Shown here piece by piece: positions 1-64,000 of a stretch of 64,000 nucleotides of DNA (positions are counted from its first letter, which is position 1; each line of letters starts with the position of its first letter). The notes below the pieces were generated by a model. That model was not told the origin of the DNA. It was given only the letters and a program-made list of their open reading frames with translations, and did not search any database. This DNA is from Bartonella tribocorum (GTDB taxonomy: Bacteria; Pseudomonadota; Alphaproteobacteria; Rhizobiales; Rhizobiaceae). Made by a program: the position numbers and the translations under genes. The stretch covers positions 62,001-126,000 of the forward strand of contig NZ_NJGE01000004.1 in the NCBI RefSeq assembly GCF_002777915.1, written 5' to 3'.

Positions 1-2
1 CA

Positions 3-65
3 AGGTATTTTCAATCTTCAGAGCAGCATTTTTATGCAGCACTTAAAGGGTTTGGTTGTTTTTAA
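3..65 (+). other. possible 3' end of an unidentified upstream gene
   Basis: Frame 3 is open from the window edge and ends at TAA 63-65, reading ...EQHFYAALKGFGCF. It could be the tail of a gene lying before dnaX, but it is too short to identify, and frame 1 is also open to 81. Confidence 0.2.
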
Positions 66-190
66 GCAAATTATCCCATAAAAGTAAATTGATTGAGAAA
101 AAATCCTTTATATATGAGAGTGTAGTATTGACCTATGCTTTGTGTATGATCAAAATGTACGCATAAAGAACTTCGAAGTTGGAAACATTC

Positions 191-2131
191 ATGGAAAATG
201 TACCGGTAGAAACAGCCTATCGTGTTCTTGCTCGTAAATATCGACCACAAAATTTTTCTGACCTCATTGGTCAGGAAGCTATGGTGCGTACTCTCACCAA
301 TGCCTTTGAAAAAGGTCGTATTGCACAAGCGTGGATGTTAACAGGGATTCGTGGCGTAGGTAAAACCACAACGGCACGTATTTTGGCACGCGCGCTTAAT
401 TATAAAACAAAAGATATTGACCAACCAACAACCGTATTGGACACTCTTGGTGAACATTGCACACAAATTATCGAAGGACGCCATATTGATGTTATAGAAA
501 TGGATGCCGCTTCTCATACGGGCATTGATGATATTCGTGAAATTATTGAACAAATACGCTATCGTCCTGTTTCTGCGCGCTATAAGGTTTATATTATCGA
601 TGAAGTCCATATGCTCTCAACGCAAGCCTTTAATGGTTTGTTGAAAACTCTTGAAGAACCACCATCCCATGTAAAATTTATTTTTGCCACAACAGAAATT
701 CGCAAAGTTCCCATTACAATTCTTTCGCGTTGCCAACGTTTTGATTTGCGACGGATTGAATCAAAAGCTTTGAGTGCGCATTTGCACCAAATTGCCAAAT
801 ATGAAAAGGTCGAAGTAGAAGATCAAGCACTTTCTATGATTGTTCGTGCTGCAGAGGGCTCTGCACGTGATGCATTATCCATTTTTGATCAAGCGATTGC
901 CCATAGCAATGGCAATGTTAACGCCACCGCAGTGCGTACAATGCTAGGATTAGCTGACCAAGCACGTATTATTGATCTTTTTGAATTTATTATGAAGGGT
1001 GATGTTATCAATGCATTACATGAATTACGCAATCAATATGATGCAGGCGCAGATCCCCTTACTATCTTAACAGAATTAGCCGATTTTAATCATCTGGTCA
1101 CGCGTTTACGTTTCACACCAGAAATAGTGGAAGATTTCTCACTGACTGAAGAACAACGTTTAAGAAGTTTAGACTTTTCAAAAAAACTTTCCGTTCCTGT
1201 TTTATCCCGAAACTGGCAAATGTTACTCAAAGGCATACAGGAAGTTAATCAAACTGCACGTCCACTTCAAGCAACTGAAATGCTTTTAATTCGTCTTGCA
1301 CACACAGCTGACCTTCCAACTCTTGATGAAGCTTTAAAAAAACTTACGCAAGAAAAAACACCTCTCACGCTCATTACAAACTCTTCTCATCAAGAATCAA
1401 TCAGTGCAAATAATATAACAAAAGAAACAATAGTCGATGCCCGTACTGTCTCGAGCGTTTCAAATGCGTTACCAAATCAATCAAACCTAAAAACATCCTT
1501 GCAAGACCCATTAGACCACTCTTTAAAACCAGAAAATTTCGTTAAAAGTCAAACTCCTGACAACACAAAAGCCCAAGAGGGCACAGAAACTGTTGAAGCT
1601 TCTCAAGCTACTGACTTTTATGAAAATATTGCAAATTTATCGCATTCTGTCACGCAAACAACAGGAGAGATTAGTGAACCTAAAACTCTCGTGATTAATT
1701 CTTTACACGATATTGTTAAATTAGCCGAACAACATAATGACGTGCCTTTCAAACTCCTTGTTAAAGAATTTGTTCACCCCGTTTCTTTTGAAACTGGACG
1801 TATTACTTTAAGACTTTCTGAAAATACCCCCAAATTTCTTGCTCATGATATCGAAAAAAAAATCTCTCAATGGGCTAAAAAACGCTATGTAATAACTTTT
1901 GTTAAGGAAGGAGGCGGTCCAACCTTACAGGAAGAAAGTGTCGCGATTCAAAAGACTCTTTTTTCCCATGCAGAGACAGATCCTGATATTGCGAAAATCC
2001 TCAACCATTTTCCAGAAGCAAAAATTGTCGATATTCGACTCAATAGAGAGGAAAATGATCTTGATTTACCCCCCGATACCTTTAAAAACACTGATCTCTT
2101 TAAAAATGAAAATGATAGAAACGATGAATAA
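191..2131 (+). CDS. dnaX: DNA polymerase III subunit tau (gamma/tau)
   Basis: Clamp-loader ATPase of the replicative polymerase; with delta and delta' it loads the beta clamp, and tau also tethers polymerase cores and DnaB. 646 residues. Walker A (GIRGVGKTT) lies near residues 52-60, the DEVHM Walker B near 140, and the SRC sensor motif (LSRCQRFD) near 185. After about residue 370 comes a polar low-complexity linker and a C-terminal tau domain. The module that carries four zinc cysteines in E. coli has one cysteine here (GEHC). The start is ATG 191, with GGAAA upstream; an in-frame TTG at 179 adds four residues. A T-TTA-AAA-AAA slippery run at 1333-1342 could give a short gamma form. First gene of a dnaX-ebfC-recR operon. 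Confidence 0.96.
   Translation: MENVPVETAYRVLARKYRPQNFSDLIGQEAMVRTLTNAFEKGRIAQAWMLTGIRGVGKTTTARILARALNYKTKDIDQPTTVLDTLGEHCTQIIEGRHIDVIEMDAASHTGIDDIREIIEQIRYRPVSARYKVYIIDEVHMLSTQAFNGLLKTLEEPPSHVKFIFATTEIRKVPITILSRCQRFDLRRIESKALSAHLHQIAKYEKVEVEDQALSMIVRAAEGSARDALSIFDQAIAHSNGNVNATAVRTMLGLADQARIIDLFEFIMKGDVINALHELRNQYDAGADPLTILTELADFNHLVTRLRFTPEIVEDFSLTEEQRLRSLDFSKKLSVPVLSRNWQMLLKGIQEVNQTARPLQATEMLLIRLAHTADLPTLDEALKKLTQEKTPLTLITNSSHQESISANNITKETIVDARTVSSVSNALPNQSNLKTSLQDPLDHSLKPENFVKSQTPDNTKAQEGTETVEASQATDFYENIANLSHSVTQTTGEISEPKTLVINSLHDIVKLAEQHNDVPFKLLVKEFVHPVSFETGRITLRLSENTPKFLAHDIEKKISQWAKKRYVITFVKEGGGPTLQEESVAIQKTLFSHAETDPDIAKILNHFPEAKIVDIRLNREENDLDLPPDTFKNTDLFKNENDRNDE
1333..1413 (+). promoter_or_regulatory. 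candidate -1 frameshift site in dnaX (gamma product)
   Basis: In the dnaX frame the codons GCT TTA AAA AAA CTT contain two overlapping X-XXY-YYZ heptamers (TTTAAAA and AAAAAAA). A -1 slip continues for 23 codons to TAA at 1411-1413. The product would be about 407 residues, ending just after the ATPase and collar domains, close to E. coli gamma (431 residues). E. coli makes gamma by -1 frameshifting on A-AAA-AAG. That the site is used here is inference; no stimulatory stem-loop was established. Confidence 0.35.
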
Positions 2132-2145
2132 GGATACCTATTCCT

Positions 2146-2469
2146 ATGCGTGAAATGATGAGCATGATGAAAAAAGCTAAAGAAATGCAAGAGAAAATGC
2201 AGAAAATTCAGGAGGAAATGGCTAATCTGCAAGCGACCGGCACTGCAGGGGGTGATCTTGTCAGTATCACTTTAAATGGCAAAAATATTATAACAGCAAT
2301 TCAAATTGATCCTTCATTACTCAAACCTGAAGAATCTGAAATTCTTGAAGATCTTATTATGGCAGCTTACAATGAAGCAAGAGCGAAAATTGACAATGCA
2401 CTAGAAGAAAAAACCAAAAGCATGACGGCAGGACTACCTCTTCCGTCAGGTTTCAAGCTTCCATTTTAA
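2146..2469 (+). CDS. ebfC: YbaB/EbfC family nucleoid-associated protein
   Basis: Small DNA-binding protein of 107 residues, the usual family length. It has a Met/Lys/Glu-rich N-terminal helix (about residues 1-35) and a central [11 protein letters not shown] beta region, then a C-terminal helix. Family members form tweezer-like dimers that bind DNA and are almost always found between dnaX and recR, as here. The start ATG lies 14 bp after the dnaX stop, with AAGGA of that junction as ribosome binding site, so the genes are probably cotranscribed. The precise role in replication or recombination is unknown. Confidence 0.92.
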
Positions 2470-2500
2470 TCAAACGGATTTTTTCCATGGGAAAAAATAT

Positions 2501-3106
2501 ATGTCTAAATACATTGCAGGACCTGAGATTGAGCGTCTCATTCAGATTTTAGCACGGTTGCCAGGTCTTGGTCCGCGTTCAGCGCGTCGTGCTGCGCTTC
2601 ATCTTATTAAGAAAAAGGAAACTTTGCTGGAACCTTTAGGAGCAGCTATACAAACAGCCATAGAAAAAGTCGGCATTTGTTCTGTTTGTGGCAATGTCGA
2701 TACTATTGATCCTTGTTTAATTTGTACAGATCCGCGACGTGATGATACAACGATCATTGTTGTTGAGGACATTGCTGATCTGTGGGCTCTTGAGCGTGCA
2801 AAAACTTTAGCAGCACGTTATCATGTATTGGGTGGACGACTCTCACCCTTAGATGGAATAGGTCCTGACGAACTCAACATTGCCACCTTAATACAACGTG
2901 TTGTACAAAACCCAATTACGGAGATTATTCTTGCTGTCAATGCGACTGTCGAAGGTCAAACAACCGCTCACTACATCACCGATCAGCTTTCCAATTTTTC
3001 AGTTAAAATTACGCGACTTGCACATGGTGTTCCTGTAGGAGGCGAGCTCGATTATCTTGATGATGGAACTTTAGCAGCAGCCGTGCAAGCAAGAACAAAT
3101 CTTTAA
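2501..3106 (+). CDS. recR: Recombination mediator protein RecR
   Basis: Works with RecF and RecO to load RecA on gapped single-stranded DNA. 201 residues, typical. The helix-hairpin-helix ([11 protein letters not shown]) is near residues 19-30. The four-cysteine zinc finger (CSVC...CLIC) is near 59-75. A Toprim domain begins at [10 protein letters not shown] near residue 85. The C-terminal Walker-B-like segment is present. It follows ebfC by 31 bp in the dnaX-ebfC-recR order conserved across bacteria. No upstream promoter of its own is apparent. Confidence 0.97.
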
Positions 3107-3140
3107 AACTTTTTCATCTTAGCCTTTAGTTTCTTTCGTG

Positions 3141-4184
3141 ATGGGGAAATATAAAATTTTAAAGAAAAACTTTTTACTTTTAAACAACTTTGGTCCTGGT
3201 ATTTTAGTATGTTTACTCATATCAGCTTCAGCGTATGGTTTAGAATCCCTAGAAAAACAGTTTTTTGGGCAAGCATGGCTTGAAGGTCTTGTTTTAGCAA
3301 TTCTCTTAGGATCTGTTGCGCGTAGTTGTTTTAGGATGCCAACATATTTTCAAAAAGGTATCACCTTTTGCGCTAAAACACTTCTCGAAATTGCTATTGT
3401 CCTTCTAGGTGCAAGCATTAGTATTCATGCCGTTCTTTCCACTGGTTGGGGCTTGCTTGCAAGCATTGTGTTTGTTATATTTGTAACAATTATTCTCAGT
3501 TTTATCATCGGTCGATTGTTCGGGCTTTCTACGCATTTGGCAATGCTTGTTGCTTGCGGAAATGCCATTTGTGGAAACTCAGCCATTGTTGCCATTGCCC
3601 CTGTCATTAAAGCAAAACAAGAAGAGATTGCTGCATCAATTGCTTTTACTGCTCTTTTAGGGATTCTAATTATTTTATGTCTCCCTTTTGCTCATCCACT
3701 TCTGAATTTATCATTTAACCAATATGGCGTGCTTGCCGGCATGGTTGTTTATGCCGTACCGCAGGTTTTAGCAGCAACAACACCTATCTCTTTTGCCAGT
3801 GTTCAAATTGCAACTGTTGTTAAATTGGTACGCGTTCTGATGTTAGGCCCACTTATTTTTGCTCTCTCAATCATCTATCGCCGCTCAGCAGAAACACGCT
3901 TTCGCTTACGTACTCTCGTTCCATGGTTTATTATTGGTTTTATTATAATGATGCTGATGCGCTCGAATGCGCTTATTCCTGAAATAGCTCTCAATCCTAT
4001 CAAATTTATTGCTCAATTGTTCACGGTCATTTCAATGTCCGCATTAGGACTAAGGGTTGATATTCACGCATTAAAACAAGCAGGATGGCGCGTTATTTTG
4101 GCTTCATCCTGCTCCATAATTATTCTCGGTATTTTTAGCCTTATCATGATACAATTGAACGATTTAAATCATATTTCATTTTGA
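3141..4184 (+). CDS. YeiH/UPF0324 family membrane protein (putative sulfate exporter family)
   Basis: Integral inner-membrane protein of 347 residues with about ten hydrophobic segments. The family signatures are visible: the CAKTLLEIAIVLLGASI segment near residue 80, the GNAICGNSAIVAIAPV loop near 140, and a C-terminal SALGLRVD motif. The family (Pfam Cons_hypoth698) includes E. coli YeiH; a transport role is suggested by name only and no substrate is established. ATG 3141 was chosen over GTG one codon upstream. It follows recR by 34 bp but looks functionally unrelated. The next 235 bp to tsaB carry no gene. Confidence 0.85.
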   Translation: MGKYKILKKNFLLLNNFGPGILVCLLISASAYGLESLEKQFFGQAWLEGLVLAILLGSVARSCFRMPTYFQKGITFCAKTLLEIAIVLLGASISIHAVLSTGWGLLASIVFVIFVTIILSFIIGRLFGLSTHLAMLVACGNAICGNSAIVAIAPVIKAKQEEIAASIAFTALLGILIILCLPFAHPLLNLSFNQYGVLAGMVVYAVPQVLAATTPISFASVQIATVVKLVRVLMLGPLIFALSIIYRRSAETRFRLRTLVPWFIIGFIIMMLMRSNALIPEIALNPIKFIAQLFTVISMSALGLRVDIHALKQAGWRVILASSCSIIILGIFSLIMIQLNDLNHISF

Positions 4185-4419
4185 AATATTGTTGTTTTTT
4201 TCATTAGCTTCTCAGTCCATAATAATTTGCAACGATGTAACATAAAAATACATGACGCATACAAATAAGAGCCAGATCAACATCTCGTCCTATTCCATAA
4301 CAAGATATTATTGCCTATCAGCACTAGCAACTTTCTTACAAATGAACTATACAACGATAAAAAAGATTAGAAATACAGTAGACCTTTCTTCTATCATTTT
4401 ATTCAATTAAAATATTTTT

Positions 4420-5106
4420 ATGCTTATTCTTGCTATCGATACTGCTTCAATTTATTGCGCTGTTGCGCTCATTCATCATAAGTCTGTTATTGCACGTCTT
4501 AATGAGCGCATGAGTAAAGGGCATGCTGAAAGACTTATTGGGCAGATAACACAAATAATGACACAAGCCAATATGACGCTTGATCAAGTTGAGCGTATTG
4601 CTGTCAATGTTGGACCTGGATCATTTACTGGTGTGCGTGTTGGTGTTGCCACAGCACGCGCTTTGGCATTAGCACTTGAAATACCTGCTGTCGGAGTGAG
4701 TGCACTTGAAGCTTTAGCAGCACAAGTCACAACCAGTGAAAATACTGCATCAGCAATTACCGTTGTCATTGAAGCAGGCAGAGGGATGTTTTACCATCAA
4801 AATTTTCATAAGGATCTCACACCGTTGGGAAAACCGAGATTAAAAACAATTGAAAATATCCTCGAAGATTTGCCCCCAAAAACCCAACTGACTGGACCAG
4901 CAGCTGATATCGTTATGCAGCATATTGAAAACCACAAAATAAACGAAAAAATTATCCTAGAAAAAATCCCTTGTGAAGCAGCAGATATTGTAAACTATGC
5001 TTATCTTGCTGCAAACAAACAACCACAAAATTCGCCTCGCCCTCTCTATCTACGCAGCGCTGATGCAAAACAACAAACAAATTTTGCGTTACCACGAAAA
5101 AAATAA
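4420..5106 (+). CDS. tsaB: tRNA threonylcarbamoyladenosine biosynthesis protein TsaB
   Basis: Partner of TsaD and TsaE in forming t6A at position 37 of ANN-decoding tRNAs. 228 residues, an ASKHA-fold protein. The N-terminal LAIDTAS motif is at residues 4-10 and the VGPGSFTGVRVGVATA signature is near residues 64-80, as expected for TsaB and not the longer metal-binding TsaD. The stop overlaps the rimI start by one base (TAATG), so tsaB-rimI are translationally coupled; this pairing is common in proteobacteria. Confidence 0.94.
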   Translation: MLILAIDTASIYCAVALIHHKSVIARLNERMSKGHAERLIGQITQIMTQANMTLDQVERIAVNVGPGSFTGVRVGVATARALALALEIPAVGVSALEALAAQVTTSENTASAITVVIEAGRGMFYHQNFHKDLTPLGKPRLKTIENILEDLPPKTQLTGPAADIVMQHIENHKINEKIILEKIPCEAADIVNYAYLAANKQPQNSPRPLYLRSADAKQQTNFALPRKK

Positions 5107-5597
5107 TGTTTAAATTTTCAGTAACAAAAAAGCATCTTGGAATTGCTCCACTACACGTTAACGATAGTGCTTCTCTTCATCAAATTCATCAACATTGTTT
5201 TACCCCTTCTTGGAAAAAACAAGCTTTTGATACCTTTTTAACAGATCACTCTATCTTCGGGTACAAAGTCTTTCTCATTGATCAATCTGATAAAATTTTA
5301 GGCTTTTGCTTATGCCGTCTCATTCTTGATGAAGCAGAAATCATCACAATTGCTGTTCATCCTCATTATCGTCAAAAAGGAATTGGTACCTTACTTATCG
5401 ATCATACAATTCACTATCTTCAGGATAAGCGCGCTATAAAATTATTCTTGGAAGTAGAATCCTCAAATCTTTCTGCTTTAAATCTTTATCAACGCTTTGA
5501 ATTTCAAAAAATTTCTGAACGTCTAGCCTACTACCCGTCAAAAAATGGTCGCGGTGATGCAATTATTATGCAAAAAACTTTTAAGCAAAGAGATTGA
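5106..5597 (+). CDS. rimI: Ribosomal protein S18 N-alpha-acetyltransferase RimI (GNAT family)
   Basis: GNAT acetyltransferase of 163 residues. The acetyl-CoA binding segment is visible as ITIAVHPHYRQKGIGTLL near residues 80-97 (Q/RxxGxG/A motif). The LEVESSNLSALNLYQRFEFQ segment is the usual RimI region that helps position the peptide. In E. coli RimI acetylates the N-terminus of S18. The overlap with tsaB supports RimI over other GNAT proteins. Substrate in this organism is inferred. Confidence 0.9.
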   Translation: MFKFSVTKKHLGIAPLHVNDSASLHQIHQHCFTPSWKKQAFDTFLTDHSIFGYKVFLIDQSDKILGFCLCRLILDEAEIITIAVHPHYRQKGIGTLLIDHTIHYLQDKRAIKLFLEVESSNLSALNLYQRFEFQKISERLAYYPSKNGRGDAIIMQKTFKQRD

Positions 5598-5628
5598 GAT
5601 TTATGTTAAAAACATTTAGACAAGCACT

Positions 5629-7005
5629 ATGAATAAAGTAAATCCTAAAAATACGCCTCCTGTTGCTCCTAAAAAGGTTTTTATTAAAACCTATGGATGT
5701 CAAATGAACGTTTATGATAGTCAACGGATGACTGATAGTCTCAGTTCACAAGGCTACGTCACAACACAAACGCCAAACGATGCTGATCTTATTCTTGTTA
5801 ATACCTGTCATATTCGTGAAAAAGCAGCAGAAAAACTTTATTCTGATCTGGGTCGTTTGCGTGTCATGCGTCAAGAGCGAACACCTGATAAACCCTTGAC
5901 AGTTGGTGTAACGGGTTGTGTTGCACAAGCTGAGGGAAGTGAAATCCTACGCCGTGCTCCAATCGTGGATCTTGTCATTGGTCCGCAAATGTATCATCGT
6001 TTGCCAGAATTATTAGAAAAAGCCAAACAAGGCAAAAAAATTATCGAAACGGATTATGCTGTTGAAGATAAATTTGCTCATTTGCCGCCTCATAATAAAC
6101 GTGCTGTAAGAAAGCGGGGTGTTAGTGCATTTTTAACAGTACAAGAAGGCTGCGATAAATTTTGTACTTTTTGTGTTGTTCCTTATACACGCGGTGCTGA
6201 AATATCGCGTTCCGTCGAGCAAATTACCGAGGAAGCGCGTCAACTCATTGAAGCTGGTGTTAAAGAAATTACGCTTCTTGGACAAAATGTCAATGGTTGG
6301 CATGGGCAAAGTGCTGATGGCAAAACTTGGCGTCTTGGTGATCTTCTTTATCATCTTGCCAAACTAGATGGTTTAAAGCGTTTGCGTTACACAACCAGCC
6401 ACCCGCGTGATATGGATGACAGCCTTATTGCCGCGCATAGAGACCTTGATATGTTAATGCCTTACCTTCATCTTCCTGTTCAATCAGGTTCAGATCGCAT
6501 CTTAAAAGCGATGAACCGCCAACACAAAAGCTCTTATTATCTTCATCTTATTGAAAAAATCCGAGCTGCGCGGCCAGATATTGCCTTTTCAGGTGATTTT
6601 ATTGTAGGATTTCCAGGAGAAACAGATGAAGACTTTGAAGAAACCATTAAGCTTATTCAACAAGTACAATACAGTTCAGCTTATTCTTTTAAATATTCTC
6701 CCCGCCCTGGAACAGTGGGGGCCACAATGAAAGATCACGTTGATGAATCTGTAAAAGATGCCCGACTTCAACATTTACAAATTCTTCTCCTTGAACAGCA
6801 AAATACATTTTTACGTTCTAAAATTGGTCAAAAAACGGATGTTCTTATCGAAAAACCTGGTCGTCACTCAGGACAAATGGTGGGACGTTCCCCTTGGCTT
6901 TTACCTGTTGTCGTCGATACAGAATCCTCTACAGGTAGCGTGATAGAAATTCATATTAAAAATGCAAGCTCAAACAGTTTTGTCGGTGAAGTGACAAATA
7001 GATAA
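5629..7005 (+). CDS. miaB: tRNA-2-methylthio-N6-dimethylallyladenosine synthase MiaB
   Basis: Radical-SAM methylthiotransferase that turns i6A37 into ms2i6A37 in tRNAs. 458 residues. N-terminal UPF0004 domain cysteines for the auxiliary 4Fe-4S cluster are in [15 protein letters not shown] and TGCVAQAEG. The radical-SAM CxxxCxxC is at residues 175, 179 and 182 (GCDKFCTFC). A C-terminal TRAM domain follows near 390-450. Together these separate MiaB from RimO and MtaB. It lies 31 bp after rimI. In many rhizobia a fur/mur gene sits between rimI and miaB; here it is absent and a fur-like gene follows secA instead. Confidence 0.96.
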
Positions 7006-7134
7006 ATATGCCTCTATCATCTTGTTCACAATAAAGATTTTGGAAAACTCTTTTATTTTCAAAGAAAATGATTACATCTAAAATATGAATTTTTATGAAA
7101 GAAAGGTTATCTTTTATAAAGTTTATTCAAAAAA

Positions 7135-8247
7135 ATGTTTAATATTTATGTCGATATGGAGAATAGGCTGAAAGCTTTAAATAAAAAAATAAATGCTAAC
7201 ATTGAAAAAATTAACCCCTTGGAACAAGAAAGCGCTTCCGATACGGGTAAAGTCGTTTTGATTTTCGAAAATAATAAATATGCAAAAACGGTTTTTGGTA
7301 AATTTGATGAAAATCTTGCTTATATCGAAAAAAAACTCAAACTTAGTATTCATCCGCGTGGGAATGAAATCTTAATCCATGGAAATATTTCTGCTATAAA
7401 ACGTGCACAATATATATTGCAGCAGCTTTATGAATGTGCCAAAACACATCATGAGCTCACTTTATCAGATATAAAAGGAGCGATTGCTATGGCGAGTATA
7501 GCACAGAAGCAGAAAGAAGACACAATAAAACACAAATCTGCAGCGAAGCGTATACCAGCACAGTTGAGTACCCATAAAAAAATAATTCATGCAAGGACTC
7601 CAACACAAGATGCTTATATACGCGCTATGGAACATACTGAACTTGTGTTTGGTGTAGGACCAGCAGGAACAGGAAAAACGTATCTTGCTGTTGCTCATGC
7701 TGCAATGCTTCTGGAACGTGGTATCATTGAACGAATTATTCTCTCACGTCCTGCTGTTGAAGCTGGAGAACACTTGGGGTTTCTTCCTGGTGATCTCAAA
7801 GAAAAAGTCGACCCCTATTTACGACCACTTTATGATGCACTTTATGACATGATGCCCGCTGAAAAAATAGAACGCGTTTTAGCTTCTGGTGTCATAGAGA
7901 TTGCTCCTCTTGCCTTTATGCGCGGACGAACGCTTACCCATGCCGCTGTTATTCTTGATGAGGCACAAAATACAACACCCATGCAAATGAAGATGTTCCT
8001 CACACGTCTTGGAGAAGGAACCCGTATGATCGTTACTGGTGATGTAAGCCAAATTGATTTGCCTATAGGGCAAAAATCGGGTCTCATTGAAGCCATTCGC
8101 ATTCTTTCAAATGTAGAAAATATCGCAATTGTGCGCTTTGATGAAAAAGATATTGTACGCCACCCGCTTGTTGCTGCTATCGTTCATGCTTATGATCGAG
8201 ATTCTGAAATACAAAATAAAAAAAATCACTCGCGTATTATAGATTAA
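7135..8247 (+). CDS. phoH: PhoH-like ATPase (YbeZ)
   Basis: Cytoplasmic P-loop ATPase of 370 residues, slightly long for the family. The N-terminal 100 residues hold a KH-like RNA-binding region. Walker A GPAGTGKT is at residues 175-182 and Walker B is VILDEAQNT near residue 279. YbeZ works with the endoribonuclease YbeY in rRNA maturation and quality control, and ybeY follows by 20 bp. No strong ribosome binding site precedes ATG 7135; the in-frame ATG at 7156 (residue 8) is an alternative. The phosphate-starvation name is historical. Confidence 0.92.
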   Translation: MFNIYVDMENRLKALNKKINANIEKINPLEQESASDTGKVVLIFENNKYAKTVFGKFDENLAYIEKKLKLSIHPRGNEILIHGNISAIKRAQYILQQLYECAKTHHELTLSDIKGAIAMASIAQKQKEDTIKHKSAAKRIPAQLSTHKKIIHARTPTQDAYIRAMEHTELVFGVGPAGTGKTYLAVAHAAMLLERGIIERIILSRPAVEAGEHLGFLPGDLKEKVDPYLRPLYDALYDMMPAEKIERVLASGVIEIAPLAFMRGRTLTHAAVILDEAQNTTPMQMKMFLTRLGEGTRMIVTGDVSQIDLPIGQKSGLIEAIRILSNVENIAIVRFDEKDIVRHPLVAAIVHAYDRDSEIQNKKNHSRIID

Positions 8248-8266
8248 AAAATGAATTTGATTCATC

Positions 8267-8758
8267 ATGATTATTATTGATATAATGGTTAAAAGCGCAG
8301 GGTGGAATGATGAGAAAATGCTTTATAATATCACCGAAAAAGCATTAACGACAACGATGCATCATGTTTCATTGGAAAATGTTGCAAGCGAGATTAGCTT
8401 GCTTTTTACGGATGATGAACATATGGCACAAATCAACGAACAATGGCGTGGTAAAAACAAATCCACCAATGTATTATCCTTTCCTGCTTTGCCAATTAAA
8501 GCTGGAAATCCTCCCGGTCCCATGCTGGGTGATATTATTATTGCGCGAGAAACTATTGTTCTCGAAGCGGAAAAACAAGGAAAAACATTTCAAGATCATT
8601 TAACACATATGATCGTTCATGGTATCTTGCATCTGCTTGGCTATGACCATGAAACCGATGATGAAGCACATCAAATGGAAAAGCTCGAAAGAGAAATTCT
8701 TCAAAAGCTTTCCATAAAAGATCCTTACGATGAGTTATCTATAAATGATAAAATTTAA
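8267..8758 (+). CDS. ybeY: Endoribonuclease YbeY, rRNA maturation factor
   Basis: Zinc-dependent endoribonuclease of 163 residues needed for 16S rRNA 3'-end processing and 70S quality control. The metal motif HGxLHLxGYDH is seen as [15 protein letters not shown] near residues 121-134, with the conserved STNVLSFP region near 66-73. The start at 8267 ([13 protein letters not shown]) fits rhizobial N-termini. It sits between phoH and the corC-like gene, the usual ybeZ-ybeY-corC-lnt cluster. Confidence 0.96.
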
Positions 8759-8842
8759 CTTTTAACATCAATATGACGAGCATCCCATTTAAAGCCTCTT
8801 ATTCACCTATTATAAAAAGAAAGTTTAGAAGATTTTAAAACC

Positions 8843-9868
8843 ATGGCCAACAAAATAAATGCACAAAATAATAGTCAAACATCTTCTAATAGTGAAAAAG
8901 ATCCCTCTCAACAGACGAATCATACAGAAAAATATTCCCTGATGAATCATTTGTTTTCATTCTTACGGGGTCGTAATTGTGCATCTACGTCACTGCGCGA
9001 TGATCTTACCATTGCACTTACGACTAACAATGAAAAAGATACCACCCTCTTCTCACCTGAAGAACGTACGATGCTGCATAATATTTTACGCTTGCGTGAA
9101 GCGCGCGTGGATGATGTTATGATACCACGTTCTGAAATTGAAGCATTGGAAATAAACACTTCACTTGGAGAAGCCCTTAAATGTTTCGCAAAAATTGGTC
9201 ATTCTCGCATACCTGTTTACGCTGAAACTTTAGATGATCCGCGTGGCATGATTCATATCCGCGATATACTTAATTATATGACTCGCTTTATTATAAACCC
9301 TACAATAGCTGACCAGAAATCCGATTTGCTTCAATTAAATCATACAGATTTACATACCCCAATCGGTGAATTGGATTTGATCCGAACCGTTCTTTTTGTT
9401 CCTAGTTCTATGCTTGCAAGTCAATTATTAACACGAATGCAAACCACACGAACACAAATGGCTTTAGTTATTGATGAACATGGGGGAACAGATGGTCTTG
9501 TTTCAATGGAGGATATTGTTGAATTGGTTGTTGGGGATATCGAAGATGAACATGATCATGTCGACAATGCTATCGTACGCGAACACAACAATAAATGGCT
9601 CGTTGATGCAAGAACCGAATTAGAAGATGTGGAGAAAGCTCTTGGACCTGATTTTATCGTAGGAGAATATGGTGATGAGGTTGATACTATTGGTGGTTTA
9701 ATTGTTTCCATTCTTGATCGTATTCCTGCAAAAGGTGAAGTTGTCGAAGCTGTTCCTGGCTATAAATTCCGCATTTTAGAAGCTGATAAACGTCGAATTA
9801 AACGGTTGCGCATTTTTCGCATTCCAGAAAATGAGAATCTTGAAAATAATGCCATCCCTAAAGAATAG
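8843..9868 (+). CDS. CorC/HlyC-family protein with CBS domains (hemolysin-like)
   Basis: 341-residue protein without membrane segments. After a polar N-terminus (residues 1-30) come two CBS domains (about 80-210; VDDVMIPRSEIEAL opens the first) and a C-terminal CorC_HlyC domain (about 230-325, DTIGGLIVSILDRIPAKGE). Family members are called magnesium/cobalt efflux proteins or TlyC hemolysins; CBS domains bind adenosyl ligands. Its ORF end overlaps the start of lnt, so the two are translationally linked. Hemolytic activity should not be assumed. Confidence 0.88.
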   Translation: MANKINAQNNSQTSSNSEKDPSQQTNHTEKYSLMNHLFSFLRGRNCASTSLRDDLTIALTTNNEKDTTLFSPEERTMLHNILRLREARVDDVMIPRSEIEALEINTSLGEALKCFAKIGHSRIPVYAETLDDPRGMIHIRDILNYMTRFIINPTIADQKSDLLQLNHTDLHTPIGELDLIRTVLFVPSSMLASQLLTRMQTTRTQMALVIDEHGGTDGLVSMEDIVELVVGDIEDEHDHVDNAIVREHNNKWLVDARTELEDVEKALGPDFIVGEYGDEVDTIGGLIVSILDRIPAKGEVVEAVPGYKFRILEADKRRIKRLRIFRIPENENLENNAIPKE

Positions 9869-11465
9869 TCGAGCGTTTTTAAATAATTTCATCGTTTTTT
9901 TGTTCTCTGTTACCGGCTGGAAGCGGCAGGCATGGATATTTCTATGCGGTGCTCTTACTTCCTTTGCACTTCCACCCTTTTATTTAACAGCTCTTTGCTT
10001 TCTAACTTTCCCTATTTTTATTGTTTTGCTTGACTCAATACACTCCTCCCCAAACAATAAAAAACATCTTTTTACCTATGCTTTAAGCTGTGGAGCCTTT
10101 GGTTTTAGTTATTTTATTTGCGGACTGTGGTGGCTCTGCAATGCTTTGTTGACAGATCCTGATTCTTTTGGCTGGGCAGTCCCACTCGCCATTTTATTTC
10201 CTCCTCTCTACCTTTCTCTTTATTGGTTTTTTTCTGGTTTCATTGTCGGTTTATTATGGACAAAAGGAATAGCACGCTTTTTTGTTTTAGCCTTTGCCTT
10301 AGGATTGGCCGAATGGTTGCGTGCGTTCTTATTCACAGGATTTCCATGGAATGCTCTTGGCTATACAGCCATGCCAACCCCAATGCTCATGCAGTCTGAT
10401 ACAGTCGTGGGGCTTTACGGAATGAATATTCTTGCTGTCTTAACCTACAGTTTGCCAACAGTTTTACTCACAGATGAAAAAAAGAAAGTAGCACTTTCTC
10501 TTTGCTTAGCTCTTATATTCATTCACAGTGGTTTTGGATTCTATCGTCTCCATACGATAGAGAATACCGTTGAAGATCAAAAAAGAAATTATTGGGTGCG
10601 CATTGTTCAACCTTCTATTCAACAAAACATAAAATTACGCGATAATACACGAGAAACTATGTTGGAAGCGCATATGCAGCTGAGTGCAACACCAATAACT
10701 GGTAAAAATCCAGAACCTGATTTTATCATATGGCCCGAAGCTTCTGTTCCTTACCTTCTCTATGACAACTCATCTATCACAATGCACATCGCCTCTCTTT
10801 TAAAACCTAAACAATGGGCTATTATCGGAGCGGTACGTGCCAGTGATGACCTTTCTCATTCCCAAACACAATACTTTAATACAATTGCAGTCATTAACGC
10901 TCAAGGTAATATTTTACACACTTCCGATAAACTTCATTTGGTTCCTTTTGGTGAGTATCTTCCCTATCAGAATTTATTGAAAAAAATTGGATTGCGTATT
11001 CTCGCTGATAATATTGGTGGATATAGTGCTGCACATGTGCGCAAAACTGTCACCATGCCAAACGGATTTTCTTATTTGCCTTTGATTTGTTATGAAGTAA
11101 TATTTCCTCATGAAATGACTTTTAAAGGTTCCCCACCTCAAGCAATCATCAATGTTACAAACGATGCATGGTTTGGTGTAACACCAGGTCCCTATCAACA
11201 TCTTCAACAGGCACAGCTTCGTGCCATTGAGCTGGGAATTCCCCTCATACGAGCAGCCAATAATGGAATATCAGCTGTTATTGATTCTTACGGACGAATC
11301 ATTGTAGCCCTTCAACAAAATGCTGTGGGCATTATTGATTCAAAAATTCCATCATCCATTACCCCTATAGGAAGCAATGAATATAGAACTTTCTCTACTT
11401 TTATATTATTCATTCTTATGCTCTTGTGTCGTATTGGTTTTGGTTTTACAAAACAACCTAAATGA
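9849..11465 (+). CDS. lnt: Apolipoprotein N-acyltransferase Lnt
   Basis: Inner-membrane enzyme that transfers the third acyl chain onto lipoproteins. 538 residues: several N-terminal hydrophobic segments (about residues 25-220), then a periplasmic nitrilase-like domain. The catalytic triad is visible in WPEAS (Glu), KLHLVPFGEYLP (Lys) and LICYEVIF (Cys). A final hydrophobic segment near 510-530 anchors the C-terminus. The start is uncertain: ATG 9831 and ATG 9849 are both inside the corC-like gene; 9849 gives the more typical N-terminus. In Sinorhizobium the homologue (actA) is needed for acid tolerance and is also followed by the phrR regulator. Confidence 0.95.
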   Translation: MPSLKNSRAFLNNFIVFLFSVTGWKRQAWIFLCGALTSFALPPFYLTALCFLTFPIFIVLLDSIHSSPNNKKHLFTYALSCGAFGFSYFICGLWWLCNALLTDPDSFGWAVPLAILFPPLYLSLYWFFSGFIVGLLWTKGIARFFVLAFALGLAEWLRAFLFTGFPWNALGYTAMPTPMLMQSDTVVGLYGMNILAVLTYSLPTVLLTDEKKKVALSLCLALIFIHSGFGFYRLHTIENTVEDQKRNYWVRIVQPSIQQNIKLRDNTRETMLEAHMQLSATPITGKNPEPDFIIWPEASVPYLLYDNSSITMHIASLLKPKQWAIIGAVRASDDLSHSQTQYFNTIAVINAQGNILHTSDKLHLVPFGEYLPYQNLLKKIGLRILADNIGGYSAAHVRKTVTMPNGFSYLPLICYEVIFPHEMTFKGSPPQAIINVTNDAWFGVTPGPYQHLQQAQLRAIELGIPLIRAANNGISAVIDSYGRIIVALQQNAVGIIDSKIPSSITPIGSNEYRTFSTFILFILMLLCRIGFGFTKQPK

Positions 11466-11504
11466 TTCAAGTGCTCTTTGTACGGTATTATGTTGCGTGT
11501 ACCA

Positions 11505-11527
11505 GTAATATTGAGAAAAAATATTAC
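11505..11527 (+). promoter_or_regulatory. perfect 8-bp inverted repeat upstream of HTH regulator
   Basis: GTAATATT at 11505-11512 is repeated in reverse complement (AATATTAC) at 11520-11527 with a 7-base A-rich spacer. It lies 88 bp before the XRE-type regulator and 40 bp after lnt. It may be an operator for autoregulation; no long T-run follows, so a terminator role is less likely. Confidence 0.4.
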
Positions 11528-11614
11528 ATATTATTTTAATTATATGATAAATCAACTTCGCATAAATTTGATGTTGGTTTAAAAGAAAAGTGCTGGAAAT
11601 TAAAGAGTTGCATT

Positions 11615-12028
11615 ATGACCGAAACTAGAAAAAAACCTGACCCTATAGATATCTATGTTGGAACTCGTATCCGTTTACGTCGTAATATTTTAGGACTTAC
11701 TCAAGAAAAATTAGGTGAAAAATTAGGCATTACTTTTCAGCAAATTCAAAAATATGAAAAAGGCACAAACCGTATTGGTGCCAGTCGTCTTCAAGCGATA
11801 GCAGAAATTATGGATGTTCCTGTTTCTTACTTTTTTGATAAAGGTCTTACCTCCCAACAGGTAGAGGGATTTGCTGAAAGTGATCACAATTTTATGGACT
11901 TTTGTTCTAGCAGCGAAGGTATCCAACTCATGCGGGCTTTTACAAATATCTCTGATGTTAAAGTACGTCGAAAAATCATTGACTTGGCAAAAGCACTTTC
12001 TGAGGAAGATTTGACAGATAAGCTATAA
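11615..12028 (+). CDS. XRE-family HTH transcriptional regulator (PhrR-like)
   Basis: 137-residue DNA-binding protein. The helix-turn-helix occupies about residues 14-70 (RIRLRRNILGLTQEKLGEKLGITFQQIQKYEKGTNRI, described here by its end points R14 and I50), followed by a dimerisation/sensing tail of about 65 residues rich in Asp and Ser. The same gene lies between lnt (actA) and metK in Sinorhizobium and Brucella; in Sinorhizobium the PhrR protein is induced by low pH and other stresses. AAAGAG ahead of the ATG acts as ribosome binding site. Target genes are unknown; autoregulation is plausible given the inverted repeat upstream. Confidence 0.88.
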   Translation: MTETRKKPDPIDIYVGTRIRLRRNILGLTQEKLGEKLGITFQQIQKYEKGTNRIGASRLQAIAEIMDVPVSYFFDKGLTSQQVEGFAESDHNFMDFCSSSEGIQLMRAFTNISDVKVRRKIIDLAKALSEEDLTDKL

Positions 12029-12073
12029 AATTAAAATTATATTTTTCCCTCTTGTTCATATAAATTTGCATTG

Positions 12074-12101
12074 ACGATTTGCTGTGAAATTGGCAAATCG
12101 T
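12074..12101 (+). promoter_or_regulatory. hairpin in metK leader
   Basis: ACGATTTGC (12074-12082) pairs perfectly with GCAAATCGT (12093-12101) around a 10-base loop that can tighten through two G-T pairs. It lies 46 bp after the HTH regulator and 57 bp before the metK ATG. A T-rich stretch occurs only 35 bp later, so it is not a standard terminator. It could be an operator or an RNA element controlling metK; it does not visibly match known SAM riboswitch cores. Confidence 0.45.
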
Positions 12102-12158
12102 AGCAGCTTTACTAAGCAATTAATTGAATTGTTGGTTTTCTTTTTTGAAGGAGTTCCT

Positions 12159-13427
12159 ATGCCGCATCAAGATTATCTGTTTACGAGCGAATCGGTATCG
12201 GAAGGGCATCCTGATAAAATTTGTGATCGTATTTCCGATGAAATCGTTGATATGATCTATAAAGAAGCGCAAAAAACTGGAACTGATCCATGGTTAGTGC
12301 GGGTTGCTTGTGAAACTCTCGTCAGTGTAAACCGTGTTGTTATTGCTGGTGAAGTCCGTGTTCCCGATACGCTCTTAAAAAAAGATAAAAATAAAGAATT
12401 TATCTATGATGAAACTGGCTTTCCACTCATTAATCCTACGCGTTTTCGTACAGCAGCGCGCCGTGCTATTCGCGCCATTGGCTATGAACAAGCAGGTTTC
12501 CATTGGAAAACTGTTAAAATTGATGTTCTTTTGCGCCCTCAATCTGCTGACATTGCAAGAGGCGTTGATAATGCAACGGATCGGCATGGTGAGGAAGGAG
12601 CAGGTGATCAAGGTATCATGTTTGGATATGCTTGCCGTGAGACACCTGACCTTATGCCTGCGCCAATTTATTATGCGCATAAGATTCTCAAACTTCTTGC
12701 TACAGCCCGCCATAAAGGAGAAGGAGAAACTGAAAAATTAGGACCAGATGCTAAAAGTCAAATCACCATACGCTATAAAGATGGAAAACCTATAGAGGTA
12801 ACATCCATCGTTCTTTCAACGCAGCATCTTGATGAAAGTTGGGATTCCAATAAAGTCCGCACAGTCGTTGAGCCTTATATTCGTCAAGCTTTACATGATA
12901 TTCCCATTGCAGCTCAATGTAGTTGGTATATTAACCCAACAGGAAAATTTGTCATTGGTGGCCCTCAAAGTGATGCTGGACTGACGGGACGCAAAATTAT
13001 CGTGGACACGTACGGAGGTGCAGCCCCCCATGGAGGCGGTGCTTTTTCAGGAAAAGATACGACAAAAGTTGACCGTTCAGCAGCATATGCGGCGCGCTAT
13101 CTAGCTAAGAATATTGTTGCCGCTCATTTAGCAGAGCGATGCACAATTCAACTCTCCTATGCCATTGGTATTGCACAACCTTTGTCAATTTATATTAATC
13201 TTCATGGGACAGGAAAAGTCGAGGAAAAGGTTATTGAAGCAGCCATTCGCAAAATAATGGACCTTTCCCCCACTGGAATTCGAAAACATCTTGACCTTAA
13301 TAAACCGATCTACACAAAAACAGCTGCTTACGGTCACTTTGGGCGAAAGCCAAAGCATGATGGTTCGTTTTCATGGGAAAAAACTGATCTCGTGAAAACG
13401 CTTCAAACAATGATCAAGATCCCATGA
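12159..13427 (+). CDS. metK: S-adenosylmethionine synthetase
   Basis: Makes S-adenosylmethionine from methionine and ATP. 422 residues, the long rhizobial type. Signatures: [13 protein letters not shown] near the N-terminus (ATP/Mg binding), [12 protein letters not shown] near residue 146, and [19 protein letters not shown] near 288-306 (phosphate loop). ATG 12159 is chosen because GAAGGAG precedes it; the open frame extends 25 codons further up to a GTG without homology. Its stop overlaps the trmB start (ATGA), coupling SAM synthesis with a SAM-dependent tRNA methyltransferase. Confidence 0.97.
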
Positions 13428-14125
13428 TTGAACATAATACACGCAAGAGCGAAGCCTTTTTTGGACGCCGACAAGGAAAACAGCTGCGAAACAGTCAGCT
13501 TGCACGTATAAAAATGCTTCTCCCCAATTTTAATATTGATTTAAATGCCCCTCCTCCCTCAAACCTTGCATCCTTATTTTCGAGCAAAGTAAAAGAAATT
13601 CGACTTGAAATCGGCTTTGGTGGCGGTGAACATTTACTCCATGAAATGGAACACTTTCCGCAAACTGGTTTTATCGGCATCGAGCCTTTTATCAATGGCA
13701 TGGCAAAAATATTGTTTTCCCTTGAACAGTATACACACCATCAAAATCATCTTCGTCTCTATAATGATGATGCTACACGCCTGCTTGATTGGCTCCCTGA
13801 TACCTCACTTGATGGCATAGATCTTTTCTATCCTGATCCTTGGCCGAAAAAGAAACACTGGAAACGACGTTTCATCAATATAAAAAATCTTAACCGCTTT
13901 GCGCGCGTTCTTAAAATGGGAAAAAAATTTCGCTTTGCTAGCGATATAGACAGTTATGTAAACTGGACCCTCTATCATTGTGAAAACCATGATCACTTTG
14001 AGTGGAAAGCAGAAGGCCCCCAAGATTGGAAAATCCCTTATCCACTATGGAAAGGCACCCGCTATGAAGCAAAAGCTTTACGAGAAGGACGAACGCCTAC
14101 CTATCTTACCTTTATCAAGAAATAA
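13424..14125 (+). CDS. trmB: tRNA (guanine-N7-)-methyltransferase TrmB
   Basis: Methylates G46 in the variable loop of tRNA using SAM. 233 residues. The Rossmann glycine motif is seen as [14 protein letters not shown] near residues 64-77, and the family motif [18 protein letters not shown] near 135-152 carries the Asp and basic RNA-binding residues. The start codon overlaps the metK stop by ATGA. A strong terminator follows 85 bp downstream, ending this transcription unit before rimP. Confidence 0.95.
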
Positions 14126-14209
14126 ATGATCAAGTGCTTTTCTCATAAATATCTTGAAAAATTTTGAATTTAAGAGTATCAATAACTAAATTCTTGGTCT
14201 TATGATGAA

Positions 14210-14236
14210 GAGTGGGTCTTGGACCTGCTCTTTTTT
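14210..14236 (+). terminator. Rho-independent terminator/attenuator before rimP
   Basis: GAGTGGGTC (14210-14218), loop TTG, GACCTGCTC (14222-14230) form a 9-bp stem with two G-T pairs, followed directly by six T (14231-14236). It would end the metK-trmB transcript. Being only 40 bp ahead of rimP it could also attenuate the nusA operon if that promoter lies upstream. Confidence 0.75.
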
Positions 14237-14275
14237 AATATCATAAAACTGACGAAAATAACTTGGGTAAAATGT

Positions 14276-14902
14276 ATGAACGAAGCTGAAAAAATAAGCA
14301 ATCTTGACGAACCACGTCTGTTTAAAGAAGATGGTATCGAGGCACGGGTTGCGGCTCTTGTCATACCACTGCTTAAACCTTTAGGTTTTCGTTTGGTGCG
14401 TGTAAAACTTCTTGGACAAAATGGTTTAACACTTCAAATTATGGTTGAGCGGGCTGATGGTTCTCTGACCGTAGAAGATTGTGAAACTGTTAGTCGGACT
14501 GTTTCGCCCCTCCTTGATGTGGAAAATGTTATTGAACGTAAATATCATTTAGAAATCTCATCCCCTGGAATAGATCGTCCTTTGGTCAGAAAATCTGATT
14601 TTTTTCATTGGCAAGGACATCTTGCAAAAATTGAAACCAAAACAACTATTGATGAGCGCCGAAAATTTCGTGGAATACTTACCAATATCACGCAAGATGG
14701 ATTTATTTTAAACACTGATAAAGCTGCTTACGGAGAAGCCATGTATACCTCTATTTCCTTTTGTGATATCATAAGCGCGCATTTAGTGCTTACCGATGAG
14801 CTTATTCGCGATGCATTGAAAAAAAATAAAGATTTAAGTCAACAATTCATCCCTGAAGATAATCTTACCGACTCAATACAGACGCTCAATTCCAAAAAAT
14901 AA
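14276..14902 (+). CDS. rimP: Ribosome maturation factor RimP
   Basis: Small-subunit assembly factor, 208 residues. N-terminal domain with PLGFRLVRVKLLG and EDCETVSRTVSPLLDVE near residues 35-85, then the YHLEISSPGIDRPL signature near 92-105 and an SH3-like C-terminal domain. An upstream TTG at 14219 lies inside the terminator loop, so the ATG at 14276 is preferred, although its ribosome binding site is weak. First gene of the rimP-nusA-ylxR-infB-rbfA-truB operon, an order kept in most bacteria. Confidence 0.94.
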   Translation: MNEAEKISNLDEPRLFKEDGIEARVAALVIPLLKPLGFRLVRVKLLGQNGLTLQIMVERADGSLTVEDCETVSRTVSPLLDVENVIERKYHLEISSPGIDRPLVRKSDFFHWQGHLAKIETKTTIDERRKFRGILTNITQDGFILNTDKAAYGEAMYTSISFCDIISAHLVLTDELIRDALKKNKDLSQQFIPEDNLTDSIQTLNSKK

Positions 14903-14949
14903 TATCACTGGGAAATACCCATCGTGTGGCACAAAGAAGGAGAAAATTG

Positions 14950-16563
14950 ATGGCTACAAGCGCTAACAGGCTTGAGATTCTGCAAATTGCAGATGCTGTT
15001 GCACGTGAAAAGTCAATCGACCGTGAAATTGTCATTTCTGCAATGGCTGACGCTATTCAGAAAGCAGCACGTTCTCGTTATGGTCAAGAAACCAATATTC
15101 GTGCTGAAATTAATTCCAAAACAGGTGAAATTAAATTACAACGCCTGCTAAAAATCGTTGATGTTGTTGAAGACTATACAACGGAAATTACTTTGTCTGA
15201 TGCCCTCAAGCGCCAAGAAGATGCACAAATTGGTGATTTTTTTGCTGATCTTTTACCTCCTATGGATTTTGGACGTATTGCAGCACAATCTGCTAAACAG
15301 GTTATTGTACAAAAAGTACGCGATGCAGAGCGTGATCAGCAATATGAGGAATTTAAGAATAAAGTTGGTGAAATTATTTCTGGTACAGTCAAGCGTGTGG
15401 AATATGGCAATGTTATCGTTGATTTAGGACGTGGTGAAGCGATTGTGCGCCGTGATGAATTAATTCCCCGTGAATCCTTCCGCTATGGAGACCGTATTCG
15501 TGCTTTTGTCAATGACGTACACCGTGAAACACGTGGACCACAAATTTTCCTTTCACGCACACATCCTCAATTTATGGTAAAACTTTTTACTATGGAAGTT
15601 CCAGAAATTTATGATGGTATCATAGAAATCAAATCGGTTGCCCGTGATCCAGGTTCACGAGCCAAAATCGCCGTTGTTTCACGCGATGGTTCCATTGATC
15701 CTGTTGGAGCATGTGTGGGAATGCGAGGAAGCCGTGTACAAGCTGTTGTTGCTGAATTACAAGGCGAAAAAATTGATATTATTCCTTGGTCACCTGATGC
15801 TGCAACATTTGTCGTTAATGCACTGCAACCTGCTGAAGTTTCTAAAATCATCCTTGATGAAGATGCTGAACGCATTGAAGTTATTGTGCCAGATGACCAA
15901 CTCAGCCTTGCTATTGGACGACGCGGACAAAATGTTCGCTTAGCTTCGCAACTAACGGGATGGAACATTGATATTTTAACGGAAAAGGAAGAATCTGAAA
16001 ATCGTCAGAAAGAATTTACTGAACGCAGTAAATTGTTTATGGAAGCCTTAGAGGTTGACGAAATGATCGGACAGGTTATGGCATCAGAGGGCTTTTCTTC
16101 TATTGAAGAAATCGCTTACATTGATCTTGAAGAAATCGCTTCTATTGATGGTTTTGACCATGATACCGCTGCTGAAATCCAAAGTCGGGCCCGCGAATAT
16201 CTCGATCATCAAGAAAAAGAACTTGATGAAAAACGCAAAAAGCTTGGAGTTTCTGACGAATTGCGGACACTTCCTGGAATGACAAGTGCTATGCTGGTTG
16301 CTGTGGGTGAGGATGGTGTAAAAACAATAGAAGACTTTGCAGGCTATGCCGTTGATGATTTAGCTGGGTGGAGAGAACGCAGAGAAGGTCAAACAAAGAG
16401 TTTTCCTGGTGTTTTAACCCCTTTTGACATTACACGCGCGGATGCAGAAGCTATGGTTTTAGCCGCACGTGTACAAGCAGGTTGGATAGATCAAGCCGAT
16501 CTTGTTACAGAAAATCCTGTAGAAGATGAAAAAACAGATGATTTGGATGTGGATACACTTTAA
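14950..16563 (+). CDS. nusA: Transcription termination/antitermination factor NusA
   Basis: Binds RNA polymerase and nascent RNA; modulates pausing, termination and antitermination. 537 residues: N-terminal domain (1-130), S1 domain opening at VGEIISGTVKRVEYG near 138-150, two KH domains (GMRGSRVQAVVAELQGEKI near 259, and AIGRRGQNVRLAS near 320), then two C-terminal acidic helix-hairpin-helix repeats, as in other proteobacteria. The ATG at 14950 has AAGGAG seven bases upstream, so the GTG at 14926 is rejected. Its stop abuts the next ATG (TAAATG). Confidence 0.97.
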   Translation: MATSANRLEILQIADAVAREKSIDREIVISAMADAIQKAARSRYGQETNIRAEINSKTGEIKLQRLLKIVDVVEDYTTEITLSDALKRQEDAQIGDFFADLLPPMDFGRIAAQSAKQVIVQKVRDAERDQQYEEFKNKVGEIISGTVKRVEYGNVIVDLGRGEAIVRRDELIPRESFRYGDRIRAFVNDVHRETRGPQIFLSRTHPQFMVKLFTMEVPEIYDGIIEIKSVARDPGSRAKIAVVSRDGSIDPVGACVGMRGSRVQAVVAELQGEKIDIIPWSPDAATFVVNALQPAEVSKIILDEDAERIEVIVPDDQLSLAIGRRGQNVRLASQLTGWNIDILTEKEESENRQKEFTERSKLFMEALEVDEMIGQVMASEGFSSIEEIAYIDLEEIASIDGFDHDTAAEIQSRAREYLDHQEKELDEKRKKLGVSDELRTLPGMTSAMLVAVGEDGVKTIEDFAGYAVDDLAGWRERREGQTKSFPGVLTPFDITRADAEAMVLAARVQAGWIDQADLVTENPVEDEKTDDLDVDTL

Positions 16564-17199
16564 ATGAATGAACGGACTTGCATTGTGACCCGACAAAATG
16601 CTTCAGCACAAACGCTGATCCGTTTTGTTATTGGTCCCAATAACCAAATTGTTCCTGATCTTAAAGCGAATTTACCAGGGCGTGGCGTTTGGATTTCTGC
16701 CCATCACACTGTTATTGAGAAAGCGATCAAACAGAAAGCTTTTCACAAAAATTTTAAAACAGATGTTGAGGTTGCACCAAATCTTGTACATATTGTCGAT
16801 ACGCTCTTACTCAAAGCTGCTCTTTCAAGCCTTTCCATAGCAAGAAAAGCAGGAGCTGTTGTCATGGGAGCAACGAAGGTTGACGCTGCTATCCGCTCTG
16901 GTCAAGTTATTCTTGTACTTCATGCTAAAGAAACAACAGAAGATGGAAAACGAAAAATTGCACAAGCCATCCATACAATACAACAACAAACAAATCGGAC
17001 GATAAAAACCATATCTTTATTTACAAGTGATGAAATGCGTGTGGCTTTTGGCTCTAATCCTGTCATGCACGCAGCCTTGTTGGACACAAAGGCTGCTGAA
17101 GGATTTCTTAAAACGACATATAAATTGATCAGCTATCGTGATGACAAGCATAATAAGCACGGTGAGATGACGGCACAAGCCGTGAAGGAAGTACAATGA
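16564..17199 (+). CDS. YlxR (DUF448) RNA-binding protein fused to L7Ae-like domain
   Basis: 211 residues. The N-terminal YlxR domain (about 1-75) has ERTCIVTRQ and the basic LPGRGVWIS loop thought to bind RNA. The C-terminal half (about 85-180; [26 protein letters not shown]) resembles L7Ae/L30e RNA-binding proteins. In alphaproteobacteria these two domains are usually fused and encoded between nusA and infB, as here. YlxR has been linked to RNase P and nucleoid functions in Firmicutes; the role here is unproven. The end overlaps the infB start by four bases (ATGA). Confidence 0.9.
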
Positions 17200-19727
17200 G
17201 TGAAAATAACAACGACAAAACAACAGGCAAGAAGACATTAACTCTTAAGCGGTCTGTCTTGGAAACGAGTACGGTCAAACAAAATTTTAGCCATGGTCGC
17301 ACAAAAGCTGTCGTTGTTGAAACCAAACGACGTAAAATTACGCGACCTGATGAAAAAGCTGAAACCCTGCAACCTATTACAAAGCCGCATGTAGCATCCC
17401 AGCGCTCTAAACCGCGTTTTGAGGAAAAAAAGCCTCAAGAATCTGTAACCAAAAGCAATCTTTCATCAGCTGAAATGGAAGCAAGGCTTCGCGCGTTAGA
17501 AGAGGCACATATCCAAGAAAGAATAACGCGAGAACAAGCTGAAAAAGAAGAAAAACGTGCTAAAGAGCGTGAGGAAATTTTAAAGCAAGAAATTAAAGAA
17601 AAAGAAATACTTCCACAAGAAGAAGAAGAAGAGAAATCACCAATACAGATTTCACCTGTTCTCTCTGAGCCCCCCCTCATCGAAAAGACAGATGTTCCTA
17701 TTGCGCCTAAAAACACAACTGTGATTGAAAAACGAAAAATAGATGAAGATAAAGAGGAAGAACGGCATAGCCGACGCGCTAATCCTGCTAAATCAGAAAT
17801 ACGTGCACCCAAAATTGTCAAAGGAGCTGATGAGCGACGCCGTGGAAAATTGACTCTTAATAGCGCACTGGACGAAGAAGGAAGCGCACGGGGACGATCC
17901 ATGGCTGCAATGCGGCGCAGACAGGAAAAATTTAAGCGTGCGCAAAATCAAGAACCAAGAGAAAAAATTTCTCGCGAAGTTGTTCTTCCTGAAACGATCA
18001 CTATTCAAGAGCTCGCACAACGTATGACTGAGCGTTCTGTTGATGTCATTAAATTTTTAATGAAACAAGGACAAATGATGAAACCTGGCGATGTTATTGA
18101 TGCAGACGTTGCTGAACTCATTGCTGTTGAATTTGGTCATACTGTTAAACGGGTTTTAGAGTCTGACGTAGAAGAAGGTATCTTTAATATAACAGATAAT
18201 CCTCAAAATATGCAGCCGCGTCCCCCTGTTGTAACCATTATGGGCCATGTTGACCACGGAAAAACTTCTCTTCTAGATGCTATTCGCAAAGCAAATGTTG
18301 TTTCTGGTGAAGCAGGTGGTATTACCCAGCATATTGGGGCCTATCAAGTAGAACAAAACGGTCAAAAAATTACCTTTATTGATACACCAGGTCATGCTGC
18401 ATTTACTGCTATGCGTGCCCGTGGGGCTCGTGTTACCGATATTGCCGTTCTTGTTGTCGCCGCTGATGATAGTGTCATGCCGCAGACGATTGAATCCATT
18501 AATCATGCCAAAGCTGCTGGTGTCCCTATTATTGTTGCTATCAACAAAATTGATAAACCAGCTGCGAATGCACAAAAAGTTCGTACAGAACTTTTACAAC
18601 ACGAAGTGTTTGTTGAAACGATGGGTGGTGAGACTTTGGACGTTGAAGTTTCTGCTAAAACTGGTCAAAACCTTGATAAACTTCTCGAAGCTATCCTTCT
18701 TCAAGCTGAAATGCTTGATCTCAAAGCAGATCCTCAACGAACGGCAGAGGGCGTTGTCATTGAAGCCAAATTAGATCGCGGACGTGGATCTGTTGCAACC
18801 GTTCTTGTTCAAAAAGGTACATTACATCCTTCTGATATTATTGTTGCTGGAAATGAATGGGGGCGTGTGCGTGCTTTGATTGATGACCATGGTCGCCATG
18901 TCAAAGAAGCCGTTCCCTCTACACCGATTGAAATTTTAGGCATGCAAGGAACACCACAAGCTGGAGACCGTTTTGCTGTTGTCACGCATGAAGCAAAAGC
19001 ACGTGAAATTTCTGAATACCGTCAACGCTTAGCACGTGATAAAGCTGTTGCGCGACAAACCGGTTCGCGTGGCTCTCTCGAACAGATGATGACAAAATTG
19101 CAAACCACTGGTGTTAAGGAATTTTCTCTTATTATCAAAGGAGATGTGCAAGGATCAATTGAAGCAATCGCTTCAGCATTGGAAAAACTAGGGAATGATG
19201 AGGTTCGTGCGCGTGTTGTACATTCTGGTGCTGGAGGAATTACCGAAAGTGATATTTCTCTTGCGGAAGCTTCCAACTCAGCTGTGATCGGTTTTAATGT
19301 GCGAGCCAATAAACAAGCGCGTGATTTTGCTAAAACACAAGGAATTGAAATTCGTTATTACAACATCATTTATGATCTTGTTGATGACATCAAAGCAGCC
19401 ATGTCTGGGTTACTCTCACCAGAACAGCGTGAGACTTTCCTTGGTAATGCTGAAATTCTAGAAGTCTTTAACATTACAAAAATCGGGAAAGTCGCTGGTT
19501 GCCGTGTTACAGAAGGTAAAATAGAACGAGGAGCCGGTGTTCGCCTTATCCGCGATAATATCGTTATTCACGAAGGAAAACTGAAAACACTCAAACGCTT
19601 TAAAGATGAGGTCAATGAAGTGCAAAGTGGTCAAGAATGTGGAATAGCCTTTGAAAATTATGAAGATATACGCGCAGGAGACATCATTGAGACCTTCCGT
19701 ATCGAACATATTAATCGCACATTATAA
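17196..19727 (+). CDS. infB: Translation initiation factor IF-2
   Basis: GTPase that brings initiator tRNA to the 30S subunit. 843 residues. The first 260 residues are a highly charged Glu/Lys/Arg-rich linker with predicted coiled coil (about 85-145), typical of the long alphaproteobacterial form. An IF2_N domain follows ([22 protein letters not shown] near 270). The G domain has GHVDHGKT at 350-357, DTPGHAAF near 396 and NKID near 450. Then domains II, III and the initiator-tRNA-binding C-domain. The start overlaps the ylxR stop. Confidence 0.97.
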
Positions 19728-19733
19728 AATAAT

Positions 19734-19774
19734 CCCATAACTTTACTCTGTTTTGAAATGAAGAGAGTTATGGG
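19734..19774 (+). promoter_or_regulatory. hairpin between infB and rbfA
   Basis: CCCATAACT (19734-19742) pairs perfectly with AGTTATGGG (19766-19774), and CTCT/AGAG inside extends the stem. No T-run follows (TGTTCTATAC), so it looks more like a processing or stabilising hairpin inside the operon than a terminator. Confidence 0.5.
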
Positions 19775-19811
19775 TGTTCTATACACAATGTCTCTTTATT
19801 TTCTTATCTGA

Positions 19812-20258
19812 ATGGTCAAAAAAAAGAGATCTTGGAGCAAGGATAAGACTTCGATGAAAAACGCAGGGCCATCACAACGGCAACTTAGAGTAGCAGAACA
19901 AGTGCGTCATGCAGTAGCGCATATACTACAGCGTAATATTTTGCTTGATGATGTCTTAAAAGATATTGTCATTTCTATCTCTGAAGTACGCATGTCTCCA
20001 GATTTAAAAATTGCTACTTGCTTTGTATCACCTCTCAGCACGCTTAAAAATGCTTCCCATACCGATGTTGTTGATACCCTCAATAAACATCGTCGTTTTC
20101 TTCGTGGAGAAATCAGTCATGCGTTGCGACAAATGAAATATATACCCGAATTGCGTTTCCGACTTGATAATAGTTTTGACAATTTTTCAAAAATTGATGC
20201 CCTCCTGCGATCACCTGAGGTTGCGCGTGATCTTCATAGTAATAAAGATGAGGATTAA
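19812..20258 (+). CDS. rbfA: 30S ribosome-binding factor RbfA
   Basis: Cold-adaptation and 16S rRNA maturation factor with a type-II KH fold. 148 residues; the core runs from [19 protein letters not shown] (about 22-40) through the [19 protein letters not shown] segment (about 57-75) to the [11 protein letters not shown] motif near 117. The basic 14-residue N-terminal extension may not be translated: ATG 19854 is an alternative start. It lies between infB and truB (5-bp gap to truB). Confidence 0.93.
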
Positions 20259-20263
20259 AGAGA

Positions 20264-21226
20264 ATGGCACGGCAACGCAAAAAAAAAGGGCGTCCTGTTT
20301 CTGGCTGGATCATATTTGATAAACCGAAAGGAATGAAATCAACAGAAGCTGTCTCACAAATCAAATGGTTCTTTCATGCACAAAAAGCAGGGCATGCGGG
20401 TACACTTGATCCTCTTGCTTCAGGTCTTCTCCCCATTGCTTTAGGTGAAGCAACCAAAACTGTTCCTTACGTGATGCAAGGCAAGAAAACTTACCGTTTT
20501 CATATCGCTTGGGGGCAAGAACGCTCAACAGATGATCTGGAAGGAGAAATAACGAAAACTTCTCTCAAACGTCCAACACAAGAAGAAATACTTTCTCTTC
20601 TTCCTCAATATACAGGTGTTATTTTGCAAACACCTCCACAATTTTCAGCAATCAAAATTGCTGGAAATCGCGCCTATGATCTAGCGCGTGAAGGGGAAAT
20701 CGTTGAAATTGCACCCCGTGAAGTAGAAATAGAAACTTTCGAATTAATAAAAATGCCAACCAAAGAGTATTCTGTCTTTGAAATAACTTGTGGAAAAGGA
20801 ACTTATGTGCGCTCACTAGCACGCGATATGGGACGTGATCTGGGGTGCTATGGGCATATCGCTGACTTAAGGCGTATTGCCGTCGCACCTTTTGATGAAG
20901 AGGATCTTATTACATGGGATGAACTAAAAGCAGCAACATCGTCAAAGAACAACACAGCAGATGAAAATGAGAATTTTTTTGAAAAAAACTTCTCAACACT
21001 CGATGAACTGTTAATTGAAACGGGAGCTGCATTAGATTGTCTTCCTCATTATCCGCTTACTGAAACCCAAATGCAGAGAGTTATGAGGGGACATTCTATT
21101 TCTTTGTGCGCTCATAAAACACTTCTTGATGAAGAAGAGGTTTGTGTCTTCTATAAGGAACAACTTCTTGCTATTGGCACTCTCGACAAAGGTCTATTTA
21201 AACCAAAGCGGATTTTCACAATTTAA
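20264..21226 (+). CDS. truB: tRNA pseudouridine(55) synthase TruB
   Basis: Forms pseudouridine 55 in the T-loop of tRNAs. 320 residues. Motif I is [18 protein letters not shown] near residues 41-58, with the catalytic Asp in GTLDPLASG. The ISxA-like motif [19 protein letters not shown] is near 125-143. The [15 protein letters not shown] segment is near 178-192. A PUA-like C-terminal part follows a poorly conserved acidic insertion (about 225-245). Last gene of the nusA operon; a terminator lies about 180 bp downstream. Confidence 0.95.
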
Positions 21227-21404
21227 GTGTTTCTTTCTTCTAACCATCTCTTATTAAAAATATTGTTCTCTATCAAATTAAGAGAAATATGTTGTTTTTC
21301 ATTTCTCTATGCTCACCGTATTCATATTAAAACTTAAAGATCGTACGACAAGCCAACCCTATCCTATACTTTGCCATTCTCTAATTTTTAAACCCTTATA
21401 TTTG

Positions 21405-21429
21405 AAAAGCTTCATAAGAGGCTTTTTTT
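21405..21429 (+). terminator. Rho-independent terminator after truB
   Basis: AAAAGCTTC (21405-21413), loop ATAA, GAGGCTTTT (21418-21426), with the T-run continuing to 21429. The A-run on the left arm lets it work weakly in the other direction for the convergent MFS gene. Confidence 0.7.
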
Positions 21430-21450
21430 ATTTCTTTTTTAATCGTTTTT

Positions 21451-21600
21451 CACACATTAGTCCCCATTTGTAATGTGCAAGAAAATGGTTTTTATTGATT
21501 CAATACAAATAAGATCAATAGATTTAAAATAAGAGAATCTTAAAGATTTTTAGGGCTATTACTCAACATAGAAGTAATAAATATCATTATAAATCAATTA
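21451..21600 (+). repeat. dispersed intergenic repeat, copy A
   Basis: Two conserved blocks: CACACA...TTGTAA-TGCAAG...GATT(T)TTATTGATTCA (about 21451-21512) and TATCATTATAAATCAAT near 21582-21598. The same blocks in the same order occur at 34965-35088, 50971-51112 and 56847-56973. No protein is evident. Function unknown. Confidence 0.55.
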
Positions 21601-21697
21601 TTTAATAATTAAATCATTCGTTTTTGGGGCTTATGCTAACCAATTGACCAAAAGAGTATGACCATATTTAATATTTTACAAAAAAACTGTTCTAACC

Positions 21698-23326
21698 TTA
21701 AGGAAGATGATCAGAAGGAACTTTTAAAAGCATCTCATTGACTTGGGGTATTGTCTGTCGTTCAATCATGCGGTGCACTCTTATACCCTCAGGAGCACAA
21801 TTTAAATGACGCAAACGCTTATTAACTTCAGCATCCGCTTTTGTACGGCGATGATTATGGCGTAAATAATCTACCCATGTTGGCATATGATAAGCCTCTG
21901 TCCAATATTCAGGTCTTTCAAGATCTCGTAAAAGGACCCATTGACGTGCACCATCACGTAAACGAATATGGCGTCGACGCGTCATTACTTTGAGAAACTC
22001 TTCTAGATCATTTTCATGAATTTGATAATCAATCATTATCATGATCGGGCCACTTCTTGCTTTTAGGTCGAGTAAGAGTTCTGGCTCTCTAAAATGATCA
22101 AGGGGATTCAAATCTATTTGAGGAATTTCTTGAATTCTAAATTTTACCCCCGCAAGAGCCCCAACAATCAAGAATAGAGAACAAATACTCAAAGCAACTG
22201 TTGGAGAATAACCATCAGCTAAAATTCCCCAGATTGCACTACCAATAGCCATCCCCCCATAAGATGCGGTTTGATAAAGTGCTAAAGAACGTGCCACAAC
22301 CCAGCGTGGTGTAGAGAGCTGTACAGATGTATTAAACAATGATAATGCCAAAACCCAACATAAACCTGCAGGAAATAAAGCAATATGGCTTATAATCAGT
22401 GAGCGGCTTATTCCCAATAAAAAGCAAGAAAAAGCAAAACCAATAAATGCACTTGCAATAATTGTTTCTGAACGAAAATGATGCCGTACAAATGCATTAA
22501 TAATCCCTGCCGTCATAGCCCCTAACCCAAAACAACCAAGCAATGTACCATAAAGAAGGGCACTTCCTCCCAGAACTTGATGTGCAACAATTGGCAAAAG
22601 GGCTAAAATCGAAATCGCCCCTATACCAAAAAGGAATGCTCGAACCATAATACTCAGAAGATTAGGTGACATCGCAACATAACGCAAACCATCCGAGACA
22701 GCCCCTAATAGTCTTTCTCTTGGCAATGGATTGTTTTTATAATTCGATTTCCAGAAAAATAATGCACCAATAAGAGGGATATAGCTTATAGCATTAAACA
22801 AAAAAGCAGCCGATGCCCCCAAAGTTGCAATGATGGCTCCTCCAATAGCGGGTCCAACACTCCGCATCAAATTAAAACCGACACTATTCAAACTAACAGC
22901 TGCAGGAATATTTTCCCTACTCACGATATCTCCTATCGTTGCTTGCCAAGAAGGATTATAAAAGGCTGTGCCACATCCAATCAAAAACGTAAAACATAAC
23001 AAAAGCCAAGGTGTTAAAAATCCCATATAGGCTAAAATAGATAAGCTCATAGATATGACCATCATCATAATCTGTGCGCACAACATAATTTGACGACGAT
23101 TAAAATTGTCCGCTAATGCCCCTGCCATCAAAGAAAACATAACAAGTGGTAATGTTGTCGCACTCTGAACAAGCCCAACCATAGAATGCGAAGAACTAAT
23201 TAACGCCATTAACCACCCTGCTCCAACAGCCTGTATCAGCCCCCCTAAATTAGAAATAAGAGTAGATGACCATAAATTTCGAAATACCGAATTACGAAAA
23301 AGTTTTAATGTTGAAATGCTCTGCAT
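21698..23326 (-). CDS. MFS transporter, MFS_3/EntS-like family
   Basis: Major facilitator exporter of 542 residues. About 12 hydrophobic segments cover residues 10-400, with the loop motif GALADNFNRRQIML (motif A type) near 67-80. A soluble tail of about 130 residues follows (from LDLKARSGPIMIMIDYQI), with RDGARQWVLLRD and TWVDYLRHNHRRT motifs; it is typical of the MFS_3 (transmembrane secretion effector) family and resembles antibiotic-monooxygenase-like folds. E. coli EntS of this family exports enterobactin, but no siderophore genes are near, so the substrate is unknown. GGAGGG precedes the ATG. Not in an operon. Confidence 0.88.
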   Translation of the reverse strand: MQSISTLKLFRNSVFRNLWSSTLISNLGGLIQAVGAGWLMALISSSHSMVGLVQSATTLPLVMFSLMAGALADNFNRRQIMLCAQIMMMVISMSLSILAYMGFLTPWLLLCFTFLIGCGTAFYNPSWQATIGDIVSRENIPAAVSLNSVGFNLMRSVGPAIGGAIIATLGASAAFLFNAISYIPLIGALFFWKSNYKNNPLPRERLLGAVSDGLRYVAMSPNLLSIMVRAFLFGIGAISILALLPIVAHQVLGGSALLYGTLLGCFGLGAMTAGIINAFVRHHFRSETIIASAFIGFAFSCFLLGISRSLIISHIALFPAGLCWVLALSLFNTSVQLSTPRWVVARSLALYQTASYGGMAIGSAIWGILADGYSPTVALSICSLFLIVGALAGVKFRIQEIPQIDLNPLDHFREPELLLDLKARSGPIMIMIDYQIHENDLEEFLKVMTRRRHIRLRDGARQWVLLRDLERPEYWTEAYHMPTWVDYLRHNHRRTKADAEVNKRLRHLNCAPEGIRVHRMIERQTIPQVNEMLLKVPSDHLP

Positions 23327-23638
23327 CTTTTCCCTCCAAATCGGTATTTATCACTTTTGTTACCACACACACTCATAATCTTTGTATCAAAAGATGCATA
23401 AATCTTTAAAAAACCTCTCATAAAACCCTATTTAAATCAATATTTCAAAACAAAAGCCTTTACTTCAAAGAAAGACTTCAAAATGCTTATCAGGACTAGT
23501 ATTTTAACCTTCTTTCCTATATAAGGGCAAAAATAGATAAGAGTCTTTGACTCTTCTTATTTCCTCGCAGACCCTAGCTGAACGACATCTCGGCTATGGG
23601 TGACTTGATGTTTCTTCGTTTTTTGAAAGGATGATACG
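23327..23638 (+). promoter_or_regulatory. 312-bp gap holding rpsO promoter and structured leader
   Basis: Divergent gap between the MFS gene and rpsO. Two structures precede rpsO. AAGAGTC (23539-23545), loop TTT, GACTCTT (23549-23555) is a perfect hairpin. ACCCTAGC (near 23571-23578) can pair with GCTATGGGT (near 23593-23601), with one bulged base. S15 binds its own mRNA leader in several bacteria, including rhizobia, so this may be the autoregulatory site. The region 23340-23520 has no visible gene. Confidence 0.5.
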
Positions 23639-23908
23639 ATGTCGATTACAGCTGAACGTAAACAAGCTCTTGTTGCAGAATATGCAAATAAAGTTGGTGA
23701 TACAGGATCACCCGAAGTACAGATTGCTGTACTTTCTGAACGTATTTCTAATTTAACAAACCACTTTAAATCTCACAAAAAAGATAATCATTCTCGTCGT
23801 GGTCTTTTAAAGATGGTGTCTCAACGCCGGCGCCTTCTTGATTATCTTAAAGGAGTTGACCAAAATCGTTATCAGACACTTATTAAGAAGTTAGGTTTGC
23901 GTCGCTAA
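23639..23908 (+). CDS. rpsO: 30S ribosomal protein S15
   Basis: Primary 16S rRNA-binding protein of the small-subunit platform, 89 residues, the standard length. The family segments [11 protein letters not shown] (residues 21-31) and [20 protein letters not shown] (described by its ends, H50 to L69) are intact. AAAGGATG gives a strong ribosome binding site. A strong terminator follows, so pnp is probably made from its own promoter plus readthrough, as in other proteobacteria. Confidence 0.98.
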
Positions 23909-23917
23909 AAGAAAAGT

Positions 23918-23946
23918 CGGGTGGTTTAAAAAACCACCCGTTTTTT
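23918..23946 (+). terminator. Rho-independent terminator after rpsO
   Basis: Perfect 10-bp stem CGGGTGGTTT (23918-23927) / AAACCACCCG (23931-23940), loop AAA, then six T. The best terminator in the window; it starts nine bases after the rpsO stop. Confidence 0.95.
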
Positions 23947-23982
23947 CAACATGTTTCTTTTAATTAAAAATTTTAAAAGCTG

Positions 23983-24071
23983 ACAAGTTATTACAGGATA
24001 GGACTGTTCATCATTTCGCATTTAAGGTGATTTATCTCTCTCTTCTCGCAATAAAGATGGAAGTAACTTGT
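23983..24071 (+). promoter_or_regulatory. long-range stem in pnp leader
   Basis: ACAAGTTA (23983-23990) pairs perfectly with TAACTTGT (24064-24071), enclosing about 73 bases. It sits in the 211-bp rpsO-pnp gap. In enterobacteria an RNase III-cut hairpin in this place drives PNPase autoregulation; a similar role here is inference. Confidence 0.35.
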
Positions 24072-24157
24072 TGTCCACCCCAGAACTTGAAAATATGCTA
24101 CGCAAAGCCAGAATGTAAGCAATCAAAGATTTAAACACTGGTCATTAAGGATAAAAA

Positions 24158-26353
24158 ATGTTCAAAACACATAAGATAGAAATTGAATGGGCCGGCCGTC
24201 CGCTCACCCTTGAAACAGGGAAAATAGCGCGTCAAGCTGATGGTGCAGTGATTGCTACCTATGGAGAAACGATTGTCTTAGCAACTGTTGTATCGGCCAA
24301 AAGCCCAAAACCAGACCAGGACTTTTTTCCGCTCACCGTTAATTATCAAGAAAAATCCTATGCGGTTGGTCGAATACCTGGAGGCTATTTAAAACGTGAA
24401 AGTCGGCCAAGTGACCATGAGACATTGGTTTCACGTTTGATTGATCGTCCAATTCGTCCTCTCTTCGTTGAGGGGTATAAAAATGATACACAAGTCATTG
24501 TTTCCGTTATACAGCATGATCTCGAAAATAATCCCGATATCCTTGCGATGATTGCTTCTTCTGCCGCATTGACCCTATCAGGGGTTCCTTTTATGGGGCC
24601 TATAGCAGGTGCCCGCGTTGGCTATTGTAACGGACAATATGTTCTCAATCCTCATATTGATGAAATGCCTGAATCAAAACTTGATCTGGTGGTTGCTGGA
24701 ACAGAAAGTGCTGTATTGATGGTTGAATCAGAAGCACAAGAATTGCCTGAAGATATCATGTTGGGTGCTGTGATGTTTGGTCACAAAGGCTTTCAACCTG
24801 TTCTTGATGCCATCATCAAGCTTGCTGAGGTTGCTGCAAAAGACCCTCGTGATTTTGTTCCTGAAGATCTTTCTGACCTTGAAAAAGCAATGCAGGAAAT
24901 GGCCGAACAGGGTATACGAAAGGCCTACACAATTACTGATAAGCAAGAACGTTATGCCGCAATTGATGCCCTGAAAACAGAAGTCATTCATAAATTTATG
25001 CCAGAAACAGAAGAGAACTGTGACTTTAGTGCTGATCAAATTGCAACCGTATTTAAACAGTTGCAAGCAAAAATTGTTCGCGGAAACATTCTTGATACCC
25101 AAAAGCGTATTGATGGACGTAATCTTTCTACCGTGCGTCCTATCCAATCAGAAGTCAGTATTTTGCCTCGCACACATGGATCAGCACTCTTTACTCGCGG
25201 AGAGACACAAGCGATTGTCGTTGCAACATTGGGAACTGGTGAAGATGAACAATATGTTGATGCTTTAACAGGGATGTATAAAGAAACATTTCTCCTCCAT
25301 TACAATTTTCCACCATTTTCAGTAGGTGAAACAGGACGTCTTGGTTCTCCTGGTCGTCGTGAAATTGGACATGGAAAATTAGCATGGCGCGCAATTCACC
25401 CCATGTTGCCAACGAAAGAATCTTTCCCTTATACTATTCGTGCTGTATCAGAAATTACTGAATCCAATGGATCTTCTTCCATGGCAACAGTTTGTGGAAC
25501 GTCGCTTGCTCTCATGGATGCTGGTGTTCCGCTCGCGCGCCCCGTTGCTGGTATTGCCATGGGCTTGATTAAAGAAGGAGAACGTTTTGCTGTTCTGTCT
25601 GATATCTTAGGAGATGAAGATCATCTTGGTGATATGGATTTTAAAGTTGCTGGAACAGAAAATGGTATTACTGCTTTGCAAATGGATATCAAAATCGACG
25701 GTATTACCGAAGAAATTATGAAAATCGCCCTTGAACAAGCCAAAGATGGCCGAATCCATATCCTTAACGAAATGGCGAAAGCTTTAACCAGTGCACGAGC
25801 TGAACTGAGTGAATTTTCTCCACGAATCGAAGTGATGAATATTGCTGTTGATAAAATCCGTGATGTTATCGGCTCTGGTGGTAAAGTTATTCGAGAAATT
25901 GTCGAACAAACTGGAGCAAAAATTAATATTGAAGATGATGGTACCATTAAAATTGCTTCTGCTGATGCTAAAACCATCGAAGCAGCAAAACGCTGGATCC
26001 ATTCTATTGTCGATGAGCCTGAAGTTGGTGCTGTCTACCAAGGAACAGTTGTAAAAACTGCAGACTTTGGTGCATTTATAAACTTCTTTGGTTCTCGTGA
26101 TGGGCTTGTTCATATCTCTCAACTGGCATCAGAACGCGTCACTAAAACAACTGATATCGTTAAGGAAGGTGATAAAGTTTGGGTTAAACTCATGGGCTTT
26201 GATGAGCGTGGAAAAGTTCGCTTATCAATGAAAGTCGTTGATCAAGAAACCGGAAAGGACATTACCGATGATAAATCGATGAAAGAAGAAAAGTCCATGG
26301 ATGAAAAAAAACAACCTGAAAATAAGCGCCGCCGGCAGAAAAAAGAAGAGTAA
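24158..26353 (+). CDS. pnp: Polyribonucleotide nucleotidyltransferase (PNPase)
   Basis: 3'-to-5' phosphorolytic exoribonuclease of RNA turnover. 731 residues, normal for alphaproteobacteria. Two RNase PH domains (about 1-220 and 310-540; [19 protein letters not shown] near 79 and the [16 protein letters not shown] region near 345), a KH domain ([15 protein letters not shown] near 565) and an S1 domain ([17 protein letters not shown] near 625). The charged Lys/Glu tail ends in a basic stretch. TAAGGA precedes the ATG. A hairpin terminator starts 24 bp after the stop. Confidence 0.98.
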
Positions 26354-26377
26354 TTTTTTCTTCTTATCATAATCATG

Positions 26378-26409
26378 AAATGCCATCCCAACATTGGAGT
26401 GGCATTTTT
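26378..26409 (+). terminator. Rho-independent terminator after pnp
   Basis: AAATGCCA (26378-26385) pairs with TGGCATTT (26400-26407); CCAA/TTGG inside extends the stem; T-run at 26405-26409. It covers the TTG at 26394 that opens the longest frame of the next gene, arguing against that start. Confidence 0.8.
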
Positions 26410-26426
26410 CTTTGAAAGAACCACAT

Positions 26427-27422
26427 GTGTTATCATTTTTACCTTTTGAAAATCATGCGCTCCCTTATCCAGATCCAAACCAATGCTGGCTCAGTTTTGG
26501 TTTAACGGAAGTTCCTGCTCCAGAATGGGCACAAAATTTAAAAGTTATCACGCCTTGGCGACCAGACTTTTTAAAATTTGTCGATACTCAATTTCATTGC
26601 TCTCCTCAAATAGATAAAAATTTCATCTATGATGGAGCATTTTTACGTTTAAGCAAATATCGCGGTTTTAACCAAAATTGTTTTCTTGATTTATTAGAAT
26701 GCGTTAAACCCAGTGGATGGATTGTGATCAGTGGGAATAAAACGGCTGGTGCTGCTTCAATGATGAAATGGGTCAAAAAAATTGTTCCCATAACCAATAA
26801 ACTATCTAAAAATCATGGTCTTGTATTTTGGCTTCAAGTTCCTCAACAAATAGAGAGACAAAATATAGCACAATTGCGCTCACAACCGCTTTCTTTTGAT
26901 AAATTTCAAACCACTTCTGGTATGTTCTCACACGGTCGTATTGATACAGGATCTGCAGCACTTGCTTCTTATATGCTCAAAGTTATTTCTGGGAAAACGG
27001 CTGATTTTGGAGCTGGCTGGGGCTATCTTTCTCACGTTGCACTTGAAAGCGATGTAAAACTTACAACTCTTGATCTTTATGAAGCAGACTACAACGCTTT
27101 GAAAGCAGCAAAACAGCACCTTGAACCCATAAAAGCCTCTTTTCCAATTCATTTTTATTGGCATGATCTTGTGCATGAGCCTGTCACAAATCTGTATGAC
27201 ACAATCATTTCCAATCCGCCGTTTCATACACAACAAACGACAGATGTCTCCTTAGGAAAAAGTTTTATTATAAATGCTGCAAAATGCCTGAAATCGGGTG
27301 GCAGTCTACTTCTTGTTGCAAACCGCCACCTTCCTTATGAAACATTGTTAAAAGATATTTTCCGCACAGTATTAATACATGAACAAGCCCATGGTTTCAA
27401 AATTATCGAAGCACGAAAATAA
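26427..27422 (+). CDS. Class I SAM-dependent methyltransferase, RsmC-like
   Basis: Likely 16S rRNA guanine-N2 methyltransferase of the RsmC/RlmG group; 331 residues from the chosen start. The N-terminal half is a degenerate methyltransferase domain; the C-terminal half has the SAM motif TADFGAGWGYLSHVAL near 185 and the NPPF catalytic motif (ISNPPFHTQQTT) near 262, typical of N2-guanine or N6-adenine methylation. No ATG is available near the 5' end: GTG 26427, TTG 26412 and TTG 26394 are all in frame, and the first two lie after the pnp terminator. It converges with hslU, with an 18-bp gap. Confidence 0.8.
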   Translation: MLSFLPFENHALPYPDPNQCWLSFGLTEVPAPEWAQNLKVITPWRPDFLKFVDTQFHCSPQIDKNFIYDGAFLRLSKYRGFNQNCFLDLLECVKPSGWIVISGNKTAGAASMMKWVKKIVPITNKLSKNHGLVFWLQVPQQIERQNIAQLRSQPLSFDKFQTTSGMFSHGRIDTGSAALASYMLKVISGKTADFGAGWGYLSHVALESDVKLTTLDLYEADYNALKAAKQHLEPIKASFPIHFYWHDLVHEPVTNLYDTIISNPPFHTQQTTDVSLGKSFIINAAKCLKSGGSLLLVANRHLPYETLLKDIFRTVLIHEQAHGFKIIEARK

Positions 27423-27440
27423 ACAAAACAAGCAATACCT

Positions 27441-28751
27441 CTAAAGAATAAAACGGGAAAGATCGATATCAGCAGCAAGCTCGCCAATAGATTTTCTGAC
27501 ATAATCGGCATCAATTTTAAAAGATGTTCCAGCTTTATCCGGTGCCGTGAAAGAAATCTCATCTAAAACGCGCTCCATAACGGTTTGCAAACGACGTGCT
27601 CCTATGTTTTCAATCCTTGCATTTAAATCTACAGCAATATCTGCTAAAGCATCAATCGCATCATCGGTGATTTCCAAATGAACCTCTTCCGTTGCCATAA
27701 GAGCAATGTATTGTTTAATCAAACTTGCTTCTGGTTCTGTTAGAATACGTCGTAAATCTTCCCTTGTTAAAGGGTTAAGCTCCACGCGGATCGGCAAACG
27801 TCCTTGAAGTTCTGGTAATAAATCAGATGGCTTGGAAACATGAAATGCACCAGAGGCAATAAAAAGGATATGATCTGTTTTGATTTGCCCATATTTTGTA
27901 GCAATTGTTGTCCCTTCCACCAAAGGCAAAAGATCACGTTGGACGCCTTCACGCGAAACCGCAGCACTGGCTCCACCATCCCTCGTTGCAATTTTATCAA
28001 TCTCGTCAATAAAAACAATACCGTCATTTTCAGCAACGCGAAGTGCTTCTTGAATAATTTGTTCCTGATCAAGGAGTTTTTCAGATTCATCATCAATGAG
28101 TGGTTTAAAAGCATCCCTTACCGTCGTTTTACGGACTTTTGTACGACTGCCCATTTTACCTAAAATATCGGATAAATTCATAATCCCCATTTGCGCCCCA
28201 GGCATACCAGGAATATCAAAGGTTGAAGCACTATTGCTATTATTATCGGCTACTTCTATTTCAATCTCTTTCTCATCCAATTCACCTTCACGCAATTTTT
28301 TGCGAAAACTATCGCGGGTAGCTGGACTTGCTGTTTTACCAACAAGGGCATCTAAAACGCGCTCTTCGGCATTCAGGTGAGCCTTTTCTCTTATTTCATC
28401 CCGTTTCTTTTCACGCACAAGAGAAACGGCAATTTCAACAAGGTCTCGAATAATTTGCTCAACGTCACGCCCCACATAACCAACTTCAGTAAATTTAGTC
28501 GCTTCTACTTTCACGAAAGGCGCTCCAGACAGTTTTGCTAATCGACGTGCAATCCCTGTTTTACCAACACCTGTTGGCCCTATCATTAAAATATTTTTTG
28601 GCATCACTTCTTCACGCATCGGTTCATCAAGCTGTTGTCTACGCCACCGATTACGCAGTGCAATAGCGACAGAACGTTTGGCATCATTTTGGCCAATAAT
28701 AAAGCGATCAAGTTCAGAAACAGTTTCACGAGGGGAAAATACAACACACAT
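27441..28751 (-). CDS. hslU: ATP-dependent protease ATPase subunit HslU (ClpY)
   Basis: AAA+ unfoldase that feeds substrates to HslV. 436 residues. [17 protein letters not shown] opens the N-terminal domain; Walker A is GPTGVGKTG near residues 54-62 (Gly where most homologues have Glu after KT); the pore motif GYVGRDVE is near 88; Walker [10 protein letters not shown] lies near 247; sensor 2 is [15 protein letters not shown] near 385. The ATG directly follows the hslV stop (TAA ATG), so hslVU is one operon. Confidence 0.97.
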
Positions 28752-29333
28752 TTAAATAGCTTTCTCTAAAGAAGATAATTCTGCATCCAATGTTTCAATC
28801 GTAAAATGATCATTGGTGTAAACACAAATTTTAGCGGCAATAGCCATCGCTTTACGAGCAATGGTTTCTGCATCTAAATCCAAGTCCATCAGTGCCCGCG
28901 CTGCTGAAAGAGCAAAATTTCCTCCAGAGCCAATGGCCATAACACCATCTTCTGGTTCTAAGACATCACCAAGCCCTGTTAGAGCCAAAGTCACTTTCTT
29001 ATCAGCCACAAGCATCATTGCTTCAAGACGACGTAAATAGCGATCTGTTCGCCAATCTTTTGCAAGTTCTACACATGCACGCATAAGCTGATCAGGATAT
29101 TGCTCAAGCTTTGTTTCCAATCTTTCCAGTAATGTGAACGCATCTGCCGTAGCACCCGCAAAACCAGCAATAACCACGCCACTCTTCCCAAGACGACGGA
29201 CTTTACGTGCATTGCCTTTCATAATCGTCTGTCCAAGAGAGACCTGACCGTCGCCAGCCATCACGACTTTGCCACCTTTTCGTACTGTAATAATCGTTGT
29301 ACCATACATTATGTCTGGCTTATGTTCTGTCAT
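28752..29333 (-). CDS. hslV: ATP-dependent protease subunit HslV (ClpQ)
   Basis: Proteasome-like threonine peptidase of the HslVU complex. 193 residues from ATG 29333, chosen because AGGAG lies seven bases upstream; the frame extends to a TTG 15 bases earlier. The catalytic Thr is expected in [13 protein letters not shown] after a short propeptide of 11 residues, as in other alphaproteobacteria. AGDGQVSLG and the KVRRLG segment are conserved. It heads hslVU behind a good sigma-70 promoter. Confidence 0.96.
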
Positions 29334-29368
29334 AAGGAGACTCCTCAATATTACTCTTCATTTTTAAT

Positions 29369-29397
29369 ATTATCTTTTCATACAATGTAAAACTCAA
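29369..29397 (-). promoter_or_regulatory. sigma-70-type promoter of hslVU
   Basis: On the minus strand TTGAGT (29397-29392), 17-bp spacer, GATAAT (29374-29369), ending 36 bp before the hslV ATG. No clear RpoH-type (heat shock) promoter was recognised by eye, though hslVU is a heat-shock operon in many bacteria. Confidence 0.55.
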
Positions 29398-29551
29398 TTA
29401 CTATTGTCCTATTTAAGAACATATACAGCAAAACACAATGATTCAGCATCACTCAATTTGTTGAAATTGAAAAAATGATATTATTGTTGTCAATGTAAAT
29501 TACTGCTAAATAGCTTTATGTAAACAGTTTGTGCCTTTATAGAGGAAAATT

Positions 29552-30541
29552 ATGAAAAAAATAGCTATAGGAACCTTAGGTGGAACAATTGCAATGACCG
29601 CTGATCGTTTTGGCCACATGCAACCGACTTTAACCTCAGATAACCTGATAAAAAGTGTTCCTGATTTAAATAAGGTAGCTGAGATTCATGCACAAACATT
29701 AATGCAAATACCAAGTGGATCTTTATCCTTTAAAATTCTTTTTGAAATAATCGAGTGGGCAAAACAACGAATAAACGCTGGCGCAGAAGGGATTGTATTA
29801 ACGCAAGGAACGGATACCCTAGAAGAAACAGCTTTTTTTCTTTCTCTTTATTGGAAGGAAGCTGAACCACTCATCATAACTGGTGCTATGCGTACCCCTC
29901 ACGAAGCAGGCGCTGATGGACCCGCTAATATTTTAGCAGCAACGCGTGTTGCAGCAGCCCCACAAAGCCGTAATCGAGGTGTTCTCGTTGTCATTAATGA
30001 TACTATTCATTCACCGTATTGGCTCTATAAAAGCCATACCGTCAAAGTTGAAACATTTCAGTCGGGTCTCGCAGGTATTCTAGGAACTATTTTGGAAGGA
30101 AAAATCATTTATTTTAATAATCAAAAATTTTTCCCGACAACGTTTGATCTTCCCCAAAACCACAATCATCAAGTTGCACTCCTTTATTCCTCTTTATCAT
30201 CTGATACACAATTAATGAAATTCTGTCTTGAAAGTGGATATTATACTGGACTTGTTATTGCCGGTTTTGGTGCAGGACACTGTAGTTTTCAAGAAGCAGA
30301 CCTTGTACGACAATATGCACAAAAAATACCAATCATTATTGCTAGTCGTTGTTGTAATGGCTCCACAACTCGTATAACTTATGGCTATAAAGGCTCAGAA
30401 ATCGATATGATTGCTTCGGGTGCTCTCATGTCTGGTTATTTATCAGCCGTAAAGGCGCGTTTGCTTTTATGGGCTTTTTTGGCACAAGGGCACTCGTTGG
30501 CACAGATCCGTGCACACTGGAATGACTGGACGATAAGTTAA
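29552..30541 (+). CDS. Asparaginase family protein (L-asparaginase)
   Basis: Hydrolyses L-asparagine to aspartate and ammonia. 329 residues. Both active-site threonine signatures are present: GTLGGTIAM near residues 7-15 and the VLTQGTDTLEETAFF segment near 84-98 (Thr-Asp pair). GADGPANILAATRVA near 118-132 fits the family. There is no obvious signal peptide, so a cytoplasmic enzyme is likely. GAGGAAAATT ahead of the ATG is the ribosome binding site. It is divergent from hslVU; 120 bp separate it from coaA. Confidence 0.9.
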   Translation: MKKIAIGTLGGTIAMTADRFGHMQPTLTSDNLIKSVPDLNKVAEIHAQTLMQIPSGSLSFKILFEIIEWAKQRINAGAEGIVLTQGTDTLEETAFFLSLYWKEAEPLIITGAMRTPHEAGADGPANILAATRVAAAPQSRNRGVLVVINDTIHSPYWLYKSHTVKVETFQSGLAGILGTILEGKIIYFNNQKFFPTTFDLPQNHNHQVALLYSSLSSDTQLMKFCLESGYYTGLVIAGFGAGHCSFQEADLVRQYAQKIPIIIASRCCNGSTTRITYGYKGSEIDMIASGALMSGYLSAVKARLLLWAFLAQGHSLAQIRAHWNDWTIS

Positions 30542-30661
30542 TAAAAATGATCTATTATTTTAAAGAAGAGAGCATGTAAAATAAAATTTATTTGAATATA
30601 AAGCAGCTCATCTTTCCGCTCTTAATCGATTGCTGTGGAAAAGAAAACTCGACAAATACAA

Positions 30662-31660
30662 ATGATTGACACGACTATACAAAAAATTAATCAGGAAGAT
30701 AATTTGGTCAAATCCATTTCTGACCGATATTCGCCCTATCGCGTCTTTACAGCACAAGAATGGTCAGAATTTCGTGCCGATACACCTCTCACTTTGACTT
30801 TTGATGAAATTAAACGTTTACGTTCTATTGATGATCCTATCGATCTTGAAGAAGTCCAACGCATTTATCTTTCTTTATCGCGTCTACTCTCATGCCATGT
30901 TGAAGCAGTACAGGAGCTTTTTCACAAACGTCAGCAGTTTCTCCATCAGGAAGAGACTAAAAAAACACCCTTTATTATTGGAATTGCTGGTTCTGTAGCA
31001 GTAGGAAAATCAACCACCGCTCGCATCCTTCAAGAACTGTTGAAACGTTGGACATCTAGTCTTAAAGTTGATCTGATCACAACGGATGGTTTTCTCTATC
31101 CTAACGCAATCTTACAGCAAAAAAATCGTCTGAATCGTAAAGGATTTCCTGATTCCTATGACATTAAAAAATTGCTGTGCTTTCTTTCGGCTATAAAAGC
31201 AGGTGTTGGGAATGTCCCTGCTCCGCTTTATTCGCATATGACCTATGATGTTCTAGAAAACCAGACAATTACCATTAACCGTCCTGATATTTTAATTGTT
31301 GAAGGGATTAATGTATTACAAGTTAGTGATCTTCCTAAAGATGGAAAAGTCATTCCTTTCGTGTCGGATTTTTTTGATTTTTCAATCTATGTCGATGCTG
31401 AAACAGAAGTCATTCGTCACTGGTATTTAGAGCGCTTTAAACGTTTACGTAAAACAGCTTTTCAAAATCCTGAATCCTATTTTCATCGTTATGCCCTTCT
31501 CAATGAAAAAGAAGCCTCAAAAATCGCTGAGGATATTTGGCAAACAATTAATTTAAAAAATTTACAAGAAAATATATTGCCAACACGACCACGGTCCAAT
31601 CTCATTCTACGAAAGGGAAAAAATCATTTGGTCGAGTATGTCGCACTTAGACGACTATAA
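30662..31660 (+). CDS. coaA: Pantothenate kinase type I
   Basis: First and controlling step of coenzyme A synthesis, phosphorylating pantothenate. 332 residues from ATG 30662; GTG 30635 is an alternative start. The N-terminal [22 protein letters not shown] segment is near residues 22-43 (given here by its ends S22 and L43). The P-loop [12 protein letters not shown] is at 107-118. The region GFPDSYD near 167 and the [22 protein letters not shown] stretch near 203 are typical of prokaryotic CoaA rather than CoaX. Confidence 0.95.
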
Positions 31661-31673
31661 GGATCTCATAACT

Positions 31674-33041
31674 ATGCACCAGAATCCCATTCATTTTACC
31701 TCAACACGTATCGATAACAGTTGCCCTATTATCTTGGTAAACCAAAGAAATCTTGCCAACTTATCACTTGATGCCTCAACAACAGCATGGATAAAAGTGA
31801 ATGACTTTACTGGAAAAGCAGGACAAACACTCTTTGTTCCTCACGAAACAGGCCATTTAAAAAAAGTTTTATTTGGAATTGGCAACGGTAATGATCCCTT
31901 TATTACAGGACTGCTTGCTCAAAAACTTCCTGCTGGTCAATGGCATTTAGAAGGTGAAACCTCTGATGAAATAAATGCCTATCTTGGATTGGCTCTGGGA
32001 AGCTATCAATTTAATCGCTATCGTCAAAACTCTTCTTTTAAGTCATTATCTATCCATGTCAATAAGGCTGTTGATCTTAATGAGCTCCAACGCATTTATG
32101 AAGCTGTCTTCTTCGTCCGTGATCTCATCAATATTCCAGCCAATGATATGACCCCTGATACTCTCGAAGTAGAAGCACGAAAATTAGGAAAAACATACGG
32201 TGCTCATGTCCAAACTATTTGTGGAGATGATCTCTTAACCCATAATTTTCCGATGATTCATGCCGTAGGAAGAGCAGGCAGTACTGCACCAAGACTGATT
32301 GAGTTACACTGGGGGCAAGAACATCATCCTAAAATAACGTTGGTAGGCAAAGGCGTAACTTTTGATACAGGAGGACTGGATATTAAATCAGCCAATAACA
32401 TGTTGCTTATGAAAAAAGACATGGGAGGTGGAGCAAACGTTTTGGGATTGGCTAAACTTATCATGGATGCAAAATTACCTTTCCGTCTACGTGTTTTGAT
32501 TCCAGCTGTAGAAAATGCAATTTCTGCGAATGCTTATCGACCAGGTGATATTCTCAAAAGTCGTAAAGGTTTAAGTGTTGAAGTGGGTAATACAGATGCT
32601 GAAGGACGACTTGTCCTTGCTGATGCACTTGCCTATGGTGATGAAGAAAGTCCAAAATTCATGCTTTGCATGGCTACTTTAACAGGAGCAGCACGTATAG
32701 CATTAGGACCAGATCTTCCTGCATTTTATTGTAATGATTCAATATGGGCACAACAAATTTCTGAATCGGCTCACGCTGTTTTTGATCCTCTTTGGCAAAT
32801 GCCCCTTTGGAAACCTTACCAAGAGATGTTATCATCACCAATTGCTGATCTTAATAATGTAACTGGAAATAGCTTTGCTGGCTCTATAACGGCTGCTTTA
32901 TTTCTTAATTCTTTTGTTGAAAAAGCTGAACATTTTGCGCATTTTGACCTTTATGGATGGGTTCCAAAAGAAAAACCAGGATACCCTATTGGGGGATCAG
33001 CTCAAACTATTCGTGCCCTTTATAATATTTTTAAAAAATGA
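31674..33041 (+). CDS. Leucyl aminopeptidase (M17 family)
   Basis: Zinc/manganese metallo-aminopeptidase of the cytosol. 455 residues. The M17 signature NTDAEGRL is present near residue 308, with the metal ligands VGKGVTFDTGGLDIK near 224 and KKDMGGGANVLG near 246. It is closer to the shorter PepB-like/rhizobial M17 group than to E. coli PepA. ATG 31674 is preferred because AAGGA lies before it; a start at 31638 would overlap coaA by 23 bp. The gene follows coaA closely. Confidence 0.93.
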   Translation: MHQNPIHFTSTRIDNSCPIILVNQRNLANLSLDASTTAWIKVNDFTGKAGQTLFVPHETGHLKKVLFGIGNGNDPFITGLLAQKLPAGQWHLEGETSDEINAYLGLALGSYQFNRYRQNSSFKSLSIHVNKAVDLNELQRIYEAVFFVRDLINIPANDMTPDTLEVEARKLGKTYGAHVQTICGDDLLTHNFPMIHAVGRAGSTAPRLIELHWGQEHHPKITLVGKGVTFDTGGLDIKSANNMLLMKKDMGGGANVLGLAKLIMDAKLPFRLRVLIPAVENAISANAYRPGDILKSRKGLSVEVGNTDAEGRLVLADALAYGDEESPKFMLCMATLTGAARIALGPDLPAFYCNDSIWAQQISESAHAVFDPLWQMPLWKPYQEMLSSPIADLNNVTGNSFAGSITAALFLNSFVEKAEHFAHFDLYGWVPKEKPGYPIGGSAQTIRALYNIFKK

Positions 33042-33201
33042 AATTTGACACAAAATATCCACAAAGATGAACGATTTTATTGGTTCAGAAGAATTTTCTT
33101 ATCATCTTAAATTATGCTCTGTGCTTTAATTTAAAAAGATGAGGTGTTCTGTTTGTGCTGTCGTCATGAATCTATTTAAAGATACAATGAAAGGTAAATA
33201 A

Positions 33202-34062
33202 ATGATCTCTAAAGATCCCAGATTACATGCATTCCGAGAAGATCTAGCAGATCAACGTCTTGAAACAGAAATTAAAGCACAGCGCTTTGTGCAAGGTGAA
33301 AAAAGACGTGTTAATGTACCTGTTGCTGGACTGTTTAAAGAAAACAATAAAAAAAGCGAAATGCAGACAGAGTGCTTATTCGGGGAAGAACTTCTTATTT
33401 TTGAACATGGAGAAACGATGTCATGGGGACAATCTCTTAAAGATGATTATGTTGGCTATATTGATACAACAGCGCTTTGTATATCAACTGTCAAACAAAC
33501 ACATGTCGTTTCAGTGCCACGTACTTTTCAATATTTTCAAGCTGATTTGCATGGACCAATGGAATATCCTTTATCCATGGGAAGTAAGGTAAGTGTCGTT
33601 GATGAAGTTGAAGTCCGTGAAACCATGTATTCTATACTTGAAAACGGAAAAGCAATCATTAGTAATCACCTTAGTCCCATTGAAAATGTGTATAAAGATT
33701 ATGTCACTGTTGCTGAAATGTTTATCCGCACACCTTACCTTTGGGGTGGAGCCAGTGGCTTTGGAATTGATTGCTCAGGACTCATCCAACTTTCTATGAT
33801 AATGACTGGTCAGAGGGTTTTACGTGATACTGATATGCAGCAGAAAACTATCGGAAATCCTCTCTCAGATAGTGATAAACTTCAACGAGGTGATCTGATT
33901 TTTTGGCAAGGTCATGCTGCCATTATGATTGACCATGAAAATATCATTCATGCAAATGGCTTCTCTATGGACGTTACGATCGAACCGCTAGAGGGAGTCA
34001 TTACACGTATTGCTCAAACATATCAACGATATCCCATCGCAAAACGTCGTCCAACTCAATAA
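33202..34062 (+). CDS. NlpC/P60 family peptidoglycan hydrolase
   Basis: 286-residue protein with an N-terminal pair of SH3b-like domains (about 40-130) and a C-terminal NlpC/P60 cysteine peptidase domain. Catalytic residues: Cys in GIDCSGLIQL near residue 191 and His in GHAAIMID near 238, with a further polar residue in IIHANG. Such enzymes cut D-Glu-meso-DAP bonds in cell-wall peptides. No signal peptide is visible, suggesting cytoplasmic cell-wall recycling or non-classical export. AAAGG precedes the ATG. It follows the M17 aminopeptidase, a pairing seen in other Rhizobiales. Confidence 0.9.
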   Translation: MISKDPRLHAFREDLADQRLETEIKAQRFVQGEKRRVNVPVAGLFKENNKKSEMQTECLFGEELLIFEHGETMSWGQSLKDDYVGYIDTTALCISTVKQTHVVSVPRTFQYFQADLHGPMEYPLSMGSKVSVVDEVEVRETMYSILENGKAIISNHLSPIENVYKDYVTVAEMFIRTPYLWGGASGFGIDCSGLIQLSMIMTGQRVLRDTDMQQKTIGNPLSDSDKLQRGDLIFWQGHAAIMIDHENIIHANGFSMDVTIEPLEGVITRIAQTYQRYPIAKRRPTQ

Positions 34063-34287
34063 ACTTAATAGAGCCCCCTCTAAAGACAATTCATTGACTG
34101 TTTTTATTATATCGTAAATTGGTTTATAGGGTAATTAGTTATCATTTTCCCGGAGAAAAATTTTTAAATATCGTAAAATTTTCTCACTTCAAGTTTGATG
34201 TTGAATTAATAAAAATATCTGTCTGTGCATCACAAGCAGGTGTGATGTGTGAATAAAATGATTAAGAAAAGAATACCTCTTATGAAT

Positions 34288-34490
34288 GCTCTCTAATGCC
34301 AAGGTCTATCGTAAAATCGGGGCTGAAAAAATATATGATGGTGCCCATTTGCCCTTTTATTAAGCGTAAAGAGGATGACGTGCAGTAGATTTTATATTAT
34401 TTCCATAGAGGCTTTAACATTGTACCTTTCACAAAAAAACAACGCGAAAGGGGCTTAGTGCGTTCGAGAAATGTATCTTTTAACATACCT
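34288..34490 (+). pseudogene. tyrosine integrase N-terminal relic (copy 1)
   Basis: From 34295 the frame reads NAKVYRKIGAEKIYDGAHLP. After a frameshift near 34352 it continues IKRKEDDVQ-stop-ILYYF, and the same frame further on reads KKQRERGLVRSRNVSFN. This matches the pattern of the integrase arm-binding domain (LNAR.V..L-G-K..DG.GL-KR.DG..QWV.RY-RREMGLG..R.VSL). A TAG at 34386 and the shift break it. The DNA aligns with the second relic at 56450-56600, starting upstream of the coding start. Confidence 0.55.
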
Positions 34491-34964
34491 GTGTATTGGC
34501 AATACAATGATTTTCAGTATTACCTAAAGAACCTGCCTTCCTTGACCAAAAGACATATCTTAAGGTATCTCATAAAACACTCTTACGTTATTTGTATTTT
34601 TCATTCATATTACTTAGAGAGATTTTTCTTCATCTCTCATATGATAAAACGTATATTATATCCCCCTAATCAGTCCTCTTTTCATGTTTTTTATATTTAA
34701 TCATTAGTCGAGAGAATCAAGAGAAAAAAGACAATTTATGATTATAAAATAATATGTTATTATACTAAATATATTATGATGACGTTTAAATTATTGGTCA
34801 TGTAAAATAATCTCTCATAACAAGCTCAAAATATTCTCTTCTAAAGAGTCTTTCGAAATTTTTCCTATTATCGATATCCCATGAAATAAATACCCCTGAC
34901 ATCTCTCAGCGTTCCTAAGCCTAACTCACAACAACACGCGTAAAAAGTATAAATCAATTATCTA

Positions 34965-35088
34965 CCATCATTTTATGCTTGTGAAACATGCAAAAGGCAT
35001 GATTTTGATTGATTGAGGATAAACAGACTTTAAATAGAAGGATTTTACGAGACTGGACTCTCTCACTTAATAATTATCAATCAATACC
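34965..35088 (+). repeat. dispersed intergenic repeat, copy D
   Basis: Contains GCTTGTGAAACATGCAA and GATTTTGATTGATTGA (about 34977-35016) and, near the right end, CACTTAATAATTATCAATCAA (written here as two overlapping pieces: CACTTAATAATTATC and TTATCAATCAA). These match the two blocks of copies A to C. It lies about 470 bp after the integrase relic. Confidence 0.45.
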
Positions 35089-35121
35089 TATATTTAAACA
35101 ATATTGTCTTCTTACACCCCA

Positions 35122-35535
35122 TTAGAGAAGATGATTTTTTAACACCTGAACCAATGGTTTATCAGCATCAGGCATAGGATATTTATCAAGATCATTAATA
35201 AAAATCCATTCTAAATTTTGCCCCTCTCGTCCTTGCGCAACTCCCTCATAATGCTTACAAAGATACAGCGGCATTAAAAGATGAAATGTTGCATAGCTAT
35301 GGCTCGCAAACGTTAAAGGGTGTAAATTATTTGCCTGAACATATACACCAAGCTCTTCTTCTAATTCACGAATCAATGAGATTTCTGGAGTTTCACCTTG
35401 CTCAACCTTTCCACCAGGAAACTCCCATAAACCAGCCAACGATTTTCCTTCAGGACGCTCGGTAAGCAAAACACGATTATTTTGATCTAACAATGCGCAG
35501 GCAACAACAAGAAGAAGGGGATTTTTTATACACAT
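35122..35535 (-). CDS. mutT: 8-oxo-dGTP diphosphatase MutT (Nudix hydrolase)
   Basis: Removes oxidised dGTP from the nucleotide pool, preventing A-to-C transversions. 137 residues from ATG 35535, with GGAG upstream; TTG 35547 is the longest start. The Nudix box is complete: G-x5-E-x7-RELEEELG, with GKVEQGETPEIS leading into RELEEELGV (about residues 38-60). FPGGKVE and the C-terminal EWIFINDLDKYPMPDADKPLV (D-KYPMP part) are typical of MutT. It lies about 120 bp after argJ on the same strand. Confidence 0.9.
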   Translation of the reverse strand: MCIKNPLLLVVACALLDQNNRVLLTERPEGKSLAGLWEFPGGKVEQGETPEISLIRELEEELGVYVQANNLHPLTFASHSYATFHLLMPLYLCKHYEGVAQGREGQNLEWIFINDLDKYPMPDADKPLVQVLKNHLL

Positions 35536-35657
35536 ATCGCTCTCCAATGAGAATATAACAGTCTCTGTATCATATTCCCTTACCTCAAAAAGAATTCATA
35601 TATCTCATTCTCTTTTTTTAATAATAGGCCATAAATATAGAATAAAGCGTGCATCCA

Positions 35658-36890
35658 TTAACTTCTGTAATCACTATTGATCATAACGTACTCTTTTGTT
35701 AAGTCGCAAGACCAAACCGTTGCCTCACCAGCGCCCAAACCGATATCAACACGAATTGCAATGTGTTTACCTTGCATATAAGAACTTATTGCCTCTTCAC
35801 AATACGCAGGATCTCGTTCGCCATTCACTGCCACTCGATATTCACCAAACCAAATCATCAACAAATCACGATCAACTTCAACACCTGCCTTCCCAACCGC
35901 CATAACGACTCGCCCCCAATTTGCATCTTCACCGGCAATAGCCGTTTTTACAAGTGGTGAATTTGCAATTGATAAAGCAATCGTTTTGGCTGCATTGTCT
36001 GTTGTAGCACCACTCACATTCACCTCAATTAAATGACGCGCACCTTCACCATCACACACAACTTGAAGTGCAAGTTCATGCAAAAGTGCATGCAAGTGCT
36101 TTGAGAATACCTCATAACGTGGATCAGCTCTCTGCGTAAGGAGAGGAAAGCTTTCTTTTCCTGTCGCAAACAACATAAGCGTATCTGAAGTTGAGGTATC
36201 ATTATCGACAGTAATCGAATTGAAAGACCCCTGAACAGCTTCTGATAACATGGATTGAAGCATATCCGAAGAAATCGTCGCATCACTGACCACAAATGAG
36301 AGCATTGTTGCCATATCGGGTGCAATCATACCAGCACCTTTTGCAATTCCATGAATGGTAACAGTCTCTCCCCCGCAATCAAAAGTGCGCGTAGCAAGTT
36401 TTGGAAATGTGTCCGTTGTCATTATGGCTCTTGCAGCTTCCAACCAATTTCCCTCTTCTGCTGTCTCTGCCATACTTGGTAAAAGATTTACAATACCCGA
36501 TGCATCCATTGGCTCGCCAATAACACCCGTAGAAGCTATAAAAATTTCATTTTCTCTAACCTTTAAAGTGTTCGCTGCTGCACAGATGATTTCATTGGTT
36601 GTGTGCTTTCCTTTTCTTCCTGTAAAAGCATTGGCATTTCCAGAATTCACAACAACACCCCTCGCAACCCTATGGGGAAGCGATGCACGACAATGCTCTA
36701 CAGGGGCAGATGGACATTTTGAACGTGTAAAAACACCTGCAACACTTACTGGTTTATCGAATACAATGAAAAGGAGATCTGTACGATCCTTATATTTAAT
36801 TCCAGCTTTAGCTGTTGCTATCCGTACACCAGATAATGGAGAAAGTTCTTGGATATTTTGGGGCATCAAAGGAGATATTTTTAAAACCAC
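35658..36890 (-). CDS. argJ: Bifunctional glutamate N-acetyltransferase/amino-acid acetyltransferase
   Basis: Acetylates glutamate at the start and recovers acetyl groups at the fifth step of arginine synthesis. 410 residues. It is made as a precursor that cleaves itself before the nucleophilic Thr in [10 protein letters not shown] near residue 193, giving alpha and beta chains. [13 protein letters not shown] near residue 53 and [10 protein letters not shown] near 84 are conserved. GTG 36890 is chosen because its N-terminus aligns in length with rhizobial ArgJ; ATG 36866 is the alternative. The gene follows the parvulin gene as in other Rhizobiales (secA - parvulin - argJ). Confidence 0.95.
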
Positions 36891-36949
36891 AATATGCTTT
36901 CTATAAAAAATGCTTTCTATAAAAACAAATAAAACGATTACAGCTTAAG

Positions 36950-37020
36950 AGCCTCTTAATAGAAAACTGCTAGGTTTTTTTGAAAAAACAAACCTAGCAA
37001 ACGATCTATTTAAAGAGGCT
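36950..37020 (-). terminator. nested inverted repeats between parvulin gene and argJ
   Basis: Outer arms AGCCTCTT (36950-36957) and AAGAGGCT (37013-37020); inner perfect 10-bp arms TGCTAGGTTT (36968-36977) and AAACCTAGCA (36990-36999). The inner stem can extend through a T/A run. It is placed 20-90 bp after the parvulin stop and before argJ, so it may terminate or partly terminate the transcript; T-runs lie in the stem rather than after it. Confidence 0.45.
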
Positions 37021-37039
37021 ACCTACTTATTTTTCCTCG

Positions 37040-37993
37040 TTATTCCGTATCTTCTTCATCGGATGTCTCATCGGGTAGCAACGTCCCATTTTGATTAAGC
37101 GATTCCATGATTTTTGTAACATTAGGATCAGGATATTTCACATCTATCTTGCTCCGCAAATCAACAATGAGTTCTTGATAGCGCTTTTTTATCAACTGTG
37201 TACGCAACATCTCTTTAACATCATCAAATGCAGGAGGTTGTTTTACACGACGATCTTCTAATTTTATAATATGCCAACCAAAAGGACTTTCAACGGGTTG
37301 TTTCGTGTATTCGCCAACTTTCAAACCAAATGCTGCATCTTCAAAAGGCTTGACCATTTGACCATGGCTAAAATAACCAAGATCACCCCCAACAGCAGCG
37401 GAACCATCTGTTGAGCTTTTCTTTGCAATCTCTTCAAAATTTTCGCCTTTATTTAAATGCTTAATGATAGATTCTGCTTCTTTTCTGGTTTTGACCAAAA
37501 TATGACGGGCTTTAACTTCATCCTCTTTAGGTAAAGCAGCAATTTCTTGCTTGTAAAGAGCTTCCAAATCAGCATCCGATATTTTGTCAACAATCGCCTG
37601 TTTAAAATAAAGTTGTTGAAGTACATTGTCACGCATAACTGCCATACGTTTATCGTAAGCTTCCGTCTTATCAAGACCTTTGCTTCTTGCTTCTTTTGAA
37701 AGTGCCTGCATATCCAAATAAGCCTTTAAGACCATAATACGGCGTTGTTCATCAGGAAAGCGTGCTAAATTAGGATTTATTTCAAGCGCTAACTCATCCA
37801 ATTGGCCTGCTGTAATATTCTTCCCATCAATAACGGCCATAACATGAGATGGAGAAACAGCTTTTTCAGAAGTTTTCTCCAAAGCCTTTAAATCATTCGA
37901 CGATGAATTCAAATTTTCTTGGGCTCTCACCCCTAAACTTGTACTTGCCAATAAAGTTGATGCTAAAATCAGCGTGATAAAGTTAAATTTCAT
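37040..37993 (-). CDS. Peptidylprolyl isomerase, parvulin type (periplasmic)
   Basis: Periplasmic folding factor of 317 residues from ATG 37993, chosen for AAGGAG upstream and because it starts a signal peptide: MKFNF, a hydrophobic stretch, then a likely cut after GVRA-QEN near residue 26. A SurA_N-like chaperone region (about 60-160) precedes the rotamase domain (about 165-260), with KARHILVKTRKEAE and FGLKVGEYTKQPVESPFGWH (ends F and H) in place. The acidic C-terminus ends in EEDTE. It is divergent from secA, the same pairing seen in Brucella, which ties it to exported proteins. Confidence 0.92.
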   Translation of the reverse strand: MKFNFITLILASTLLASTSLGVRAQENLNSSSNDLKALEKTSEKAVSPSHVMAVIDGKNITAGQLDELALEINPNLARFPDEQRRIMVLKAYLDMQALSKEARSKGLDKTEAYDKRMAVMRDNVLQQLYFKQAIVDKISDADLEALYKQEIAALPKEDEVKARHILVKTRKEAESIIKHLNKGENFEEIAKKSSTDGSAAVGGDLGYFSHGQMVKPFEDAAFGLKVGEYTKQPVESPFGWHIIKLEDRRVKQPPAFDDVKEMLRTQLIKKRYQELIVDLRSKIDVKYPDPNVTKIMESLNQNGTLLPDETSDEEDTE

Positions 37994-38414
37994 AAATATA
38001 CTCCTTAAAATGCAAGGCAGGTTCAAGATTCCAATTTTCTTTACCATAACACTTTAACCTTTAAACATAGAGAAATAAATGAGTAATTTATTTTAAAAAG
38101 TGCAAAATCATCCTTTTATCTTAGTTCCTCCAACCCTATCTAATGCTAATGAAAAACATGATAATAGAGAAAAATGGCATATTGTATCTTAAAATACTTT
38201 GTATTGTATCCATTAAATAACATACCTAAAGTTGACATAGCGCCCTTCGCCTCTTATCTCTACTTTACAATTTAAAGTGAAAAATTGCACACCGGCAAGT
38301 ATAATGGTACCATCTGCACTTCATGATATCAGAAAACTTAAAGAAAATGTGGAGCATGGGAGAGCATATGAATTTCCCAACAAGAGTGACAACAATTAAA
38401 AGAAAGGGCCAGAG
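37994..38414. other. 421-bp divergent gap between parvulin gene and secA
   Basis: Holds both promoters. A TTGACA at 38232-38237 with TTATCT 16 bases later is a possible secA promoter. A 40-codon frame (ATG 38305 to TAG 38425-38427) overlaps the secA start; its downstream ATG at 38356 has GTGGAG before it. It lacks a signal sequence, so likeness to SecM is positional only. No RNA gene recognised. Confidence 0.4.
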
Positions 38415-41132
38415 ATGGTCAGTCTAGGTGTTTTTGCACGTAAACTTTTTGGTTCAGCTCATGAGAGACGTCTCAAGGCACTCCGCCAAAAAGTTGCACA
38501 AATTAATGCTTTGGAAGAACAGTTCGTAAAATTAAGTGATGAACAGCTTTGCCAAAAAACAGATGCTTTTCGTAAACGCCTTAGTGAAGGTGAAAGTGTT
38601 GATGTACTCTTACCGGAAGCATTCGCAACGGTTCGTGAAGCCGCAAAACGTGTTTATGATATGCGTCCTTTTGACGTACAGCTTATTGGTGGGATGGTTC
38701 TTCACGACTGTGGTATCGCTGAAATGCGTACAGGTGAAGGTAAAACATTAATGGCAACCCTGCCAATTTATCTCAACGCATTAGAAGGTAAAGGCGTTCA
38801 TGTTGTAACAGTAAACGATTATCTCGCCAGTCGTGATGCTGAAACAATGGGAAAAATTTTTAGTTTTCTAGGGCTTACAACGGGTGTGATTCTTCATGAT
38901 CTTGATAGCGATGCCCGCCGAGAAGCCTATGCATGTGACATCACCTATGCAACAAATAATGAACTAGGTTTTGATTATTTGCGCGATAATATGGCTTTCG
39001 ATCATAATCAAATGGTTCAACGAGGACATCATTACGCAATTGTCGATGAAGTGGATTCTATCCTCATTGATGAAGCGCGTACTCCCCTTATTATTTCTGG
39101 TCCTCTAGAAGATCGTACTGACTTTTATAACCTTATTGATACATTTATTCCTGCTTTAATTCCAGAAGACTATGAAATAGATGAAAAACAAAAGACAACG
39201 ACCTTTACTGAAGTTGGTACTGAAAAAATTGAAAAAATGCTTGAACAGGCAGGGTATCTTAAAGGTGAAAGTCTTTATGACATAGAAAATGTCGCTATCG
39301 TTCATCATGTTAATAATGCTCTAAAAGCCCATAAACTTTTTGTTCGCGATAAAGATTATATTGTGCGCAATGATGAAATTGTTATCATTGACGAATTTAC
39401 AGGCCGAATGATGCCTGGACGTCGTTATTCTGAAGGACTTCATCAAGCCTTAGAAGCTAAAGAGCGTGTTGCTATCCAACCAGAAAATCAGACACTTGCT
39501 TCCATCACTTTCCAAAATTATTTCCGTATGTATAGAAAACTATCTGGAATGACTGGAACTGCAACAACAGAAGCCGAAGAATTCAGAAATATTTATGGTC
39601 TTGACGTTGTCGAAGTTCCTACCAATTTACCCGTACAACGTCTTGACGAAGATGATGAAATTTACCGAACAGCAGAAGAGAAATATCGGGCAATTGTGCG
39701 TGATATCCGTCAAGCGCACGAAAAAAAACAGCCTATTCTTGTTGGCACAACCTCTATTGAAAAGTCAGAACAATTGGCAGAGCGTTTACGAAAAGAAGGC
39801 ATTACCGATTTTAGAGTTTTAAATGCTCGCTATCACGAGCAAGAAGCATACATCATTGCACAAGCAGGCGTTCCTGGAGCTCTCACCATCGCAACCAACA
39901 TGGCAGGACGCGGTACGGATATACAGCTTGGTGGTAATGTTGACATGCGTATCCGACAAGAATTACAGGATATCCCCGAAGGACCAGAGCGAACGGCTAA
40001 AATTGAAGAAATCAAAAAAGATGTCAAACAACTTAAAGAAAAAGCTTTAGCGGCTGGAGGGCTTTACGTTATCGCGACTGAACGTCATGAAAGCCGCCGT
40101 ATTGATAACCAGCTTCGTGGACGTTCTGGGCGTCAAGGCGATCCCGGTCGCTCAAAGTTCTTTCTTTCTCTTCAAGATGATCTTATGCGTATCTTCGGTT
40201 CCAACCGTATGGATAGTATGCTGCAAAAACTTGGATTGAAAGAAAATGAGGCTATTATCCATCCGTGGATTAATAAAGCCCTTGAAAAAGCACAAAAAAA
40301 GGTCGAAGCACGGAACTTTGAAATTCGTAAAAATCTGCTAAAATATGATGATGTCATGAATGATCAACGCAAGGTTATTTTTGAACAGCGTATGGAGGTC
40401 ATGAATGCAGATGATTTATCAGAAATGATCCATGAAATGCGCAATGAAGTCGTGGAAGATCTTGTAGAGACTTATATTCCCTCTGGAACATATTCTGAAA
40501 AATGGGATGTAAAAGCTCTCGAAGAGGAACTTAAACAACTCTTTAATCTTGAGCTTCCTGTGGAAGAATGGGCAAAAGAAGATGGAATTGCCGAGGAACA
40601 AATTTTAGAGCGTATCTTGGATGCTGTTACAAAACTTGAAAATGAGCGTACTGAACGCTACTCTCCAGAGGTTATGGCTTATTTTCACAAAGCAGTATTG
40701 CTCGAAACTATTGACACGCTATGGCGTGAAAATCTGGTTAGTTTAGACCATTTGCGTTCTGTTGTTGGTTTTCGTGGTTACGCACAGCGAGATCCACTCA
40801 ATGAGTATAAGACAGAATCTTTTGAACTCTTTCAAAGTATGTTGAGAAATTTGCGCCGAATTGTTATTTCTAAACTTATGCGCTTTGAAATTATTCAACA
40901 ACCTACCGAGCCATCCATGCCTGAACAAACTGGTGCTGATTCTTCTGTTTTTAATGATCAAAATCAAGAAAATGGTCCACCCTTATGGGCACGATCACAA
41001 GAAAATAGGTTTGTTAATCCAAAAGACCGTGACCCCAACGATGTAACCACATGGGGAAAAGTTGGACGCAATGAACGTTGTCCTTGCGGTTCAGAGAAAA
41101 AATACAAACATTGTCATGGTGCCTTTGTTTGA
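38415..41132 (+). CDS. secA: Preprotein translocase ATPase SecA
   Basis: Motor of the Sec export pathway, at the inner membrane and in the cytosol. 905 residues. Walker A MRTGEGKT is at 104-111; the DEAD-type motif [14 protein letters not shown] is near 210; [15 protein letters not shown] near 494 and [17 protein letters not shown] near 566 belong to the second nucleotide-binding domain. The C-terminal zinc-binding tail [14 protein letters not shown], which binds SecB and lipids, is intact. AAAGGG precedes the ATG. Confidence 0.98.
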
Positions 41133-41142
41133 AAAGCAAACA

Positions 41143-41562
41143 ATGAAGATGAATAAAAAGCGAAACTATGAGCAAGAATTGCGCACAGCTGGTTTAAGAG
41201 TAACGCGCCAACGGCGTGTTATTCTTGATATTTTGGCTGATACAAATGATCATCCTAATGCATTTGAGATTTTTGAGCGTGCAAATAAGATAGATTCGAG
41301 TATTTCACTCTCAACGGTTTATCGAACTATGAAAACATTGGAAGGAAATGGAAAAATTCACCGTCATACCTTTGGTGGTGGCCCATCTCGTTTTGAGCAA
41401 GCAGATGGGCAACATCATGATCATCTCATTGATATAGAAACAGGACAAGTTATCGAATTTCATTCGGATGTTATTGAAAAATTGCAAGAGGAAATTGCAA
41501 AATCCCTTGGCTATGATATTATTCATCATCGTCTTGAACTTTATGGAAAAAAAAACTCTTAA
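41143..41562 (+). CDS. fur: Fur-family metal regulator (Fur/Mur type)
   Basis: 139-residue repressor. The winged helix covers about residues 10-85 ([35 protein letters not shown]) and the metal site has [18 protein letters not shown] near 93-110 and a final [10 protein letters not shown]. No cysteine is present, unlike Zur, and the heme-type residues of Irr are missing, so it belongs to the Fur/Mur branch, which in rhizobia mostly senses manganese. ATG 41143 (or 41149) is chosen just after the secA stop; the frame extends into secA. In many rhizobia this gene sits between rimI and miaB; here it follows secA. Confidence 0.88.
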
Positions 41563-41783
41563 AAAGATGATATGCCATGAGATGAAGATATCTCAGACAG
41601 TTGCATTTTATAAAAATTTACCTTGAAAATAGAATAGTTTTCATTGGCAAAAAAGCTTTTCTGCTTTATTACCGCTTTTTGTATGATGCTATAGGGTCAT
41701 TCATTGCCAGTGTGATAACAAAAAAGCATTGCAATAAAATATTTGTAAAAAATTGTATTATGAAAAATTAGGCCAATATTATC

Positions 41784-42856
41784 ATGGTTTCTTTGCCACA
41801 AGATCGCATAAAACAGCTTGAAAAGCGCTTTGAAATAATTGAAAGCCAAATGACGACCAATCCAAATGCTGAAACATACGTGAAATTAGCTTCTGAATAC
41901 GCAGAGTTACAACCCGTTATTGCCTCTATACGCGCATTAAATGCTTTTTACGGAGAGATTACAGAATTAGAAACGATTATCAACGATAAACAAACAGATA
42001 TAGAAATGCGTAATCTTGCTCAAGAAGAGCTACCGTCATTACATAAAAAAGTAGAGCAACTTGAAAAAGAACTCCAAATTCTGCTTTTGCCTAAAGATGT
42101 AGCAGATGAAAAAAGCGCTATTGTTGAGATTCGAGCAGGAACGGGTGGATCAGAAGCAGCACTTTTTTCTGGTGATCTTTTCCGCATGTATGAACGTTAT
42201 GCCCATGCTCACCATTGGAAAGTAGAGGTTATTTCACTCAGTGAGGGGGAAGTTGGGGGATATAAAGAGATTATTGCTACCATCTCAGGAAAAGGTGTCT
42301 TTTCTAAATTAAAATACGAATCAGGTGTCCATCGTGTGCAACGTATCCCTGAAACAGAGACTGGAGGACGTATCCATACATCAGCAGCAACCGTTGCCGT
42401 GCTTCCAGAGGCTGAAGAAATTGATATCGATATTCGTCCTGAAGATATTCGTATCGATACAATGCGTGCATCTGGAGCAGGAGGACAGCATGTCAATACA
42501 ACAGATTCAGCTGTTCGTATCACGCATATCCCAACAGGAATCATGGTCGTGCAAGCAGAAAAATCACAACACCAAAACCGTGCACGAGCTCTTCAAATTT
42601 TAAGGGCACGCTTATTCGATATCGAACGACAAAAGGTAGAAAGTGAACGTTCAGCTTCTCGTAAAAGCCAAGTTGGCTCTGGTGATCGTTCAGAACGTAT
42701 TCGTACCTATAATTTTCCACAAGGACGTGTCACTGATCACCGTATTAATCTAACCCTGTACAAGCTTGATCGCATTTTAGAAGGAGATCTTGATGAGATT
42801 ATTCATGCACTCATTTCAGATCACCAAACAGCACTCCTGATGGAAATGGATAATAA

Positions 42857-42860
<4 letters not shown>
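41784..42860 (+). CDS. prfA: Peptide chain release factor 1
   Basis: Recognises UAA and UAG and triggers peptide release. 358 residues. The GGQ motif is at residues 233-235 ([16 protein letters not shown]), and the tripeptide anticodon PxT region is near 180 ([17 protein letters not shown]). The gene end overlaps the start of prmC, whose product methylates the GGQ glutamine. The 221-bp gap upstream has no gene. Confidence 0.98.
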
Positions 42861-46837
<3,977 letters not shown>

Positions 46838-46856
<19 letters not shown>

Positions 46857-47236
46857 AATCTTTCCAATCCCTTTTTTACACAAATAACGTCTTCATCAGT
46901 GCCACGTAGCTCAAAACGATAAAGGCAAGGTACACAACATTTTTCAGCAATGATCTTACTGGCTAAATTATAATAGCGCCCAAAATTGCGATTCCCATTG
47001 CCAATGACGCCACGAATTAACTTGCGATTCTCAGCTTCATTAAGAAAACGAATAACAGCTTTCGGTACCGCCCCTCTTCCTTCTCCATCTGCATAGGTAG
47101 GAACAACCAGTACATAAGGTTCACCAACGAATGCAGAGGGATTTCTTTTATCAATTTTGAAGAGTCGTTGACCAAGCTGCAAGACAAAATGTTCTGTATT
47201 ACCCGTTGCACTCGAATAATAAACAATGAGCCCCAT
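46838..47236 (-). CDS. nrdI: Flavodoxin-like NrdI
   Basis: FMN protein that supplies oxidant for assembling the dimanganese-tyrosyl cofactor of NrdF. 132 residues. The FMN phosphate loop [12 protein letters not shown] is at residues 6-17 and [14 protein letters not shown] near 75-88 is the flavin-contacting loop. Its start overlaps the nrdH stop by one base and its end overlaps nrdE. Presence of NrdI suggests manganese can be used in vivo (family knowledge). Confidence 0.95.
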
Positions 47237-47460
47237 TAAGCACAGAGGCCACTAATCATATCTGGTCTAAAACCAGACCAATGATTCTCACCACAAACAA
47301 CGACAGGAACCTGACGATACCCCAGAGATTGAACAAAACTGTATGCTTGTTCATCACAGGAAATATCAACAACACGATAATGAATGCCTTTTGCATCAAA
47401 AGCACGGCGTGTAGCATCACATTGAACACAAGATGGTTTGCTATAAATAGTGATCGACAT
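47236..47460 (-). CDS. nrdH: Glutaredoxin-like protein NrdH
   Basis: Thiol electron donor to NrdE, reduced by thioredoxin reductase. 74 residues from ATG 47460 (a TTG nine bases upstream is also open). Redox motif SCVQC is near residues 10-14, with the NrdH C-terminal signature WSGFRPDMI. First gene of nrdHIEF. The likely promoter is about 500 bp upstream under an NrdR-like palindrome, so the leader is unusually long. Confidence 0.95.
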
Positions 47461-47920
47461 TTTCTTCAACTTTCACAATTCAAAACAATCAACCCTACCT
47501 AAGAGAGTTAATCTAATAATTTTATAGGTACTCAAGAATAACAAACAACAGAAATTGTACGCAAAACGCGCGATTATTTTCAAACAGCACACAGCTTCTT
47601 GAAAATAACGGAATCTCTCATCAAATAACTTCAAAGAATATGATGAGAATAAGCGATTATTCTACAACTTAAATGGAGTTCCCTAGTCATAAAACAACCT
47701 TTTGCTTGGCAAACAATTCCCTCCTGCTGTCTAAAAAACTAACGTTCTAAACCACCGTTTTCAAGAGTTCTGTTTTACTCTTTTACGGCAAAAATCAATT
47801 ACAAAAATGAAAAGAAATTCTTCCAAAAGAGATAGCTCAGCAAGAATATCATTATATCCTTGCTCAACAAACTTTTACGATAACGTTGGAAATAACTTAG
47901 ATACCAAACGAAACACACTA

Positions 47921-47998
47921 ACACCCTCTCTTGTGCTTATTTAGAATCACCAATCATTTTGACACTATATATAGTATATACTCTCTCTCTTTCGTCAA
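47921..47998 (-). promoter_or_regulatory. nrdHIEF promoter with NrdR-like boxes
   Basis: On the minus strand TTGACG (47998-47993), 16-bp spacer and TACTAT (47976-47971). A palindrome ACTATATATAGT (47964-47975), within ACACTATATATAGTAT, covers the -10 and fits the NrdR box consensus (ACACWATATATWGTGT). A weaker match, ACACCCTCTCTTGTGC (47921-47936), lies 41 bp away, about four helix turns. NrdR usually binds paired boxes spaced by whole turns. Confidence 0.6.
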
Positions 47999-48063
47999 GA
48001 AAAATTCGACCATTATTTTGAATTGTCCACGATCTTCCCACTAAAATACTCAACACACAAAAT

Positions 48064-48114
48064 TATGTAATAATATAACATTTTATTGACAAACGTTATA
48101 TTATTACATAGTTA
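48064..48114 (+). promoter_or_regulatory. znuCBA promoter with two Zur-box-like operators
   Basis: TATGTAATAATATAAC (48064-48079) and its exact reverse complement GTTATATTATTACATA (48095-48110). The left arm continues ATTTT, giving ATGTAATAATATAACATTT, one change from the E. coli-type Zur box ATGTTATAATATAACATTT. TTGACA (48086-48091) lies between the arms and TAGTTA 17 bp later serves as -10, so both sites would block polymerase when zinc is plentiful. Confidence 0.75.
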
Positions 48115-48133
48115 TCCAAGATAATAAGCAAAG

Positions 48134-48898
48134 ATGGTATACGTTATGGATCTGCATTTTAAAAAGACAACATTAGGCTATGGGAATAGGATAGCGATCA
48201 AGGGCTTTTCAGCAAAGTTAAAAGCAGGTTCCTTGATCGCAATAACGGGTGATAACGGTGCTGGAAAATCAACATTGCTCAAAGCCATCGCCGGATTGAT
48301 AAAACCTCTTAAAGGGAAAATTACAAAACCTAAAAAAAGCCGCATTGCTTATCTTGCTCAGCAATGTGATATAGACCAAACATTTCCAATTGATGTAAAA
48401 ACACTTGTAAAAACAGGATTATGGTCTTTTTGTGGATTGTGGAAAAATCAGCGTCCTTATGATTCTAAGATTCAGAACGCACTTGAAATGGTCGGCCTCA
48501 CAGCACTTGCCAACCGTTCGCTTGAAACATTATCAGGTGGGCAATTACAACGCGCCCTTTTTGCACGTATCATTGTACAAGATGCCGATATTATCTTGCT
48601 TGACGAACCTTTCAATGGTATCGACCGTAATACTCAAAAAGACCTTCTTGCACTGATCACGTACTGGCAACAGCAAGGACGTACAGTTCTCACAGCACTC
48701 CATGACCCTTTCGTCGTGCAAGAATTTTTTCCTCAAATGATTCAAATTAATCAACAAAACGCCTTTTATGGAGAAACAACACAGTTTCTCGACAACACCA
48801 TTCACAACGTTATACCTTCCCTCTTCTCAAACTCTTTGTGTATTCGTACACCAAAACAGCACCCTCCTATTAATGATTCTCTCTTTATCAGGTTATAA
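48134..48898 (+). CDS. znuC: Zinc ABC transporter ATP-binding protein ZnuC
   Basis: ATPase that powers zinc import. 254 residues. Walker A GDNGAGKST is near residues 38-46, the signature LSGGQLQRALFAR near 137-149 and Walker B IILLDEPF near 154-161. It is paired with an ABC-3-type permease and a His-rich binding protein, giving ZnuCBA. ATG 48138-range alternatives: ATG 48134 and ATG 48146 are both possible starts. Confidence 0.9.
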   Translation: MVYVMDLHFKKTTLGYGNRIAIKGFSAKLKAGSLIAITGDNGAGKSTLLKAIAGLIKPLKGKITKPKKSRIAYLAQQCDIDQTFPIDVKTLVKTGLWSFCGLWKNQRPYDSKIQNALEMVGLTALANRSLETLSGGQLQRALFARIIVQDADIILLDEPFNGIDRNTQKDLLALITYWQQQGRTVLTALHDPFVVQEFFPQMIQINQQNAFYGETTQFLDNTIHNVIPSLFSNSLCIRTPKQHPPINDSLFIRL

Positions 48899-48901
48899 GA
48901 C

Positions 48902-49771
48902 GTGTATGCATTTTTTCTTGCCCCTTTTGTTGATTTCCACTTCATGCAGAATGCCCTTATCGGCTCTATTCTGCTCTCTATTAGCGCTTGTCCTGTTGGT
49001 GTATTTTTGATGCTCCGTGGAATGAGTTTGACAGGAGATGCTATTTCTCATGCTATTCTTCCTGGTGTTGCAACTGCTTTTCTCATTTGCGGCTTCTCTC
49101 TTATATCTATGACACTTGGGGGTATTTTTGCTGGTATTATTGTTGCTTTAGCAACCGTTTTAATTTCACGAAATAGCTTTCAGAAAGAAGATGCATCCAT
49201 GACCGTCTTTTATCTTATTGCACTTGCAGCAGGCGTCATTATTATCTCACTGAAAGATTCAACCATTGAACTGCTTCATCTCTTATTTGGATCGGTTCTT
49301 GCAATTGATACGCAAGCTCTTTGGTTGATCTCTATCATAATGCTGATCACACTCTGCTGCCTTTTTGTTTTTTGGCGTGCGCTTGTTTTAGAAAGTTTTG
49401 ATCCCCTCTTTTTTAAATCACTTTCTCCATTGAGTAAATATATTCATATCTCATTGCTTGGACTTGTCGTATTGAATCTGGTTGGAGGCTTTCAATCCCT
49501 AGGAACATTACTTTCCGTTGGCATTATGATGATTCCAGCGATTGCAGCTCGTTTTTGGTTTTCACGCTTAGGCCCTATTTGTGTGCTTTCCACTCTTTTG
49601 GGTATCATTTCTAGCGTATGTGGTCTTCTGCTTTCTTTTCATCTCTCACTGCCCTCTGGCCCTGCTATCATCATTGCCGCAGGATTTATTTACCTTATTT
49701 CCTGCCTAATAAGTCCACGCGGTTTTATTGTAACATGGTTTCCCCATCTCTTTTATACGTCCTCAATTTAA
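48902..49771 (+). CDS. znuB: Zinc ABC transporter permease ZnuB
   Basis: ABC-3 family membrane permease of 289 residues with about eight hydrophobic segments. The GMSLTGDAISHAILPGVATAFLI region (ends G and I) near residues 39-61 is a family signature, as is GTLLSVGIMMIPAIAARFW near 201-219. The start is GTG 48902, three bases after the znuC stop, so the genes are coupled. It transports zinc (or manganese) ions delivered by ZnuA. Confidence 0.9.
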   Translation: MYAFFLAPFVDFHFMQNALIGSILLSISACPVGVFLMLRGMSLTGDAISHAILPGVATAFLICGFSLISMTLGGIFAGIIVALATVLISRNSFQKEDASMTVFYLIALAAGVIIISLKDSTIELLHLLFGSVLAIDTQALWLISIIMLITLCCLFVFWRALVLESFDPLFFKSLSPLSKYIHISLLGLVVLNLVGGFQSLGTLLSVGIMMIPAIAARFWFSRLGPICVLSTLLGIISSVCGLLLSFHLSLPSGPAIIIAAGFIYLISCLISPRGFIVTWFPHLFYTSSI

Positions 49772-49781
49772 GGAAAAAATT

Positions 49782-50702
49782 ATGTCTAAATTTACTCAAA
49801 AATTTGTTCTGCTTAGTGCTTTATTATTTGCCTTTTCTCCCTTTTCTGCTTCTGCGCACAATAAAATAAAAGTTGTTGCAAGCTTTTCTATTCTTGCAGA
49901 TCTCGTAAAAAATGTAGCAGGCAACAATATCTCTATGACCACTTTTGTAGGACCCAATGCGAATACCCATACTTATGAACCCACCCCCCACGATGCTCAA
50001 GCTCTTAGAAACGCTCAGATTATTTTTATCAACGGACTTCATTTAGAGGGATTCATTGACCGCCTCATCACAGCAAGCGGTACAAAAGCACTTCTTGTCG
50101 AGGTTAGCGCTAATATTCCTCCCCTCGAAATGAAACATCAAGAACATGATGCTCATCACCACCATCACAGTATTATTGATCCGCATGCTTGGCAAACAAT
50201 TCCCAATGTCGAAATCTATGTGAAGAATATCGCTGCTGCTTTTTGTAAAATTGATTCACAATCTTGTACACGCTACAATAAAAATGCCGAAACCTACATC
50301 AAAAAACTTAAAACAGCACAAGATGCCCTAAAAGCAAAAATTGCAACCATCCCTCAAGATAAACGTATTATTATCACATCTCATGATGCTTTTGGCTATT
50401 TTGCCAAAGAATATGGCTTTACTATCCTTGCGCCTCAAAGCGCTTCAACAGAAGCTGAAGCAACCGCAGCTGATGTTGCTAAACTTATCAAACAAATTAA
50501 AGCGAATAAAGCAGCAGCATTGTTCGTTGAAAATATCTCTAATCCCCGTCTCATAAAACAAATTTCAAAAGAAACAGGTTTAAAAATTGGTGGAACCCTT
50601 TATTCTGATGCATTGTCAAACGAAAATGGTCCTGCCGCAACTTATCTCGATATGATGGAGCATAATGTGAATACCATCATTAATGCCATCACTAAACATT
50701 AA
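49782..50702 (+). CDS. znuA: Zinc-binding periplasmic protein ZnuA
   Basis: Solute-binding protein of the cluster A-I (SBP_bac_9) family, 306 residues. The signal peptide runs to about residue 25 (cut after SASA before HNKIK). A His-rich loop HQEHDAHHHHH near residues 122-132, followed by DPHAW, is typical of ZnuA rather than manganese-specific homologues. Metal ligand histidines appear in HTYEP near 65 and HDAFGYF near 203. The Zur-like operators upstream agree with zinc. AAGGAAAAAATT precedes the ATG. Confidence 0.92.
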   Translation: MSKFTQKFVLLSALLFAFSPFSASAHNKIKVVASFSILADLVKNVAGNNISMTTFVGPNANTHTYEPTPHDAQALRNAQIIFINGLHLEGFIDRLITASGTKALLVEVSANIPPLEMKHQEHDAHHHHHSIIDPHAWQTIPNVEIYVKNIAAAFCKIDSQSCTRYNKNAETYIKKLKTAQDALKAKIATIPQDKRIIITSHDAFGYFAKEYGFTILAPQSASTEAEATAADVAKLIKQIKANKAAALFVENISNPRLIKQISKETGLKIGGTLYSDALSNENGPAATYLDMMEHNVNTIINAITKH

Positions 50703-50814
50703 AAATCTTTTTATAGAAGAAAAAAGTTCATAAAGTTACAAGCCCATGGTTATATTAAAAAATGATATGAAATAAAGTTAATTTTACAGAACAAATTTAT
50801 ACTCTATAGATGTT

Positions 50815-50850
50815 GAGATAGATAAAACCATAAGTGGATTTATCTATCTC
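50815..50850 (+). repeat. 12-bp perfect inverted repeat after znuA
   Basis: GAGATAGATAAA (50815-50826) and TTTATCTATCTC (50839-50850) with a 12-base loop, 113 bp after the znuA stop. No T-run follows, so it may be an mRNA 3'-end stabiliser, a factor-dependent terminator or a remnant. Confidence 0.55.
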
Positions 50851-50970
50851 ATGTCATGGAGCTCAAACTGCAAAAATTATCATGCTCTATTTACAACGTT
50901 TCTTTTGCAATAACTCTCAATACTTGGAACAATTCATAAGAAATATTTTAAGCCCTTTCTTAAATATTTT

Positions 50971-51112
50971 ATCCACACAGCCCTTTCCGCTTGTAACGGC
51001 AAGCGAATAATTTTGATTGCTTCAACATGGAACAGATTTGAAATGAGGAAACTTATGGTTTTCGGGATTCTCATTCAACACTCAAAATAGTGAATTATCA
51101 TTATAAATCAAT
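50971..51112 (+). repeat. dispersed intergenic repeat, copy B
   Basis: CCACACAG...CTTGTAACGGCAAGCGAAT then ATTTTGATTGCTTCAA (about 50973-51016), and TTATCATTATAAATCAAT near 51096-51113. Same two blocks as copies A, C and D. No integrase relic lies beside this copy. Confidence 0.55.
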
Positions 51113-51642
51113 CTATTGTTGTTAAATAAAACGTACTTATTCTTGTACGTACTATTCAGAATAGTGTCCTGTTTTTATGGATAAAATAGATCTTTATATC
51201 ACTGATCAAAGCTAAGATATGGAGTACCTAACGCCACCATTTGTGAATAATTTTTTCTCTTTATTTTTCTTATGCATTCTTTATAAAATATATAAATTAT
51301 CTCATCAGAAAATAAATGATAAGATATTGTTACTCATGAATAAAACACTTTTTTTAATCAGCAAAAATATGATTAATAAATTATTGTTATTCATATTAAT
51401 TGCAATGAAAAAACTTTATTATGTTTAAAAAATGATCTTCTTAAAACCGTAAAAGGATAGAATGTCTTCATATGCGTATTTCAACACGCTTGGTATCATG
51501 TGACAACGCATCATAACAAAAAATTTTAATTTTTTTGATCTCACCGGTTACACTCTGATTTTGTGAATGTAATTGAGAGAGCCAAAATATAATACTATCA
51601 TAATGCAGCATAAAAAAAGTATTATCACATCAATTATAATGT

Positions 51643-52689
51643 TTACTTATTCCCTGTTCGCTTTCCAGTGTTTTTGTTAAACGTATGAAAATTTTGGTGA
51701 GCGACAGTGAAACTGAGTTTTTGACCATAGTCTTGTGTCAAGCGTTCTTTTATTTCAATCGTAAAAATGAGATCATTCCAACGCGTTAAGACATGGCAAC
51801 CTGTTCCAATCGGCTTGATAAGCTCAATTTGTGTGTGGAAGACAGGTCCTTTATCTGGGTGTTCGCCCAATAAAATTATTTCGGGTCTGAAAGCTAAAAG
51901 ATCAGTTTCTTCGCTATAGGCAAATGAATGGCCTAAATGTTGTTCTAGAACATGACGATCAAGAAAATTCATCGGTGGAGAACCGATAAAATCTGCAACA
52001 AATGTGGTTGCTGGCGTATCGTAAATTTCCATTGGTGTTCCAATTTGCTCGATAGCTCCTTTATTCAAAACGACTATTCTATCAGCTAATGTCATGGCTT
52101 CTAGTTGATCATGGGTAACATAAAGACTGGTTGTTCCTAATGAACGCTGTAGCGTTTTTATCTCAATACACATTTGCGCCCGTAATTTTGCATCAAGATT
52201 TGAAAGAGGTTCATCAAAGAGAAAAACACGGGGTTGACGTACAATCACACGTCCCATTGCAACGCGCTGGCGTTGTCCCCCTGATAACTGTCGTGGTTTA
52301 CGATCAAGAAATGGTTCTATCTCCAAAAGCTTTGCCGCATGTGCGATGCGTTTTTTTATTTCTTCTTTAGGCGTTTTACGATTTTTAAGACCATATTCTA
52401 AGTTTCCACGAACTGTCATATGAGGATAAAGGGCATAATTTTGAAAAACCATAGCAATATCACGATCAGCTGGTTCACGATCATTGATACGTTCGTTATC
52501 AATACATAATTCACCTGAGGTTACTTGTTCAAGTCCTGCAATAATACGTAACAACGTTGATTTTCCGCATCCTGAAGGACCAACAAGAACAAGAAGCTCT
52601 TTATCAGCAACAGTTAAGTTTAAGTCATCAATAACCAGAATGCCGTTGTCATATCGTTTTTTTATATTTGATAACTGGATGATGGCCAC
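51643..52689 (-). CDS. ugpC: sn-glycerol-3-phosphate ABC transporter ATP-binding protein
   Basis: ATPase of the CUT1/MalK type, 348 residues. Walker [10 protein letters not shown] is near residues 37-45, the signature [13 protein letters not shown] near 134-146 and Walker [12 protein letters not shown] near 155-165. The C-terminal TOBE/MDR regulatory domain is from about 240. In CUT1 systems this subunit energises UgpA/UgpE. It follows ugpE by 2 bp, last in ugpBAEC. Confidence 0.92.
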
Positions 52690-52691
52690 AA

Positions 52692-53543
52692 TTACTTCTC
52701 CGTTTCAATAAGACCTTTGATAAAAAGCCGCTGCATGAAGATAACAACAAGAACAGGTGGTACCATGGCAACGACCGATACTGCCATGAGGATATTCCAT
52801 TGAGGATCATGTTGTAGTGATTCGACAACAAGTTGTTTTAAAATAATAAGGATCGTTTGATGATTTTGATCCGTTGTGATGATAAGAGGCCAGAGATATT
52901 GTATCCATCCATAAATAAACATAATGATAAATAAAGCAGCAATATTGCTTTTGCTGAGAGGAAGGAGAATATCCTTAAAAAACTTAAATGGTCCTGCACC
53001 ATCAACACGTGCTGCCTCTAAGAGTTCATCAGGAACAGTCAAAAAAAACTGGCGAAATAAAAATGTAGCGGTTGCAGATGCAATAAGTGGGATAATCATT
53101 CCACTATAGGTGTTGATCATCCCCAATTTCGCAACAACCTCATAGGTTGGAAGAATACGAACTTCAACAGGAAGCATCAATGTAACAAAAATAAGAACAA
53201 AAGCCGTTTTTCGGAAGGGAAAACGCATGTAGACGATTGCATAAGCAGACAAAAGTGAAATAATAATTTTTCCAATACTAATTCCAAAAGCCATAATGAG
53301 TGAATTCATTAAAAGTGGCAAAAGGTTAGGTAGACCACGCTGTGAAAGGCCATTACCAAAAATCGTTTTATAATTTTCCAGAGCGTATTCCCCTGGTAAA
53401 AGAGGAAGTGTTCCTGAATTAAATGCTGCTGAACTATGAGTTGATGCAATGATCGCAACATAAACTGGAAAACAAATAATGATAATGCCAACAATGAGCG
53501 TAATATGGGTTAGAAATTTCAAAACAGGGCGATTTTCAACCAT
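52692..53543 (-). CDS. ugpE: sn-glycerol-3-phosphate ABC transporter permease UgpE
   Basis: Inner-membrane permease of 283 residues with six hydrophobic segments; the EAA loop is [20 protein letters not shown] near residues 168-187. ATG 53543 begins [17 protein letters not shown], the usual UgpE N-terminus, with AGGAAAC upstream; the frame extends 11 codons further. It starts 10 bp after ugpA. Confidence 0.92.
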
Positions 53544-53553
53544 AATTTGTTTC

Positions 53554-54438
53554 CTAATATTGTACACGGCGCTCAATCCAGCGAAACTGGATAAAGGTTA
53601 GGACAATAACCATCAACATCAATATTGTTGATTGTGCTGCTGATGCACCGATTATCTGATTTCTAAAGCCATCGTCATATACTTTATAGACGAGGATATT
53701 CGTTGCACGTGCAGGCCCCCCAGAAGTTGTGTTATCAATAATACCAAAAGTATCAAACATAACATAATTGATATTGACGATAAGAAGGAAAAATGTTGTT
53801 GGTGAAATTTGTGGAAAGACCACAGTCCAAAATCGTTTAAAGGGACCAGCACCATCAATGGCTGCTGCTTCTATTTGAGAACGCGGAACGGACTGAAGAG
53901 CTGTAAGAAAAAAGAGAAAATTGTAGGAAATTTGCTTCCAGCTCGCTGCAATGACAATCAGAATCATCGCTTGGGTACCATTAATACGATAATTCCATAG
54001 CACCCCTATTTTTTCCAGAAGAAAAGGAATAATTCCAATGGTGGGATGGAAGATAAACAACCATAATATACCTGCTAATACTGGAGCAACAGCATAGGGC
54101 CAAAGCAAAAACATTGTATAAGCCTTTTTTGCACAGATAACACGGTCAACACAGACAGCCAAAAGAAGTGATATTGTCATTGAAGCGATAGTAACTGAAA
54201 TGGAAAATACTGCGGTTGTAAGAAGTGATTGCAGATAAGTAGGATCAGAAAGAACGGTTAGATAATTTTCAAAACCAATAAAGGTTGTTGTAAAGCCAAA
54301 AGGATCTTCACGCTCAAAGGATGATTTTAGGGCTTGAGCTGCAGGCCAAAAGAAAAACAAAAAAGTCACAAGAAGCTGAGGGAAAAGCAGTCCGTAAGAA
54401 AGGAGACTATTTTTAAAATACGCATTTTTTTCTTGCAT
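53554..54438 (-). CDS. ugpA: sn-glycerol-3-phosphate ABC transporter permease UgpA
   Basis: Inner-membrane permease of 294 residues, six or so hydrophobic segments. The EAA loop IEAAAIDGAGPFKRFWTVVF is near residues 186-205. FGIIDNTTSGGPARATNILVYK (ends F and K) near 233 is typical of UgpA. It is separated from ugpB by 95 bp that hold an attenuator-like hairpin, which would let the binding protein be made in excess. Confidence 0.92.
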   Translation of the reverse strand: MQEKNAYFKNSLLSYGLLFPQLLVTFLFFFWPAAQALKSSFEREDPFGFTTTFIGFENYLTVLSDPTYLQSLLTTAVFSISVTIASMTISLLLAVCVDRVICAKKAYTMFLLWPYAVAPVLAGILWLFIFHPTIGIIPFLLEKIGVLWNYRINGTQAMILIVIAASWKQISYNFLFFLTALQSVPRSQIEAAAIDGAGPFKRFWTVVFPQISPTTFFLLIVNINYVMFDTFGIIDNTTSGGPARATNILVYKVYDDGFRNQIIGASAAQSTILMLMVIVLTFIQFRWIERRVQY

Positions 54439-54482
54439 TCGCAGGGCTCTTTAAATGTAGAGACTTTTAAAAAATAAACAAA

Positions 54483-54511
54483 AAGGACTCAACTGCTTTT
54501 ATTGAGTCTTT
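54483..54511 (-). terminator. attenuator-like hairpin between ugpB and ugpA
   Basis: On the minus strand AAAGACTCAA ... TTGAGTCCTT pair across a 9-base loop (arms 54502-54511 and 54483-54492), followed by a T-rich run. It lies 23 bp after the ugpB stop. Such hairpins often lower expression of the permease genes relative to the binding protein. Confidence 0.65.
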
Positions 54512-54533
54512 AACGTTTAACAAAAAAACGAGA

Positions 54534-55868
54534 TCAATGATTAGATTTTTCAAATTCTCGCAAGAGTTTATTTCCACGTTCAACGGTCTCATCTAAACCA
54601 TCTTTCGGTGTTTTTGAACCACTAAGAACAGCTTCTAACTCCTGATCAAGAATGGTACGAATTTGCGGTAAATTACCAAACCTTATCCCTTTCGAATTAA
54701 CTGTCGGTGGATTAAGATTGATCTGTTTGATAGCAATATCAGCCCCTGGCGTTTTTTCGTAGAAATGTTGTTTTTCACTCAATTCATAAGTTGCTTTTGT
54801 GGTTGGAAGATAACCTGTTTTTTGATGCCATTTTGCTTGGTTCTCTGTTTTTGAAAGAAACTTAAGAAACGCAGCTGCTCCGGCATATTCTTTTGGGGTA
54901 TGTCCCTTAAATGCCCAAATAGAAGCCCCCCCAATAACTGAATTTTGTGGCGCTCCTTCTGCATCCTTATAATACGGTAGCATACCAACGCCCACATTAA
55001 ACTGTGCTTCAGAAACAATTCCAGCATGTGATCCTGAAGATTGCATAAAAATTGCGCAGTTTTGTGCCATAAACATCGGTGTCGCATCTAATGCGCCTGC
55101 AGGACCACCATAGCGGAAAATACCTTGATCAGACCACCTTTTCAGGTCTGTCCACATACGCACTTGTAAAGGTCCATTAAATGTAAGTTCTGAATCAAGT
55201 CCTTTAAAGCCATTTTCCTTCGTTCCAAAAGGAACATTGTGTAACGCTGAAAAATTTTCTATCCCAATCCATTGAGCTGCATAAGCCATTGTAAAACCAC
55301 ACGTTGCCGCTTTAGTCTCAAGAATTTTTTTAGAAAAATCTTCTACATCTTGCCATGTTTTAGGGGGCTGTTCTGGATCAAGTCCGGCTTTTTTAAAGAT
55401 ATCTTTGTTGTAATAAAGGATTGGTGTTGAAATATTGAATGGCATAGAAATTATATGCCCCTGTTCATCGGAGTAATAGCCGCTAATAGCAGGAAAATAA
55501 TCTGTAGGATCAAATTCTTGTTTTGTATCAGCCATAAGTTGATAAAATGGATAGATTGCACCCTTTGCAGCCATCATAGTTCCAGTACCAACATCATAAA
55601 TTTGAGCGAGAACGGGCTGCTTCTTTCCGCGAAATGCTGCAATAAGCGCGACCAAACCCTCTTCATATTCGCCGCGAAATGAAGGAACAACTTTATATTC
55701 AGATTGACTTGTATTAAAATCGTTAATGAGGCTTTCAGTTTGCTTTCCTAATTCACCACTCATAGAATGCCAAAAGCTGATTTTTGTCTGCGCAAAACTT
55801 GCTGTTATTCCAGCTGTGGACATTATAATAGCAACCGTGGCCGCTATGAAAAGATAAAAACGACTCAT
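54534..55868 (-). CDS. ugpB: sn-glycerol-3-phosphate-binding periplasmic protein UgpB
   Basis: Periplasmic solute-binding protein of 444 residues. The signal peptide covers about residues 1-26 with a cut after SFA before QTKISFWHSMSG. Ligand-region features of UgpB are present: WHSMSGELGKQTESL near 32-46 and GEYEEGL near 66; binding-site SGSHAGIVSEAQF near 281. AAAGGGTGAACC precedes the ATG. It opens ugpBAEC, which imports glycerol-3-phosphate and glycerophosphodiesters, a carbon and phosphate source from host phospholipids. Confidence 0.94.
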   Translation of the reverse strand: MSRFYLFIAATVAIIMSTAGITASFAQTKISFWHSMSGELGKQTESLINDFNTSQSEYKVVPSFRGEYEEGLVALIAAFRGKKQPVLAQIYDVGTGTMMAAKGAIYPFYQLMADTKQEFDPTDYFPAISGYYSDEQGHIISMPFNISTPILYYNKDIFKKAGLDPEQPPKTWQDVEDFSKKILETKAATCGFTMAYAAQWIGIENFSALHNVPFGTKENGFKGLDSELTFNGPLQVRMWTDLKRWSDQGIFRYGGPAGALDATPMFMAQNCAIFMQSSGSHAGIVSEAQFNVGVGMLPYYKDAEGAPQNSVIGGASIWAFKGHTPKEYAGAAAFLKFLSKTENQAKWHQKTGYLPTTKATYELSEKQHFYEKTPGADIAIKQINLNPPTVNSKGIRFGNLPQIRTILDQELEAVLSGSKTPKDGLDETVERGNKLLREFEKSNH

Positions 55869-55926
55869 GGTTCACCCTTTCTGAAGTGATGGAATACAAA
55901 CTACCCCTGAATTTATAGTATTACAC

Positions 55927-55943
55927 ATAACATGCTATGACAG
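55927..55943 (-). promoter_or_regulatory. weak PhoB-box-like sequence upstream of ugpB
   Basis: On the minus strand CTGTCAT (55943-55937) is followed by AGC and ATGTTAT (55933-55927). The second half is one base too close for the 11-bp Pho-box repeat. It lies about 60 bp before ugpB, an operon under PhoB in other bacteria. Weak evidence. Confidence 0.25.
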
Positions 55944-56449
55944 TTTTATTTCAGAAATACATTTTTCCATTTAAACAGGAACCACCAAAAGGTCAAATGA
56001 ATTTGTTTAGATTTTTTCGTTTTCTTTTATAGACTTTCTTATGGTTTAATGAGATATGCGTTTGTAACTATCTGAAAAAAGTGAGATAATTTAAATACAC
56101 GAGGAAATAGATAAAAAGATATAGATCGTAAATGTCATTTAATGACTTTGTGTAATACCTAATAATATCTGGATTTACTTTTTTCAAAAAAGAATTGTTT
56201 ATTCTTTTGTTATTTGTCTTATAATTTTTGGCTTATAACTTTAACATGATGTTGCTAGCAAATTTAACGAAGAGACATATAGAATTTTTCTTAAAATTAA
56301 AAAAATCGTTTTGACGTGCTTAAAAGTCTCCTTCGCGATAATGGCAACACATTGATTTATAATAATAAATTATCCTTTTCAACTTGAATTATAATGCCCA
56401 ATATAGTAAGATTTTCTCATTCCAATCCCCCTCAAATTGAATCAATTCA

Positions 56450-56600
56450 TATCATTTGCTTGCACATCAAAAGCGGGGCTGGCGTGTGGGTAAAACTGTA
56501 TAAGAAAGGATTAAAAATGGCTCTTATAAACTGTCTTAATGCAAGATCTGTCGCAACATTGGGGGCTAGCAAATGGAACCACGCCCCTCATGCAAAATAA
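56450..56600 (+). pseudogene. tyrosine integrase N-terminal relic (copy 2)
   Basis: ATG 56517, behind AAAGGA, opens MALINCLNARSVATLGASKW and stops after HAPHAK. LNARSVATLGA-KW resembles the arm-binding N-terminus of tyrosine integrases, and the DNA aligns with the relic at 34220-34370 for about 130 bp, including the sequence ahead of the start codon. The rest of the gene is gone. Confidence 0.5.
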
Positions 56601-56846
56601 AATGATATTGTATGATTAATTGCCATGCTGTTAAAAAATCTTTTAATACATCTACATTTCATAATAGCCTCTATAAAACAAGCTATAAACCTTTTCGCTA
56701 AAGTATATAAGAATTTTTGTACGCCATCATTTTTATACTTTATAAAAGCGCAAAACAGCATCATCATATGATGCTCCTAATGCTTCAATAAGGCTTTCTT
56801 TTAAGAGAGTTTGAATTGAATATTTTATTTTTCTCAATAGCTTTTC

Positions 56847-56973
56847 ATCCACACACCAATCTCACTCGTAATATGCAAGCGAATGATTTTGGTTGATTCA
56901 TTGTAAAAAAATCTCTTGCTATTAAGAGTTATCACTTAATATAAAAAGCACTTAATTATCATTAAGAATCAAT
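56847..56973 (+). repeat. dispersed intergenic repeat, copy C
   Basis: CCACACACC...CTCGTAATATGCAAGCGAAT then GATTTTGGTTGATTCA (about 56850-56905), and TTATCATTAAGAATCAAT near 56956-56973. It lies about 250 bp after integrase relic 2, the same order as relic 1 and copy D. Confidence 0.55.
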
Positions 56974-57070
56974 GTGTTATTATCATATAAAAGAAAATAC
57001 TTCCCTCTTTCCTCCATTACACTAGCTTTATAAAGTATAAAGGCACTGGGATTTTATAGAAGTATATTTC

Positions 57071-57793
57071 CTAACTTTGTGCACGCAATTGCAATGCAAG
57101 ATCAGGTTGATCTGTTGTAATATAATGTACAGGCATATTAAGCCAATGTGATAACCGAGGTTTTCCGTTGATTGTCCATACCCCTACCGTAAAACCAGCT
57201 TCAAGAGCTGCTTCAATAAAGTCCTGTGAGGCAATGGAACCATCTAAACTTAAATCAGAATAACCCAATTGTTTCCATTCAGAAAAACGACAATACATAT
57301 CACCTTCAAAATTATCAACACATGGACCAGATGGTATTCCTGCTTCAACAAAAGGACGAAGGATCAAAGGATCAAAACTAATCGCAGAAACCCGTTCTGT
57401 TAAATTTCGACTTTTTATGAGTGCAAGCGCTTTTTGGGATAAGATTGTTTCACGCTCAACTTCACCACATGTTTTGATTTCAAGATGTAAACCAACATTG
57501 GTTGGTGCAAGGAGATCAAGAACCTCTTCTAGCAAAGGAGGCGCCTCTTGGCTTCCTTTCACGCAGAGTTGTTTGCGTGTTTCATTATCAATATCGTGAA
57601 TATATCCCTGTTTGCCAACCAATTGATCTAGACGAAAATCATGAAAAACAACCACTTCACCACTTTTCAATAAATGAACGTCACATTCAACTTCATCAAC
57701 ACCTAACGCTATAGCGTTATTAAATGCTGAAAAGGTATTTTCAGGATAAAGATGCGCTCCACCACGGTGTGCAACAATTTTTTTCTCAGACAT
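57071..57793 (-). CDS. ugpQ: Glycerophosphodiester phosphodiesterase
   Basis: Cuts glycerophosphodiesters to glycerol-3-phosphate and an alcohol. 240 residues, cytoplasmic (no signal peptide). The GDPD signature is AHRGGAHLYPENT near residues 7-19, with ECDVHLLKSGEVVVFHD near 39-55 carrying the metal ligands. ATG 57793 is preferred; GTG 57805 is the longest start. Its place after ugpBAEC on the same strand suggests a former ugpBAECQ-like unit, here separated by 1.2 kb and on the upstream side of ugpB. Confidence 0.92.
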   Translation of the reverse strand: MSEKKIVAHRGGAHLYPENTFSAFNNAIALGVDEVECDVHLLKSGEVVVFHDFRLDQLVGKQGYIHDIDNETRKQLCVKGSQEAPPLLEEVLDLLAPTNVGLHLEIKTCGEVERETILSQKALALIKSRNLTERVSAISFDPLILRPFVEAGIPSGPCVDNFEGDMYCRFSEWKQLGYSDLSLDGSIASQDFIEAALEAGFTVGVWTINGKPRLSHWLNMPVHYITTDQPDLALQLRAQS

Positions 57794-57978
57794 GCAAAAT
57801 TTCACACTTTTTAATCTTAAATGATATTGGCTCTAAATGATATTAAGGTACAGATTTTCAGATAAAAGCTTATATTCTATAAACGTGCACAATTATTTTT
57901 TAAGATTTTTTCTATATTTTGCTCAATATCAAACCCTCAATCATATTTTATTCTTAAAAAGCTTACCCTTCATTTCAG

Positions 57979-59535
57979 TCATTCCCATTCAATGGTACCA
58001 GGAGGCTTTGAGGTTACATCATAAACAACACGATTAATCCCTCTAACTTCATTAATAATGCGTGATGCTGTCTTACCTAAAAATGCCATATCATAGGGAT
58101 AAAAATCAGCAGTCATTCCATCGACAGATGTGACAGCGCGAAGCGCACAAACAAACTCATACGTGCGACTATCCCCCATCACCCCAACAGTTTGTACAGG
58201 AAGAAGGACAGCAAAAGCTTGCCAAATTTCATCATAAAGACCGGCTTTACGGATTTCCTCAAGATAGATAGCGTCTGCTTCACGTAAAATTTCTAATTTT
58301 TCACGGGTCACTTCCCCTGGACAGCGAATTGCAAGACCGGGACCTGGAAAAGGATGGCGACCAATAAACTGCTCGGATAACCCTAGCTCTCGTCCTAGCA
58401 AGCGAACCTCATCCTTAAAGAGCTCACGCAACGGTTCTACAAGTTTCATATTCATCTGTTCTGGTAACCCCCCCACATTATGATGGCTTTTAATGGTTAC
58501 CGATTTACCAATAGCAGAAACACTCTCAATAACATCTGGATAAAGTGTTCCTTGTGCTAAAAACTCTGCTCCTCCTATTTTTTTCGTTTCTTCTTCAAAA
58601 ACTTCAATAAAAAGGCGCCCTATTGTTTTGCGCTTTTTTTCTGGATCTGTCTCACCTTCTAAAGCACTCAGAAATATATCGGCAGCATTAACGTGAATAA
58701 GCTCTATGTTATAGTGATCACGAAATAATGTAAGAACTTCCTGAGCCTCATTCTTACGCATTAATCCATGGTCAACTAAAATGCATGTCAGCTGATCTCC
58801 TATGGCTTCATGAAGGAGCACCGCGACAACAGATGAGTCCACTCCCCCAGAAAGACCACAAATCACACGACTTTTCCCAACTTTTTGTCGTATTGTCGCA
58901 ATTGCCTGCTCACGATAAGAAGCCATTGACCAATTGCCTTTAATCGCAGAGATTTTATGAATAAAATTTTGCAAAAGTTTTGTACCATCCGGTGTGTGGA
59001 CAACTTCAGGATGAAACTGTACCGCATAAAAATGTCTTTTCTCATCAGCAATGGCCGCATAGGGGGCTCCTTTTGAGGTTCCTATGACACGAAAACCTTC
59101 TGGTAAAGCAGCCACACGGTCACCATGACTCATCCATACTTGATAATGAGAACCTTTTTCCCATACGCCATCAAAAAGGGCACTCTCCTCTTGGATTTCC
59201 AAAAAAGCACGACCAAATTCACGCTCATGTCCGGCTTCAACCCTTCCTCCAAGCTGAACACACATGACCTGTTCCCCATAACAAATACCAAGAATCGGAA
59301 TACCGACCTCAAAAATTTCCGTTGGAGCACGTGGTGACCCCTCATCAATAACAGAATAAGGACTTCCTGATAAAATAATAGCTTTAGGATTTATGCGGCG
59401 CATAGCTTCTAAAGCCAATTGAAAAGGAACAATTTCACAGTATACCCCCATTGCTCGCACCCGTCGTGCAATGAGTTGTGTAACTTGTGAACCAAAGTCA
59501 ATAATAAGAACAGTGTCTGGATGTGATATGCTCAT
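57979..59535 (-). CDS. guaA: GMP synthase (glutamine-hydrolysing)
   Basis: Converts XMP to GMP using glutamine and ATP. 518 residues from ATG 59535; the frame extends 22 codons upstream without homology. Class I amidotransferase domain: nucleophile in GICYGEQ near residue 86 and HPEVVHT near 176. The ATP-pyrophosphatase loop [10 protein letters not shown] is near 226-235. The C-terminal dimerisation domain ends in the conserved KPPGTIEWE. It pairs functionally with guaB nearby. Confidence 0.97.
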
Positions 59536-59667
59536 AGAAAACCAATCAACAATTGTAAAAGAGAATTCATGAGAGTTATGATTCAATCTTTTTCTTTTCA
59601 CAAGCCTGTTTTCTTAAGAAAAAGATTATTCTCGTAAAATTTATGATAAAAAATGCAAAAATATAGA

Positions 59668-60954
59668 TTAATGTTTTTTTTGCAACACAGATAAAAAGAA
59701 ACCATCTGTTTGTGTTGTTGCAGGTGATAAAGTCAGTCCATAATTTGAAAAAACTGGTTGTACAGAAGAAAAATTAAAATGTTTCTGCCAAAGTGCCTGT
59801 ATATCTATTGGATAAAAATGAGAATGCTGTTGCAGGAAATGGGAAATTTGTTCCTCATTTTCATCTGCAAAAAGGGAACAGGTAATATAGACTAAGCGCC
59901 CTTTTGGCTTAAGATAATCTATTGCTTCATTCAAAATAGCCCTCTGTTCTGTTTGGCGTTGTTTTACCTGCTCTAATGTTAACCGCCATTTCGCATCTGG
60001 ACGACGACGCCATGTTCCTGTCCCACTACAGGGTGCATCTAAAAGAACTCTATCCATCTGGCCTATTAATGGTTTCAATTCTTCTTTTTGTACTCGTGTT
60101 TGTACATTACGAACACCAGCGCGTCGAAGACGATCAAAAATAGGCGCTAGACGTGCTTTATCGGAATCATAAGCATAAATTTGCCCACGATTATTCATAT
60201 CGGCAGCTAAAGCTAATGTTTTGCCACCAGCACCTGCACAATAATCTAATACCTGTATGCTTTCTTGCGCTTCCACAAGATGAGCAACAATTTGAGATCC
60301 TAAATCCTGTATTTCAAAGTGCCCTTTTTGAAAAGCCGGTTCCACTTGAACATTGGGATGGCGATCAAATTTTTCAATCGGAGCAACTCTTAGAGCTTGC
60401 TGAAACCATGGCAAAGATTGAAGTTTGGTTTTTGCTAACTCTTTCAACACCTTTTCTGATGTTGCCTTTAGGCTATTTACCCGTAGATCTAAAGAAGGAC
60501 GCGTTGCTAACGCAGCAGCCTCAGTGACCCAATTATCACCAAATAAAGGACAAAGATGTGCTTGACACCATTGAGGAATATCACCACGAATATAGTCTGG
60601 TGCATCCACTAATTGCCGCCTTTGCCACGATTTGCGCTGTTTATCCTCTAATAACTGCGGAGCAAATCGGTCTCCTTCTAACGCATCGTCAATTTGCTCC
60701 AGCGTCATTTTTCCAGTATCTAATAAGGTAGCAAAAACAATATCCCGAATATCATCACTCTCCATACGCCATTGTAAAGAATATCGTCGTCTTAAAACAT
60801 CATAAACGATTGTACCAATGGCTGCACGATCACCTGCTCCCGCAAAACGATGAGAAAGCCCCCAATCCTTTAAAGCTTCTCCTACGGGGCGATGCCTCAT
60901 TTCTATCTCTTTGAGAACATCTATTGCTGCCTGCAAACGCCCACCTAATCGCAT
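59668..60954 (-). CDS. rsmB: RsmB-type 16S rRNA (cytosine-C5) methyltransferase
   Basis: SAM-dependent rRNA m5C methyltransferase, 428 residues. An N-terminal NusB-like region (about 1-130) precedes the Nop2/Sun domain. SAM motif is YCAGAGGKTLALAADM near 235; the catalytic cysteines are in LLDAPCSGTGTWRRRPD near 300 and ITCSLFADENEEQ near 355. GGGAGA precedes the ATG. It lies upstream of guaA on the same strand, as in related Rhizobiales. Confidence 0.9.
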   Translation of the reverse strand: MRLGGRLQAAIDVLKEIEMRHRPVGEALKDWGLSHRFAGAGDRAAIGTIVYDVLRRRYSLQWRMESDDIRDIVFATLLDTGKMTLEQIDDALEGDRFAPQLLEDKQRKSWQRRQLVDAPDYIRGDIPQWCQAHLCPLFGDNWVTEAAALATRPSLDLRVNSLKATSEKVLKELAKTKLQSLPWFQQALRVAPIEKFDRHPNVQVEPAFQKGHFEIQDLGSQIVAHLVEAQESIQVLDYCAGAGGKTLALAADMNNRGQIYAYDSDKARLAPIFDRLRRAGVRNVQTRVQKEELKPLIGQMDRVLLDAPCSGTGTWRRRPDAKWRLTLEQVKQRQTEQRAILNEAIDYLKPKGRLVYITCSLFADENEEQISHFLQQHSHFYPIDIQALWQKHFNFSSVQPVFSNYGLTLSPATTQTDGFFLSVLQKKH

Positions 60955-61399
60955 TCATTTCTCCCATTAAAATAATAAAACTCTAAACCGTTTTAAAAAT
61001 AATATTATCTTCTTATTGCCAATGAAACCTATTCAAAACTCTCAAAAATTTACATTCACTTTTAAAATGATCTGAGCATACTTTTTTATAAGATCCAATT
61101 GAGTGTATCTAGATTTTTCTTTTCATCTTTTCCCCATTGGCTTTTATCCTTCTCAAAGGTATACAATCCTCTTATGCTAAAAGATATGCTGCCATCTATA
61201 AAAAAAAGAAAAATAAAATCTCTTCCATCTTAAAAGGATTATCTTTCTTAAAAAAAGAGAAAAAGCTTCTAACAAGATGAGACAAGCACATCTTATTCTC
61301 AACAAAAAATTAACTTTTTAGAAAATGCTTGGAACCACTATTTGGTATGACCGTTTTTAATAGACTGGCAACTGCCAGACAATTTAAAAGGAGAAAATA
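60955..61399. other. 445-bp gap between rsmB and the 48-residue ORF
   Basis: AT-rich divergent gap. Its right end holds the GGAAC-N16-CGTT promoter (61331-61355) and the hairpin CTGGC-AACT-GCCAG (61365-61378 region) in the leader of the small ORF. The remaining 350 bp show no frame with a ribosome binding site and no recognised RNA. Confidence 0.5.
61331..61355 (+). promoter_or_regulatory. EcfG-type general stress promoter
   Basis: GGAAC (61331-61335), exactly 16 bp, CGTT (61352-61355). This is the alphaproteobacterial EcfG/RpoE general-stress consensus (GGAAC-N16/17-CGTT). The 48-residue ORF starts 45 bp later behind AAGGAG. Regulation is inferred from the motif only. Confidence 0.65.
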
Positions 61400-61546
61400 A
61401 TGACTTATAATAATGGAAAAACAACTTCATCTAAAAGCCGTCATAATACAATACCCTCAAACAATGGAAAGAAATCCGTCCAAAGTGATCAGACAAACAC
61501 TCGCCAACGTACGCCAAATACAGGACGCAAGACAACAAAAAGTTAA
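61400..61546 (+). CDS. 48-residue basic hypothetical protein, putative stress-induced
   Basis: Small ORF with a strong ribosome binding site (AAAAGGAGAAAATA before the ATG), a stress-type promoter and its own terminator, which together argue for a real gene. The product is rich in Asn, Thr, Ser, Lys and Arg (MTYNNGKTTSSKSRHN at the start, TGRKTTKS at the end), has no Cys, Trp, Leu or Phe, and is probably disordered and strongly basic. It could bind nucleic acid, like other small general-stress proteins, but no family is recognised. Confidence 0.65.
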   Translation: MTYNNGKTTSSKSRHNTIPSNNGKKSVQSDQTNTRQRTPNTGRKTTKS

Positions 61547-61588
61547 TTCTAGCTTTATATAGTTTACTTCACACAAGTCTTGACTGAG

Positions 61589-61624
61589 AGAATTAGAGCT
61601 TTAGCCTCTAATTCTTTCTCTTTT
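61589..61624 (+). terminator. terminator after the 48-residue ORF (bidirectional with guaB)
   Basis: Perfect 10-bp stem AGAATTAGAG (61589-61598) / CTCTAATTCT (61606-61615), 7-base loop, then TTCTCTTTT. It lies 43 bp after the small ORF and about 100 bp after the end of guaB on the other strand. Confidence 0.75.
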
Positions 61625-61724
61625 GGATTATTACACCAAATCATAGACAAAAAAAGAACCATCTCTCTTCCTTGTTCTCGGAAGATTTTACATCTATGCA
61701 ATATGACGCAAAGCTCTTATTCCT

Positions 61725-63275
<1,551 letters not shown>

Positions 63276-63383
63276 TTAAAACACATGCGGTTCTCATAGG
63301 GTAGATTGGCAAGAAATTATGCCATGCTACAAACAAAATGAAAAGAAAAATAAATATTTTTTTAAAGTGTGGTTTATAAAAAT

Positions 63384-64000
63384 TTACAATTGTGATTCAA
63401 TCGGTAACCAACTTATTACTTTTGCAAATGCGCGACGCCAAAAATTGCTTTCTGGCTCATAATCAATGCTATATTTTTTTTCATTTTCAATAAAATCCCA
63501 ATAAATACGATTATTATCACCAAGACGAAGATGATAGCTCATCTCTCCCGTCGTTTCTTCACAAAACAACAAATCTAGCCTTGCTGTAATGGGGGCACAT
63601 TCAAAAAGAATGCCCATTTCTGTATTGAGTGCTGCTGATCTAGGATCAAAGTTTAAAGAGCCAATAAAAGCTGTTTTACGATCAACTAAAAAAGCTTTGG
63701 CATGTAAACTTGCCTTACTCGATCGAAATAATCGTAACCCATGGGGATTGCCTTCCGCTTTTAATTCATAAAGCTTAACACCACTTTTCAATAGCGCCTT
63801 ACGATACGGTACATAACCACCATGCACTAATGCTACATCGGTCGCAGCCAAAGAATTGGTGAGAATTTTGACATCAACACCTTTTGAAACCAAATTACTA
63901 AAATGCTGCGTACCAACCTTACCAGGAACAAAATAAGGTGATGTAATTTGAACCGTTTTTTGGGCATTTCCAATAACCTTTGAGAGGGCCTTCATAAGCC
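63384..64000 (-). CDS. Phospholipase D/cardiolipin synthase-like protein (5' end outside window)
   Basis: C-terminal part of a PLD-superfamily protein; the frame runs off the window edge, and at least 205 residues are inside. The second HKD motif is complete: HAKAFLVDRKTAFIGSLNF, with His, Lys, Asp and the GS-N pattern, followed by RSAALNTEMG. The preceding QITSPYFVPGKVG segment matches cardiolipin synthase/YmdC-type proteins. The first HKD motif must lie outside. It likely makes or remodels membrane phospholipid at the inner membrane. Confidence 0.88.
   Translation of the reverse strand, partial: LMKALSKVIGNAQKTVQITSPYFVPGKVGTQHFSNLVSKGVDVKILTNSLAATDVALVHGGYVPYRKALLKSGVKLYELKAEGNPHGLRLFRSSKASLHAKAFLVDRKTAFIGSLNFDPRSAALNTEMGILFECAPITARLDLLFCEETTGEMSYHLRLGDNNRIYWDFIENEKKYSIDYEPESNFWRRAFAKVISWLPIESQL

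Follow-up and report, generated by a model that had tools for sequence, protein, structure and literature searches.

Proteins carrying the KGG motif are widespread stress proteins, and GsiB and Con-10 are counted among the KGG-repeat (PF10685) proteins. Hydrophilins are defined by a glycine content above 6% together with high hydrophilicity. In Salmonella, the expression of KGG proteins is driven by RpoS, the proteins are disordered, and a SEN1538 deletion reduces survival under stress, as described in passages of two reports (PMC7161692, PMC5437024), the second of which also names YciG as a hydrophilin. For Rhizobium etli, an excerpt of a further report gives the EcfG motif as GGAAC-N16-CGTT (PMC3892343).

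The locus described here lies in a stretch of 64,000 nucleotides from the Bartonella tribocorum genome (2.19 Mb), hereafter the window, and encodes a small basic protein. We liken its gene to those of the enterobacterial KGG proteins (YciG, YmdF, and STM14_1829/SEN1538), which are small, hydrophilic, disordered, and driven by a general-stress sigma factor (RpoS), as far as the excerpted reports describe them. The B. tribocorum gene differs from these in having an EcfG-type promoter in place of an RpoS one, and it shares the exact GGAAC-N16-CGTT pattern 5′ of the start codon with the EcfG (PhyR-NepR-EcfG) regulon of alphaproteobacteria; NepR is encoded in the same genome. Its product lacks the KGG motif, whereas two orthologues carry it, one in a congeneric genome that falls outside the main clade (G003) and one in another genus of the same family (G152). 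Unlike the KGG-repeat proteins, both of these forms have a single motif without tandem repeats. The gene is of a known kind, a KGG stress protein with a promoter of the general-stress type, and the new part is a Bartonella variant without the defining motif. Overall, we regard it as rather probable that the unit is a monocistronic gene of an eroded KGG type, predicted to be EcfG-driven, whose product probably serves as a hydrophilin-like protectant.

Organization of the transcription unit

The unit spans 61331–61618 on the plus strand of the window, in the intergenic region between rsmB and guaB. Its parts and neighbours are as follows, with conservation given for 46 aligned rows.

59668–60954, minus strand: neighbouring gene, which we take from its translation to be rsmB, encoding an rsmB-type (Sun/Fmu) rRNA methyltransferase
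61310–61329, plus strand: A/T-rich stretch just 5′ of the −35 element, with columns conserved in 30–45 of the 46 rows
61331–61335, plus strand: −35 element GGAAC of an EcfG-type promoter, identical in 46/46 rows
61352–61355, plus strand: −10 element CGTT, 16 nt past the −35 element, identical in 46/46 rows
61365–61378, plus strand: leader hairpin CTGGC-AACT-GCCAG, from folding, where the transcript is expected to begin
61387–61393, plus strand: ribosome-binding site AAAGGAG (AAGGAG at 61388–61393), identical in 46/46 rows
61400–61546, plus strand: 48-codon ORF for a basic hydrophilic small protein of eroded KGG type, from translation, homologues, and selection
61586–61618, plus strand: terminator-like hairpin with a T-rich stretch after it, from folding and covariation
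61725–63269, minus strand: convergent neighbour, presumably guaB (IMP dehydrogenase) from its translation; the ORF as listed starts at an upstream GTG

The preliminary description had proposed a compact unit of promoter, leader hairpin, AAGGAG, 48-codon ORF, and terminator, and each of these parts was found at its claimed position. The terminator hairpin likewise stood, but not its claimed 10-bp stem, for which we counted 13 pairs with G-U pairs included. The A/T-rich stretch is possibly a UP-like element. An overlapping 49-aa ORF (61413–61562) was rejected as the true product, as its frame contains stop codons beyond codon 4 in 13 of the 46 rows. A second terminator-like hairpin is present on the plus strand at 61666–61685, near the 3′ end of guaB. 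Among plasmid sequences, no DNA similar to the unit was found.

Promoter and general stress system

An exact GGAAC-N16-CGTT was present 5′ of the start codon in all 48 rows (46 genomes, two present twice) and in all 31 loci of named Bartonella genomes; several of these loci belong to genomes already counted and are thus not independent. The assignment of the promoter to the EcfG consensus in the preliminary description is borne out, since the pattern is the same as the EcfG motif in the excerpt on Rhizobium etli cited above. The mean column identity over the 46 aligned rows, with gaps scored as differences, was 78% upstream, 90% in the promoter spacer, and 89% in the coding region, versus 58% in the 3′ untranslated stretch that precedes the terminator. 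By itself, the promoter pattern is no proof, because it was not enriched in the B. tribocorum genome (14 exact matches versus 29 for the reversed pattern); chance is ruled out by the conservation of the unit across genomes of the genus.

Elsewhere in the same genome, intergenic exact GGAAC-N16-CGTT sites were also observed ahead of two small genes (loci L151 and L152 on contigs C6 and C7), one encoding a protein of 91 aa that contains a hydrophobic segment, the other a YtxH/DUF883-like protein with scores below the curated cut-offs. Small genes of this sort recur in stress regulons, and these two are candidate further members of the one here. By comparison, among nine loci with KGG genes elsewhere in the family, outside Bartonella and G152, eight had a scorable start, and an exact EcfG site lay within 100 nt in two of these eight.

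NepR, the EcfG anti-sigma factor, was found in 60 of 62 genomes. In the B. tribocorum genome, nepR is surrounded by a cluster of genes that we take to be ecfG, phyR, and a kinase gene from their likeness to these (L250). There was no exact GGAAC-N16-CGTT between phyR and nepR at this locus, so that self-regulation is not evident. In B. quintana, phyR was raised fourfold at louse temperature, according to part of one report (PMC3595295), and B. henselae stayed culturable after air-drying, according to part of another (PMC10383451). Such air-drying survival may be a use for the gene, the B. henselae observation having no link to the gene itself.

Reading frame and protein

The homologous frames were 47–50 codons long (two start codons reassigned), and every alignment gap was in frame. 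In the lineage of B. tribocorum (34 sequences, pooled), pN/pS was 0.218 (95% codon bootstrap 0.119–0.356), and the three codon positions were unequally variable (chi-square p = 0.0015). In the other lineage (11 sequences, pooled), pN/pS was 0.602 (95% codon bootstrap 0.436–0.846), and the constraint appears weak because the codon positions varied almost equally (chi-square p = 0.89). The protein is thus clearly constrained in the former lineage and loosely in the latter, in agreement with the earlier expectation of a frame conserved in Bartonella with synonymous bias. Within the lineage of B. tribocorum, pN was 0.040 in the first half of the frame versus 0.077 in the second, and pS was 0.199 versus 0.311. 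A frameshift close to the end of the frame was seen in B. melophagi K-2C (L206), the copies in its relatives being intact.

Across the 46 sequences, the predicted pI was 9.9–11.6, the net charge +6 to +11, and the GRAVY score −1.13 to −2.27. Like the hydrophilins, the B. tribocorum protein is strongly hydrophilic (GRAVY −1.89), with 6.2% glycine, although only 24 of the 46 homologues exceed 6%. A structure model built with 16 close sequences had a mean pLDDT of 63, no residue at or above 70, and a pTM of 0.12, and DSSP yielded nothing; the 48-residue protein is probably disordered, a low-confidence model being weak evidence of this.

Relationship to KGG proteins

The B. tribocorum protein itself matched no Pfam or NCBIfam model, and it fell below the PF10685 gathering cut-off of 20.4 bits, as did the five other motif-less homologues scanned. 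The G003 protein (MVTHSNGKNAASK...GNFANDRQRASEAGRKGGKNS) was identified as KGG (PF10685) at 36 bits, and the G152 gene product passed the same model at 25.1 bits. The earlier statement that the protein matches no family accordingly applies to the B. tribocorum sequence taken singly and fails for the gene, whose orthologues in G003 and G152 belong to a described family. No solved structure was found for relatives of the KGG form (E up to 1).

In G152, the gene has the same two neighbours as in the window, rsmB and guaB, and its unit includes GGAAC-N16-CGTT, AAGGAG, and a strong terminator hairpin; a leader stem can be made out in the sequence, but its fold was no better than that of shuffles. 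The G003 gene is flanked by guaB on one side and, presumably, a LysR-type gene on the other; it agrees in promoter spacing and in ribosome-binding site, and its leader hairpin was beaten by 2 of 200 shuffles. The B. tribocorum protein aligned over its length with both orthologues (z = 7.8 each), no alignment among 5000 shuffles scoring as high, and the last 21–22 residues alone aligned with G003 at z = 6.6, again with 0 of 5000 shuffles as high. Adjacency to guaB, the same promoter and layout, and whole-length similarity were therefore all found, as expected under common descent with a KGG protein. Because the B. tribocorum copy aligns lengthwise with the KGG-bearing orthologues and the motif is absent from it, its gene is, on these comparisons, that of an eroded KGG-type (YciG-like) stress protein and not a gene without relatives.

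At the genome level, PF10685 was searched in 29 genomes (12 with motif-less copies, 15 without the gene, G003, and G152) and matched only in G003 and G152; the other motif losses were read from the alignment. The control genomes (E. coli, B. subtilis, Caulobacter, and Deinobacterium) were positive, and KGG genes were found in 7 of 121 genomes of the family at large, G152 included. In a guaB tree of 66 rows built by a quick method, the 45 motif-less copies fell in one clade of 48 members (support 94) together with three gene-less genomes; outside it lay G003, G152, and the remaining 12 genomes without the gene. The placement of G152 is unsure because of the quick tree and its very long branch. 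The KGG form would be the older state, judging from the position of G003 and G152 outside this clade and the wide spread of KGG, and the simplest reading is a single loss of the motif along the branch leading to the main Bartonella clade.

In the open-licence literature, no relevant paper combining Bartonella and KGG was found by title and abstract opening, and KGG and EcfG occurred jointly in no paper among the matches listed.

Distribution of the gene

The gene was found in 46 of the 61 genomes of the genus by protein search (E ≤ 1), and the identical 46 were retrieved by DNA search (E ≤ 0.001). The weakest protein matches were those of G003 (E = 0.2; DNA match 7e-7) and G030 (E = 0.006). 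A profile of the B. tribocorum protein retrieved 31 loci in named genomes, all of them Bartonella. In the 15 remaining genomes of the genus, there was no GGAAC-N15-18-CGTT within approximately 1.5 kb after guaB. In the guaB tree, these comprised twelve large genomes in one clade, which we take to be the bee-gut species, and three small genomes in another; two gene losses would be the simplest reading on this tree, and the well supported branches, taken by themselves, require one change of this state. NepR was found in 13 of the 15, the exceptions being G018 (85% complete) and G032; hence, losing the stress system does not by itself account for where the gene is missing.

A search of the guaB locus gave matches in 145 of 151 genomes, of which the best 30 loci were compared, two being Bartonella. 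No such unit was present after guaB in the 28 loci from other genera of the family, among the matches listed; stray look-alike promoter sites without such an ORF were seen after guaB in L222, L226, and L233. The conservation that had been proposed as a check thus held within Bartonella (46 of 61 genomes) but, save for G152, not beyond the genus in the 28 loci read.

Across much of the second Bartonella lineage, the interval from rsmB to the small ORF was seen to contain a universal stress protein gene (PF00582) on the same strand. It was located as follows.

L083, 366–1253: PF00582 gene
L205, 2885–3748: PF00582 gene
L206, 2899–3756: PF00582 gene
L240, L241, L243, L246, and L247: PF00582 gene also present

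PF00582 had no match in L239, L248, L249, or positions 60900–61800 of the window, and there was a weak match in L191 (E = 0.26).

Hairpins and folding of the transcript

The leader folded at −7.9 kcal/mol (z = −3.0) and the terminator at −15.8 kcal/mol (z = −2.9), each beaten by 1 of 200 shuffles. The terminator stem covaries: 94.1% of 442 cells were paired and 17 were changed on both sides, versus a mean of 6.6 in shuffled controls (0 of 500 reaching 17) and 6 in the best slid version. This count used 34 rows, hand-picked to thin near copies and not by result, without L039, L042, L043, L044, L053, L058, L060, L061, L067, L071, L072, L077, and G152. In the leader stem, 94.6% of 148 cells were paired, and 6 of the 37 distinct rows had a broken outer pair; across the rows counted there were no changes on both sides, and the stem did no better than column shuffles (40 rows in total, without L040, L042, L044, L058, L067, L068, and L072). 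In L067 and L072, outside this count, the outer pair was exchanged in a compensated manner, as judged by eye. The ribosome-binding site was unpaired when the leader was folded alone. The transcript as a whole folded with a z of −2.8, and in its minimum-energy structure the tail of the terminator pairs with the ribosome-binding site; the covariation tests covered the two end hairpins, and the coding part may hold further structure.

Discussion

Under the reading that we favour, a small KGG-derived stress gene, stress would activate PhyR, and EcfG (RpoE in Bartonella) would be freed from NepR. RNA polymerase with EcfG would then initiate at approximately 61361–61365 and produce a monocistronic mRNA of approximately 260 nt that ends at its own terminator. 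The 5′ hairpin may guard the 5′ end of this mRNA and may stabilise it, and translation from the strong ribosome-binding site is predicted to yield a very basic, disordered protein of 48 residues. This protein would descend from a KGG-motif stress protein of the YciG/YmdF/GsiB kind, the glycine-rich motif being eroded in the B. tribocorum copy and 44 sampled relatives and the charge, hydrophilicity, length, and expression signals being retained. It probably shields macromolecules under stress in the manner of a hydrophilin, by acting in bulk.

The same erosion could instead mean that a once-useful KGG protein has been lost stepwise in Bartonella, with the promoter kept merely through short divergence. 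The lost motif fits such decay, as do the relaxed selection in one lineage (pN/pS 0.60), the frameshift in B. melophagi K-2C, and the 15 of 61 genomes in which the gene was not found. However, pN/pS was 0.22 in the 34-sequence lineage, with no bootstrap value reaching 1, and the −35 element, the −10 element, and the ribosome-binding site are invariant over 46 genomes when the 3′ untranslated stretch has drifted to 58% identity; we therefore consider decay unlikely. Selection on the frame and the ribosome-binding site intact in every aligned row also argue against the idea that the transcript is mainly a regulatory or dual-function RNA to which the ORF is secondary. The short predicted transcript, its structured ends, and the z of its whole fold would suit an RNA of that kind, but no Rfam family matched in 60900–61800 (E up to 1), and we judge this improbable.

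The motif-less protein might also have taken on a new role as a cationic peptide that binds nucleic acids or membranes, in keeping with its net charge and high pI in all 46 sequences. Its first half is the least changed in the lineage of B. tribocorum, where, as noted above, pS is lower as well. Nevertheless, the KGG-bearing orthologues in G003 and G152 are equally basic, with a pI of 11.1 in both, so that the charge is not new, and neither Pfam nor NCBIfam yielded a binding domain in the B. tribocorum protein; this role strikes us as very doubtful. Returning to the KGG-derived stress gene, a more specific version of it, in which the motif was stripped on the stem of the main clade, selection was kept in the lineage of B. 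tribocorum, and the protein took up a Bartonella-specific stress role in the arthropod or in dried faeces, is offered tentatively, as something conceivable and short of probable.

If that version were true, Bartonella would provide a natural case revealing on which part of a KGG protein its activity depends. A lineage in which the gene, the stress promoter, and the charge are kept and the motif is not sets the motif apart from everything else in the protein, which makes the role of the motif testable. The ORF is also an example of a small gene that could escape automatic annotation, and its promoter is a candidate marker for the general stress response of Bartonella.
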